Source: Peribolospora baueri (lineage: Eukaryota > Basidiomycota > Peribolosporomycetes > Peribolosporales > Peribolosporaceae). From it: a stretch of DNA of 64,000 bases. Shown here piece after piece: positions 1 to 64,000 of the stretch. The first letter of the stretch is position 1. Each line of letters starts with the position of its first letter. The DNA lies in assembly GCA_029717555.1 (NCBI GenBank), contig JAMDHS010000021.1:1-64000 (forward strand), written 5' to 3'. A program made the position numbers and the translations under genes. The notes beneath the pieces were generated by a model. It had not been told where the DNA came from, did no database searches, and saw only the letters and a list, made by a program, of their open reading frames with translations.

Positions 1-587
1 TGATCGTTGTGCTTACATGAGCTCGAAGAGATGGAAAGCCCACTCACTGGAGAGAAGCGCTTCTCGTGCCTGCTTGTTCCTTAGAGCGACCTTATGGACG
101 TTTTCTGCGTGCAATTTCTGTTGAAGAGGTCAGCGCGATGAAACGTGCTGCATCTCGACGCCATATAAGAAGAGACAAGGCGACCAGACGCTTACGTCTG
201 CGACCGGCGTGAAAGAAAAAAAAGACAAACCAGAGCAAGTCAGAGTGGAGCCCTTGCCTTGAAAGGCCAGCTGGTCGCACTCACAGTTTTGCTTGAAGCA
301 CTCCTGAGAACAGAAGAACGAGTCCTTCACGTCGAGCCTGCAGCGACGAGTAGCGTGGCAGAGGGCAGACCTGATGAGCAGGTCTGCACGTCAAGAGGAT
401 GAGGTCCGAAGCGCTCGACGAAGCGCTACCTTTCGCGGCTATTGGAACCCGCTCACTCTTTGCACTTGGGACACTCCAGCCTCGTCGCCGGCTTCCCGCA
501 TCCTTCACTCTTACATATCCGCTCAGCGGGAGTCGCAGGAGTTTTGACCTCGGGGACGGTTGAAGATGATTCGCTGGGTGTCGTCAT
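1..587 (-). CDS. MAP1: Methionine aminopeptidase 1, N-terminal part (runs off left edge)
   Basis: Removes the initiator methionine from nascent cytosolic proteins at the ribosome. Only the N-terminal zinc-finger part lies here; the catalytic domain is beyond the left edge. Exons: 587-457, 337-285, 197-196 (two bases), 117-48, 11-1. The start ATG at 587-585 opens a short Ser/Thr/Pro-rich leader, followed by paired Cys motifs: KSEGCGKPATRLECPKCKE, then FCSQECFKQN. Both are hallmarks of the MetAP1 double zinc finger. Joining FKQN to the next clear exon (KLHAENVHK) needs two extra bases. The dinucleotide AC at 197-196, flanked by cag and gtaagc, supplies them and gives NYKLH, like NYKAH in the yeast enzyme as I recall it. 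The family call is firm; the two-base exon is inferred. Confidence 0.85.
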
Positions 588-1838
588 TTCTGCCAACGAC
601 GACGGCTACTGGACGGGGAATGGAATGGACGATCGATGTACTTGTTGCGAGAGCTCGATGGGCAAGAAGAAAACAGCTGACCGCAGCCGAGTAGCCGAAC
701 AGCCGAACAGCCCACCGAACGCAACTCGATGTCGTTGCCAAGACGCTTCGACCGGCGAAATGGCTACCACTTTGGCGTCCCTGGCTCTGCCAGATGTCTC
801 TCTTGCCTCGATGACTTTTTGTCTCGGTAGCTTCTCAAGAAGCATTATGCAGAGGTGTACGCCTTGGAAGTGCAGGTAAGCTCGTCTTATGTGTGTTCCC
901 CACGCCGGCCTTAACGTGTTCATTCTGACATATGCTTCCTGGGCTTCTCGTTTGCAGGCCCGCTTTGGAGACGGCTCTATGCCTTTTTTCTATGACGAGG
1001 CGGACAGAGCACACACCGTTTGTCTGTCCTCTTGCCGGCTGTTCTGTTGCGTCGACAACCGTGCTATATTTCTCCACCACGTCAGCCAACATCGACTATC
1101 GACAATGACGACAGAAAGGTTCCCAACCGATTGTCCACGGCCGCACCAGTGTCTCCCATCTCCCACGGCTGCTTCTTTGGCCGTCCATCTGCCGCCTGTG
1201 GCTTCTTCACAAGGTCAGTTGGACGACATGAGGATTTCGTCATCACCAGGGCCATCATTGGATTCCTTTTCCTTGGCCTCGGCCGCCCTGTCGCCTGCCG
1301 GCCGTCGGTGAGTTGGCGGACAATTTCAAAGGTGAAAGCGGAAGAATATGAGGGCGGTCGATGAGGACTGAGGGGACTGCGCGTTCACTTGCGACTGCGG
1401 TCCACATGGGACGTGCAATCGTGGAAACGAAGCGCCGACGCAATCAACGCGTAGTACCGAAACGTTACCGAGCTCCTGGGCTCGAGAATGATGCCGCCTC
1501 GCTTACAGCTTTCGCCTTCTTGTCACTTTCTTGCCTCCCTCCGGCGTCTCATACATTCCAATGGCCACGGGCTTGGAATTGCATATCAGGCGGCCTGCGC
1601 TTTATATACACATTCAGGCAAGCAAGATAAAGACCAAGAGAATCCAACGGCGTGACGAGAGGCTGGCGTTCCTTTCATAAAGGCTAGATACGGGGGCGAT
1701 GGACAATTAGAATGATTACAAAAATGTGTGTACGCGGCCAGAGATGGTATCAATGCGAATCGAATGGATAATGACAAGAGGTGAGCAAGGAACCGGACGG
1801 CGATGCAGAAGGTTCAAGTTGTGGTCGTGATCGAGGCG
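588..1838. other. Spacer between MAP1 and the YDR124W-like gene
   Basis: About 1.25 kb lying upstream of MAP1 and beyond the 3' end of the next gene. It contains open frames up to about 140 codons on both strands, but none shows a recognisable motif or joins into a convincing spliced gene. It should hold the MAP1 promoter and the 3' end of the neighbouring transcript. Confidence 0.5.
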
Positions 1839-4045
1839 TCAGACAAGGCCGTTATACATCTGCCACGGCCAGCCGCCCGCGTTCGCGTCCAGCGCGCCGA
1901 GCAGAGGCACGTTGTGAAGGCGAGGAGCCCCCGGATGAGCGGGAACGTCTTCGCGTGCTGCTACGGAGATATCCACTCCGCCGCTTTGCGTTGCAGCGTT
2001 CCCCATCCCTGCGATGGCGGCGGACGCGGCGGCAAAATCCTCGGGCGTGTGCTGGAAGAGCGACGATGGATGATGCTCGTGCTGCTCGCGTGCGTGCTGC
2101 CGTCGCGGTTGCTGCTGCTGCTGCTGGAAGAGCGATGACGGATGGTGCTCGTGCTGTTGCTGCTGCTGATGGAAGAGCGATGACGGCTGCTCTTGTGTAA
2201 GCTGCCGACGCTGCTGATGGTGATGCTGGTGCTGGAACTGCTCCGAGTCGGCACCTTGGACGGGAGGATAGAAGGCGAACGGAGCGGCTTGTTGGGTGGC
2301 GGCTTGGTCACAAGGCATCGTGGTCAGGCCGAGCGCGCCCCCGTTCGGGATCTCCGGAGTCGAGGTGCTCTGTCTACGACCTTGAGATCCTACGCCATGG
2401 AAGCTGGCTGAGCGCAGAGGAGGAGGAGGCTGACTCAATGACGAAGCATCGACTCCCATGGCCTGGGCAAAACCTCTCTTCTTGCTCTTGGACTGTGGAG
2501 GGCTCAGGTCGCTGTCGTAGCCTTCCAGAGTGTTCCCGCTGCACACCGTAAGCGTGATGGGCCATCCGCTCTCCTCGCCCTCGCCGAGCTCGTCCGGCGC
2601 CTTGTATCGTCCTTGCTGACGAAGACGTTCCTCTTCCCGCGCCACGCGGTAGATGTCCTTGAGAAGTCCAACTCTGCTTGATGGGATGAAGGCCGCCACT
2701 TCGGCAGTAGCCAGTTCAAGACGGGCGATTTGGACGCGGGGAGAGCGGAGGATGGTCATCAACAGGTTAATGCGTTCTGGTGCACGGAAAAGAAGAGCAA
2801 AGTTTCAGCTTTCTTGTACATCCGCTAGGGCAACGAATCCGTCTCAAAGAGCCAACGGCAACGGATTCGCTCACCTGGTTTCATCAAATGGTCCGGCTCC
2901 TTGTGTCGCACGTCCTTGGGCCACCATTCAGGCTTTCCCTCCTCACCCCGGTTGTAAGGGCACCTGGTCTGCTTCTTGGGCTCGATGACCTTGATCCACG
3001 CCTTGGCCACGATCTTGCAGCACAGCTGCTGCAATTGTTTGAACTTGGTTTCGAGGAACGCTGTGCTCTCCGCGGGAGACGCGAGGGTCACCGTGGCCGG
3101 CAGAGGGACAGGGGAATCGACGACAGTGGGAGAGGGCGTGGGAAGGGAGACGGAGTGGGGAGGAAGAGAGATAGGTGAAGGAAGAGATGACGAGCCCATC
3201 GAAAGGGGAGCTGAGAACAGTGGCTTGCCGCCGAAAGGGTCGTCGGGCCCGCCGATCCCAAAACCGCTGAAACGGTCGCTCAAGCCGGTCGTGGGCAGGC
3301 CGGTCGTGGGCAGGCCGGTCGCCTGGCAGGCGAATCCGTCCACATCGCGGAAGGGTGTGCCGAGCACGGACGCGTCGCTTGTGCCCGCCGTGGTGGCCGT
3401 ATCGAGCGGCGGCAAGCCGCCGCCGTCGCCGCCACGCTGGTTATGGTAGAGTGCATTGGCGACGTTTGGATCGATGGGAGTTATCCCAGCGGCCTTTCTA
3501 CGGTGCGCGAGTTTGCGACCGTTGGCCTTGCTGGTGACCTTGGTCGAGGACGGACGACGTTGGGATGAGACCGAAGCGGAAGACGAGGAAGTACTGCGCT
3601 TCGAGGGAGGCGCAGAAACTCCGCCGAACGGACCATCGAACGTGTCGGCACGCACGATCTGCTCGTCGTCGATGGCAGACACGGCGTCATCGTCGTCGTC
3701 GAGATCGGGATCGTCAGCGGCCGGGTCTGCGTCGCCGTCTTCGAGCGCCTTGCGAAGCGCAGCGTCAGTGTTGCCGGCCTTCTTCTCCCTGTCTCTTCTC
3801 ACCACCTCACGCGCCTGCTCGGTTGTGTGGTGATCGAACCACTCGCCGAGAACGCTTTGCAGGGCATCAGATGCATACGTCTCCACCTCTCCGCGGGCGC
3901 TGACCCAGAGGATGGCAAAGTGGGAGCCGTTGATGTAAGCGGCCTTGCCGAGTGCTCGGAGGATCTGATCACGCTTGTTCTTGAAATGACGATGCTGTCG
4001 CGACGGGGACGAGTACGGCTCTATCCGTACGGGGATACGAGGCAT
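1839..4045 (-). CDS. YDR124W-like helical-bundle protein (DUF2841 family), probable regulator
   Basis: Two exons, 4045-2875 and 2776-1839, joined CCA G|AA to give 702 residues. Residues about 300-440 hold the conserved block: FLETKFKQLQQLCCKIVAKA, then KVIEPKKQTRCPYNRG, then KPEWWPKDVRHKEPDHLMKP. It continues after the intron as ERINLLMTILRSPR. This matches the fungal helical-bundle domain of YDR124W and the hrmA-associated subtelomeric protein family, whose molecular role is unknown to me. The N-terminus (about residues 20-65) looks like the MADS fold region (see findings). An acidic stretch, Ser-rich regions and tandem TTGLP units follow. The C-terminus is rich in Gln and His and repeats the unit EHHPSSLF. 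Start: the ATG at 4045 is the first one close to conserved sequence, although the frame stays open upstream. Nuclear location is a guess. Confidence 0.8.
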
Positions 4046-7000
4046 GATGGAGAGGTCGACCGTCGCAGACGGTGAATGTATGCGAGTCTGAGACTGACGG
4101 GTGGGGCACAGGTGGAAAGCAGGGTGGGAGAGACTGTAGACCGTGGCTCGGACGGCGCGCTCGTCGGTACGTCGATGAGGAAGGATATGGCGTGGTCCGA
4201 TGGACGAGATGTCTCTCCTGTAGCACCGTGAAGGACAAAGAGGGTTCAGAAGATGGACGGCAACGCTCGTTCGAGGCACGGTGGACGAGAGGGACTGTTT
4301 CGTCCCGCACCTGAGGGCAGCTGGCGAAAGGACGAGGTAACACGAAAGAGGAGACGATAGGTCGACGAGAACGAGGCGGACTTGACGGCTGACGATGGCG
4401 TGCCGGACGGTGCACAGCGTGTGGGTGGGTGATAGGTGGATGGTATCGAAGGACTGCCGTAGAATGCCTGCGAGGCGGAGAAGAGAGAAAGGACACGAGT
4501 GATGGGTCAGGGCGATTGAAGGTGGAGGGACCGTCGGATGAGCGATCGTCGGATGAGAGCGTCGGCCGGGGAGAGATGAACGATGGGCGAGGGAGAGGTG
4601 AATGAGATGGGAGAGGAAGGGTGAGCGCCTGGTTAAGAGAGATGCGACGAGGTCGACCTGTGGGATGGGTCGTCGCGTTCCCTTCCGAATTCCTGGCCTC
4701 GACGTGTTGGGCCGACCAAGGAGGCATGTCAGCAGGCTCGTCGAGCTGGATCGAAAGCGCGCGTTTTGGAAGTTGAACGGGAGCGAGCGCGAAGAAAGTG
4801 GCGGTGGAGGAGAGAATGTCGACGACCGATCGACATTGGCCCGCGGAACGAAACGCTGTATGATGACCCGAGGGGTGATCGAACGGGTGGGGGGAATGGT
4901 GCGGGGCAACGAAAGAGAGAAGGCCGAGGGCTGTGCTGTGCGGCGGTCGTGCCAGTTCGCTGGTGGGCGTGCAATCCAGCCATCCTGGATATGATATGTC
5001 TATCGCCATCGGCTCGTATGTCGATCCCGTGCCAGCCGACGAGCGTGATCAGCGCTGGAGATGGAATGAAGATGAGACAGCCGCCGGCAGCCAGGTGAGT
5101 ACGTAAGCCGGTCGGTCGGGTTAGCCAGCCAGCCTGATGATGATGACAAGAGGAGGCCGGCCTGCGGGGTCGGGGGGTCGCTGGATGCGATCCAGTGCGG
5201 CGACGAGATTGATTGATTGATTGATTGATTGCAGTTCTCCGACAGTTCTCCGAGTCGGCCTCGATGCATGCGCCGTTGGTCGGGATGCGAGCGACCAACA
5301 GACGCAAGGAGGGCAGCCCGGTCGGATCTGCTGGAGCGAGCAGAGGCTCAGGCTCGCCATGGCCATCGTCGTCTGTCCGTCCGCCGTCGCGTCAAGGCGG
5401 GTCCACCGACAAGCCGACAAGCGGAGGAACGAGCGGCGGGCTCGCCAAGCAAGGGTGAAAGCGGCATGAGGACGTTGGGCCGGCATCCGCATCGGCATTG
5501 TCGTCGTCGTCGTCGTCGACGTCGACATCCTTTCCGGTCGCCTGACTTGTCTCCACGTCCCCTCTCGTTCCAATACTTGCTCCCGTCCAGGGGCGGCGAC
5601 GCGTATAACGACGACGGCCAAAGCTGGCCGCGGCCCGTCGCCGTCCCATCCGCTTGGACACCTCAAGTCCTGCAACGACGCACAGTTGCCCGCTCTCCCC
5701 GGGAAAGGTGCAGCGGAACGAGTTCGCTTGGCCTTGCTCGGAACGGAGGTCGCTTGTTGTTGCTTGGACTCAGCTCCATCGTCCTCGCTCTTACCCGATA
5801 AACGCGGCCATCGAGCGGCCGGCCTTCTCTCGATCGGCAGGCTGCCGCAGCCCGTGATCGACGTCAAGGTCACCTTCCCCAACACCACCCGTCCCGGCCA
5901 GCCCCGGAGCGAAGATCGACGCCTGCCCACCACATTACGAACCCTGCCACGACCGCGCACGGATAGAAGCAGGAATGGGAAGGTGCGACGAGCGACGAAG
6001 ACGGCGCACCGAAAGGGGCCCAGTCGATGTCCGTTAGCACCGCTCTGTATCTCCATGGAGGCTGAGGAGCGCTCACTCCTTACGCTTTCTCCCTGACAAA
6101 CTGAGAACTAATGAATCCCATTTTGCTAGCCGTATTGACCTAATCGCAGATGTCGCCCGATCATCCCCAGGATAGGGTTCAATTCCGAACGATAATGACC
6201 TCCGTTCAGCGGCCCATTGATCGTGTTCATTTGATAACCGCAGCATCCCATTACACGAACTGTCCATCGCTCAATCATCGCAAAAGGAGGCTCTCTCCCG
6301 GGATAGACAGCTGACGTGGCTGACGGAGTCTTCCGGAGCTGGCTGCTCGCATCTTCATCGATTCTGTCACTGAGTCCAGATTTTCCCTTCTCTCATAGTG
6401 AGCGCTCCCTGCGTAACCGCCAAATCGAATGAACGCCGAGCACGACTTCTTTAAGTGCCTCGATGAGCACAAGTTCAACGCGGACGATGCGTAGTGATCG
6501 TGGCTGCCTCGTTGCAATCCATAGTTATCCTCCCTAGCCGCGCAGTCGAGTCGAGCAAATCTGTTCCCCATCTCTCAGATACGACCTCGCGACTGCACTC
6601 ATCCCTCGGAGCGGCGTGGAGCAAACAACATTTCTCTTAGAAGCTCAACCCACGAGTCAGGCGGTCGCTAGCTCGAACGTGCATCACGGACTCGCCGGCC
6701 CGTCCGTCAACGTCCCTGGGGCGCCAAGGTTTTCTCTCCAGCGGCCGGCGCGTCCACCCGATTGTCACAGACAGTGAGGGCACGCGGTACGTGCCCGCAA
6801 GTACTGCACGGAGGAGATACGAGGGCGATGATGGAGGAGTTTCGCGCCTTATGGCTCACCCACCTTTCCGTTCTTAACCTTCTGGTATGAGCGTGGGTGA
6901 GAGAACAGGCATGATTGGCGTTTCGGTTTGCTTAGTACTCGTGACTGAGGACATGGCGGAAATTTGGAACAGAGCGTTTGGAGGGCCCGCGCTCACTTGG

Positions 7001-7354
7001 CATGGCCGCCTGTCCCGTCTTTCCTATCGTACTCTGGGAGGTCACTTCAGACAGGTCATCTCTGGGGAGAAAGAGATGCACGTTCTGTAGCAGTTCTCCC
7101 TCTGCAGATGGACAGCATATTTAATCAGCTCATCCACTTTTCAATGAGGGGAAAAGCGAGATGTGCAAACCCGAGGTTCAGTTTATATGAATAGCCTTCC
7201 CCAAGTGAAACTCAAAAAGGTTGGAGGGTAGAGGTGCAGGGGAAGGATGGTTGGAAGGTAGAGGTGGACGTTAAGGACAGTTCGAATAAGGACCTGGCTG
7301 ACGGCTCATGCCATCGACGCTACCCATTCCGCCCCAGGCGCCGTGTGGGTCCAC
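4046..7354. other. Gene-poor stretch upstream of the YDR124W-like gene
   Basis: About 3.3 kb with no supported gene. The first ~950 bp (to about 5000) is pyrimidine-rich on the minus strand and is probably promoter and long 5' leader of the gene ending at 4045. The part from about 6.1 to 7.3 kb looks less GC-rich than its surroundings by eye. Open frames up to 311 codons exist on both strands but overlap one another, have low-complexity translations and lack motifs. Confidence 0.45.
5208..5233. repeat. (ATTG)n microsatellite
   Basis: About six tandem copies of a four-base unit (gattgattgattgattg), in the gene-poor stretch upstream of the YDR124W-like gene. Confidence 0.9.
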
Positions 7355-8803
7355 CTAGAGCTTGTACTGCGTCTTGGGGTACTTGGTCTCGCTCGTGGCC
7401 GCGTCGTCGCAGAAGAAATATGTGTCCCCAGGCTGAGCGGGACGGACACGGCTAGCGGGAAGGCCTTTCTCGGGCTCGTCGAGCACGGTGTGCAGGGTGT
7501 CCTTCTTTCCCTCTCCCGTGGCAACAAAGGCTATGCGATGGGCGTGGTTCAGGACGGGGTAGGTGAAAGTGACGCGCTTCGGCGGCGGCTTGGGGCTGTC
7601 CGTCACGGGCGCCACCCATCTGTCCTCCTCCGTAAGCACTTCGTGTCCCGGAAAGAGCGAGCAGGTGTGTCCATCGGGGCCGATGCCAAGCAGGATGAGG
7701 TCGAAGACCGGGTTACGCACGCTCTCCTTCTGCGCAAAGGCTTGGATGAGCTGCTTTTCGTACTCGTCTGCCACCTCCTCCGGGTCTTCCTCCTGCGTGT
7801 TGATCGTGTGGATCTGCGAACGCTTGAGCTCGGGCACTTTGCTGAAGAACTCATCGTTGCACAGTTTGTAGTTCGAGTCTGGGTGGTCAAGGGGGACGAT
7901 GCGCTCGTCTGCGAAGAAGATATCCCTGTTTGGCGGGGCGAATTGGGGTCAGTGAGCGGTAGGTGCGAGGTGCTTCGTCTGCGAGCACGTGCGAGCGGAA
8001 TATAGATCGGCGACCAAGACCTCGGCAGTACAAATCAAAGAAAAGGTCGATCGAAGGCGGAACTTTCCATCGCAGCCATCTGAGCCGCCATTCAGCGGCT
8101 GTCCTCTAACCCCATTCAACTGCCCGTGCCGATTCCCCTCTACAATCTCCTATCGACCTTTGGAGGGACATCGGTGGAAAAAACTTACCACTTGTCCCAA
8201 CGCAAGCCGTCTTGCTCGCCTTTGCCGACGAGGTACTTTGCAAGAAGCTTGGGCAGCGATCCGCCAGAGATAGCTACGGTGAACTTATCCCTTCTGCCGA
8301 TAGCCTCATTTTGAGCCTGCGAGCATGAAATGGAAAGGCACGCCACGTAGTGAAAAAGCAATGCGAAATAGGGGAAGTATGGGGTGTGAGGATCAAGGGC
8401 GTCATTGAGTACTGATCCGCGAGCGATCTGGCCGTTGTTGTCCTCCACAACGGCCTCGCCCATTCAGTCGTCGCGCCTCCATGCTCATCTCTCCGTCGCT
8501 CGTCGCATATTCATGACCTTGCCCTGGTGTCCCATCGTCCCTTGGATTATGCCTCTGCACTCATCGCATCCTGATGACCATTCCGTCTCTCGTCTCCACC
8601 TCCTTTCCTATTCCCTTCCCCCTCCTCCTCCACCAGCCCCGCTCGGTCCAGCCACGCACGCTCACCTTGACGACGAAATTGGCGAGAGCCTTGGACAAGG
8701 CATCCGAGTCGGGGAAGGAGAAAAGCACGGGCGGCCTAGGCTCGGTGCGCGGCTTGGAGTCGACAGGGACGGACATGGTGTGGACGAGGGTGTGGTCTTG
8801 CAA
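7355..8803 (-). CDS. SOL3: 6-phosphogluconolactonase
   Basis: Hydrolyses 6-phosphoglucono-1,5-lactone to 6-phosphogluconate, the second step of the oxidative pentose phosphate p路 pathway, in the cytosol. Exons: 8803 (or 8776)-8666, 8316-8189, 7925-7355; joined length 278 or 269 residues, normal for the family. Family motifs in order: [14 protein letters not shown] near the N-terminus, [20 protein letters not shown] spanning the second junction, and [19 protein letters not shown], the substrate-binding and catalytic loop. Two in-frame Mets (8803 and 8776) compete for the start; I favour 8776 (MSVPVDSK) but cannot decide. Intron phases agree exactly: AAG|GCT, then TG|G. Its start faces MBF1 across a shared spacer of about 970 bp. 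SOL3 is the yeast name and is used by analogy. Confidence 0.93.
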
Positions 8804-9773
8804 CGGAGACAGGATCGGCTGGGTGCAGAACGTCGGAGTGCGCGTCCGACGTTAGGTGAGGGTGCGGAAGACGGTTGCTGCAACTGCAGCCGTGGTGACA
8901 CTTGTTGTAGAGACGGAGGGTTGGATCAAGCGCCGAGGAAGGCGGAGCGACGAGGGTGAAGAAAGAGGACTGCTTGCTTGCTTGACAGGCGGATGGTGAT
9001 GGCCGGGTGAGATGCACGCTTTCTTTGGTAGCCGCAACGTCGACTGTTCGATCGTGGGCGGACGAAACGCGATTCGCTGACAGACGCCGAGACGAAGGTC
9101 AAAGACGGGCAAAGACGAGATTGTAATCGGACTAAGGACGTGGTAAGCGCCGGTTTGTAATCCTCCTGCAGACACGCCACCCCTGGAATTAGAGCGACGT
9201 TTACAGCGGCCGTATTCAATTAGCGCACACGCGTTTACCAACCAGCCCGGCTGGCCCGATCGTCTTCTCCGCCACATGGGACCATGTCGCCTGACACCCG
9301 AGTCGAGTCGCTCCTCTCCGTGCCGAGTGCCGAGTGGGATCCCATTTACATCCTACTCGCTCTCCGTTCTCTCCCTTCCCTTACCATATATATGCCCCTG
9401 TCAACGCGCGCCCGACACCCGCACCCGGTGCGAACCCGCGTCCCGACCGGCGCTCGCGTGACCGCAGCGTATGCCTTGCGCGCTGACTCGTTGCCGCAGC
9501 AGCGCCGCTTCGGACCGCAAGGCCAGCCGATCAAATCGTGACGCCACGCTGGACGACGCTCCTTCTTGCCATCATCTTCCACACCAACGACAACCCACCG
9601 CCACACTCACACCTCCCTCACCGCCACCCACCAGCTCGTCACCCCATCCCTCGCCAAGCCACCCACTTGTATTCCTCGCCTCGTCCCTGCATACCTCCCC
9701 CAAGCCGCTCTCTACCCCATTCTCCTCGTTCGCCCCTTCACTTGGAAAGGAAAAGAAAAGAAAGGAAAAGAAC
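8804..9773. other. Divergent promoter region, 6-phosphogluconolactonase / MBF1
   Basis: A 970 bp spacer between two start codons pointing away from each other. The side next to MBF1 is strongly C/T-rich for about 200 bp and ends in a purine stretch just before the ATG, a typical leader in this window. No convincing gene inside. Confidence 0.5.
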
Positions 9774-11043
9774 ATGTCGACCGACTGGGACAGCAAGACC
9801 GTCAGTGAGTGCCCCAGCCGCCGCTGTCCTTTCTGTCTTCTCTTCTTGTACCTCTTCCCTTCCTTGCGCCAAGCAGATCATCGACCATACATCAAATCCT
9901 GAATGGGCTGATCAAATCGCATTGTAAGGTCGGTGCCACTGACGTATTGCCACACGCATTCTCGTTCCCTTTTGGACTACGGCTCCTCTTTTGCCTCTCC
10001 ATCTAGTTGGTGTGAGTGTTCTGTCCTCTTCCCTTTTTCCTCCAACAGGTCGATCAGACGCTTGCTTGTTTTCGACAACTGATTTCTGTTTGAACCAAAT
10101 TCTCCTCGTCCGTCTTTGATCCATCCTCATGATGCACAACGATCCACTACAGACCAAGACCCGCGGTGGCCAGTCCCTAGGCCAAGGCGGAAGCTCCGCG
10201 TATGACACGGCCAAGAAGGTCGGTGCGATCAAGGAGAACGACCGCAAGGGTGAGTGCTGCGGCCAGTTGAATGCTCTCGTGGAGCTGTGACAGGAGACAA
10301 AAACGGCTTGGGAGGCCCAGGCTCGTTGGATGGGTCGTGCGGATTTGCTGATTCCTTTGCGTACTGATCCCCTTTCGACCTCCACAGCTGCTGCGGGTCA
10401 GAACAAGGCGAGCATTGCCGCTTTTCCTATGTTAGCGTGAAAGCCCTCTCACTGATTTTTGCTTCATTGTTCTGCTCCCTCGGTCCTCATCACATCTACA
10501 GAGCCACTCAGGCCCTGATCACCAGCGAATCGCCAAGCTTGACCGGGAGAACGAGGTGGCGCCGCCGCCCAAGGTCTCTGCGGACGTTGGAAAGGTACGT
10601 TCGGCCTCGAATTTTTATGATTTAGTCCGCCGTTTTCTGATTCTTTCGCCCTTGCACCATTGCAGACCATGATGAAAGCGCGTCAGGAGAAGGGCCTGAC
10701 GCAGAAGGACCTTGGGACGCGCATCAACGAGAAGCCTCAGGTAGTGCGTATTATTGGTTTGCCTGCCTCGTCCTGCGCCTCACCCGTCTCTTCCCTTCTA
10801 ATGTGATCTGCATCCTCTGGTGCTGACCCTACAGATCGGTGACTATGAGGCGGGCCGAGCCGTGCCAAACCCGCAGATCTTGGGCAAGCTCGAGCGGGCT
10901 TTGGGCGTCAAGCTCAGAGGTTCGTTTACGACCCAACGCTTTGCTCACAGTATTCACTCGGTCGCTGACGTTTACCACGTCCCTTCTGCACTTCTCCAGG
11001 CAGAGACATCGGTTTGCCACTGGGCGGACCCAAGAAGAAGTGA
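9774..11043 (+). CDS. MBF1: Multiprotein-bridging factor 1 (transcription coactivator)
   Basis: Bridges bZIP activators and TATA-binding protein and acts at colliding ribosomes in yeast. Eight exons: 9774-9804, 10007-10011, 10153-10249, 10388-10407, 10502-10594, 10666-10743, 10835-10919, 11000-11043; total 150 residues, the usual length. It starts [12 protein letters not shown]; the N-terminal MBF1 domain continues to [19 protein letters not shown]. The Cro-type helix-turn-helix then runs from [19 protein letters not shown] to [14 protein letters not shown], and the tail is LPLGGPKKK. Exon 2 is only five bases (TTGGT) and completes the conserved VIG. The intron after 10407 begins gcgagc, a GC-AG intron; the frame and the conserved join [11 protein letters not shown] demand it. 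The identification is certain; the two unusual splices are inferred from frame and homology. Confidence 0.95.
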
Positions 11044-11510
11044 TGGATAAGGAGTCTTATAGCAATTTGTCCTTGATACACTGCGGGTGGAACGAACGGG
11101 TGGCACCGATTCGTCTAGATAGATAGAAGCAATTGCATGCCCGGTTCAGCTCCTTTCTCCATCCGCTGGCTCCTTCGTGGTCCGTTCGTCTCCTCGATTG
11201 TTCTTTGTCTTTCTCTTAAAAGTCCTCGCTTCGACCGTCGGCCTTCCGCTGTAAACTATTCCCCGCCCCCAGCTTCCTTCACCCTCATCGAGCCCGCCCT
11301 CTGCTTTTTCGCTCCGGCTGGGGAAGTTGACTTCAAATTTGAAAATAATCGGTGCTGTGCGCTGCGCGGCACAGATTTTTTGGGCTACGAAAACAGACTG
11401 GTGGAGAGGGTGCTCACATGGACGATGGATAGCGGCACGGTAACGCTCAGCCATCTATTGAGCCGTCGTCAGATGGCACGCTCCCTTGCACTTGGGATCG
11501 CACCGCCCGT
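11044..11510. other. Convergent spacer, MBF1 / HAD hydrolase
   Basis: About 470 bp between two stop codons that face each other. It should hold both 3' untranslated regions and polyadenylation sites. No gene seen. Confidence 0.5.
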
Positions 11511-12551
11511 TCAACATGCCATCAATGCCGCCAACTCGTCCAAATCCTCCACCACCACGTCCACAAATGCCAATTTGCTCGCCGCCTCTCTGCCTCCGCC
11601 ATCCCCTTCCGACGGTCTACCACATATGAACACGGTAGTCATACCATGCGATTTGGCCGCTTCGAGGTCATACAGATGTGCCGCTACCATGGCGCCTTGG
11701 GAGGGCTTTGCAGAGAGGCCTAGGAGGAAGAGGGAACGGAGATACATTACGGGAGAGGGCTTGAAGGTATTCAGCAGGTCGGCCTGCGACGCCATGGTCA
11801 TGGGAGTGTGGTAAGATTAAAAGCAACCTTTGAATTTATACAAGGCAGATTTGAGCTCACCGTCAGAATGAAGTCCCAGGGAAGGTTTGCATGCTTGGCC
11901 TGAATAGGGGTCGTGTGGGGCGAGATGGAAGAAGGCGAAGCAGGGTATGAACGATTTTGTAATGTCACACCGCTGTTGTCCGGTGACTCACCATGTCCAC
12001 CATGAGCTCGAGATTTCCGTTTGTCAACGCTCCCCTAACATATAAAGACAAGGGGATCGGTGATGACTCGCAGGCCCATGGCATCGCCAGCCGGCGTCGA
12101 GGCTCACTCACACCTTCATCGTAGACTTGAGCCTCTTCAAAGCCGGACATGAATCCTTCCAGCCATCCAGACGGTGCCAGGTCAGATTGAGCCTCTTCAG
12201 GTCCTCCTCATCCCACACGACCTTCAGAGGCCTCCACTCCTCTTCCTCTACCAGCCCTTTCAGGATGTCCAGATGCATCTCATCCACCGTAACATGCCTT
12301 TGACTTGCTTGGTCGCCACCATCGCGGACCTCCCCGCTGAGTTCTCGCGTACGCTGCAAGTAACCTTGTCTCCATGCAATGGCAAATGCATCAAAGTCAA
12401 GGGAGGAAAGCGAAGAAAGATGTGATCCGGAAGGGGTTGAAGAGGAAGAGAGGGCGGCAGAGCGAAGGGCGGAGGAGATGGTGCCCTTCCAGTCCACCAC
12501 GGTACCAAACACGTCAAAAAAGAGCGTCGAGACGAATTCAAGGGGGTTCAT
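11511..12551 (-). CDS. Haloacid dehalogenase-like hydrolase (type II, 2-haloacid dehalogenase family)
   Basis: Four exons: 12551-12112, 12034-11992, 11899-11861, 11783-11511; 264 residues, right for the family. HAD motif I reads FFDVFGTVVDWKG. The first Asp is the nucleophile, and the second position is Phe rather than Asp, as in L-2-haloacid dehalogenases, which do not need the usual acid/base Asp. Motif II is ALTNGN, the motif III Lys lies in TFKPSPVMYLRSL, and the final acidic loop is AAHLYDLEAAKSHGMTTVF. Exons 2 and 3 are only 43 and 39 nt, each pinned by conserved residues (VGALTNGN, AKHANLPWDFILT). The natural substrate is not predictable; many fungal members are annotated as dehalogenases without proof. 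It diverges from SIW14 and converges on MBF1. Confidence 0.9.
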
Positions 12552-13011
12552 TCCGTTCGTCTTCCTACGTCGCCTGCACGCCGATGTGAAAAGTCGAATA
12601 CAGAGTCAAGGCGATGCCGGCAAGAGCGCGCTCGAGTCGGACGACGTAGCCGTGTGGCGCCCGATCGATCGACTGCAGCGTCGTGTGCTCGTCGTACCAC
12701 GTTCCCGAGCCGGATCGCTCAGTTGGCGAATCACATAACGTATCACGTGCTAGGGAAGATGGCTGGGCTGGGCTCCTCCTGACGAGGTCTGGGCGAGCGG
12801 ACGATCAACGATCAACGAACGACGAAGCCACCGACCGGCTGCCATGCGCTGCTGCCAGCGCCTTCGCGAATGGTGAGGGAAAGAGCATCGGCAGCCTACC
12901 ACCAGCTGGCCTTGATGGACCCACTCGCCGCCAGCTTTTCTTCAACCCCATTCACGGCCCCTCTCAAGCACCTAGTGTCCTCGGCCGATCCACGCAGACC
13001 TGGACGCACGT
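12552..13011. promoter_or_regulatory. Divergent promoter region, HAD hydrolase / SIW14
   Basis: A 460 bp spacer between two divergent start codons. It contains TCACGTG at 12743-12749, a core E-box of the Cbf1/bHLH type. The motif is short enough to occur by chance in GC-rich DNA, so its function is only a possibility. Confidence 0.3.
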
Positions 13012-14583
<1,572 letters not shown>

Positions 14584-14889
14584 GACGGTAATCAGATCAA
14601 GCACGAACGACGCCAAAGTAGATGCAGACGCAGGACGCCGGACGTATAGCTCATTCACCGATCGACCCCATATGTCAACATGTATCATTAGCGCACTCGT
14701 CTTCGCGCCCCGTACATACTTTACTGTCACCTCGCATAGTAATTGTCGATACCCCGACCGTTCCGTTGCAATCGCAGATTGTCCCCATCCTTTTTGGCGA
14801 ACCGACGCTTGGCGTGAGCGGGCTCCTTGCTCACGCCACTGCTGAGCAGGCGTCGGCGAGGAATGGACGGTGCCAGCAAGGTATGACGT
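14584..14889. other. Convergent spacer after SIW14
   Basis: About 300 bp between the SIW14 stop and the stop of the putative minus-strand gene. No feature recognised. Confidence 0.4.
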
Positions 14890-15564
14890 CTAGTGTATGC
14901 TGAGATTACTCTTGTCTTTGCGCCAGTAGTCACCCCTGCTCAGCGCCTTGCCGATGATGCGCAAGGCGTCTCGTACCTCCTGTGCGTGTGCAGATGCATC
15001 CAGACGTTTTTGATTGCGGTCAAGGAACGTGACAGATAAATTAAAAAGAGGCGAGGAGAGAGAGATCGCGCGCGTCAGGCTCGTCGCTGGACAAGAGAAA
15101 GGTCACCGAGGAAGACGGCCATGGCGTGAGACGACGCTCTTTGCAAAGCTGCATGCTCACCGTGCTGCATGGGTGCCAGCTCGTGCCGAACGCGCCGGCG
15201 GAGAGCACGACGAGGCTGGCCGAACCGAGCTCCACGTTGACGTCCTTCTGGGCACGACGACGCCAGACCCGTTCTTGCCGTGAGCACCTGTCATCAGGCG
15301 TCTCGATCAGATAAGATAGGATTCGGGCTTAGGCGTTCGTGTCAGTCGCTCGCAAGCTGCTTGAACGTCGCGGTCGCGGTCGCGAACCAAATACTTTGTT
15401 AATGTTCCTTGACGTGTGCCCGTCCCGGCGTTCTTCCACGGCTCTGCATCTGAATATGATGGCTGGGAAGGGTTGGGCAACACGGGCTGGGCCTTCAGGG
15501 ACTTATAAGCCGTATCTGCTCTGCTCAAGATTCGCACCAGAAGGGAATCTTGCTCGCCGGACAT
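14890..15564 (-). CDS. Putative small protein of unknown function (128 residues)
   Basis: I do not recognise this gene. A spliced model fits: exons 15564-15395, 15287-15161 and 14979-14890, phases 2 and 0, giving 128 residues. The first exon starts MSGEQDSLLVRILSRADTA. The second holds a small hydrophobic stretch, ELGSASLVVLSAGAFGTSW. The last ends RDALRIIGKALSRGDYWRKD and stops shortly after. The last exon has clear protein-like codon choice and a clean cag acceptor. The first donor (gtattt) is weak, and another acceptor 35 bases further into exon 2 is possible. It sits between two well-supported genes on a strand that is otherwise empty. Treat as probable coding with uncertain joins. Confidence 0.4.
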
Positions 15565-15733
15565 TGGCTATTTGTTCCCATCTTTCCACTTCCTTCTCCT
15601 CCCGGGCAGCAGACTTACGTCACCATTCCATGCGACAAGGCAACACCCTACAACAACGGCATCGATCACTTGTCAAAGCGCTTTTTCACAAGCGCAGGCT
15701 CATTCGAACGACGACACGTGAATTATGGCATGG

Positions 15734-16974
15734 TTAAACGAGGCGGCGGAAGATGCGGGGGGCGGCGCAGTTGTCGACGCAGTGAAGGAGATGAACTGAC
15801 GGTGGGCAAGATGACGACAGCACGGTAGAGGACACGAAAAAAAGAAAAGCAAAGAGGCAGAGATGTTGGACAGTCGGCAAACGGAGGGTACGGATGCTTG
15901 GAAAGACCCGGAACAAATACGTAGAGCACTCACAGCTATCATGGACGCACCCGCCCAGTTGAGCATGGAATGGACAGGCGGACAGATAAGGAAGGAGAAG
16001 GTGAGCACAAGGATAAGCACTTATTGTGAGAGGCATTCGTGTTCAAGATGCCCGATACTCGTGCCACGGTTCAGCAAGCATGCGACCGGACATATGGTTT
16101 CTGCTGGTACGAGAGCGTGTGCCCTTACCGAAGGCGGAGAGAGACGAAAGGAAAGGCATTCCGGCCCACCCTGCCGGATCCCACCTAACATGGCACACAG
16201 CACGCTAACCCGAGGCCGAAGAGACGCCCGAATACTCACAGTTCCTCAACGCAGTCCTCACCCTTGAAGCCACGACCCTCCTCAATACGCTTTTCGCATT
16301 CCTCGAAGTGGTGCTTGACGGAGGCGCAAGCCTTGGAGTTTTCGCATTCTTGGGTGGCAGTGGAAAAGGCCGTCGAGAGTGCAGCAGGGGCACAAACATT
16401 AAGGGAAAGAAGCGAAAGTATTTGAGCTGACGATAACTCCACGGCCGAGAAACGACGGTACGGTGGAAATTGCTGTCATCGGTTTCGCAAAGGACGTTGT
16501 GCTCGGTCGGACCACATGATCCGCAAAGCCCCCGTCCAGCGACTTTGTGACCAACACATATGACTAGTTGATACTCACCTTCCCTTATGGCGGGGGCGGG
16601 CTGATGCAGAAGACAAATAGCGCACGAAGAAGGAGGCGAAAGGGAAACAGATCAGGGCCGCGCTGAAGAGAGCAGGTCAGACAGCTGGAAGAGAAACCAG
16701 GACGGTCGACACTCACGTCCTCTGGCTCTTCCTCGCCCTCTTCCTCGCCCATCTCCTCCTCACTGCCCCCCAAATCGGCGCCCTTCTCTCCTCCGTTGCC
16801 GCCGCCGTCCGCACTCACTCTCTCCCACGATTCGCTGTCCTCCCCCTCCTTCTCATCGTCCGCGTGGGCAACGGGAAGAACATCGAAGACGAAAGTGGAG
16901 AAGGGGGCGAAAACGGAGTCAGTGTGCGTGACCACGTCACCGGCCGCGCTGTCACTGGAGCTGTTGCTGTGCAT
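15734..16974 (-). CDS. QCR6: Ubiquinol-cytochrome c reductase subunit 6 (acidic hinge protein)
   Basis: Subunit of respiratory complex III on the intermembrane-space side, helping cytochrome c docking and cytochrome c1 stability. Exons: 16974-16717, 16600-16579, 16348-16240, 15935-15934 (two bases), 15795-15734; 150 residues. The N-terminus carries a long acidic run (GGSEEEMGEEEGEEEPED), the hinge. The conserved C-terminal helical hairpin follows: ECENSKACASVKHHFEECEK, RGFKGEDCVEEL, FHLLHCVDNCAAPRIFRRLV, with its paired cysteines. Exon 3 ends in phase 2 (CT) and the last exon starts TT CAT, so an exon of length 2 modulo 3 must lie between them. CT at 15935-15934, preceded by tag and followed by gtgagt, gives VEELFHLLHC without gain or loss against the yeast pattern VEEFFHLQH (from memory). 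The identity is firm; the microexon is inferred. Confidence 0.9.
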
Positions 16975-17483
16975 GGTGGATCGAGGTGGGAGGGAGGGAA
17001 TGAGTGGGGTGAAGGTATGTCTGTGTTACGTAACGTGCTCCACGCCGCAGAAAGGTAGTATAAGCAGCGCTCTCATTCTGATGGGATCATGGTTACCGAT
17101 GTCCACCATCCGCTGCGTATGGGCTCTCGCCGCTGAAGTCAGGCGTCGTGGCTGCAACGCGCCTTTCGCTCACCATTAGACCGGCTTGAATCGCAAGGGA
17201 AGGACGTCCGAGGTCGTCACCTGGTATCACGCAGGTCTCACAGGCTAAGGAGCCTATAGGCACCGCATTGGAGGCTGGCACTTCTTCCGCCGTTCTCTAC
17301 GCTCGGGACATCCATGAAGAAACGCTGCTTCCTTCAGGCGATGAAGCTCGCCCGACCGCGCCGTCGTTGTCTATTCCAGCCGATCTAGAGCTAGATCTAG
17401 TCCTCTCTATCCGTCACAGCAGAAACCTAAGACGCTGCCTCCGGCTTCCAACTGGCGCCTGCTCTCCTCACCGACCTATAACA
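16975..17483. other. Spacer upstream of QCR6
   Basis: About 500 bp between the QCR6 start and the stop of the thioesterase gene; expected to hold the QCR6 promoter. No gene or clear site recognised. Confidence 0.4.
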
Positions 17484-18656
17484 TCACTCGTAGGCCTCCC
17501 GGATGTTCCGTGAAAGCAACAACTTCGCATGCTTAGGCTCCACAAATATCGCCTTGGCCTCCGCAAGGAGCTTTCCACTCTCGTCCTCGATAGTACCTCG
17601 GACAATGGCTTTGCGACCTTTTGTGCTGACGGGATAGGTTCGGATGACAAGGAATTGGTCGGCAAGGGTCGGGGCTGGTGGAGAATAGGAGGCAGAGAGA
17701 GGCACGCGGTCAATGAGCTGGCAGACGGCACACCCGGCTGCATTTGACTCGCTCACCTCGATAATCCATCTCGAGCCGAGCCGTTACTCCGACGTTCGAG
17801 GGAAGGTTGTAAAAGGCCTAACAGGAAGGAGACGAAAGGTCGCTCGACTTGAGCATAATCCTCCTCTTGCTGCCTTTAACCTGAGCTCTCTAAAGCCATG
17901 TAAACTTACCGTCCTAGCCAACGCCTCGTCGCACAGAGTGGCTAGTAAGCCGCCATGAACGATGCCGTCATGTCCACATAGACTCCTTCCCGCATGGATG
18001 ATCAGCACGCTCTCCCCGGTCAGCCCCTCCTTCCCCGGTTGTCCGTTCTTGGTGAACACTAGTGGCGGCACAGCCAACTTGCCTGGGCCTCTCAGCGAAC
18101 CTGCTGTAAGGCTGTGTTGGAGCTTGGATGGAGGGTAACGAAGGTAGGGCCGGGATTCTTTATAGGCCGGCACAGAAGACGAGGCGGAGAGGGGGTCCGT
18201 CAACGGGTTAGCTCCACGGGCCGCCACCGCTTGGGTGGGCGACTGGGAGGATTGGTCATCGGCAGAAGCTCCCACGGGCGCATCCAACTTCTCCGCCCTG
18301 AGCTTCTTCACGATCGGCAGCGCCTGCAGACGCTCCTCTATGACCTGTGTTTGCGCCCTTCCTTCCTCCGAATCTGCTGGGGGCGAGGGAGGTGCGGGGC
18401 GGGGGTAGACGAGCGTGTAGAGCGCTGGAGGGTAGGCTGTCCCTAACGCGTAGCCCCCTACAAGGCCAGAAGCTAGGAGAAGAAGTCTGGATAGAAGGCC
18501 GGTTCGAGGCGCTGGCGGTGGGGCTGCAGACGACGAGAGAGAACGGCCATTGTAGATTGACGAAGAGCACGGATGTACCGAGCCCGGCAGAAGCAATAAT
18601 CGGCCGGCGCGCATACGTCGTCGCGCGAGCGAGGGCAGGAAAGCAGTGCAGGTCAT
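17484..18656 (-). CDS. Mitochondrial hotdog-fold thioesterase family protein
   Basis: Three exons: 18656-17910, 17817-17757, 17674-17484; 332 residues. The N-terminus is rich in Arg, Ser and Leu with few acids, like a mitochondrial presequence. A hydrophobic segment (LLSRLLLLASGLVGGYALG) follows near residues 50-70, suggesting an inner-membrane anchor. The hotdog core carries the signature CGHDGIVHGGLLATLCDEAL and continues across the junctions as TAFYNLPSNVGVTARLEMDY and APTLADQFLVIRTYPVSTKG, ending in a strand with GRKAIVRGTIEDESGKLLAE. Members hydrolyse acyl-CoA thioesters; the HGG motif is typical of the PaaI/THEM4 group. The substrate is unknown. Yeast Fmp10 may be a relative, but I cannot verify that. 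Confidence 0.88.
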
Positions 18657-19238
18657 CGCACAGCAAACTTCAGCGAAAGCGAAAGCGGTAGCGTCAAGCG
18701 AGAGAAAGAGAAGTGAAAGGTTGGGAAGCGAAGGGCGAGCTGCTCTCCAGAAGGGCGATAGGATGGAGGTGGACGAGGATCTTAGGAAGGCAACCTGCCT
18801 CCGGGTTCCGGCGTTCCAGATTCCCCGCTCCGGTGGTCACGTGCTGTTACTAAGCCTCAGACATCGGAGCGGGGGCAACGGATGACCCGAAGCACGGCAT
18901 GAAGCCCGACGAGGTCGCAAGCGCGCCGGTGACTGGAGAGAAAGAATAGATATCGCAGTCTCAAGCTACTCAACCACACCCATCTGCCGAAACTTGCCCA
19001 GTTCGGGTTAGTCACCACCAGTTGGTGGTAACAAGTAACATCATAACAATTCCATTGACAATTCCATTGCGAAAGACGTTACGCAAGATTGCGAGGCGAG
19101 GAAAAACGAAGTAGGCAAGGGTGACAGAGAGAGTAGGAGAGGGGAGGGGAGGGGAGGGGAAACTTGATCAGAGGGCGCCGGAGAGGCTCATGGCTGAACC
19201 TGCCAGGCCCGTCCAAAATTGTCGACCAATATTCTAGA
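18657..19238. other. Spacer upstream of the thioesterase gene
   Basis: About 580 bp between the thioesterase start and the MET17 stop. A TCACGTG E-box-like motif lies at 18837-18843, about 180 bp upstream of the thioesterase ATG; chance occurrence is possible. A (GGGGA)n run sits near 19140-19160. No gene seen. Confidence 0.4.
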
Positions 19239-21337
<2,099 letters not shown>

Positions 21338-21928
21338 GGTTTCTACGAATGTCCTTTGGTAGTTGAGGGAATGAGAAGAACAGATGATAGTTGCCTAATG
21401 AGGTGTCGCCGGAAAGGGTCGTGGGTAAGGGAGGTGAGTAGTGACAGTGATGGTCGTGGACCAAGCAAGGCGATGGTGGTATGTGATGGCTTTTATTCTC
21501 TTTCCGCGCCTGTCTCGCCGCTTCGGACGTCCATCCATCATCCGCCGCTACTCCTCCGTCTCGTTCTCCGCTCCTCCGCCATCTCTCTCTCTTCGTCGCC
21601 GTCCTTTGGACAGAACGAAACGTTTTGCACAAACGCCATTGCGATGGCGTGCTCGCTGCGGCAACCGGTCGGATGGAGACCGGATCAGTTCTTCTGCGGG
21701 GCGCCCTCGATCACATTGCCGCAGCAGCCAGCGAACGGAACCAAGCGCAAGCTATGTCGTAAATAGCGCAATGTAGACAGACGTACTTGTCAGCCACGAC
21801 GGCGCAGGGTTCCCTAACATCGAGCTTGAGCAGTGTTCGGCGATTGCGCAGAAAATGTCGAGCTCCGCATGTCTTTACACAGCCAGCCTTCCGATTCCAA
21901 TGCGTTCCATGCGATCCACGGCAACCAT
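21338..21928. other. Spacer upstream of MET17
   Basis: About 590 bp holding the MET17 promoter and the 3' end of the neighbouring hydrolase gene. No CACGTG motif for Cbf1 was seen here by eye. No gene recognised. Confidence 0.4.
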
Positions 21929-23493
21929 CTAGAAGCCAGCCAAGAATCGGCCCAACAAGCCCACGAACTTGTCACCGGCATCCAGCATGGGCAAATGTCC
22001 GCTCCCTTCCACGGCCTCGAACGTCGCCTGGCCGCCCTCGGCACGGATCTGCTTGGCGAGCTTTCCGAGCGTCTCGGGCAATTTGCCATCCTTCTTGCCG
22101 GCGATGAGCATGACTTTCTTCTGCTTGAGCGCCGCGACGAGGCCGGCCGAGAGGAGGTCATAGTCCTGCAACGCTCTCGCCCCGCGCTCGAAGCCGTCTA
22201 CCGAGGTATTCTCGATCATGTCCAGTACCACTTTGCCGCACTTGCCCTCAGCCCGGTAATCGCTTCCCTCTGGGAACCAGCGCGAGGCAGTCGCACGCGC
22301 CAGGGCGGGCATGCCATCCTTGCGAGCCAGCGCGATCCGCTCATCCCACGCCGCCTTGTTCGCAGCCGGAGACGCAGGCTGCGTGTCGCACGCGACCACA
22401 GCGTCGCACCGATCCGAGTGACGAAGACCGAAGGCGAGCGCCGTCGCCCCTCCCTGAGACACGCCCACGACGGCTTTGAGCTTCTTGACTCCGAGATGAT
22501 CGAGGAGGATAGCGAGATCATCAGCGAGCTGAGCAATGGTGCAAGGCTCTGCAGGGATGGAAGAGCGACCGTGTCCGCGCTGGTCGTAGACGATCAGGTT
22601 GTACGACTCGCGCAGGGCCGCGAAGGTGGTACGCCAGAGGGAGAGGTCGGTGAGTAGGCTGTTCACAAACGCCAGCCAGGGTTTGTCCGCTCCCGCTACC
22701 GAGATCTGGGCATAGAGTGTTACATCGGCTTTGACGGAGCCCGGAGAAGGAACAGGGACGTAGACGGGGTTGACGGCCGGCTGAGGTAGGAACACCCTAG
22801 CTTTGTCGTCCACGTCAAGAGCGACGAGGAAGCGAGAGACCATGTTGTAGCATGCCACAGTGCTCGTCGCCTCCACCATCTGCTGCTCCACTCCTGCTCC
22901 CTCGTACCCAGCCCTCTTGGCGCTCGACCCGGCCCGCTGAAACTCTTGTTTGAGCTGGTCAAACACCGCATCGGGCACCTTGATCTCCTTCGTCATGGTA
23001 TCTGCAAAGGCTAGCGCTGCTGACTGTAGCGGCGAGAGGGGCTCGGTGGACGCGGAGGAGAGCGGAGAGAGAGGGGTGCGGGTCACATCACCGATCACCG
23101 CCAGCTGGGGGACGGTGAGGCCACCGGCACGCCCGACGTGCTCGTGGTGCTCCCATTCAAAGGTCGCAGAGTTGTGTGCGGCCACGCGAAGGATCTGTCG
23201 GGGTTACCAGTGAAGGAACCAGTCAGACGAGCAGCCGGTCCGTCAGTACGCCCGCTACACGCAGCGCTCGACGATGAGAGACTTACCAGAAGCTCACGGA
23301 GGTCGTCAGTCAAAGAGGTCTTTGTGCGAATGGAGCCCAACAAGCTGTTCCACCCATCAGCGACGGAGGAGGCGTGGAGAAGGGTGCCGTCCAACGGGGT
23401 GATGTCCCTCCCGGAAGCGGCCCTACGCTCGCGGATCCTGTCAGCCACGGCGTCTTCTCCCTTGGGAGGGATGCGGTAGGGGAAACGGGGCAT
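21929..23493 (-). CDS. Fusion of carboxymuconolactone decarboxylase-like and alpha/beta-hydrolase domains
   Basis: Two exons, 23493-23287 and 23194-21929; 490 residues from the ATG at 23493. The N-terminal half resembles the CMD/AhpD fold: ILRVAAHNSATFEWEHHEHV followed by GRAGGLTVPQLAVI. The C-terminal half is an alpha/beta hydrolase with YDQRGHGRSS, the nucleophile elbow GVSQGG, a late Asp (AGKKDGKLP) and the catalytic His in EGSGHLPML, like 3-oxoadipate enol-lactonase. Together these suggest protocatechuate/beta-ketoadipate catabolism or a similar ring-cleavage route, by analogy with bacterial PcaL, where the same two activities are fused in the opposite order. No pathway neighbours are present. 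A strong acceptor (ctccag) lies just upstream of the chosen start and the frame stays open to it, so an extra 5' exon is possible. Confidence 0.85.
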
Positions 23494-23809
23494 GTTGCGG
23501 GGGAGGTTGCGACGGAGCGTGGTGGGCAACTGGAGATGGAAGTGAGAGGTGACAGGGATGGAAGACAGCGCATCGGCGGGGTCGGTTGTTGCCCATCATC
23601 TCTAGAATGGTTCTCCCATGGGGAAATGGAGCAGTGCGCGTATACAAACCATGTACATGTACTCGCGTTGATACACTTGAGTGCCCCGATTGCGATCGCC
23701 CTAATCTCGGCAAGCACGATCAGCGCCAGGCTCGCCGCGTCGCGCGAATGTGTCCTTCCATCAGCCTTTCAAAGTCGTCACACACAGATCGTCACCCATT
23801 CTGCAGTCG
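23494..23809. other. Divergent promoter region, fusion hydrolase / STYX-like
   Basis: A 316 bp spacer between divergent start codons. It includes a pyrimidine tract and acceptor-like ctccag next to the minus-strand gene, which may belong to a 5' intron of that gene. Confidence 0.4.
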
Positions 23810-24870
23810 ATGGCTGACCCGTTGGAACAGGGAGAGCACGCGGTGGAGTGGAAGTGAGTCGCAAGGTAGAGCACCGCACTATCGCCGCCGGTCGCTGGTC
23901 CTGACGAAATCTCGATCTGTTTGCCGCTCCTCAGATATCACATGCGCTACGAATGTCAGGAGATCCTACCCTTTCTTTACCTCGGCCCCTCGGAAGCGGG
24001 CAAGTCTCTGCCCACTCTCCTTTCCTTAGGCATCACCTCGATCATTGTTCTCCGCTCCCCTTCCGAGTCCTTCTTCCTCAAACCCCGCTTTCCGGACCGC
24101 TTCGCCTACCTCGTCCTGGACGTGACCGACAATGAGAACGAGAACCTCATCAAGATTTACCCTCGCGCCAAGGAGTTCATATTTGAAACCATGCGTGCTC
24201 AGGGCAAGGTGCTGGTGCACTGCGTTGGAGGGATCAGCAGGGCACCCGCCCTCGTGACCATGTTCTTGATGGAGTACAAGGCGCTGAGCTGTGACGAGGC
24301 GTTTCACTACGTGCAATCGAGGCGGTATTGTGCGCACCTGAGCCCTGTGAGTGCCCACTTGTTTCTCCCTCCATGCTGCTAGGCATCTGTTCTAGATTGT
24401 GGAGCCTTGGTCTTCAATGTTGCTAACTAGTCTGCCCACACGTTTTGCTACTTTCAACGTAGGGATTTTCCATTCAGATGAGGGTGAGCGTACTGCGCCC
24501 TCTCTTTGCCTGACCTTACCGTAATGTCGCTCATCTGCCTGTGTCGGGTGAACTTCTGTCGCGTTTTCTAAAGGAGTTTGAGCCGATTTACAAGGCGGCT
24601 CAAACCATCGCTGGTCGTGCGGACTTGAATGCGCCGCCAGACGAGAGCAAAGCGAGGAGGAAACGAGAAATGGAAATAGACAGGTGAGAAAGTGGCGATG
24701 GTTGTCACCGATGGTCGTCGGTGCGCTTTCGGAGTCTTCATCTGACTTTCGGGCTCATGTTGCGCTTCTTTTGTCTGGCTATCCCCTCCAGTGATGGTGA
24801 GGGCGCACAAACTGAAGTCGCACGTCGAAGACATCTCCCTCCAGAATCCGCAATAGCCGCATCCATGTGA
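23810..24870 (+). CDS. STYX-like dual-specificity phosphatase with intact catalytic Cys
   Basis: Five exons: 23810-23853, 23935-24346, 24463-24483, 24574-24683, 24792-24870; 221 residues. The DSP domain fills residues 18-170: ECQEILPFLYLGPSEAGKSL, then LVLDVTDNENENL with the general-acid region, then the P-loop VHCVGGISRAPALV with Cys about 111 and Arg about 117, then YVQSRRYCAHLSPGFSIQM and EFEPIY. The spacing and the GFSIQ..EFEPIY tail match human STYX, a pseudophosphatase in which this Cys is Gly; here the Cys is present, so activity is likely. Exon 3 is 21 nt and encodes exactly GFSIQMR. The tail is basic, then acidic, and may hold a nuclear signal. The substrate is unknown. Confidence 0.9.
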
Positions 24871-25590
24871 AATTGAGGTCCTCCCGTTCTTCGACCCCTT
24901 CTCTCCTTCACTTCATCGCGCAAAACTGTCTTGGTTCAAGGCGTTCTCCCGTCTTGCGAGTACACCATACATCTCTTGTTTCGTGGAGCCGGATTCTGCA
25001 AATCCCCACGGCATCAGAGGGTGCCGCCGACGATCAAAACGTCTGCATTGTTGTCCGCACCGCCAAACAAGTCGTCGTTCTGCTTCTTATTTCCTTCTCC
25101 GGGCTTATCCTACCCCAGTTCGCGCCCGCTCTCCCCGTCGTCCGCCCCCCCTTCTCACAGTCCAATCAGCTCTCCACCACTGTATAACTCCGGCACGATC
25201 CACCCTTCCGCGTTCAAGCTCCACATCGAGCGATGCACTTCTCCGAGGACCTTGTTCATCTTTGTCGACATACCCTGTTTTAGTACTTATCCAGCTTGCG
25301 CTCTGGCAAACTGAGTGATCGAACGCAATCCGTGTGCTTTCTCATACAAGGATGATTCGAAGCTCGCACGTGGAAGACTGATAAATGCCAGCCATCACGA
25401 GTGTAAGCATCCGGGGATCGGGAGAGGTCGGTCAAAAGCTCCACATCAACTCCTGCGACGTTCCTCTTCCTCTTCTCTCCGACTCGGCGTCGGTGCGCGT
25501 GCTTGGGTGCGCCTTGTCCTCTTCGTCTTCAAACGTCTCCCTGGCCGCCGACGATCGACGTCCAGCTCGAGACGTATCCCGCTACCGCAG
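24871..25590. other. Spacer / 5' leader of the DUF1275 gene
   Basis: About 720 bp between the STYX-like stop and the DUF1275 start. The frame of the next gene is open upstream to 25315, but the sequence there is not conserved-looking and is probably leader. No separate gene recognised. Confidence 0.4.
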
Positions 25591-26391
25591 ATGTCATCGG
25601 GCTCCAAACCTCCCCCCTCTGGACCCTCTTGGTCCCTGACGAGCTCCCTGCAACGGTCCATCCGCCGCCTCTCTCACTTCCTCCATGTCCGGCTCACCCA
25701 GAATGTTCAACCCCGCCGCGCCGATGTTCAACTGATCGCCTTCGCTTTCTCCACCGGCATGATCGACGCTTTCACCTTTGCCGACATGCAAGTTTTTACG
25801 GCCAACATGACCGGCAACACTGTCTTCCTCGCTCTCGCGGCCGCCTCGGCAGGCGATCGGAACCTGGTCCACGCTGATAGGAGCATCTTGGCGTTGGCCT
25901 GCTTTTGGACGGGGGCGTTTGTGGGAGGACAGATCGGACATCGCGTGGGGCCAAGGAAGAGGTGGTGGTTGCTTCTCAGCTCCCTCATGCAGTCCTTGCT
26001 GCTCCTCGTCTCCGCCATCCTGCTCTACACCCGCGCCTCACGGCCATCAGCAGGCGAGAGCGACGAGTCGGGCATCCTGGGCTTGATCGTGCCCCTCGCG
26101 TTCTCCTTTGGCGCCCAAGCAGCTCTTGCCCGAGGACTCACCATCAACGAGATCCCCACCGTCGTCATCACGTCCGCCTTCGCTGACATTTTCGCCGACA
26201 AGAACCTTTTCCACGCTAATAATCTGGGAAGAAATCGAAGGATGGCGTTCGTCATCACCCTCTTCTTGGGAGCGTTCGTGGGCAGCTGGGTGCTCAAGGA
26301 GGTACACGGAAGCTTGGTGGTGCTTTTGGCGTTCGTGGTCAAGACGGTGGCCGCGACTAGCTTTTGGCTCAATCCTGGGGATGAACCATGA
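25591..26391 (+). CDS. DUF1275 (YoaK family) membrane protein
   Basis: Single-exon gene of 266 residues. After a short basic, Ser-rich N-terminus, residues about 50-260 carry six or seven hydrophobic segments. The first is typical of DUF1275: FSTGMIDAFTFADMQVFTAN followed directly by MTGNTVFLALA. Later segments include LACFWTGAFVGGQIGHRVGP, LAFSFGAQAALAR, and the conserved TVVITSAFADIFADKNLF region. The C-terminal pair is FVITLFLGAFVGSWVL and LVVLLAFVVKTVAA. Biochemical function of the family is not known to me; plasma or organelle membrane location is likely. The ATG at 25591 is chosen because the reading frame upstream has no family resemblance. Confidence 0.88.
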   Translation: MSSGSKPPPSGPSWSLTSSLQRSIRRLSHFLHVRLTQNVQPRRADVQLIAFAFSTGMIDAFTFADMQVFTANMTGNTVFLALAAASAGDRNLVHADRSILALACFWTGAFVGGQIGHRVGPRKRWWLLLSSLMQSLLLLVSAILLYTRASRPSAGESDESGILGLIVPLAFSFGAQAALARGLTINEIPTVVITSAFADIFADKNLFHANNLGRNRRMAFVITLFLGAFVGSWVLKEVHGSLVVLLAFVVKTVAATSFWLNPGDEP

Positions 26392-28059
26392 AGTACTTCG
26401 CCATCTACCCTCTCACCTCGTTCACTAGATTTTACTTTCTGTCCTATTGCTCCGGCAGACCTCTGGGCACCGTATTCGCTTGCGCCCAAACCTCTCGTCT
26501 CTCCAGGCCGGCGGTTTTTTTCTACACTAATCGGACCCCTCATATTCGAAAGGCGCTCAATATCATAGAACTGCATGCTCGATGACGAGGTGAAGTGCGA
26601 CGCGTGGTTATTACACGAAGTATCGAGCTGATGAGTTTGCCGCGCAGCGTTGGCCACCGCGCCGGCCTTGAACCTCATGACCGGGTGCGTCTTTCTCTGT
26701 CCGCTGGCGCCAGGATGAGCCTGCAGAGAATGTCTCCAAGCTCGCTCACTGACCGGTCGACCATTGGTCCGCAGACACAAGGGCAACCCCTATGCAGCAG
26801 CTGTAAAGGACGAGTTAAACAAGATTGGGTTTCTGCGGGAGGTGTGGGCCAACGTACGTTCGGCCAGGGTGGTAACTTGGGTAAAGTTGGAGGTTTCCAT
26901 TATGGCCATCCTCACGCCATCTTCGGAGAAATTCACCGTGGTCAGCATGCTCCGACAGGGCGTGGCCGATTTGTTGATGAGGCGGCGTGTCCGGTATCCA
27001 AAGTGGACATTCATCTCGGTCGCAAGGGGGCAAGCATTGAGCGATTTTTGGCCGAGGTGGCAATGATGGCCGAAAACAATGGATCACAAGTCCGTCCGCA
27101 TAGTTCGTGACAGGCACGAGCGGGGGAAGAGCGCGGTGCGCAAGTTCATCAGTCACTCTCTCGAGGGACACACCTGGCTGGACCAAGCTCGGGATGAACG
27201 TCTTCTTCCCGTTTGAGCGATTCTGAGTGACGAATGCCAACTTCATTATAATTCCTCGAATCAGTGTCACGTTCGCCAAGATCGGTCTCGACTCTTGTTG
27301 GAAAGTGACGTACGGGGATGTGGGAGGGTTACGTGCCGGGAGCTTTCTAGCTTTGGCTCGAGGTTCACTCACGTATGAGGTTATGAACATCTCGTCATCC
27401 AAGATTCACCAGCGGTGTTGTGATCGCTTGGTCGTAGGCCGCGTAACTCTCGCGGGGGATAATGGCAATTCTCACGAATTTTTTTTCTCCGAGCGATGTG
27501 CAAGGCCTACGCGTCAGGTACGACGAGACGAGGCGGCAGAATCCTCGCTCCGTACTCTCTCGGCTCAGACAGCCCTGCTGAGCAGGACCCATTCCTTAAG
27601 ACGATGCTGAACCCCGGCCATGGGTGGAAGGCGGAGCTGACAAATCAGTCTTTTAAGTTCTGTCATGACTTACACGCAATGTATGATGATCTTATCGGCG
27701 GTGCATCGAAAACTGCAGGAGCGGGGAGACCGTTGTGTGCAGCCTTCTGTGGGTGGGCAAAACGTTAGTTGACGTTACAGGTTACGCGGATTGAAGTGAT
27801 ATCTGATAACACAAAGCCCTTCATCTACGTTCTCAGCGCCGGCTTATCTCGATGTTCTCCATGCCAAGATGAACTCATGGACGTGACGAGAGCCGAGCGC
27901 ACCAAGATCTGCAATTATACGTCCCGATGTCCATTGTCCATTCTACATTCCTCCAACCATGGACCACACGGCAAGTATGATGGGGATAAAAAACAACGTT
28001 GCCCTTCGGGCTGTTGCATATGGACCAATTAGACCAACCCTTCATCGCACAATACCAAA
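26392..28059. other. Convergent gene-free gap, DUF1275 / COQ1
   Basis: About 1.67 kb between two facing stop codons, much longer than other convergent gaps here. By eye it looks less GC-rich than the genes. It contains a 195-codon minus frame (27402-26815) and overlapping plus frames of similar size. None has motifs, and I could not join any into a spliced gene. Confidence 0.4.
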
Positions 28060-29877
28060 TCACCGCACTCTATTGAGCACCTTGTCCGTCAACTGCTCCA
28101 ACGCCACTCTCGCCTCAGACTCAGGGAGGATCTGCAGCGCCTCTCGTGCGAACGAGGCATGCTGAGAGGCCAGTTCGGCGGTGCGTGAGAGCCCCGTTGA
28201 TCGCGAGACGAGGTCGCGCGCCTGGAAGTGAAAATGAGCGAGGTACACAGAGGGCCAAGAGGACGGCATGAGATGGGAGAAGATGAACGGAGGTCGTGAG
28301 CGAGCGAGTCGCCATTAATCACCGTCACCATTGTAACCAATATAGGACGTCGCGATGCAGACTTACCCTCTCAACGTCCCCTTCGCCGGAAAACTTTCTA
28401 GAGATCATCTCTCCCATCTCCGGGTACTCCTCCCACGCATAAAGGGCGGGAGCAGTGGCAAGCCCTAGTCTCAGGTCGGCGCCTTGAGAAGGCTTGCCAA
28501 AGGAAGTGCTCGTGACGGAAAAGTCGAGGAGATCGTCAACGAGCTGACCATGCGATGACAAAGATTGTCAGCCAAAGAAAAATAGAAGAAACCGTCACGC
28601 GATGGGAAAAAAGCCTGAGCGGGTTAAGTGCACGTTACAAGCTCCGTGCTCACCTGAAACGCAATGCCAAGATTCCGACCGTATCCATACGCCGCATCCT
28701 TGACTTTCTCGCCATCCTCCCACCCTTGCCTGAGACCACAGCCACCCAAGATGGCAGCCGCCCTGGCAGATTTCCCTATCAAGCTGGCCGTCTTCAGGTA
28801 CGTCTTCTGCATGTAGTGTTCAAAGATCTCCCTCGTGGGCCCGCTCCTATTAGCGCCCTCCGATCCCGCCTCCCTGGTACCGTTCCAGAACGTGGCAAAA
28901 GAGCTCCGGTTCGGTTTAGGGTTAGCAGACGCCTTAAGTTGCATCACCTCCCCCTCAACGAGATTGGCGATCACTGTTGCCAACAGTTCCACCACCTCGT
29001 TGCTCCCCAGTCGACTCAGCGCGACGGACGCCCGGCCGAGGAGGAAGTCGCCACCGAGGATGGAAAGCTTGTTCCCGAACGCGGCAGGGGCCGAAGGTTG
29101 GCCTCTCCGTTGTTCAGAGGCATCAATCACGTCGTCGTGAAGTAGCGAGGCCACGTGGATCATCTCTGTGATCTCGGCGAGACGCCGCTGGGTGGGCAAG
29201 ATCGGGGTTTGGGAATTGAGGAGTGAGGATGAAGAGGATGAGGAATCGGCGGCGGAGAGTCGTAATCGTCGTCGCTCCTCATCGTGAGGGTTGTAATCGT
29301 TGAGGACGTCCGCAGGGCTCAGGGACTCGTCTACGCCGCCGCCCCATTCATCGCCCGTTCCACTACGTCCCATCGCATATCCGTCATCCACCGCTCTGCT
29401 TCCACTCCTCAATACCTCCTGCCACTGTGGACTGATACCATTGATAGCCTGGCTGATGAGAAGCACAATCAGCGGCCGAATTTGCTTGCCCTCCGCATGG
29501 AAATAGTACTTTGCGATCGTGTCCAGAGAAGGGTGGCCGGAGCCAAGGAGGGAGCGCACGTTGTCTCGGAGAGAGGAAAGCTCCTTGCCGACAAGCTTGA
29601 GGGGGTCGATAGCACCAAACGAAGATGAGGAAGAGGAAACTTGGCCAGAGACTACGGAAGACGCTGCCTTGACGGCTGCCGCCCAGCCCGAGCTGTGTCG
29701 CTTGAAGACGCTGGTGGACGCCGCCTTGGCCGGGTGAGCACAAGGACGAGAAGCAAGTGCCGCCGCGGAAGACGGATAGGCCGGCCGTCTTCCAGGTGCC
29801 CTAGAGGCAGACGACAGGGCAAATCCAATGCCACTGACGGCACTGGCGTGAAGACGACCGGAGGAGGCGGCCGCCAT
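28060..29877 (-). CDS. COQ1: Long-chain trans-polyprenyl diphosphate synthase for ubiquinone
   Basis: Makes the isoprenoid tail of coenzyme Q in the mitochondrial matrix. Three exons: 29877-28654, 28543-28367, 28221-28060; all phase 0; 520 residues, slightly longer than the yeast enzyme. The N-terminus is Ala/Ser/Arg-rich, a mitochondrial presequence. Motifs: HAEGKQIRPLIVLL, first Asp-rich motif MIHVASLLHDDVIDAS, GNKLSILGGDFLLGRA, EGEVMQLK, YLKTASLIGKSARAA, and the second Asp-rich motif GIAFQLVDDLLDF, which crosses the first junction (CAG|CTC). An insertion of about 60 residues between the IRPLIVLL block and the first DDxxD is Ser-rich and acidic. The chain length (hexa- to decaprenyl) cannot be read from sequence. 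Confidence 0.95.
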
Positions 29878-30603
29878 GGTGCTCGTCGTGGTGGACTCGC
29901 GAGCGATGTGAGCGGTTCAGGTCTTCCGTCTATCGTCCTTCGCAGTGATCGGACCGATTCTTCTCGCGCGCTCCGAGTACCGCAGCCTGGAACGAGTCGC
30001 ACAAGCCGGAGCAGATCCCTTATGTCATTTGCTCACGTGACCTTTTTGTTCCCATCTCTTAAATATAAGGTCACTGGACATCATTCCGTCAGTCGGCAAG
30101 CGTTTAGAACGAGCATCGACTGGCTTGCATGCTGTGCTGGGAAGCTTCGCTTTCATGTCGGGCTTGCGTCCTTATCAGACCGGCGTCCTATGCTTGCATT
30201 GTGCACGGTACCAGCTGACCTCATAGGGCGCTCGACTGAAGAGGGCCCGGCTCCGCCCTTGCTCGGGTATTCTAATTTAGGAAGGCCTGGTCAGGGCTCC
30301 TCCACCTCTCCTACCGGTCTTCGGTCGCTGTTACCTGTTCTCGCACCCGCTCTTCCTCGTCATGGAGTTGATGCTCGCTCACGTTTTTCGATTTTCGTGA
30401 AGAAGACGCATCTCGCTGCCTTGAGCTCGAGTTACAGTAGGCCCGGTCGCGCTCCCGGTCAATAACGCTCGCCGTCGAAGAGGTGAGTCCCTGTCCTCAA
30501 AGAATTGGCACACATATTGAGTCGACTCGAACTGCGTTGATGAGCGTCTTCATGACTGGCCAAGGTCACTTCGCCTCTTCCCGCCCCAAGGCCGCACGCG
30601 CCC
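29878..30603. promoter_or_regulatory. Divergent region COQ1 / F-box gene, with TCACGTGA
   Basis: A 726 bp spacer between divergent starts. TCACGTGA at 30033-30040 is a full palindromic E-box about 155 bp upstream of the COQ1 ATG, a position suited to a Cbf1-like factor. The eight-base palindrome is rarer by chance than the six-base core but one copy in 64 kb is not surprising. Confidence 0.3.
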
Positions 30604-31485
30604 ATGCTGCTGCTTCGCTGTCCTCCAGAGATTGTGGAGATCGTGGTCGAGTTCAGCGTGCTCGACTCGACCAGCATGGGTGCGACGCTGGCGCTTGTCT
30701 CTCGACTCTTTTGCCAGCTCGCCATTCGACACCTCTACAAAGACGTCTCCATTCGCTCCCGCCAGGCCTTTGAGCTCCTCCTCCGTACCGCCGTCTCCCA
30801 ATCCGGGCCGCGTCTCCTCGGTCACACCTGTCACCTCTCCCTGGATTGGTCCCTCTCTTGGAGTCCTCTGCAACCGGGAATAGTCACTTCTTCGGAGATG
30901 GACTCGCTGCTCTCCTCCTGCTCGCCCTTTTCCCTGCGCACCCTCTCTCTCTTTCCGACGGGCAAGGAATCAGGAGCTGGCGCCTTGCAAAACCGCGCCA
31001 TATACTCCCTCCATGGCCTGCAGGAGCTCAGAGCGACTGCCGAGCACGAAGACTTTACTTGCACTCCCCGAGGATGGGCTCGGCTGGAGAAGGTTTGGCT
31101 ACTCATACGCTCCTGGGACCTTGGAAAGCTCTCCCGTTCCCATCGATTCCTATACGCTGTCTTCGGAGGCGGGATGCCCAACATTCGGGAGTTCACCGTC
31201 GCCTTTCGTCATCTCGACGACGTGGACGTCGACTTCCTTACGGACTTCTTGCGCGTCGCGGATGAGGCAGTTCTACATGCGGGTTACTTGGGCTACAACG
31301 AGCATGATGAGTTGGTTCAGAGGAGGTTGCTCATCAGGGTAGTGGGGCTGGGTGGCAAGAAGAGTATCACAGATGCTGAGAAGCGGGCGGCGGAGCGCAT
31401 CGAACTGCATGTCGCGTATCTCGACTTGGCCGGACTGAGCGTCAAGGTGATGTTGATAGATAAGACCCACGTCGCGGGCTGTTGA
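30604..31485 (+). CDS. F-box-like protein, copy A of a tandem pair
   Basis: Intronless, 293 residues. The N-terminus, LLRCPPEIVEIVVEFSVLDS then LALVSRLFCQLAIRHLYKDV, has the F-box spacing (L-P-E-I, then V-S-R/C, then hydrophobic helix). The rest resembles the degenerate leucine-rich C-terminus common in fungal F-box proteins: LGHTCHLSLDW, LQELRATAEH, WARLEKVWLL. Such proteins usually recruit targets to SCF ubiquitin ligases, but no substrate can be named. It aligns with the next gene over the first ~100 residues (IRSRQAFELLLRT against IRSRTSLDLLLRT), so the two arose by tandem duplication. Confidence 0.75.
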   Translation: MLLLRCPPEIVEIVVEFSVLDSTSMGATLALVSRLFCQLAIRHLYKDVSIRSRQAFELLLRTAVSQSGPRLLGHTCHLSLDWSLSWSPLQPGIVTSSEMDSLLSSCSPFSLRTLSLFPTGKESGAGALQNRAIYSLHGLQELRATAEHEDFTCTPRGWARLEKVWLLIRSWDLGKLSRSHRFLYAVFGGGMPNIREFTVAFRHLDDVDVDFLTDFLRVADEAVLHAGYLGYNEHDELVQRRLLIRVVGLGGKKSITDAEKRAAERIELHVAYLDLAGLSVKVMLIDKTHVAGC

Positions 31486-32072
31486 GCATCGATGCTCGTT
31501 TGGAAATTTCATCCGCACGGTTCCACGGCTGCGTCGGAGACCCTGCAACGCCCGATGTCTGTGTTTTACGAACGCCATCACCGGTCAAACGGTGCGCACT
31601 GATCAGGCTTCACGGCGTGTGTTAACCGGCGCAACCAGTAATTGCATGTCCCTTGTCATCTTCCGCAAAAGGAAAAACCCAACCCTTCCGCGCCGTTCCG
31701 ACCCGTCGCCTGTAGTCAGTCGTCGCCATGGTCCGTCCGGTCCGAGACATTAGTCTTCTATCCATCCACTCCGGTCAGTCTGGCCAGTTCCGCCTGGCTC
31801 GGTCTGCGCACGCGATGCATTCCGACGCGGACGGAATGGCCGCCCAGCAACAGCAGCAGCGCAAACACTTCTTCTTACACCCTGACATCGTCAACCACCC
31901 GCGAGGAAGTTGAGACGAAGGGTTCACGAGGTGAGTGTGGCTTGAGAGGTCAGTGAGGACAAACGTTCGCGTGTTGGTTTCTCTGCTGATGTGCTTGCTA
32001 TCTGCCTAACCTCCTCGTCAGGACGATAGATACCCTCTCCTTCCCGTTCTCCTCCCTAACCAACGCACAACC
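31486..32072. other. Spacer between the two F-box-like genes
   Basis: About 590 bp. It contains a 61-codon plus frame (31728-31913) with a short Gln run, which lacks support as a gene, and the promoter and leader of copy B. Confidence 0.4.
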
Positions 32073-33041
32073 ATGGATCTCTCTCGATTCCCCGTAGAGC
32101 TCATAGAAAAAATCATTCGCGAGGCCGCCTCTATCGACGGCACGACGGCGGCGGCGCTCGCCCGTGTCTCTCGTCCCTTCAATGCGGTGCTCACACATCT
32201 GCTCTACACTTCAGTCATCATTCGCTCAAGAACTTCTCTCGATCTCCTCCTTCGTACGCTCGTCTCTCCCCGCGGCACCTTCCTCCTCAGCAAAGTTCGC
32301 CGACTGGACCTCAGCTGGAATGTCTCCACGGAGCCATTCTCTGTGCAACGCATGGGCCGCCCCCGACGACTTTACACGCCCCACGAGCTCGATCTCCTCC
32401 TGAGCACGTGCAGCGAGAGCCTGGAGGCGTTCGTGAGCTACAGTAACGACAGTACCGCTCCGGCCTTACACAGTCGTGCGCTGTACTCGTGTTCCAATCT
32501 CACCCAACTCCTCGTCAGCGTCGACGGCGCCGGAGGAGCAGAGGACATGGTCCTCGACTGGGCAGGATTCGCCTCCGCCGACGGAGATTCGACAGGTCTC
32601 GGAGCAGAAGCGGACGCGTTCAAGTGTGCCCCAAGACATTGGGGGAGGCTAAAGGTGCTGCAGCTGGTATTCCACTCTGGGGCGGATTTGCGAGGACTAA
32701 TCGAGGCGGATCGATTCCTGGCTGGGCTGTTAAAGGGGACAGTGGCGTGCCCAAGCAAGGTTGAATACCTCATTTTAGCGTTCAAGTCGTTGACCGGCTT
32801 CACGGCGGAGGTGCTTGATGACTTAATCCGAGCGATAGAGCGCTCATGGAGTGGACCTGAGGTCGGATCAGGGCCCAAGGACGAGGAGAAGGGGAAAGTC
32901 AAGACCTTGGCAGTTGTGCTGCTCAAGATGGACCGGACGGATGGAGGCGAAGAAACCTGGGCGGAGCTCAAAAGTGCGGAGGCGCGGAGGGTACAGAGGG
33001 GCAAAGGGGGTGTTCAGATGATCCTGCAAGAAAGGAAGTGA
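32073..33041 (+). CDS. F-box-like protein, copy B of a tandem pair
   Basis: Intronless, 322 residues. F-box-like start MDLSRFPVELIEKIIREAAS followed by AALARVSRPFNAVLTHLLY. The next block, IIRSRTSLDLLLRTLVSPRG then VRRLDLSWN, is clearly related to copy A. Downstream LRR-like pieces are weaker: ELDLLLSTCSESLEAFV, SCSNLTQLLVSVD, GRLKVLQLVFHSG. Overall divergence from copy A is high outside the N-terminal third, so the duplication is not recent. A role in SCF-dependent turnover is inferred only from the domain. Confidence 0.75.
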   Translation: MDLSRFPVELIEKIIREAASIDGTTAAALARVSRPFNAVLTHLLYTSVIIRSRTSLDLLLRTLVSPRGTFLLSKVRRLDLSWNVSTEPFSVQRMGRPRRLYTPHELDLLLSTCSESLEAFVSYSNDSTAPALHSRALYSCSNLTQLLVSVDGAGGAEDMVLDWAGFASADGDSTGLGAEADAFKCAPRHWGRLKVLQLVFHSGADLRGLIEADRFLAGLLKGTVACPSKVEYLILAFKSLTGFTAEVLDDLIRAIERSWSGPEVGSGPKDEEKGKVKTLAVVLLKMDRTDGGEETWAELKSAEARRVQRGKGGVQMILQERK

Positions 33042-33280
33042 ATCGCTCGCTCTTTATCGGCGCTACTCGGCAACTCTGGGGATTTTGTTGTATGATATCT
33101 GTCCTGACGAGCCGCTTGCAGCGACGCCGAGCTCGTCTCGACCTATGCTTGGAACAGCATTCACAGGCTACTGGGTGCGTTCACCTCATTCGTACTACAG
33201 TCCAGTAGAAGGGACACAAGCCAGCGCCTGAACGCCACGCTGTTTAATTATCCAAAAAAACCTATGACCATGTCAACTGG

Positions 33281-33773
33281 TCAGTCGACCGAGACACCTT
33301 GGTCCCGGAGGGTGTTTTTCGCCGTGTTGATATCCTGTGGGCAAAAAATGTGTGAACGCCGTTAGGAGAAAGAAACACAGACTGGAAAATAGAAGACAAC
33401 AGTTGCGACAACACACATGCAGCAGCTCTTCATATGCTTCTGGACAATCGCGGAACGTGAAGATGCCCCAGCCCAGATTCCAGAGAAGATATGATCCGAA
33501 GGACACGAGTGCCCACCACGGAAACTGCAAGTGCAAACAGAATGTGTATCAACAAAGAGTCACATATCCAGACCAGGGGCGAAAGGCAGGTTCTTGCCTG
33601 GTTTCCCCCTTTCCGACCCACAGAGTGAGAAGCATTAGTGAACTCACCACGGTCAAGACCTGGCTCTTCTGCTCGTCTCCGACCAGCGGCGTAGGGATGA
33701 CCCCGAGTAGAAGGAGGAGGTATATGGCGGCGAGGATGCCTGCGTTGGCAGCGAACCGGGTTGCCCGGGACAT
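33281..33773 (-). CDS. DPM3: Dolichol-phosphate mannosyltransferase subunit 3
   Basis: Small ER membrane subunit that anchors and stabilises the catalytic DPM1, which makes dolichol-phosphate mannose. Exons: 33773-33648, 33524-33417, 33334-33281; all phase 0; 95 residues, the usual size. Two transmembrane segments: AANAGILAAIYLLLLLGVI and ALVSFGSYLLWNLGWGIF. The diagnostic WNLGWGIFTFRDCPEAYEEL leads to the C-terminal helix DINTAKNTLRDQGV. Presence of DPM3 implies the human-type three-subunit synthase rather than the single-chain yeast enzyme. The start (MSRATRF) is the second Met of the frame and fits the family best. It diverges from PRP28 across 197 bp. Confidence 0.95.
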
Positions 33774-33970
33774 GACGATGGTTTTCAAGGTAGTTGGAGC
33801 AGAAGTGTAGGTTGCGAGAAGGTCAAGGCAAAGCGCGCCTTGTTGATCACGTGGGGGCCGAACCTCGTTCAGTATTCGTCGATCGGCAAGCCAACCACCA
33901 CTCGTTTTCCCATCCTCGACGCTCTTCTCCCCTCGTTCCCCTCAAGCGCCGGAGATCACCAGGCTTCAAA
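33774..33970. promoter_or_regulatory. Short divergent promoter, DPM3 / PRP28
   Basis: Only 197 bp between two start codons pointing apart, so control elements must be shared. TCACGTG at 33847-33853 lies in it. The DPM3 frame is open a few codons upstream of its start. Confidence 0.35.
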
Positions 33971-36900
33971 ATGGCGATCATGTCCAACGGCGATTCGGAC
34001 AAGAAGGTGCCGCTTTCCGTCGAGGCGCTCCTTGCCAAGCAGAGAGAGGAGGCTGCAGTGAAGGTGAACCAATGGACACTAAAGTTGCCACTCGTTTTTC
34101 CGCTTCCGTGCTGAGCATCACTTGTCCATTTAACAGCCCAAGTTCCTGACCAAGGCTGAACGAGAGAAGCTTGCACTGGAGCAACGGCAACAGGAGGTTG
34201 CGACCAAGAAGGAGAAGGAGGAGAAAGAGCGAAAGGAGAGGGAGGAGTTTGAGAGAAAGGCTCACGAGGAGGCTCGCAAGAACGATCCTCGTTATCAATC
34301 GAGATGTGAGCAATTGAGTTTTTATTCTCTCTTTTGCTGTTATGAGCGACTCCTGATCCTATCGGCGTGGCTTGCACCATGTACCTGTCCGTGCAGACGA
34401 TGATTCTCGCAGCTCATATTACGATGATCGGGACCGTCACTATAGAGACGGCATCCCGACCGGTCCTCGAGCGGATCGACGCTCAGATGGGCGCTCTTCC
34501 TCTTACCGGGATGATCGCTACCGTGAAGACCGCTACCGGGGCGACCGCTACCGAGATGATCGCCGGCGGGACGACCGATACCGGGACGATCGGTACCGTG
34601 ATGATCGCGACCGGTCCGGGAGGGAGAGAGACAGAGTTTGGGACAAGGACAGGGTCTCTAGCTCTCGCGACGTTTCCTATCGAGCTTCACCCGCGGACGG
34701 CGCTGGCCGGCCGAATGGGCCTTCCAACGGAAGCTCGAAACCCTTGGCCAATGGCAACGGTGCAAAGGAGGAAATTGCACCAGCGACGGAGAAGGAGATG
34801 CAGCTTATCAGGGAGAGATACCTGGGAGGGGAGAGGCAAAAGAAGAAGAAGGCGCGCAAGACAGCGCAGTCCAAGTTCCTGTTTGATTGGGATCAAACCG
34901 AGGACACGACCGACGATGTCAACCCCATCTTCGCTGAAAGCGTTCCCGTGCAGCTCTATGGCAAGGGGCAGGCGGGTGGCGTGGATCCGAGTCTGCGCCC
35001 AGGGGCCATGACGAATGAGCATAGGATGTGAGTTGATTGTTTTACTATTCGTCCTCGGTCCCATCTGCAGTCTTCCTCTACCGTGTCGTTGCTGACCAAG
35101 GCCTTTCCGGCTCTACAGGTCGTCCGTGGACCATGTTGAGGGCAGGCGGCCGAGGAAACACGGTCGAGACGAACGGCATTGGTCGGCAAAGAGGCTGGAG
35201 GAGATGACGGAAAGGGATTGGCGTATCTTCCGCGAAGACTACGCCATCGCAGCGCGAGGTGCTTGTCCATTCTTCTGCTTCCTTTGCTGGATTGATCTTC
35301 GCTGCGGTTGACCGAGACGACCCGGACTTCAATTCTACTTCTTCACAGGCGGCTCCATTCCGCTGCCTTTACGTTCTTGGAAGGAATCGTCCATTCCAGC
35401 ATCTATCCTGGATGTTATCGACCAGATCGGTTACAAGGAGCCTTCGCCAATTCAGCGCCAAGCTATCCCCATTGGCCTTCAAAATCGCGATCTCATTGGC
35501 ATTGCAGAGACAGGTTACCAATTCTCTTTCTCTTCCCTTAATATCGAAGAGTTTTCTTACTTAAAATCGCTGGACCATCTTTCTTTGCAGGATCTGGAAA
35601 GACGGCCTCATTCGTTATTCCCATGCTGGTTTACATCAGTGAACTACCGCCGCTCACCGAAGAGTCCAAGCGTCTCGGCCCTTACGCTCTCATCCTCGCC
35701 CCAACTCGAGAGCTGGCTCAGCAGATCGAAGGCGAGACGAGAAAGTTTGCGTCTGCGCTCGGATACCGATGCGTTTCCATCGTCGGAGGGGTGCGTAGAC
35801 TAGGATCATGGCTGAGTTTGGGACAGGGACGGGAACAGGGACAGGGACAACAGAACTAACGTACCGTCATTTTCCCTCGTCCTACGCACTCGCGGTAGCG
35901 CGCGATCGAAGAGCAAGCGACAAACATGGAAAAGGGAGCGGAGATCGTAATCGCCACGCCTGGTCGTTTGAAGGACTGCATTCAGAGTCACGTGCTTGTG
36001 CTCAGCCAGTGCACGTACGTTGTCATGGATGAGGCAGACCGGATGATTAACCTTGGCTTTGAGGACGTGGTCAACTACATTCTCGACTCGCTGCCCGTCT
36101 CTAACGTCAAGCCCGATACAGACGACGCAGAAGATCCGCTCCGGATGTTGAGGAAGACAGGCGAGGAGAAGGTATCCAAGTACCGCGTGACGAGTTAGTG
36201 AAGCTTCTCTCTACCTCCTCAACGCCGGTCAGCACGAGATCGTTCTGAACCTCTCCTCCTCTTCCTCTTACGCCAGTGCTGTACTCGGCTACTATGCCTC
36301 CGCAAGTCGAGCGTCTGGCGCGGAAGTACCTCCGGCGACCCGCCACGATCACAATCGGTGATAGCGGAGCGGCGGTCGGCACGGTCATGCAGAACGTTGA
36401 GTTCATCAAGTCGGAGGAGAAGAGAAAGTGAGTGCCCAATTTATGTTTCCTGCCCGAATCCTGGCCTTCTGAGCTCGACCTTCCGCGGGCTCAGTGCTCA
36501 CTGGACCCCATACGCTATGACTTCAATTCCTTTAGGGCACGCTTGCTCGAGATCCTGGCCTCAGAGCAGTATGCGCCTCCGATCATCGTCTTCGTCAACC
36601 AGAAGAAAGCAGCAGATATGGTGTCGAAGGATTTGGTCCGTGCTGGCGTGAGTCTGTCTTCCATCGTGCCCAGATATCGATTTGTCGCTGTGTTGTCGAA
36701 TGTTCCTTTTGACACTATTTGTCTTTTCCCTTCCCAAAGTGGAACGCTACGACGCTACACTCTGGAAAGACGCAAGAGCAGCGAGAGCAGTCGCTTCGCG
36801 AGCTGCGCTCGGGGGAAGCTCCTGTGCTCGTGGCAACGGACCTCGCTGGACGCGGTATCGACGTACCGGACGTGTCGCTCGTCATCAACTTTCAGATGTC

Positions 36901-37434
36901 GAACCATATCGAGGCTTACGTCCACCGCATCGGTGGGTCTTCGCTCCAGTTCTCGCTCATATTCGCTCCTCGTTGATTCTTTCGCTTATCAATTTCTTCT
37001 TACATCACTCCCCATAGGTCGTACCGGCCGAGCTGGCAAGACAGGCACTGCGATCACCTTCCTGGCAGACGACGATGACGAGGTCATGTGAGTTGAAACT
37101 CGGGGCTGTGTATGCCAACGTCGCATCCTGGGCGCCATTAGTTGACGTCTCTTTGTTGCCTTTACGTTTTTGTCCCTGCTTCTGCCGTGCTGTGCGCCGT
37201 GCACCTTCCATCTTCACCAGGTACGACCTCAAGCAAGAGATCGGCCGCAGTCCGATCAGCAAGGTTCCCGTCGAGCTGGCAAAGCATCCTTCTGCTCAGG
37301 TAAGTCACCCGGTCCGTTCCGCCTTTAGAGCAGACTGGCAGCCGACTCATGGCCATCCGTTCTCGTCGGCGCCATCGCCTCCTCAGACTCGTATCACTCG
37401 AGAGATGAAGAGGAAGAGAGATGAGGAAGAGTAG
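33971..37434 (+). CDS. PRP28: Pre-mRNA splicing DEAD-box helicase Prp28
   Basis: ATPase that displaces U1 from the 5' splice site during spliceosome activation. Thirteen exons: 33971-34063, 34137-34305, 34397-35027, 35119-35258, 35349-35513, 35591-35790, 35899-36193, 36277-36427, 36536-36647, 36740-36932, 37018-37087, 37221-37299, 37387-37434; phases all agree; 781 residues. The N-terminal third has a charged helix ([14 protein letters not shown]) and an RD/RY-rich repeat stretch. Helicase motifs: Q motif [23 protein letters not shown], Ia [39 protein letters not shown]. The wording of motif II and the SIPLPLRSW block are Prp28-like. The last intron (87 bp) is a multiple of three and stop-free. 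It lies 158 bp upstream of ALG9 on the same strand. Confidence 0.95.
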
Positions 37435-37592
37435 CCGAGAAGGATCTGCATGTATTTCCTCCGTCGTTCCATGGAGAAAAGTAGGGTTGCGTGCAAATGT
37501 CACCTCTAAGAAAGCGAGAAGACTGGCTGCGTGTCCGCCGCTCATCACCATCCACTACCACCACCCATCTTCCGGCTCTCTCTTTGCCCCAA

Positions 37593-40537
37593 ATGAGCGC
37601 AGCGCATGCCGTGCCGGCTGGCCAGCAGCTCCGCTTCCGAGGCAACTTGAAGGGATCGGGCGCTGTGAGCACCCCCAAGCCGCCCAGCCAGCGCCATACA
37701 GGCATCTTGCAGGATCAAGTGCGACGGTGAGCGAGCAACGGCGACAGTACCTACAAAGGGCGATGGATGAATGAAGGATCAAAAGGGCTCACGGGTAACC
37801 TGTGCGCCGCTTCCTTGGTTTTGCAACATGCTAGAAGCCAGAGGCCGCCATGGACGCCTTCATTCTCTGTCGCCTTTCGCATCCTCCTCCTCATTCGAGT
37901 GAGCGGGGCCATGTATGCTATCATTTCTGACTGCGATGAGAGTGAGTCAAGCCTGCTTGGTTTTTGTTTTTTTGCTCTTTTCTTCGTCCCTATTCGTGGG
38001 TTCATCCCTCCGGCCCCGGAACGCTGCTGAGATTTTGGCTCCCTTTGGCATACAGCATACAACTACTGGGAGCCTCTCCATTACCTCTACCGCTCCTACG
38101 GTTTCCAGACTTGGGAATACTCACCCGACTACGCCGTTCGCTCTTGGGCGTATTTGCTCTTGCACATTTGGCCCGCTTGGTTGTTGGCTAAAATGACACA
38201 TATGGACAAGGTGCGCTACATAGATTCTTCTGACATCCATATTTTTGGCCGTTTGTGACAGGAAGAGCTGATGTCTCCGCCATTTCTACACGCTTGGGCT
38301 ATAGCGTGCCGTCTTTTTCACCGTTCGCATCACGCTCGCCTTCGTGTCCTCCTTCGCAGAGGCGAAGTTCTATAAGACAGTGGTGGACAGAATGCACAAT
38401 AGGGTGGGGCGGTACATGTTCGTCTTCATGGTTACCAGCGCTGGGATGTGGGCTGCGAGTACGGGTGAGGACGCTTCAGGACGCTGCTGTCTCAAGTCGG
38501 GCAGCTTATCCTCTTTTGCACATTTCGAATGGCTTCGTGGTCTTCGTGGTCTCTTCGACAGCGCTGCTGCCTTCCTCTTTCACCATGTACACCAGCCTCC
38601 TCGCCTTCTCCTACGCCTTTCACCCCGCAACCCTCTCCTCTTCCCAGTCGAAACCCTCTGTGCCCGCGGGTAGCCGGCCGTCGGCGCATATCATCGGCCT
38701 CCTTCTGACACCTCGCCACTCCACGCTCAAGGCCACGTTCTTCTTCGCCCTAGGGGCCTTGGTAGGCTGGCCCTTCAGTATCCTCCTCGCCCTCCCATTC
38801 GTCATTGAGGAGCTCGCGGTGTATGCCGGCGACCGTGTGCAGTCCAGCCAAACTAGTATGTGGATACGGCGGAGATGGGAGCGTTTTGTCGGTGGTATGG
38901 TCATCTCTGGGGGGCTGATAGCGGTCAGTCGTGCTTGGCCCAGTGGTTTGTTCCGGTACATACCTTTCTGACCTTTTCTTGTCTTTGGCGCACGCCCGTG
39001 CTGCAGATCCCTACTATTTTCATCGACTCACTCGCCTATATGCGACCCGTCGTAGCCTCGCTCCAAATTCTTTCTTACAATCTCTTCTCTTCCTCCAGAG
39101 GTGTCGGTCCTACCCTCTACGGCGTCTCTCCGCCATGGTACTACATCCAGAACCTCCTCCTCAATTTCAACTTCGCTCTCCCTCTAGCCCTTATCTCTCT
39201 TCCCGTCCTTATGATCACACGGCGGTACGACTCCAAGCGCCTCGGGTTCATCCTGCGCGATCAGAAGGAAAAGGAGGAGACCAGCGATCCCTTCTTGCTC
39301 CTTGGACTTAGGCTCAGTGGGTTCTACATCTGGCTCGCCGTGTTGAGCATGCAGGCACACAAGGAGGAAAGATTCTTTTTCCCGGCGTACCCGTTGGTCT
39401 GTTTCAACGCCGCCGTGACGCTCTATCTCCTTCGTGGGTTACTCGAGACCGGATACATCCGTGTGACCGAGTCCCCGTACAAGGTACGTTGTGCAGCACC
39501 CAAGTCTCAATTCTTTCAAGTACCGTCGCGGCCCGGGACGCTCACCGCTTTGTATGCGTCACATTTTCCTTCAGGCATCTCGTACAAGGCTATTCTCTGG
39601 GTTCACCTTCCTGATCGTGACCACCATCGCTCTGCTCGGCGCCTCACGTATCATGTCGCAGACGGCGTATTACCACGCCCCCTTTGACGTCGCCCACCAC
39701 TTCCAGACCGAAGAGCTCCCGTATGTCGTCTCTAAAATGTTCCCTGAGGAGCTGATGGCGATGGAAGCGCGCAAAGAAGCGAAACGGCTTGAGGCAGAGC
39801 TCAACCCGCCGAAGTACATCAACAGCAAGTACGATGAGCAAGAACAGGAGGAGCAGATCGGCCTCGCTCCTCTCCAGACTCTGCCAGATGACCGGAGAAT
39901 CCGACTGTGTCTCGGCAAAGAGTGGCACCGCTTCCCGAGCCACTTCCTCGTCCCCGACGGCATCAACGTCGACTTTGTGCGGTCAGAATTCAGAGGCATC
40001 CTGCCAAAACGCTTTGTCGAGCCGAAGGACGCCCCTCAAAGCGTTCGCGCCGGCACAGGGTTCTGGGCCATGTGGCCGGAGCGATGGACAGGCACGAGGG
40101 TTAGGCAGAGCGGGTTCAATGAGAGGAACGCAGAAGAGACGGACCGTTACGTGAGTGGACCGTTTCGCTGCTGGTTCGATCCGCAACTGGTAGCCGTGCA
40201 GCTCAGCGCCGCGGAGGGGCTGAAGGAAGGCTTAAATCGAATCTGGGCTTTTCCCATATCCCAGGTCGATGTCTCCACATGCGATTACCTCATCGACCTC
40301 GACTTTTCCAACCGCTCGTCACCGCCGTCCTCTCCTCTCGAGCCACGGTACGCCGCAGAGCCGTCCAAATGGGAGCGCGTCTTCTCGGTCCCCTTCCTCG
40401 ATGCAAACGAATCCCGCTTCTGGAGCCGCGCCCTTTGGCTTCCGTTGGAGGCGTGGCAGCGGCACAACAGATTTGGAGACTACGTTCTCCTACGGAATAT
40501 GGATAGCGAGAAGCTGAGGTCCGCAGGGGTGGTGTGA
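37593..40537 (+). CDS. ALG9: Alpha-1,2-mannosyltransferase Alg9
   Basis: Adds the seventh and ninth mannoses to the lipid-linked oligosaccharide in the ER lumen, using dolichol-phosphate mannose (linking it to DPM3 nearby). Seven exons: 37593-37726, 37838-37941, 38056-38210, 38305-38464, 38562-38923, 39007-39483, 39575-40537; 784 residues, longer than the yeast protein mostly through a charged insertion (LPPKYINSKYDEQEQEEQ region near residue 540) and the C-terminus. GT22 signature: ISDCDETYNYWEPLHYLYRS then YGFQTWEYSP. Also HKEERFFFPAYPL, and many membrane segments. The C-terminal luminal part keeps CLGKEWHRFPSHF and STCDYLIDLD. The acceptor of exon 2 (gaag) and the donors gtcagt and gtacgt are less usual but are fixed by frame. 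Confidence 0.95.
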
Positions 40538-40894
40538 AGGGAGCTGGGAGGGGAGGGGAGGGAGCAAGTGGGTGGTTGCAGTGTATCTTAATGCTGTGCG
40601 GTGCTTCGCTCGTTCTTGGATGGATAAAATATCAGACCGGGTGGAGGAAGACAAGTGCAATCAGTCGCGGACGGCTCTTGTGTGAGGCTGCCCGCCAGGC
40701 AGAGGCGGTCCCGCGCCGACTGCGGCCGATCCCAGGGCCCACCATATCCGTCGGGCGATCTTTCTCCTCCAGCTCTACCATCGCTATCTAAAGCCTACAA
40801 GGTCAGGCAGCTCAATATCGCCTCCTTTGCCGTCTTCATTTCTATTCGGTGGACTCTCACTCCATCTTTGCGCACCTGTTCGCCGCGAGTGAAC
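40538..40894. other. Spacer between ALG9 and the E2 gene
   Basis: About 360 bp; ALG9 3' end and promoter/leader of the next gene. Nothing else recognised. Confidence 0.4.
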
Positions 40895-42121
40895 GATGCA
40901 GATCAGCACGAAGAGGCTGGGGAAGGAGCTCACCGGTGAGCAAACGGGCTCGACGTGCGTCTAGAAATTCTGTTCCTCTGCCTTCATTACCGCACTGTAG
41001 AGTACTTGCGAAACGGGTGTGGTGTCTGGCTTGGATGGATGCAAAGCACTGAGCCATGAACGTCCCCGGTGGACGAACGTGAACTGACACCCGCTCCATT
41101 TGCCGTGCCCTCCCCGCCGTGCTACGTCTCCCATCGCGCTGGCATGCACGCAGAGCTTCAAACAACGGGCCCACCCACGGGGACCAAGATCCTCAAGGCA
41201 GACGATCTTGCAGAATGGCTGTTCTCCATAGAGGTCCTTGGCGAGTCGGTGTTCAAAGGGTGAGTTGAGCGGGCGCGCCAGACTGGCCTGGGCTGACCTG
41301 GAAGGAGGGGCCGCCCCGATCGCTACCCGACTGTGCTTGTCCGACTGGATCTGACAACTTCTTTCCTTCGCGCACTCTGTGTCTTCCTGATTCTCTTTGT
41401 CGCGTCTGTCTCTTCCGTGGACAGGGAAGTCTTTGCGCTCCGATTTCGTTTCACCTCCAACTACCCCTTGGAAGCGCCTGAGGTGGTCTTCCTAACGACC
41501 GATGGCTACACTTCTCCAGAGGTGAGCAGCAGTTGCTCTAGAGAGGGGGGCCTTCACACGCGACGTAAGACGCGAATTGGAAGTTAAAAGGGCTTTCTCA
41601 ATCGTCCTTGTTCTTCATCTTGTCATAAGCACCCACACGTCTACTCGAATGGTCACATATGCGCATCTATATTGGGGCCTGGGTGGTCACCTGTGCTGAA
41701 TACGTTCTCGGGTAAGTTAGGAATGCTGCTCCATTCTTCCTGTAGTGTAACCAGCGTAGACCCAGGTTAACCTCCTTTTTCTTGCCGCTAGTCCTGATCA
41801 CTTTGCAAAGCATGCTGGCGTCGTGTCAGGTGAGCCTCGCGTTGTGCACTCGTTTGCTGCTTCACGTCCACTATGGCCACGTCTTCAGATCGGAGTCCTC
41901 GTTCATCTGTTTTGGCCTGTCGCTTCTCGTACTTACCCGCACGCTCCACAGAAAAAGGAGAGACCACCTGGTGAGGGCGCGGCCACGTCGTCCGCCCATG
42001 GATGTGCTTATGGACCATCATCTCCCTTCCAACTTCCCTCTCCTCAGACAACGACCGATATGTCAAGACGGCGCCACTGTCGCCCAAGCAGACCCGCTTC
42101 GTCTATCATGACGACACGTGA
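40895..42121 (+). CDS. UBC16: Ubiquitin-conjugating enzyme E2, UBE2W type
   Basis: UBE2W-type E2s attach ubiquitin to protein alpha-amino groups. Seven exons: 40895-40934, 41154-41259, 41425-41521, 41629-41710, 41793-41830, 41952-41970, 42048-42121; 151 residues, a normal UBC fold length. N-terminus MQISTKRLGKELTELQ; core LRFRFTSNYPLEAPEVVFL; active-site region HPHVYSNGHICASILGPGWS with the catalytic Cys; then LITLQSMLASCQ, KKERPP, DNDRYV, and the tail RFVYHDDT, which matches the YHDDT end of UBE2W and differs from classical E2s. Exon 6 is only 19 nt. The last sense codon and stop read ACG TGA inside a perfect gtgagt donor; splicing there would add only a few different residues. The symbol follows the fission yeast name. 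Confidence 0.9.
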
Positions 42122-42562
42122 GTGTGCTGCTGCCTTGCACGGCCTTGAGGAAGGCGGAGGGTTTTGAACGCGCCCGGTTTCATCGTCCTGAGAGCTCGTA
42201 TTGACCCATCGCTCTGGCACCCGTTCGCTTTCGCTTGCGTGACCTTGGACAGCGTTTGAGCAGTGGAATCTGACACGGACGTCGTGCCATGTTCCACGCG
42301 TTTCCGCCGGCCCTGCCCCGCCTCGTTCATCGGCGGTGTACGGAGAGCTCTTTTCTTTTTTTCTCCTTTCATCTTGTATAATAGCTGCCATTCTCATCCT
42401 TGATGTACCTTTTGCAAGGTGCGGCGTTGCATACCACCCGTGTGCGTGTCCGTCGTGTCAGTCAGTCAGTCAGTCAGTCGGTCGTGGTTCCGCCCTCCTC
42501 CCCTTCGATTTGTCTTGTTGTCGGTTAAAAATACAGGTGAAAATACAAAAGAGCGCGCACGC
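42122..42562. other. Convergent spacer, E2 / RRN11
   Basis: About 440 bp between facing stops. Contains (GTCA)n, tcagtcagtcagtcagtcgg, near 42460-42482. No gene. Confidence 0.45.
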
Positions 42563-44053
42563 CTAAGCGTTCACTCGACGCACCTCCTCCATCTCCTCCC
42601 GCCGCATCTCCTCTGCCTCCTCGGCCCCATATCCCCACTCCTCGGACGGCTGCAACCGCATGGACTGGTCGATGAGCTTCAAGTACATCTCCGCGATCTC
42701 TTTGGCCCAAGACGCTTGCTCCCTCCACCTCGCCTCGTCCTCCCTTCGCCTCGCCTCCACCCTCCCGCGGTCCGTACCGCCCTCGCCGTCCGTTCGGGGC
42801 CCGTCGTCCGATTCGGAGCCCGACGGGGGCTGCGCATCGACCGAGGATGTGCCTCTGGAGGGTCGCTGACGCGAGGCAGACGTGGCCGACGGACCGCCTT
42901 TGTCAGAGAAGCCAGACCTGGAGCTGGCGTCGGAGTCGGCTTCGGCGTCGGTACCCGTATCCGTCGAGTCGCCGCCCTCGGCCTCGGCAAGCCCCCTCTT
43001 GACCACGCTCGCTGCCCTCTTGCGCTTCGTCCCCGCTCTCGGCCTCCCGACCGTCCGAACGGGCCATCGGAGGACCTTTCCGGCGAGTACGTCGTCGGCC
43101 AGCCGAACGGTCGCCTGGAAATAGGAGCGTGCGTGGGCGAACGTCTGCGGTCCGCGGTCGCGGAGGGCGCGGAGGAGGGCGGGAGTGGGCGGCGATTCGG
43201 TGGACGGGGTGCGGTCTCGGTGGTCTTCGACAAGGACAGAGGAGGAGGAGGGAGCGGACGACGGCTGCTGGCAGAGAAAGAGCTTCAAGAGGCCGGCGTG
43301 GAAGTGAAGGGAAGGATTATAGGAGTAGGGCGTGGAAGGAAGGTAGCTGGATGATGGAGTGAAGGGAAGAAATAATCAGTGCGAGGCGGTCGAGGGGGGG
43401 GCAGAGGCGAGCGACGAGACTCACAGCTCGAGCTCGTCGACGGCCTCGCGTACGCGACCGAGGGAGACGAGCTCGAGGACGAGTTCTTGGAGGATGACTT
43501 GTCGCTGCGGGCGTCCCCGTCGGATCGCAAGCCGGAAGACGAGGATGGGAGAGAGAGAAAGAGAAAGAGAAGAAGCGACGAGCCGACGGATGAGATATGA
43601 AATGTCATACCGGCCTCGCAAACGCAAACGCAAACGCAGCCAGCTCACCTCCTTCTCATGGTGCCTAAACACGGTACGCAAATATTCCGCCCTCCGCCCA
43701 TCGCCCTCCCCCCTCTCCCCCCCTTCCCCCTCCTCCCCCGCTCGAACAACCTCAGCACCAACATTCCAAAGCCCCGGCGCACTAACCTCATGACACCTCA
43801 ACAAAATCCCCAAAGCCCTCTTCGCTCTCCTTTTATCCCTTCTCAAAAGAAAAAGAAGTAAGAGTTCGTGGAGGCGAAGGACGTGGAGACGGCGGAGGGA
43901 GGTGTGGGGGTTGTGAGGGGAGGGTGTGGGGGTGACATGGCGCAGGGCGAAGGATTGGGTGAGGGAGCGGTGGCGGGGGCGTGAGGGAGGGGAGGAAAAG
44001 TGTGGGTGCTGGCGGCGCCCTGCGATCGCCGTCGTCGTCGTCGTCGAGGTCAT
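42563..44053 (-). CDS. RRN11: RNA polymerase I core factor subunit Rrn11-like
   Basis: Rrn11, with Rrn6 and Rrn7, forms the core factor that recruits RNA polymerase I to the rDNA promoter. Three exons: 44053-43649, 43504-43425, 43346-42563; phases 0 and 2; 422 residues. The family pattern of short helical TPR-like repeats is visible: LHELLLLFLLRRDKRRAKRA then LGILLRCHEV, VILQELVLELVSLGRVREAV crossing the first junction, and LYLPSTPYSYNPSLHFHAGL leading to LLKLFLCQ at the second. The rest is acidic and Ser-rich, ending in a charged helix (AEEAEEMRREEMEEVRR). Another in-frame Met lies nine codons upstream (44080). The assignment rests on remembered family consensus and should be confirmed by a profile search. 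Confidence 0.75.
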
Positions 44054-44670
44054 CACAACGCCGCCCTCGGCTGCTCTCACGTCCGGCGGTGACCGTTACG
44101 AGAGGGGAATGAACGAAACGAGAAAGAAATTAACTGCGGCCGATCCGTCGCGCCTCTTTACGCGCCGGCGACGAAGACTCGTTTGAAGGTCACCCGGACA
44201 TTGCTTTCATTTCTTCCCTCTTTTCGGAAGAATGTTATTCGCGTCAAGGACTAATATAAAGCTAGGACTGACCGGGGAACAGACGGACACGAGAGAGAAG
44301 CCCGATAAACTTGATCTTTCCGCGCATTTACCGTTACCTTTCTACCCGTTCATCCCGATACGAAAAGCGGGCCAGGCGCTCCACCATCCTTCCTCCTGGA
44401 TTCTTCCTTGATCCGTCCCTTCTCTACCAAAACATGACAATCACAAACGCACGTTCGCCCGTGCGTCCCGGGGCTCGTTGAAGCGCGCGCGGTTCGTCTC
44501 GTCGGTTTGTCGACGAATGGCGTGATCGAGGGACGAAAAAAAAAAAGGTCGAGGATAGGGCGGGGACTAGGATAGAAGAGGCTCACGGTGGTCGTTTACG
44601 ATGCCGGCGGTGGCGGCGGACGAATATACTACAGGGCGGCCCGGCGAGACGAGGACGAATGAAGGACGCA
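44054..44670. other. Spacer upstream of RRN11
   Basis: About 620 bp: the RRN11 promoter and the 3' end of the GABA aminotransferase gene. It includes a run of A near 44538-44547. No gene. Confidence 0.4.
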
Positions 44671-46811
44671 TCAGAGCTCAGCAAAGACCTGCTCGACCGT
44701 GTCGAGGAGAATGTCGGCGTGGTGGTCGCCGAAGACGAGCATCGGCCGGAGGCGGATGGCCTGTGCGATGAGATGGACGTGGGACGGAGGAAATGGGGGT
44801 CAGTTGCGGTCGGACCTGGGAACGAAGCGGCGTGACCGAAACAGACCTTCTCTCCACACCCTCCCAAATGCACGCCCTTGTTTCTGGCCAGCTTGGCGAA
44901 CCGGTCCCTCTTCTCAGGCGACTCGAGGTCCCAAGCGATAAACGTCCCCTCGTCCTTGCCCCTCAGTCCGAACAGCTTGCCCTCCGCCTTTCCGCCAGGA
45001 GCGGCCATGGAGGCGAGGCTGTCGTAGACCCGAGAGCCGACCTTGGAGACGGTCGAGAGGAGGTTGTCTCGTTCGATCACGCGGATGATCTCGCGCGCCT
45101 GGAGGGCTCGGACCGGGTCGCCGAGCCAGGTGTTGTAGCTGCGCGAGAAAAAAAAAAGGCACAGCGGGAAGAGGCGGGTGTAAGTATGCTCGGGGCGAGA
45201 CGACGGATGATCGTCGCTCGTCGATCCGCTCACTTTCGGTATGGCAGGCTCGGCCGAGTCTCGATGTTGTGATAGAAGCCGGCGGCCTGCATCTTCTTGG
45301 AAAAGGTGACGAAATCGGGAGGCGTCTAAAAGCCGGAAGAAGACGGCGGGGTCAGCCTTTGCAGGCGGCGGGGAAAGGAAGGGGAACGCGCACCTCCAAG
45401 TTCCACTTCTCGTGCGCCCAGAACCTGCCGGTACCTCCGACGCCGGTCTGGACCTCATCGACGATCATGAACACGCCGTGCTTCTCGGTGATCTTGCGAA
45501 GACCTTGGAAGAAGTGGGGGGAAGCGTGATTGTCGCCGCCTTCGGACTGGACGGGCTCGACGATGAGCGCAGCGACTGGGCGGGTTTTCTTGCTGTTGTG
45601 GACGAGGAGACGAGGGCGAGGAACGGTCAGCAAGTCACAGCCATGCGGAGGCGGGCTTCCTGTCGCCATCGCACACGCACGAGTTGACGATCGTCTCCTC
45701 CACGACGGCCAGGGCGTCGTCCTCGGCCTTTCGGTTCTCCCTTTCATGCTGCTCGAAGGGGTATTTGTTCGCCGGCCAGGGCACCGCGGGCCAAGGCATG
45801 GCGGGGATGTCGATCTGACAGGAGAGAAGAAAGGAGATGAGTCGAGTCGCCATTCGCTGCGAGGGAAAGAGTGGGGACGGACCTTGTGGATGTACTTGCT
45901 CCTCGTCGTGCTCAAGCTGCCGAAAAGCCTGCCGTGGAAGGCGGACTGGAAGCTGAGGATGCTAAGATCGGGAGAGCCAGGTGCCTGGTTCTTGAGACAG
46001 GAGGTCATCTCGTCAGGGCTAAAGGCGGTGGAGCCATCGGAGCGCTCGCGGGCTCGGTAAGCCATGAAGGCGGCCTTGTAAGCGGACTCGTTGGCACAGC
46101 TACCGCACATGGCGGTGAAGAGGTGGTGGAGACCATTGGGCTTGACCTTGAGCAAACCGGTCTCGATCCACTCGGCCCATTGGACGGGGGGGAAGCTGCC
46201 AAGGGCGGGTCTGTTGATGGCGGCGATGGCAAACTCATCGGACCGGGCGAGGCGGAGGAGGTCGGGGTGGTTGTAGCCGACGGGGATGGAGGCTGGGCGG
46301 GAGGAAAGGAGAGGCGAGGTCAGCGCCGTTCGACGTGCGACGCTTCTCCCATCTCGTTCGTTCTTTTTTTGTGCAGATCGCTGGCTCGCTCACCGATCTG
46401 AGCAAAGACATCGAGAAGGACGTTGTCGTCGGCGTCGACGAGCCAGTTGCCGTTCGACTTTGCATAGTCTGCGGGAGAGGGGGAGCGAGGGCGAGGGCAG
46501 GGTGAGCGTACGGCGATCGCCGTCGTCCGCCGTTCTTCCTTCGTCCCGTCGCGTCCCGTCGATCGATCGAATCGGGACTCACCGCCGACGAGGACGTGCG
46601 CCCTGGGCTCCTGGAACTGGCCGACGTCTGCGCTGAACTGGGCGGTCCTGGGGCCGGGGACGGAGGCGGTGCGCAGCTGGGGGCGGTGGAAGGCCTCGTC
46701 TGGGAAGGGCTGGGAGAGCGTGGATGAGGCGGCGGGGGTGGCCAAGGACCGGCGGAGGGCGGGCGCGAGGGGTACTCGGCGGCGTGCGACGGAGCGGAGG
46801 AGGGAGGCCAT
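44671..46811 (-). CDS. UGA1: 4-aminobutyrate aminotransferase
   Basis: PLP enzyme converting GABA and 2-oxoglutarate to succinate semialdehyde and glutamate. Eight exons: 46811-46583, 46468-46394, 46292-45883, 45814-45675, 45592-45394, 45325-45234, 45138-44847, 44760-44671; phases agree throughout; 508 residues. The N-terminus (MASLLRSVARRRVPLAPALR) looks like a mitochondrial presequence, unlike the cytosolic yeast enzyme. Motifs: SIPVGYNHPDLLRLARSDEF, CGSCANESAYKAAF, IVEPVQSEGGDNHASPHFF, VFMIVDEVQTGVGGTGRFWA, and the PLP lysine in DFVTFSKKMQAAGF. The C-terminus is LRPMLVFGDHHADILLDTVE. Donors gtccgt, gtgcga and gtctgt are less usual but are fixed by frame and homology. Confidence 0.95.
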
Positions 46812-48672
46812 GGCTAGGAGAGAGGGTGGTGGTGGTGATGAGGATGGTGGTGAGCAAGGCGGGGCGGCGGGAGGAAGTCGGGCGGGAGGCGGGCAGGCAA
46901 GACAGGCCGTCGTGATCGGCGGCGGTGCTTTTATCGGTCACTCCGTCGTCGTTAATCGTCCGTGGTCCGCGGTCGACGGTCAATCTTGGTCCCAGCTCGT
47001 CGTCGAGCACGGCGACCATCGATCGCATTGCTGCCCTCGTCCGTCGCTCGCCCCGTCGCATTCCGGCCGGCCAATCGCGTAGAGCGGCGGCAAGCCGGCG
47101 ACCGACACGGCTCGCCGTTCCTGGCACTTAGCCTGCTTGTTCTCTCAGAGCGTCCGCGCTCCCGTTTAGCCGCCCGGGACGGGACGAAGGAGAGGTGGGG
47201 GGCGGCGGCAATAAAATGGACGAGGAGGACGGGAGGAACACGACAGAGGGGCGTAGGAAAACGGAGATGGATGGTGGGACAGACGACCACACGTCCTCTC
47301 CGCCGCTCCGTTTCGCAGAATAACGTGACGGCAACGTCTTACGTCTTTAACCGCCTCCCTTCCCTCCCTTTCTCCTACCACGTCGCCGACCTCGTCCCAG
47401 CGCCTAACCCACTCCCTCGGGTCTCCGTCGCTCGCGTCGGCCAACCTTAACCTACTACGCCCTCCGGCCCGAGGTCGAGGCTGATCCCGAGCCCGCGGCG
47501 ACCGGGGTTCGTCGACCGCGTAATCGTCGCCGTCTTCGCCCTCGTCGCTGTCTCCCATCGAGCACCCTCCGCCGCATGGCTCTCACGGAACGGAGACGAG
47601 ACGCACGGCGATCGAATGCGGTCGGAAGCGGGCGGTTCGAGTCGAGTCGAGTCGAGTACAAGCGCAAGTGCGAGCGCATTCGCCACGCGAACGAAAGCGA
47701 CTAGCGCCTAGTTCCCTCCCGGTGACAATAGCGGGTAAGGCTGCAGCGGCGGCGGGCACATACGTACATAGATACATACATACCTGCTTAACCTACCTAC
47801 CTACATACACACACACATGTGCACACACAATACCTGGGCGGACGAGGGAGCGTTAAGTGGTAGTTTTTGGCAGTGTAGTATAGTATAGTGAGTGCAAGTG
47901 CAGTGTAAGGGTAGCGTAAGTGGCCGCGTGCATTGCATTGCATGAACGGCATGCCATCCATGACTATGACTGCGACTATGTTTGTAACTGCCGCCTCCGC
48001 CTCCCTCCGTCCGTCCTTCGTAACCCATCCCATCCCATCCCATCCCATCCCATCAGTCCTTCGGCTGCATTGGGTTCGATTCCCCCGCGCCCGGTCGTAG
48101 CCTTTCCTCTCCCGTCTCCCTTCTCCCCCGCTCATGCGTGGCGTGGCGTGGGCACCGCAAGCCACACCGTCGCAGCTCATGGCATCCTCCAGCCCAACCT
48201 CTCTTCCCCTCGCTGCCCCTTGCAGCCCCCTTTCTGTCGTATGTAACGTGCATATGTCTGTATGTATGTATATACACGTGCCCGACCATCCTCCACCCAC
48301 CCCACCCATCCAACCCGTCCAACCTATCCATATCTGCTCCCGTCGTCTTCCCCCGGTCTCCACCCATCGACAAGCGCAGCGCGGCTAAACGGACGACGGC
48401 GGACAAAAAACAAAAAACAGCCAACAAGGATGCATAGATGGGACCAAGAAACCGTCCGTCCGTCTATTTTCGATCGATGCACAACTCGCGTACGCTTCCC
48501 CGACCCCCCCCTCCACCCCGACACGGAAGAAGGATAAAAAAAAAAAGACAATAAGAGTCCAACGCAAGCAAAAGAAAGCGCATGCAAACGAGGCGCCCGG
48601 CCTCATCGGGGTATCAATCATCCACCGTGCCCTCCATCCAACGGACGACGGCATACGAGCCAAAACACCCAT
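46812..48672. other. Repeat-rich spacer upstream of UGA1
   Basis: About 1.86 kb. It contains purine/pyrimidine-biased stretches, a (GTCGA)n run near 47640-47656, alternating ACATAC tracts near 47758-47815, and the CATCC array listed separately. Overlapping open frames on both strands have repetitive translations; I see no gene. Confidence 0.45.
48026..48053. repeat. (CATCC)n minisatellite
   Basis: Five to six tandem copies of a five-base unit (catcccatcccatcccatcc), in the spacer between UGA1 and the KRE6-type gene. Confidence 0.9.
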
Positions 48673-51600
48673 CTAGCACGTCTGCCACCCTTCTTGCGTC
48701 AGCCGTTGCTTCGGCCACGGTCGTCCGAACTGCAGGCGCGTTGTGGAAAAGACGAAAGAAAAAAAAAAATTTGGGTCAGGATGTCATCATCAGGGGGACC
48801 CGCCCCGTAACCACTCACGCCTCCCGTCGCCGCCTCGCCCTGCCAGAAGGTGATGTTCGGGTTGTTGTACACCTCCGAATACTGTGTGCCCCGACGACGA
48901 AGCCGAAGCGAGTGAGCAGAACGAAGATGCAAACAAACCGTCGCCTCGGTTTACCTTGTTGATCCAGTCCTTCGTCGGGAAACCTTTAGGATCGCAGCCC
49001 CAGTTGATCGCGTTTTTCGGTTGGTACACTCGGACTGTGCGAGTTCGAACCGACCGATCACCGACCGACGGAGGAGCGAATGAACGGTCAGATCACCAGT
49101 CAACGAACGCCACCATCGTCCCACCACGTCTTCCTTCACTCACTGTAGTCGACCTTCATATGCACCGGGAACGTGAGTTTGGCCCAGCTGACGAACGACA
49201 AAGTTCCGATTTCCATCAGCAAAAACCGCCAAGACCAACGATCTCATATCCATCTACGCGCCATGGGCAGACGGGACCAAGCAAGACTCACTTGGCCGGT
49301 TGAAAGCCGTGTGACATGCCGAGGTTGAACATGATGTACTGGAAGCCCGGTCAAGCCGGTCGCACCCCCACCGGTTCGTCAGCATAAAAAAAAAAAAAAA
49401 AAAGGCGAGGTGGGCTGAAACAAGGCTCACCATGGGCTCCTGAGGGACCGGACGAGCGCTGATGCCGACACGAGCGTCAGCGTCCAGGGCCGCCGAGGTG
49501 ACCCTCCACGACTGTTGACCGTTGTTCTGTCGAAAGGAGAGCGAGCGACCGTCATTCAGTCAAACCGCCGCGATCATGACCCGCTCCGAAACTTCAACAT
49601 CCACTCGCACCCGCTCCCGCCCCCACTCACCAGCCACGTGATGTACCCATTCAAACCAGGCTCGTACTCCACTCCATATCTCGCAAACATCTGGTCCGTC
49701 AGCTGGTAGGCAGAGTTGTTCGCCGGCGCCGTCCCGGATATGGCTTGTTGAAGTGCCGAACCGGTGTACGAGTTCATTTGGGCACCCGGTTGGAGAAATT
49801 CGTAGGCTCCAGGAGTGTTGAGAATGGTGTAGTTCCTGTTGAACGGAGCGAGCCTGAAAGGGGCATCAAGGGTAGTGACGGCGCAAGGAGCACGTCAGCC
49901 CCGGGTTGACACGGATGAGGGGCGAGCGCCTGCCATCGGTCACTCACTGAAGCGACTGAGAGAGAGCGCCGCCGGTCGTCGCGAACGCTTGTGCTTCGAA
50001 AACTGTTTCGAGTTGCCGGGGGAGAGCAGAGGGTGAGTATATGAAACGCCACGCAAGTCGAGACCGGGACAGGGTGAGGCCGGCTCACCGTCAATCTCGG
50101 GCGCGCTCCTGCCAACAAACGTCCCGTCCGGGTTTGTTGGCCCAGGATGGTCCTCGCCGGGGCAGGTGCAAGCAGAGAGCCTTTGTCCGGGCAGATTGCT
50201 GAGAATGGTGCCGTACTGGCCGATGAGCTGCGCGTCGGCGGGAGTCTTGTTGGCGAAGGATTGGTTGGGGAGGACGCCGACGTCGCAGCTGTCGTACGAA
50301 TACGGCCAGAGACCCTGTGGGAGAAGAAAAGCGAAGAGAACGGGGATCGGTCGGTCGGGAGAAAGTGAGGGAGGAGGAGGAGGACAGTCCTCTTACTCAC
50401 GTCTGTCGTCGCACCGTATCCAGCCCTGCCGAGCTGATTTTCAACGCGGGACAGGGGACGTGTGAGCAGGGCGAGACGAGAGAGTCGTAGGTAGCAACGT
50501 AGTACTCACGTTGCCCATCGCCCAGAAAGCGGGCCACAATCCGGAGACGTAGGGGCTGCCGGGCAGTTGGATGGCAGCCCTGAACGAAGAAAGCAAGGCG
50601 AGGTCGAGGTCATGACATGGTCCCCAACAACAAACACGAACCGGTCGGAGCGAATCACGAGCTGACTCACTCCATGTAGCCACCGGTGAAGCAAAACTTG
50701 TTCCAGCTTTGGAGCATGCCGGATTTGAAGTTGAGGTCGTGGCCTTGGCGCTCGTCCATGGTGATGACGAGCGATCCGTTGGAGGTGGTGATCTGGTCGG
50801 GTGTGTACCACTCCGCGTCTTGCGTCGCCCAGTAGTAAAAGTCTGGCGCCTCCCAGTAGGGGTCGTCGCCTGGGTAGAAGGATCGGCCATCGGTGTTGAA
50901 CTCGTCGCTGTAGAGGCGGATGAGGGTCACGACGCGAGACGAGATGGACAGGACAAACGGGAGTGAGCACGGGCGACGTAACGCGTGGACAGATGACAAA
51001 AGATATAGCTCACCTGAAAACAAGCTGGTATTGGGTTTTTCCATCGCTGGAGATTGCAAGATGGCCGACCAGGTAAGAAGCGGTCGAGGCGGATCGCCAA
51101 ACAACATAAAAAGAGACAGACGAGCGGACTCACAAGCCAGTGCGGGTGTACGCTTCTTTTGGGGTGTCACGGTCGACGAGGTCGAACATGTTTGGAACGT
51201 CGGGGACCTGGCCGGTGGAGTTTGCGATCTGTTGATCACGGTGGGCGGGCGAGCGGGTCAGTGAGAGGGTATGAAGGAGGAAGAAAATAGGACACCGTTT
51301 TTTCTTCTCACCAGGCTCGAGTCATGTGAAGTCCTGAAATAGCTCAGGATGGGGTATCCTGCGAAGAGCTGGAGAGGAAGAGATGGGGATGGAAAGGCAG
51401 AGGCATGAACGACGAGAAGGTGGGGCGACTGGGAGGAGGATGGACGACGTGGATTTATGTGCGCACCATGATCAAGCCGCAGCCGAGGATGAGGAGGGAG
51501 CCGAGGTTCATCAACCCCCTGGCGGTGAAGACGGAGCCATTGTCGTCCTTGCCGTCCCTGAGGGCGCGGTCGTCGTCGTCGTCGTCGGGCCCGCTGGTGC

Positions 51601-52063
51601 CGTACTTGGCCATGTCGGGGGGAAGGCGGTAGTTGCTGTGGTAGGAGGACGTGGAGGCCGCCGTTCCGGGGGTGTTGGGGGGCAGGAGATGTGATCGCGG
51701 GGACGTGGGATCCTGAGGCGGGGCGATGTGGTGGAACAAGGTGAGCGTGGGGCATGGAGGGTTGGTGTGCACCTCTTCGGTTCGCTTGGGTTGGCATCAC
51801 TCCGCTGGACTCACCTGCGCACCATAGCCGTCGCGGGAGCCATAGCCGGCGCCAGGCGACCTTGGGCCCGAGCCAGGGCCGGCGGCGGCGGCAGCAGCGG
51901 CGGCTTGGGCGGCGGCGGCAGGATTGCCGCGATAAACCCTGGCGCCCACTTTGGAATCTGAAGGAGGGTGATGGGAGGAGGGCGACACGAGGGGGTCGCT
52001 GGATTGCTGGGCTGCTGCGTTGTTGGCGAAAGGGTAGTACTGTCCGCCTGTGGGAGACGGCAT
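48673..52063 (-). CDS. KRE6: KRE6/SKN1 family beta-1,6-glucan synthesis protein (GH16 domain)
   Basis: Type II membrane protein of the secretory pathway needed for cell-wall beta-1,6-glucan. Seventeen exons: 52063-51815, 51712-51467, 51368-51312, 51228-51134, 51046-51014, 50907-50671, 50579-50510, 50433-50401, 50314-50089, 50002-49948, 49853-49631, 49526-49431, 49338-49292, 49187-49144, 49034-48955, 48881-48819, 48729-48673; 636 residues, all phases consistent. A low-complexity cytosolic tail (Ala run, Asp run) precedes one membrane anchor near residues 149-175. The GH16-like lumenal domain has [40 protein letters not shown], and the catalytic-type motif EIDVFE at about residues 413-418. Six spaced Cys-containing segments follow, then [20 protein letters not shown] and the KRE6-type tail WPKQRL. 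Enzymatic activity of the family is still unclear. Confidence 0.95.
49386..49403. repeat. Poly(A)18 tract in a KRE6 intron
   Basis: Eighteen consecutive A on the plus strand (poly-T on the coding strand) in the intron between exons 12 and 13; it can serve as the pyrimidine tract of that intron. Confidence 0.9.
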
Positions 52064-52438
52064 GTAGAGGGGAGAAGGGAAGGTGGAGAGGTGGGCGGGG
52101 GAGAAAGCGAGGGAGCGGGTGAGCGGGTGAGCGGGTGAGCGGTGAGCGGGCGAGAAAAGTGGCTGGGCGTGGGAGTGAGTGGAGAGAAGGGAGGGTGAGG
52201 GTGAAGGTGGATGAGGATGGAGATGGGCGCAGGGATGGATGATGGATGGTGGATGGAGGAGGAATGGAAAACTGGGCCGACGATGGACGATGGATGGAGG
52301 GCGGGAAATGGGGATCAGCAGATGCGGTGCACGCGGGCGACAGAGGGAGACTGCCAAGAAAGGATTTCCTGCTCGAAAGGGGTTCAGTCAGTTCAGTCGA
52401 GTCCGCAGTCACAAAGAGGAAAAGAGAGAGAGGACGAT

Positions 52439-52471
52439 GCTCAGCTCAGCTCAAGCTCAGCTCAGCTCAGC
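52439..52471. repeat. (CTCAG)n / (GCTCA)n array
   Basis: About six imperfect copies of a five-base unit (cagctcagctcaagctcagc), followed by shorter CTCAT and CATTC runs to about 52510. Confidence 0.85.
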
Positions 52472-52661
52472 CCTCCACTCATCTCATCTCATCCCATTCC
52501 ATTCCATTCGCCCCTCACCCGCCCGCCCAGCCTCACATCCACTTCGCCCGCCGGCGTCGGCAGAAGACGACGGGGACGTGGACGCCCAGGACAAACCCGG
52601 TTGGGCAAACTGCCGTCGGCGTGTGGCTCCTGTCGTCATCCATCCCATCCCATCGTGACCA

Positions 52662-52662
<1 letters not shown>

Positions 52663-52695
<33 letters not shown>
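52663..52695. repeat. (CAGA)n microsatellite
   Basis: About eight copies of CAGA in tandem in the KRE6-COX16 spacer. Confidence 0.9.
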
Positions 52696-52699
<4 letters not shown>

Positions 52700-53305
52700 C
52701 AGACAGGCCGGAATGAAGAGACGCTCCGCCTCAAGCCCGGTGCAGTGCAGATCGTCTCAAACCGCCTTAGCCTCGCTCGAACGGCCATCTTCCTCCACCC
52801 TCAGCCGGCCCTAACGGCCACTACGCCGACTATGCCGCGACTTGGGCCAGCGCTTTCCTCTCCCGTCTCTCCCGTCCGTCGATCTAGCTGCCGACCTTGA
52901 TTTCTTCCGTCGCCGCCGACCATCCGTACAAGGACAGACACACCGCACGCTATGACCTCCTCGACCGACACGTCAACGCGACGGCAACAGTAGGGTTACC
53001 AGAATCCCAGTCGTGGCGTCCCTCTCCACCACATATATCTCCGAGTCCACCTTCATTCCTTCCCTTCACCTCCACCGCCTTCTCTCATCCAGACCACTCT
53101 CCCATATACGCTCAGCTAGCTAGCTAGCGCCTTTTTTCTCTTCAACGCTTTCACAGAGAGCATCACGTACGTCGGCTGACCCAGCGCAGCGTGTCCTGAC
53201 CATGTAGACTAGCAACGGTGTCGTGCGTGCGTGCAAGCCTGGTGGACGTACATGCTGCCATGTCGAGCGTGTACACCCGGCGACGATGAAAGCGTGAAAT
53301 AGACG

Positions 53306-53466
53306 GGTCGGATGGGATCGAATACGACCGACGGTCGGTCAGATAGATAGACGGACGGGCCACAGCCTGCGCTGTGGTTGGATTTGCGAAAAGGATACCA
53401 CCCTCCCTTCTCTCCCATCCTTCCTCCTTCCACCTCACGGCTAACCTACGCACCCTTCCTCCCTAA
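53306..53466. repeat. Direct repeat, copy A (COX16 3' flank)
   Basis: Copy A of a block of about 160-170 bp repeated 28 bp further on. Shared stretches, in order, include ggatgggatc, gtcggtcagatagatagac, gacgggcc, ctgtggttggatt, aaaaggataccaccctccct and acgcacccttcctccctaa. Confidence 0.85.
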
Positions 53467-53493
53467 ACGCATCTCATATCGCCCGATTGGATT

Positions 53494-53666
53494 GGTTCGG
53501 ATGGGATCCCATGAAAGAATAGGACCGTCGGTCAGATAGATAGACAGGCAGACGGGCCGATACCTGGCTGTGGTTGGATTTTAAAAAGGATACCACCCTC
53601 CCTTCTCTTCCATCCATCCTTCCTCCCTCCATCTCACAGACACAAACGCACCCTTCCTCCCTAATC
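53494..53666. repeat. Direct repeat, copy B (COX16 3' flank)
   Basis: Second copy of the block, in the same order and orientation with scattered differences and small indels. Its right end covers the COX16 stop codon (53661-53663), so copy B is the natural 3' flank of COX16 and copy A a duplicate of it. Confidence 0.85.
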
Positions 53667-54211
53667 CCTCGTCGTTCCCTCCCCCGGCAAGCCCCACTCC
53701 GGCACACCCTCCGGCCTCGGCACCCGCTTGTTCTCCCACTCGTCCAGTTCGTCTGCGTTTGCTTGGAGGCGCTGTAGGGCAAGTGAGGATGGTATGCGTT
53801 AGTTCGGGTTGTGAGTGCAACGGGCCGCACGGAAGGAGGACCCACAAAATACTCTTCCCGGATGTCCACCTTCTTCCTGTTCTTGTTCATGCGCAGCTCG
53901 TCCTCCTTGCTCACCTGGCCGCGAACCGATGGATGGCCAGCCGGGTGGTGGCCGGTGGGAAGTGAGCTGCCGCCCATCATTCTTTCCTTCATCCATCCAT
54001 CAACTCCTTCGTTCGAACGGCTCACCTGCGACACCTTCTGGTCCTGCAACTCGTACCTCGTCTGCGTCAGCGAGCTCAGCGCAAAGCTCGCCCCGACGAT
54101 CGTCACCAGGAACGGCGCACCAAAGAGGAGGACCGGGTGCCGGCGGACGCTCCTCAGGAGCGACCGCGACAAGGGGGACCCGCGGTACGGCTTGGAGGTG
54201 AAGGTGGGCAT
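53661..54211 (-). CDS. COX16: Cytochrome c oxidase assembly protein Cox16
   Basis: Single-pass mitochondrial inner-membrane protein needed to assemble complex IV (copper delivery to COX2 / COX1 module joining). Three exons: 54211-54026, 53914-53846, 53771-53661; all phase 0; 121 residues. The N-terminus is basic (SLLRSVRRHP), and the membrane segment is PVLLFGAPFLVTIVGASFAL. The family signature SSLTQTRYELQDQKVSQVSK leads to EDELRMNKNRKKVDIREEYF, and the tail is WENKRVPRPEGVPEWG. Donor of exon 2 is gtgggt. The gene diverges from the CaM kinase across about 600 bp, and its 3' flank is duplicated downstream. Confidence 0.95.
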
Positions 54212-54816
54212 CGGCACTGGCGGCAAGAAGAACAAATCGAAAATCCAAGGCCGGGCCGACGGAGGCCGATATTCGAAAAGCGACGGTAATCGGGTTTATA
54301 ATGGCGTCCCGTGGCGCGCCATTACTCCGGCCATTACGCCATTAACGCGCGGCGAGGGTCGGCTGACGTCGTCTCGTCTCGTACGACTTGCCCAATTCGG
54401 CACCTCCGCCCACTCGACGGCGACCGACCCCCCTCCTCGTCCCTCGTCTCCACCCCTCTCCTTCTTCTTTTCCGTCTCTCAACCTTCTCGCCCCTTTCTC
54501 TCCTGCCCACTCTCGTCCTCCTCCTCTCCCTGTTCGCCCACCGCGCGCAGTCCGATCACGGACCCACTTTCGCCCCCGTCACCTCGTCGCCAACCAACGT
54601 GCGGCAACCGTGCCCGTAGTCAGATAACCTGGCCGTCCGTCCGTCCATCGCATTGGCCACCCACCCCTCCGTTCACCTTCACCAAGACCCGGTCCAAGTG
54701 AGCCGCGTATTCGTGTCCATCGCCGCTTGCACGCAACCGCGCCGGCCTCCCTAGTCATCCTCACCGCCTTCCCGCAGCGCAACAGATAATTGACCGACGC
54801 GGGTTCGGATCCGATC
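54212..54816. other. Divergent promoter region, COX16 / CaM kinase
   Basis: About 600 bp between divergent starts. The COX16-proximal part has a tata-like run (ggtttataatgg near 54293-54304). The side next to the kinase is C/T-rich. No gene. Confidence 0.4.
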
Positions 54817-56718
54817 ATGGGCTTCAAAGACCATCTCCTCCCACAACCACCCTCGTTCGAAAAGAAGAAGCAGTACAAGTTCGGTCACAACCTAGGAGAA
54901 GGAACGTTTGGCGTCGTTAAGCAGGCCACGTGGGTCTCTGCTAAGCCGCCCATCGGCGTGGCTATCAAGGTCATTCCCAAGAAAAATGTAAAGTCAGTCG
55001 CGTCCGTCCAGTTCGTCCGTCCACTTTCCCTGGCGACGTCGGGAGCGAGCCGGCGCCCGCGCCCCCTCTTTGCTCGACTGATTCCTCTCGTTCCATCCGT
55101 TTCTTCTGCTGTCTTTCAGAGGCCATGAGGATATCGTGATGGACGAGATGAACGTCATGAAAGGACTCGATCAGCCTCATATCGGTCAGTGCGCCGAGAG
55201 AAGGATTAGAACGAGCGTTGTGGACCGTTCGCCGTCTAACCCTGTCTTTTCCTTTTCCTTCATCCATCCAGTCAAGTTTCTCGACTGGTTCGAGTCCCGG
55301 GACAAGGTGCGACCCGGCGTCGTCCCATCTGCCACCCCGTCATCCCACGCCGTGCTCATCCTCCTTCCTCTCCTCTCCCACGCCAGTTCTACCTCGTCTT
55401 TGAAGAGGCCACCGGCGGCGAGCTCTTCGAGCGCATCCTCTCCCGAGGCCGCTTTACCGAGGCGGACGCGGTAAAGGTGATCAAAGCGATCCTCTCCGCC
55501 GTCGCCTACTTGCACAAGCACAACATCGTCCACCGCGACCTCAAGCCGGAGAACATCCTATACCGCACCAAGGCCGAGGACGCCAACGTGGTCATCGTCG
55601 ACTTCGGCATTGCCAGACACCTCGAGACCGACGATGAGGTGCTCACTCAGGTCTGTGGCAGCTTTGGTTACGCTGCCCCCGAGATTTTGGAAAAGCGCGG
55701 GCATGGCAAGGCGGTGGATATGTGGAGCTTGGGCATCATCACGTACACCATGTCAGTCGACCTTGGCCTGTCTCGCCGTCGTCGTCGTCGTTCGCTCATC
55801 TGTCGTCATCGTCGCCTTCCTCCCTCACCCTTGTCCACATCAAGGCTGTGCGGATACACCCCTTTCCGATCCGACGACCCTCAAGCGCTGGCAGAAGAGA
55901 CTACTAGGGGCAGGATCGAGTTCCACGAGCGATATTGGAAGAACATCAGCGAGGAGGGTGAGTAAGAGGAAGGTCGTCGCGTAATCCATGATGCACTGCC
56001 TCACGAGCGAGCTGACCTCTTTTTCTTCTCCTTTCCGCCCGCCAGCCAAAGACTTCATCCGCAGTCTCGCACAGGTAGACCCATCCAAGAGGCCCACGGC
56101 GGAAGAGGCGCTCAAACACAAGGTACGCCCCCCGTTCGTCCGTTCACGTCTGACCTGTTCGATTCGGCCACCTGACTGATCGACCAACGGCGTCTCGCCT
56201 CCTCATCATCGTCCCTCTCCGTTTCTCCCTCTCCGTTTCCCCCTTGTCCACCGGTCTTGTAGTGGCTCACGGACCACGACGCGTCGGACAACGTGGACAT
56301 CTCGCTCGGCCTTCGGGAGAACTATCGCAAGCGCTGGCGAACGGCGATCAACGCCGTGCGCGCTTCCACCAAGTTTAACAAGGTTCTCAAAGATAACGCC
56401 GGAGCCGGAGCCGGAGCAGGGCCTGCGGTTGCTCCAGCTGAAGGCGGCGTCGGACGCGCGGCGTCCGGCGGTCTAGTCGCCCCATCGCCTGGCCTGAGCG
56501 TGAGCTCCGGCAGCGGCGAGACCAGTTCGGCGGCGAGCGCGAGGCACAGGAAGCAGGACGCCACACCCAATTCGGGGCGGAACGGCATCGCGGCGGCAGC
56601 GGTTGCGCACGAACCTGAGGAAGAGGACGACGACGAGGGCAGTGAGGGAGGATGGGCTACTGGGGAGGAAGGCGACCTGGACGAAGATGTTCCCGACCAT
56701 CCGTCCCGTCCACAATGA
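54817..56718 (+). CDS. CMK1: Calcium/calmodulin-dependent protein kinase, CaMKI type
   Basis: Seven exons: 54817-54992, 55120-55184, 55272-55306, 55387-55751, 55845-55957, 56046-56122, 56263-56718; 428 residues. Kinase motifs: glycine loop HNLGEGTFGVVKQA, VAIKVIPKK with the ATP lysine, HRDLKPEN with Asp about 143, VDFGIAR, activation segment [32 protein letters not shown], and DPSKRPTAEEALKH. The C-terminal flank holds LRENYRKRWRTAINAVRAST, a basic amphipathic helix that fits the autoinhibitory and calmodulin-binding segment. An Ala/Gly and then acidic tail follows. In the activation loop the usual Thr of CGTPGY is Ser. Three donors are gtcagt. The start ATG at 54817 (MGFKDHL) is the first in frame after a long pyrimidine-rich leader. 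Confidence 0.93.
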
Positions 56719-57558
56719 TTTGGCCCGGCGAATGCCCACTCTTCCGCCCTCATCATCATCAAGAGCTCCAAGAGCTCATAGCGTGTGTGATGCCTCAGTG
56801 CAATCCAGACGTCCTCTTTCACTGTCGCAGTGGCTCAGAAGGGTCACTAGGTGCGATTCAACGGAGGACGACCGCAGTGTTGGTTTTGCTCCCTGGGGGA
56901 GATAGGTCGGGAACGGAGGCAAGGCTCGGTTCGAGTATTTGCACGGATGACGTGTAGATGACGGTTCGACGGCTCTTCTCGTGCGGTATACCTACTATTT
57001 TCTTTCTTTCTTTTCTTCTCCTTCCCTGCCCACTTTTCCGTTCACATGCTCAATCACTCACCCAAATCCCCTGTATCCGACGTCCTTAACAGGATCATGT
57101 TTCCCCCGCGCGTCGTCTGTGCCGGCCACATGCGCCCTGAGGTAGGCACCATCTTTTCTTGTGTTTTGCTCGCTTGCTCGCTCTCTCTTCCTGTACTGTT
57201 TGCTCTCTTCCTCTTCGTTGGCGATGAACTGCTGGAGCGAACCCCCTCTTGAGTAACGTCCACAGCCTGTCGGTGGTCCGCAGCGAAGCGTGATCGCTGC
57301 GCGGGACCGAAGGCGCGTGGAGTGGAGACGCGTCTGAAGTGACGTGAGAGTGGAAGGGTAAATAAACACTGCTCGCGAAATGAAGTGAGATGAGATAAAT
57401 AAACTCCACCCATCGCTTCTCTCAGCCGATCGATCGATCACCTCTCGAAGCGCTCGCTCGACGATCGAACGAACGAGTAGACTCGACCTCGACTTTCTCC
57501 TCTGTCTCTTCTCATCCTCGCACAGCTTCCCTCGCCCCTCCCTAACCCCCTTCTCGCC
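56719..57558. other. Spacer between the CaM kinase and the coiled-coil gene
   Basis: About 840 bp: kinase 3' region, then a C/T-rich stretch and promoter of the next gene. A GATC-rich cluster (cgatcgatcgatc) is near 57427-57439. No gene recognised. Confidence 0.4.
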
Positions 57559-58985
57559 ATGCCCCCGTCCACCCACCACCGCCCATCCGCCTCCCTCTCT
57601 CTCTTCGATCGCGTCGGCGTCTCCCACCTGACGGGCACCAGTCCCGGCAACGACGACAACCCGTCACGCCCCGAGCTGAGGGCGCAGCTTCGGATTAGGG
57701 ACGCCGAGCTGGAGGAACTCAAGGCTAGGTTGGGCGAGGCGGAGAGGAGGGAGGAAAAGGAGCGGGAGAGGGTTAGGGAGTTGAAGGGAGTGAGTTGGCT
57801 TGTCTGTCTGTCTGTCCGTCCGTCCGTCTATCTATCCGTATCCGCCTTTGTTTGCCCCTTTTGCGTCGCCGTACTGACTTCACATTTCCCCACCCCTCAC
57901 TGCAATTTGCTCCAGAAAGCGGACCGGGCTCTTTCACAGCAACAAGTGACGAGGCTCGAGCGCGAGTTCAACTCACAGGAGGCCATCCTTCAGGGTTTGC
58001 AGAAGGAGTAAGTGAGCAGAACGAGGCGAGGCGGAGCGACCGCGGAGCCGGTTTTCTTCTATCATCGTTTTGCTCACTCCCATTCTCGCCATGTTACTTC
58101 CTTTCCTTCCACGCACACCCATCCATCCGTTATTTCCACTTCCACTTCCACTTCCCCCTCCCCCTCTTCCCCCCATACACTCCCCCTACCAATAGCAACG
58201 AAGACAAGACGATAGCCCTAGAAACGCTTCGCCGGCGCCACAAGACCCTCTCCGACTTTTGCGAGCGCCACTTCGGCGAGGACTGGGAGGCCGTCGTCTA
58301 CGCCGCTCCTTCCAGCAGCGGCGGCGCGGGGGTAGGCGGTGGCGGCGGAAGTGGGTCGACCTCTGCAGCTTTGGCCGTCGCTTCTCCCGGTGCGGTCGGC
58401 GGCGCAACTGGTGTGAATGCCAACATGGGTGTCCTGGGCGTAGGGAGCCCGTTGGTGAGGATCCTGAGCAGCACCTCCCCAAGTCCCGTCAAACGCTCCT
58501 CCCGACCTCCGTTGGTCAGCCCTCTGACGCCGCCGATCTCCTCGGTCGCCGCCGCGATGACCATCGCCGAGGAGTCGGAAGGCGACGGCGAAGCTCAGAG
58601 CGCCAATGACTGGGTTCCTGCAAACGAGACGCTGCCGGTTGTAGACGAGAGTTACGCGGAGGAGACCGAGGTGCCCACTTCCAAAAAGGAAGGCGCCGGA
58701 GAAGGAGCTACCCACCACGTCCTCCCCGACGCGCACGCTGCCGCAACGATCCCCGCGGAGCAGCTCGTGCAACACCTCGTCAATCTTAAACTTCTCGTCC
58801 AAGGCCTCGAGCGCCGTTTGGCGGGACGGCAGACGCTGGCAGAGGAGGGCCTCAAGCGAGCCGAGGAGGCGGAGCGGGAGCTGGAGAAGATGAGGGCGGT
58901 GTGGGAGGCTAGGTTCGGCGACAAGCCGCCCTTGCGTTCGTCTGCCTCTTCCACCTCTGCCGCGAACCCCCTCATCTTAGCTTGA
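57559..58985 (+). CDS. Coiled-coil protein of unknown function
   Basis: Three exons: 57559-57789, 57916-58007, 58196-58985; phases 0 and 2; 370 residues. I do not recognise the family. Heptad-rich helices appear at about residues 35-110 (RDAELEELKARLGEAERREE, then QQQVTRLEREFNSQEAILQG) and again near residues 305-350 (LVNLKLLVQGLERRLAGRQT, LKRAEEAERELEKMRAVWEA). A Gly/Ser/Ala-rich and Pro-rich linker with phosphorylatable SP/TP sites (RILSSTSPSPVKRSS, VSPLTPPISS) lies between. This layout suits a structural or cytoskeletal adaptor, but that is inference. It is followed on the same strand by a 100-residue unrecognised gene. Confidence 0.8.
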
Positions 58986-59658
58986 ACGCTTCTAGCGACG
59001 ATGTCACATGGCTTGTTTTACTGCACTGCACTGTTGATACCCTTCCTTCTTCAAGCCAGACACGGTCGCCGCGATGTTCCGTCGACCCCTGTCATCTTTC
59101 CGCAACCCTTTCTTGATACCCTCGACCGTCCGTCACTTTTATCTTTCTAATGAGTAATAAGCCGCCGCCGTCGAGCCTGCGAGAGCAGCCATTGTTGGAA
59201 AAGAGCCGTCAGGATGCGAGTGGGCGAGCCTTGTCCAATAAGTCGGAGTAATATCTGTCCGGCAGAGCGAGAGCAATCTCTTCCAACATGTTGGCCACGC
59301 CAAGATAAAATGCAAAGCAGTATACAGACGGACGTAAAACTCGTCCCTCTCAAAGGCTCACCACGGCGAGCCCAGCGCGAATCGGCCGTGGACGACTTGG
59401 AAAAGGGAGGGGGGTTGACGTCCAACGTCTTCAGCTTTCTTGTTGGCTAGGTTCAAGCATCATACGTCGTTGGAGCGCTTGGACATATGATGGCGTCGGT
59501 TCAACCTTGCACTGCGGCATCGAAGAATAAATATGGTCCCGACAGGGCTCGACAAAGTTCCTTCCGGTATACGTTTACCCACAATCATCCACCAACGCCG
59601 GCGAGGCCACGTCGGTCGTGTTCCGGTCGGTCCTTCTTACTAAGGTCATGCGACATAG
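58986..59658. other. Spacer after the coiled-coil gene
   Basis: About 670 bp. 3' end of the coiled-coil gene and upstream region of the next putative gene; no feature recognised. Confidence 0.4.
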
Positions 59659-60217
59659 ATGACCGGAGCGGGCTCTGTGATCTGCTTTTCGATCCTCCCC
59701 ACACTTGCCACACCCTCGCGCCGGATACTCTCCAAACTTTTCCACCAATACGAAGTGGGACGAGACGACGGGAGAGAAGGTATGTTGACAAATCCCGATG
59801 GGAGCGAAACCATTCTCCTTCTGTATCTGCATTCCTCGTGCGAATCAGCGTTCTTTTTTCACCTCACATCTCACATCTCACCACTGCTCATATACAGCTC
59901 TCGACTACGCGGCGTGGACCTGGCTCAGCGCGGAATTTCGACTGGCATTGATGACGTCGTGAAGAGGAAGTGGAGGCAGTGGGACCCGAGCCTGGAGTCC
60001 AATATACCACCTTTCCCAATTAGTCTCCTCGAGCACCCAAAGAACTCGAGGCTCGTCTCTCGCCCATAATCATTTCGGTTCTCCGCTTGAGCACAGGACT
60101 CTACTCGTGCTCCCGCCGGGAAGAGATCCGGCAATCTACCAGGTGATGGCGACCTTGAGTGATCTTGGAGTGCCTGCGGAAAAGCACGAGCTTCTCAGCG
60201 CTCTCTCAAGGGCATGA
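59659..60217 (+). CDS. Putative small protein of unknown function (100 residues)
   Basis: Not recognised. Exons 59659-59779, 59898-59958 and 60097-60217 join in phases 1 and 2 to a 100-residue frame with no internal stop. It begins MTGAGSVICFSILPTLATPS, continues KLFHQYEVGRDDGRE, crosses the first junction as ALDYAAWTWLSAEFRLALMT, and ends LLVLPPGRDPAIYQVMATLS, DLGVPAEKHELLSALSRA. The last 60 residues look like a compact helical domain with normal amino-acid mix. Donors are gtatgt and gtgaag, acceptors acag and acag. The last exon is the best supported; the start could lie further upstream. No expression or homology evidence is available to me. Confidence 0.45.
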
Positions 60218-61570
60218 ATATGGTCGCCGGTCGGAATGAATCTTACGACGTGGATCAGGCGGGCCCACGTCACTTAACCAATCCAGCGTCGCTTTTGTCG
60301 GTCGCTTTCTTGCGGTCTTCGGCGATAGATCTTTACCGCCATAGCCTTGCGGGCAGGCCCAAGTCAGGCCGGCGTCTGTCTCCGAATGCAGGCCGATCTG
60401 GCGCTGAGCGCCGCACTGAGCGCCGTAAATCTACACTCAGGGCCGGCGACTCACAGAAGTGCCGGCGGACACCAGCGGAGCGCAGTGCACAAGAAAAAAG
60501 GGGCCCATCGTCCCGCTACGTCTTCCCATTGTTGAAAAGAAACCGGTTACGACGCCAAGTCTGGATTGGGCTTGGAGACGCAAAGCAAAAGGGCGCGCTG
60601 CGTGCCTACATCGGTTCCTTTGGCTTTTTTGACGGCACGGTGTCAAACCCGCCCGCGTGCCAACGTCCGGCCGAGATGCTAGACTTGTTACGGGGCAGGC
60701 TATACACGTTGGCGACGGTCTGGATGATCTTTGAGTGGGCAATTGGGCGCATTGATCAAGGTAAGATGGTTATATTCGGACGGATTTGAGGCGGTGGTCC
60801 AAGGTGAGGAACGAACGACGAAGCGACGTCGACCATGTGCCATTCTGTTTTCTCCACGTAGCACGTCCTGAACGACCGAATTGTAAGCCTAAAACGGTCG
60901 GTCGCCCATGGCCACTCGTCTGGCCGTGACGCATTGAACAGGCCAGGCCTACACACATCCCGACGACGACGCATATCGAGCGGCGGCCTCGCGACGCTCT
61001 ACAAGAATCGTATCGGCCAAGCCCGACGGGCCTTTGTACGCGACGGTCGGTCGGGACGTCAAAATTTCATGCGACCGTCGTCGCCACGGGAGAACTGCAA
61101 AGCGCCTTTTTTTCTCTGATCGCGTCGTCTGCCGTGCTGTTCGCTGGCGTCACAGTCACTCCCGCAGGTCGAGGTCGCGTCGCGGACCACCAAGGGACGC
61201 TCGCGCGAAGGGGACGGATTGGTATTATAATCACAGCCGACCTGCCTACCCGACAAGTTCGTTCGGGACGGAGCGAAAACGCCACCCTCGTCGACGGCCT
61301 TGCGGTGACGAGACCAAGACGACCGACTACTACGGCAGAGGAAGGATGTGTACGCAATCGATCGACTGAGTAAATCGAGATTAAGGTGTGCTGCTCGTCG
61401 ACGCCGCTCATCGGCGAGAAAGATTGGCAAGGAAGGGGAGAGGAAATGAGAGGAACGCTGGCACATCGAGACACGGGGGCTCAAGAGGTAAAAAGATGGA
61501 ATCAAGATATCTGACCCGACCTGGAACCCGGTCCGAATATCGAACGGCGCGGCGCGGGAGGACGTTGCGT
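60218..61570. other. Convergent spacer before the BAH gene
   Basis: About 1.35 kb between facing stops. Overlapping frames up to 190 codons lack motifs and are Arg-rich, as expected of shadows in GC-rich DNA. No gene supported. Confidence 0.4.
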
Positions 61571-63999
61571 TCAAATGACGCCTCCACAATTGGGACAAGT
61601 CCAAACGCATCCTTCCGCTTTCTGCCACCTCCCCTCGTCGTCCTGAAACACCCATCCCAATTTCGATGCCTGGTTTTCCACTTGCCAGTTCTTCCTCTTG
61701 CCCTTCTGTCTTCCCTTGCGCTGAGGGCTGCTGAAGACTACATCGTTGGACGCGCCTCGTCCCTCGCCAGATCCTCCTGTGGCGTCGCACCGGTCACGCT
61801 TTCCTGCTCCTGAACCGGAGCGGGGCCTCAATGGGGACTGGAGAGCCGCAACTGCAGCCACTTTGGCGGACCGGGTCGGCGTACGTCTGACTGGCGAGAG
61901 GGCCGCGAGGTTGCGCAGCCGCGAAGAGGCTCGCTTCATCGACGACGTGCCGTCGCCGCTGCCGTTCAAGGCAGCCCGCTCACCCTCCTGCTGCTGCGCG
62001 GCCGGAGCGTGTCCATTCTCGCCCCCTTCGGAGGGTGCCGATGTTGAATCGCCCGCCACCGGTGGTGGCGCCCGAGATTCTTTCCTCCTCCGCTCCCCCT
62101 CCAACTCATCGATCCATTCGTCGATGCCCAAAGACTTTCTCCAATTCTTCCTCAGCCCGCTGCCCTTTTTACCACGTGCGATGCCGTTAACGACATCATT
62201 CACCAGTTCCCTCGCTCGGAAGACCTTCGCGATGTTGCCAGCCACGCGGACGCGAACGGCTTCGCCGGGCTTGGTGGATGAGTAGATCCAACCGCCGCGA
62301 GTGATGGAGGAGCGAGCCAGCTGGAGCAGCTCCGTCGGTAAGGGGCCGCCTGGGGCGTGCTGGTACACATCTGCAGAGTCAGGGAAGAGTCCCTCGTATG
62401 GCGACTGTGCTCCGTCTGTGTTGTCGGCTTGCGCCTTCGTTGAAGAAGGTGCCTCCTCCGTCGTCGTATCAGTAGATAGCCTTGCCTTTTTCGACGGGCG
62501 ATCTTCGCCAGACGCGGGATCCTCGTCGAGTTTGTCGAAATCGGGATGTCCGACGTACGTCAATCGAACGTCTTGCTCCTCGGGCTCATACACGCCCGCG
62601 AGCTCGAAGGCCAGCAAGTCGCGCTTGCGAGAGGGGCGGACGGATCCCTTGAAAGCGAGATAGCCCTGATGCCACCAGGTCTTGCATCCCGGCCGAGGGC
62701 AGTAAACCATGCGGTCTTGCAGAGGGTCGTAGAAGCCTGTGGGGTGAGGCGGTTGATTGCGCTGTGTCGAGAAAGGGCTTAAGTCAGGCTCGCTTCACGA
62801 AAGCGACATCGACCGCCGTGGATGGATCGCTCACGTCGTATCTCCTGCCGACGGCGTTGTACGTGTAGCGCCACCAGTAGCTCGGATTAGGCTCTTCGGC
62901 GTCTTCCGACATTTCGTCGAATTGTACCACATCGGCGACCCCTGTCGTGCGACCGGGTCAGCGAAAAACGAGTGGACGAAGGGAATCGGATGTGAGCGGC
63001 CCGAGGGAGGACGACGAACGCGGCGACTTGCGACACATCAACCTCACCGTCAAAGGTGCGAACGTCGACAATCTGCTCATGGTTCGAATATGCGACCTCC
63101 TTCGCCTCCCGACAGACGCGCACGGCGCTGTCCGAAGCAAACGAACGGCCAGGGTCAGCGAATCCACCTGCCCGGGGAGCACCTTGCGGGTCGAAGAGTT
63201 GTGCAACGACGCTCACTTCTGACCAGACATATCGTCATACTTGTAGTAATACGCAACCTTAAGCCAGCTAGACAATTGAAAAAACGTCGGATGTGCGCTG
63301 AATCCGATTTTCCTCCACCGACGTGCGAAGGGTGGATGCCACGGTCTACTCACACGTAGTCTGACCCTTTGGCGCGGATCTCCCTGACCTTGGCAAGGTA
63401 CAAATCATCTTCGGGGATCTTCACATCTACATCGACGTCCTCGCTGTCCCCTTCTGCGGGCCGGAGAAAAATGTCCTCTCCCACTGTGGACACGTGGCAA
63501 AAGTCAGCGGAGTCGGGTGTTCAAACGAGCGCGTCAGAGGCACCAGCGCTCCGCCGTTTCTCGTCCGGAACGTGGCGCACCCGTGGCCGTGCTCTTCCCG
63601 CAAGTCGACGCGGGTTAGGGGCAAGCGCCGTGGCCGCCGTACGCTGCAGTCGAGGCGCCTTCGGGAAACGCGAGCGGAGTGAAGACTCACGGTGGACCTT
63701 AATGTTGTTATCGGGGACTGTCAAACGCGTGGTCGCCAAGCCATGCATGCGCCGCAAAGTCGTCAGATGGCGATTCATCCGGCTGCGCCAAGGACAGAGA
63801 AAGAGCTAAAGGCGAGCTCGGGCTCACGCATAAAGCTCTTGAATTTGGTCAGTTTCGCAAATTCTTCGGGCGACGGCTTTGGCCGTTCGTCTATTCCTTT
63901 TTCGTCCGCTTGTTCAGCCACCTCGTCGGTGCTCTGGGGGTCCGGATGGCCATTAGTAGAGGCGTGTGGGGCGTTTCCGAGATCCTCGGGGGCGACCAT
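61571..63999 (-). CDS. BAH domain protein with split PHD-like zinc finger (reaches right edge)
   Basis: Chromatin-type protein. Seven exons: 63999-63828, 63717-63691 (27 nt), 63483-63354, 63267-63217, 63127-63048, 62941-62835, 62761-61571; 585 residues. The BAH domain covers residues about 60-190: IKVHLGEDIFLRP, DLYLAKVREIRAKGSDYVWL then KVAYYYKYDDMSGQ, NAVRVCREAKEVAYSNHEQI then VDVRTFDG, and SYWWRYTYNAVGRRY. Directly after it comes FYDPLQDRMVYCPRPGCKTW then WHQGYLAF, half of a PHD finger. Its partner, VWTCPNCGGVI, is at the very C-terminus, some 350 residues later, separated by an acidic, basic and Ser-rich region. The ATG at 63999 is one base from the window end, so upstream exons cannot be excluded. 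BAH-PHD proteins read nucleosomes or histone tails; the target here is unknown. Confidence 0.85.
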
Positions 64000-64000
64000 T

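What the first reader, a model, noticed from the sequence alone, without database searches (positions are those of the whole stretch)
15934..15935. Two-nucleotide exon in QCR6
Seen: exon ending ...VEE CT is in phase 2, and the last exon begins TT CAT CTC in the only frame that gives HLLHCVDNCAAPRIF, so two bases (modulo 3) are missing. In the 440 bp between them I found one place by eye where a two-base unit ending in T sits between AG and GT on the coding strand: tag-CT-gtgagt, with ctcaac, a good branch-site match, about 20 bases upstream. It restores VEELFHLLHC with no gap against the yeast protein. The unit plus donor (CTgtgagt) copies the end of the preceding exon, which hints at origin by duplication of a splice donor or at re-splicing.
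Basis: partly seen in the sequence, partly recalled or inferred. Interest (0 to 1): 0.82.

Follow-up and report, generated by a model that had tools for sequence, protein, structure and literature searches.

The report
Two-base exon in fungal QCR6
A fungal gene for a respiratory-chain protein appears to need an exon only two bases long to stay in frame; exons this tiny are rare but already known, and no RNA evidence was available here to prove this one.

Summary
On the minus strand QCR6 (Pfam UCR_hinge) has exons 16974-16717, 16600-16579, 16348-16240 and 15795-15734. Between ...VEE-CT and TT-HLLHC two bases are missing. The 444-nt interval holds one AG-NN-G[T/C]: tag-CT-gtgagt at 15935-15934. 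Inserting CT gives equal spans over 63 of 65 UCR_hinge positions at 95.6 bits, against 54.0 for the direct join. The donor is the commonest of ten hand-built introns. The acceptor is the only one of 13 AGs in the interval to pass a branch/pyrimidine test, but that test was written after seeing the site, and the real last-exon acceptor fails it. Shuffles reach the combination at 0.0002.

Family rigidity disfavours it; only RNA can exclude it. A GA-AG intron would give the same protein.

A 2-nt exon is the best reading (0.8), probably spliced in two sequential steps. It is a new member of a known kind: exons down to 1 nt are reported in Cryptococcus, Fusarium and plants. Origin by duplication is not supported.

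The parts
16717..16974 (-). QCR6 exon 1, N-terminal and acidic region
   Evidence: ATG to GAC|gtgagt; its join to exon 2 rests on frame and splice sites only
16579..16600 (-). QCR6 exon 2, 22 nt, itself a microexon
   Evidence: cag|CCC...GAAG|gtgagt; joins in frame to ...PAPAIREEC, inside the UCR_hinge match
16240..16348 (-). QCR6 exon 3, ends GAGGAACT, phase 2
   Evidence: aag|AATGCG...GAACT|gtgagt; its residues match UCR_hinge
15936..16239 (-). intron A, 304 nt, gtgagt...tag
   Evidence: CTCAC at 16005-16001, then 16000-15965 with 30 of 36 pyrimidines, CTCAAC at 15963-15958
15934..15935 (-). proposed two-nucleotide exon CT
   Evidence: only AG-NN-G[T/C] in the 444-nt interval; restores Leu-Phe and the family match
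15796..15933 (-). intron B, 138 nt, gtgagt...cag; 138 = 3 x 46 and stop-free in the frame of the last exon
   Evidence: branch-like CCAAC starting at 15869 and CCGAC at 15877, neither a perfect yUnAy; last 70 nt 77% pyrimidine
15734..15795 (-). QCR6 last exon, TT-HLLHCVDNCAAPRIFRRLV-stop

Best explanation
The nuclear QCR6 gene (complex III hinge subunit) of this fungus carries a two-nucleotide exon, CT, at 15935-15934. Two GT-AG introns of 304 and 138 nt flank it and join GAACT + CT + TTCAT into Val-Glu-Glu-Leu-Phe-His. Two bases are unlikely to let both introns be recognised at once, so the introns are probably removed one after the other by intron definition: removal of intron A leaves a complete donor (GAACTCT|gtgagt), or removal of intron B leaves a complete acceptor (tag|CTTTCAT). 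Shown: frame, motif, uniqueness of the site, family fit. Inferred: use in vivo, constitutive inclusion, and the order of removal.
For: Unique site in 444 nt. 95.6 bits over UCR_hinge positions 2-64 with CT, against 54.0 direct join, 54.4 truncation, 60.1 for the upstream phase-compatible donor, 86.8 and 86.5 for 5-nt and 11-nt exons, 71.2 in two pieces for the retained intron B. CT + TT gives Phe at a position invariant in a four-sequence alignment. gtgagt is the donor of 6 of 10 hand-built introns here, 3 gtgagc, 1 gtgggt; for 8 of the 10 the joined protein matches Pfam across the join, QCR6 intron 2 lies inside the match, QCR6 intron 1 was not so tested. Only 1 of 13 AGs in or at the end of the interval passes the acceptor test, and it is the only place in the window where a passing acceptor is followed after 2 nt by GTRAGT. 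Of 43 stop-free in-frame single internal exons (at least 40 nt from either end), 3 have a GTRNG donor: this one and two, of 56 and 86 nt, that would insert 18 and 28 residues. A single intron of 444 nt would exceed the longest of the ten, 230 nt.
Against: No transcript and no orthologous gene: none found in viral contigs or genome contigs, neither of which is built to hold fungi, and no genome is held for the window. Intron A at 304 nt is itself longer than all ten (median 92.5). Of the ten acceptors 9 are cag and 1 aag, none tag; none of the ten donors follows an exon ending in CT. The real last-exon acceptor fails the acceptor test, so that test is imperfect. The motif that let 15936 pass best was CTTAT 77 nt upstream, farther than the nearest motif of any of the nine hand-built introns that have one, though CTTAT at 50 nt is like three of them. 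Removing intron A alone gives an open frame.
Confidence: 0.8

Rival explanations
1. One intron only (16239-15936). The last exon starts at 15935 and runs unbroken to the stop, adding 46 residues between VEEL and HLLHC.
For: Splice dinucleotides canonical; 15933-15796 is 138 nt and stop-free in the right frame. It needs only one unusual thing, an insert.
Against: Breaks the gapless motif and replaces the invariant Phe by Val; UCR_hinge falls to 71.2 bits in two pieces. Of the 34 PDB sequences the largest span beyond the query is 7 residues. The segment begins with gtgagt, is pyrimidine-rich (25 of 833 long-ORF windows reach its last-70-nt value) and ends in cag exactly at the conserved block. 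9.2% of fungal GT-AG introns are 3n and stop-free (PMC7072748), and shuffled copies of this segment are stop-free in 0.44, so openness is ordinary. The coding score does not help: -0.81 for the segment, -1.62 for the true last exon.
Confidence: 0.07
2. One intron with a non-canonical GA-AG pair (GAACTGT|GA...AG) or a TC acceptor, giving L-F or L-V.
For: GA-AG gives the identical protein; the TC acceptor version still scores 92.8.
Against: All splice pairs other than GT-AG, GC-AG and AT-AC together are 0.257% in annotated fungal genomes (PMC7072748); it leaves the tag-CT-gtgagt site unexplained.
Confidence: 0.03
3. Assembly or sequencing error of one or two bases at a junction.
For: No reads available (no call could test it); cannot be excluded.
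Against: Both junctions are clean splice sites and both flanks are in frame and conserved right up to them; the internal site would then be chance.
Confidence: 0.05
4. Upstream donor AAGG|gtgagg joined directly to the last exon (GFK-V-HLLHC), or a defective gene.
For: Phase fits.
Against: Deletes GEDCVEELF, in which E, D, C, E, E and F are invariant in alignment A1; 60.1 bits.
Confidence: 0.02

Closest known systems
Single-nucleotide exon of Fusarium CYP621A (PMC12940212; parts 1 and 2 of 3 read)
   Same: Fungal nuclear gene; exon found because phases did not join inside a rigid conserved motif; AG and GT flanks; unusually long interval
   Different: 1 nt not 2; 20 orthologues and RNA reads support it; protein is a P450
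1-nt microexons of plant APC11 and VPS55 (PMC4674806, PMC8831610; passages read)
   Same: Ultra-small exon; GTRAGT donor in VPS55; sequential intron removal proposed for APC11
   Different: 1 nt, plants, experimentally verified and conserved
Exons as small as 1 bp in Cryptococcus neoformans (PMC3990503; passages read)
   Same: Fungus with very small exons reported from an RNA-seq-based annotation
   Different: The passages name no sizes other than 1 bp and no QCR6 case
Stwintrons (abstract starts in the listing; a find in PMC5639578 returned only a reference-list passage)
   Same: Fungal complex intervening sequence removed in two steps
   Different: Here both introns have complete splice sites and two bases are kept
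Recursive splicing ratchet points (PMC8605326; passages read)
   Same: Acceptor and donor almost touching, stepwise removal
   Different: A ratchet point leaves no bases; here 2 nt must stay in the mRNA

Membership tests
Ultra-small (1-2 nt) exon | Flanked by AG and GT of full introns | tested here: met
   tag-CT-gtgagt; introns of 304 and 138 nt
Ultra-small (1-2 nt) exon | Needed to restore frame and a conserved motif | tested here: met
   95.6 against 54.0 bits
Ultra-small (1-2 nt) exon | Present in transcripts | not testable with these tools
   No RNA data held
Ultra-small (1-2 nt) exon | Conserved among orthologues | not testable with these tools
   No fungal genome collection available; scans confirmed no relative
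Stwintron | A splice element of the outer intron is split by an inner intron and nothing is kept between | tested here: not met
   Both donors complete; direct join is out of frame
Zero-nucleotide recursive splice site | AG directly followed by GT | tested here: not met
   Two bases lie between
QCR6 / UCR_hinge protein | Match to Pfam PF02320 above its cut-off | tested here: met
   95.6 bits, cut-off 27.2

The most novel reading that the evidence does not exclude
A 2-nt exon in a respiratory gene that depends on obligatory stepwise splicing and acts as a switch: with both introns removed the normal hinge protein is made; with intron B kept, an in-frame form with 46 extra residues, many of them hydrophobic; with intron A kept, a stop right after VEEL.
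Probability: 0.1. Interest if true: 0.65.

Novelty: new member of a known kind. Interest (0 to 1): 0.42.

Why it matters
A confirmed 2-nt exon in a named fungal gene would be a compact natural test of how a spliceosome handles an exon too short to be recognised as a unit. It also shows how gene finders can fail on short conserved genes: the missing exon would be read as a frameshift or pseudogene. My search of the held papers for five phrasings of a two-nucleotide exon found one paper, whose passage is a deletion table and unrelated. [quoted passage not shown]

Tried and rejected
Other internal exons: 43 stop-free in-frame single internal exons between AG and G[T/C], at least 40 nt from either end, were listed; the 5-nt and 11-nt versions score lower and their donors (gtaccc, gtgctc) are poor. 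Longer ones would insert residues where the solved relatives show none. Two or more small exons in a row were not enumerated.

AGNNGTGAGT occurs at seven places in the window, both strands, this one included. I examined one of the other six, minus strand 50402: it is not a 2-nt exon but the end of a 33-nt exon of a SKN1/KRE6-like gene. So the bare motif does give false positives.

Duplication origin: continuous identity of the two CTgtgagt sites ends with the 8 bases.

Orthologue searches: viral contigs (125 pattern matches, none confirmed) and genome contigs (63, none confirmed). Species not identified; that it is a fungus is my inference from the gene content.

A self-trained coding model was too weak to judge intron B. 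The first run of its intron finder returned nothing and a looser run gave 39 non-overlapping candidates; the ten-intron set was built by hand reading, not from that list. Trial joins for a tyrosine phosphatase, an Rrn11-like and an aminotransferase gene were not resolved or not tested against Pfam, and were left out of the set.

Papers: (QCR6 with intron and basidiomycete) found none; finds in PMC5639578, PMC11590231 and PMC8022950 gave nothing of use; the searches were read as listings.

Full report
What is there. The minus strand of 16974-15734 encodes a UCR_hinge (QCR6) protein. Exons are 16974-16717 (258 nt), 16600-16579 (22 nt), 16348-16240 (109 nt) and 15795-15734 (62 nt), with donors gtgagt after each of the first three and acceptors cag, aag and cag. 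Exon 3 ends in phase 2 (GTT GAG GAA CT) and the last exon must be read TT CAT CTC. Joined directly the frame is lost; with two more bases it is kept.

The site. The interval between them is 444 nt. Such a motif without a donor requirement is expected by chance (0.84 of 20,000 dinucleotide shuffles), but with GTRAGT it is not (0.0023). In real sequence that motif is commoner, 27 of 1,142 overlapping tiles. Adding an acceptor test (pyrimidine before AG, branch-like motif 12-90 nt upstream, no AG between, at least 60% pyrimidine) gives 0.0002 of 10,000 shuffles and 0 of 1,142 tiles. This test was written after the site was known. It is imperfect: 231 of 8,238 AGs in the window pass, and the true last-exon acceptor does not. 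If in-frame exons of 2-59 nt are allowed, the chance rises to 0.0054 (GTRAGT) or 0.093 (GTRNGY) of shuffles, and to 3 or 21 of 1,142 tiles.

Protein evidence. With CT the domain aligns to PF02320 positions 2-64 with equal spans at 95.6 bits; direct join 54.0, truncation 54.4, upstream donor 60.1, 5-nt exon 86.8, 11-nt exon 86.5, TC acceptor 92.8, retained intron B 71.2 in two pieces. In a four-sequence alignment E, D, C, E, E, then F, H, L and H around the junction are invariant, and the CT exon is what completes the Phe codon. Of the 34 PDB sequences matched (one of which, 6okd, is a transferrin-receptor binding peptide and not a hinge protein) the largest span beyond the query is 7 residues, so a 46-residue insert has no precedent among them.

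Splice signals of this genome. Ten introns from four hand-built genes (QCR6 introns 1 and 2, five of a SKN1/KRE6-like gene, two of COX16, one of a polyprenyl synthetase) have donors gtgagt (6), gtgagc (3), gtgggt (1), acceptors cag (9) and aag (1), and lengths of 74-230 nt, median 92.5. The joined proteins of the last three genes match Pfam across the joins. The proposed exon thus has the commonest donor, but its tag acceptor and the 304 nt of intron A have no equal among the ten. Intron A carries CTCAC at 16005-16001 followed by 36 nt with 30 pyrimidines, then CTCAAC at 15963-15958, and tag is the next AG. Its nearest perfect yUnAy ends 50 nt before the intron end, as in three of the ten introns at 49-50. 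Intron B has branch-like CCAAC and CCGAC, not perfect matches, and a long pyrimidine tract.

If intron A alone is spliced, 15933-15796 (138 nt) is open in the frame of the last exon. This is a canonical gene model with a 46-residue insert. I rate it at 0.07, because it breaks a rigid motif, loses the invariant Phe, looks like an intron at both ends, and because 9.2% of fungal GT-AG introns are 3n and stop-free anyway (PMC7072748, passages). My coding score cannot judge it. GA-AG would give the same protein as the 2-nt exon and can only be told apart by RNA; minor splice pairs together make up 0.257% in fungi.

Mechanism. Shown: sequence, frame, uniqueness. Inferred: the two introns are removed in turn by intron definition. 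Either order leaves a complete splice site: GAACTCT|gtgagt after intron A, tag|CTTTCAT after intron B. The same proposal was made for the 1-nt exon of APC11 (PMC4674806, passages).

Origin. The shared CTgtgagt is donor consensus plus two bases, and the flanks show no extended match, so duplication is not supported. A simpler inferred history is two introns gained two bases apart in CTCTTT, or rescue of a lost base by a cryptic exon as suggested for CYP621A (PMC12940212).

Novelty. Exons of 1 nt are reported in plants (PMC4674806, PMC8831610: passages), in Fusarium CYP621A with reads (PMC12940212, parts 1 and 2 of 3), and exons as small as 1 bp in Cryptococcus neoformans (PMC3990503, passages). 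Phanerochaete P450 genes have exons down to 6 bp (PMC1184071, passages). So this is a new member of a known kind, predicted and not proven.

Noticed in passing
window 16579-16600, minus strand: QCR6 also has a 22-nt exon, so two of its five proposed exons are microexons.
   Followed up: partly
window 50888-49781, minus strand: Part of a SKN1/KRE6-like beta-glucan synthesis gene with at least five introns and a 33-nt exon (50433-50401), whose end mimics an AG-NN-gtgagt unit.
   Followed up: yes
window 54025-53915, minus strand: This COX16 intron begins gtgagc after CAG, and the exon after it begins GTGAGC after its own cag acceptor: the exon starts with a donor-like sequence, a possible recursive or alternative splice point.
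   Followed up: no
window 15796-15933, minus strand: Intron B is a stop-free intron of 3n length; its retention would make an in-frame longer QCR6.
   Followed up: partly
window 28441-29916, minus strand: Polyprenyl synthetase gene with an intron at 28653-28544.
   Followed up: partly
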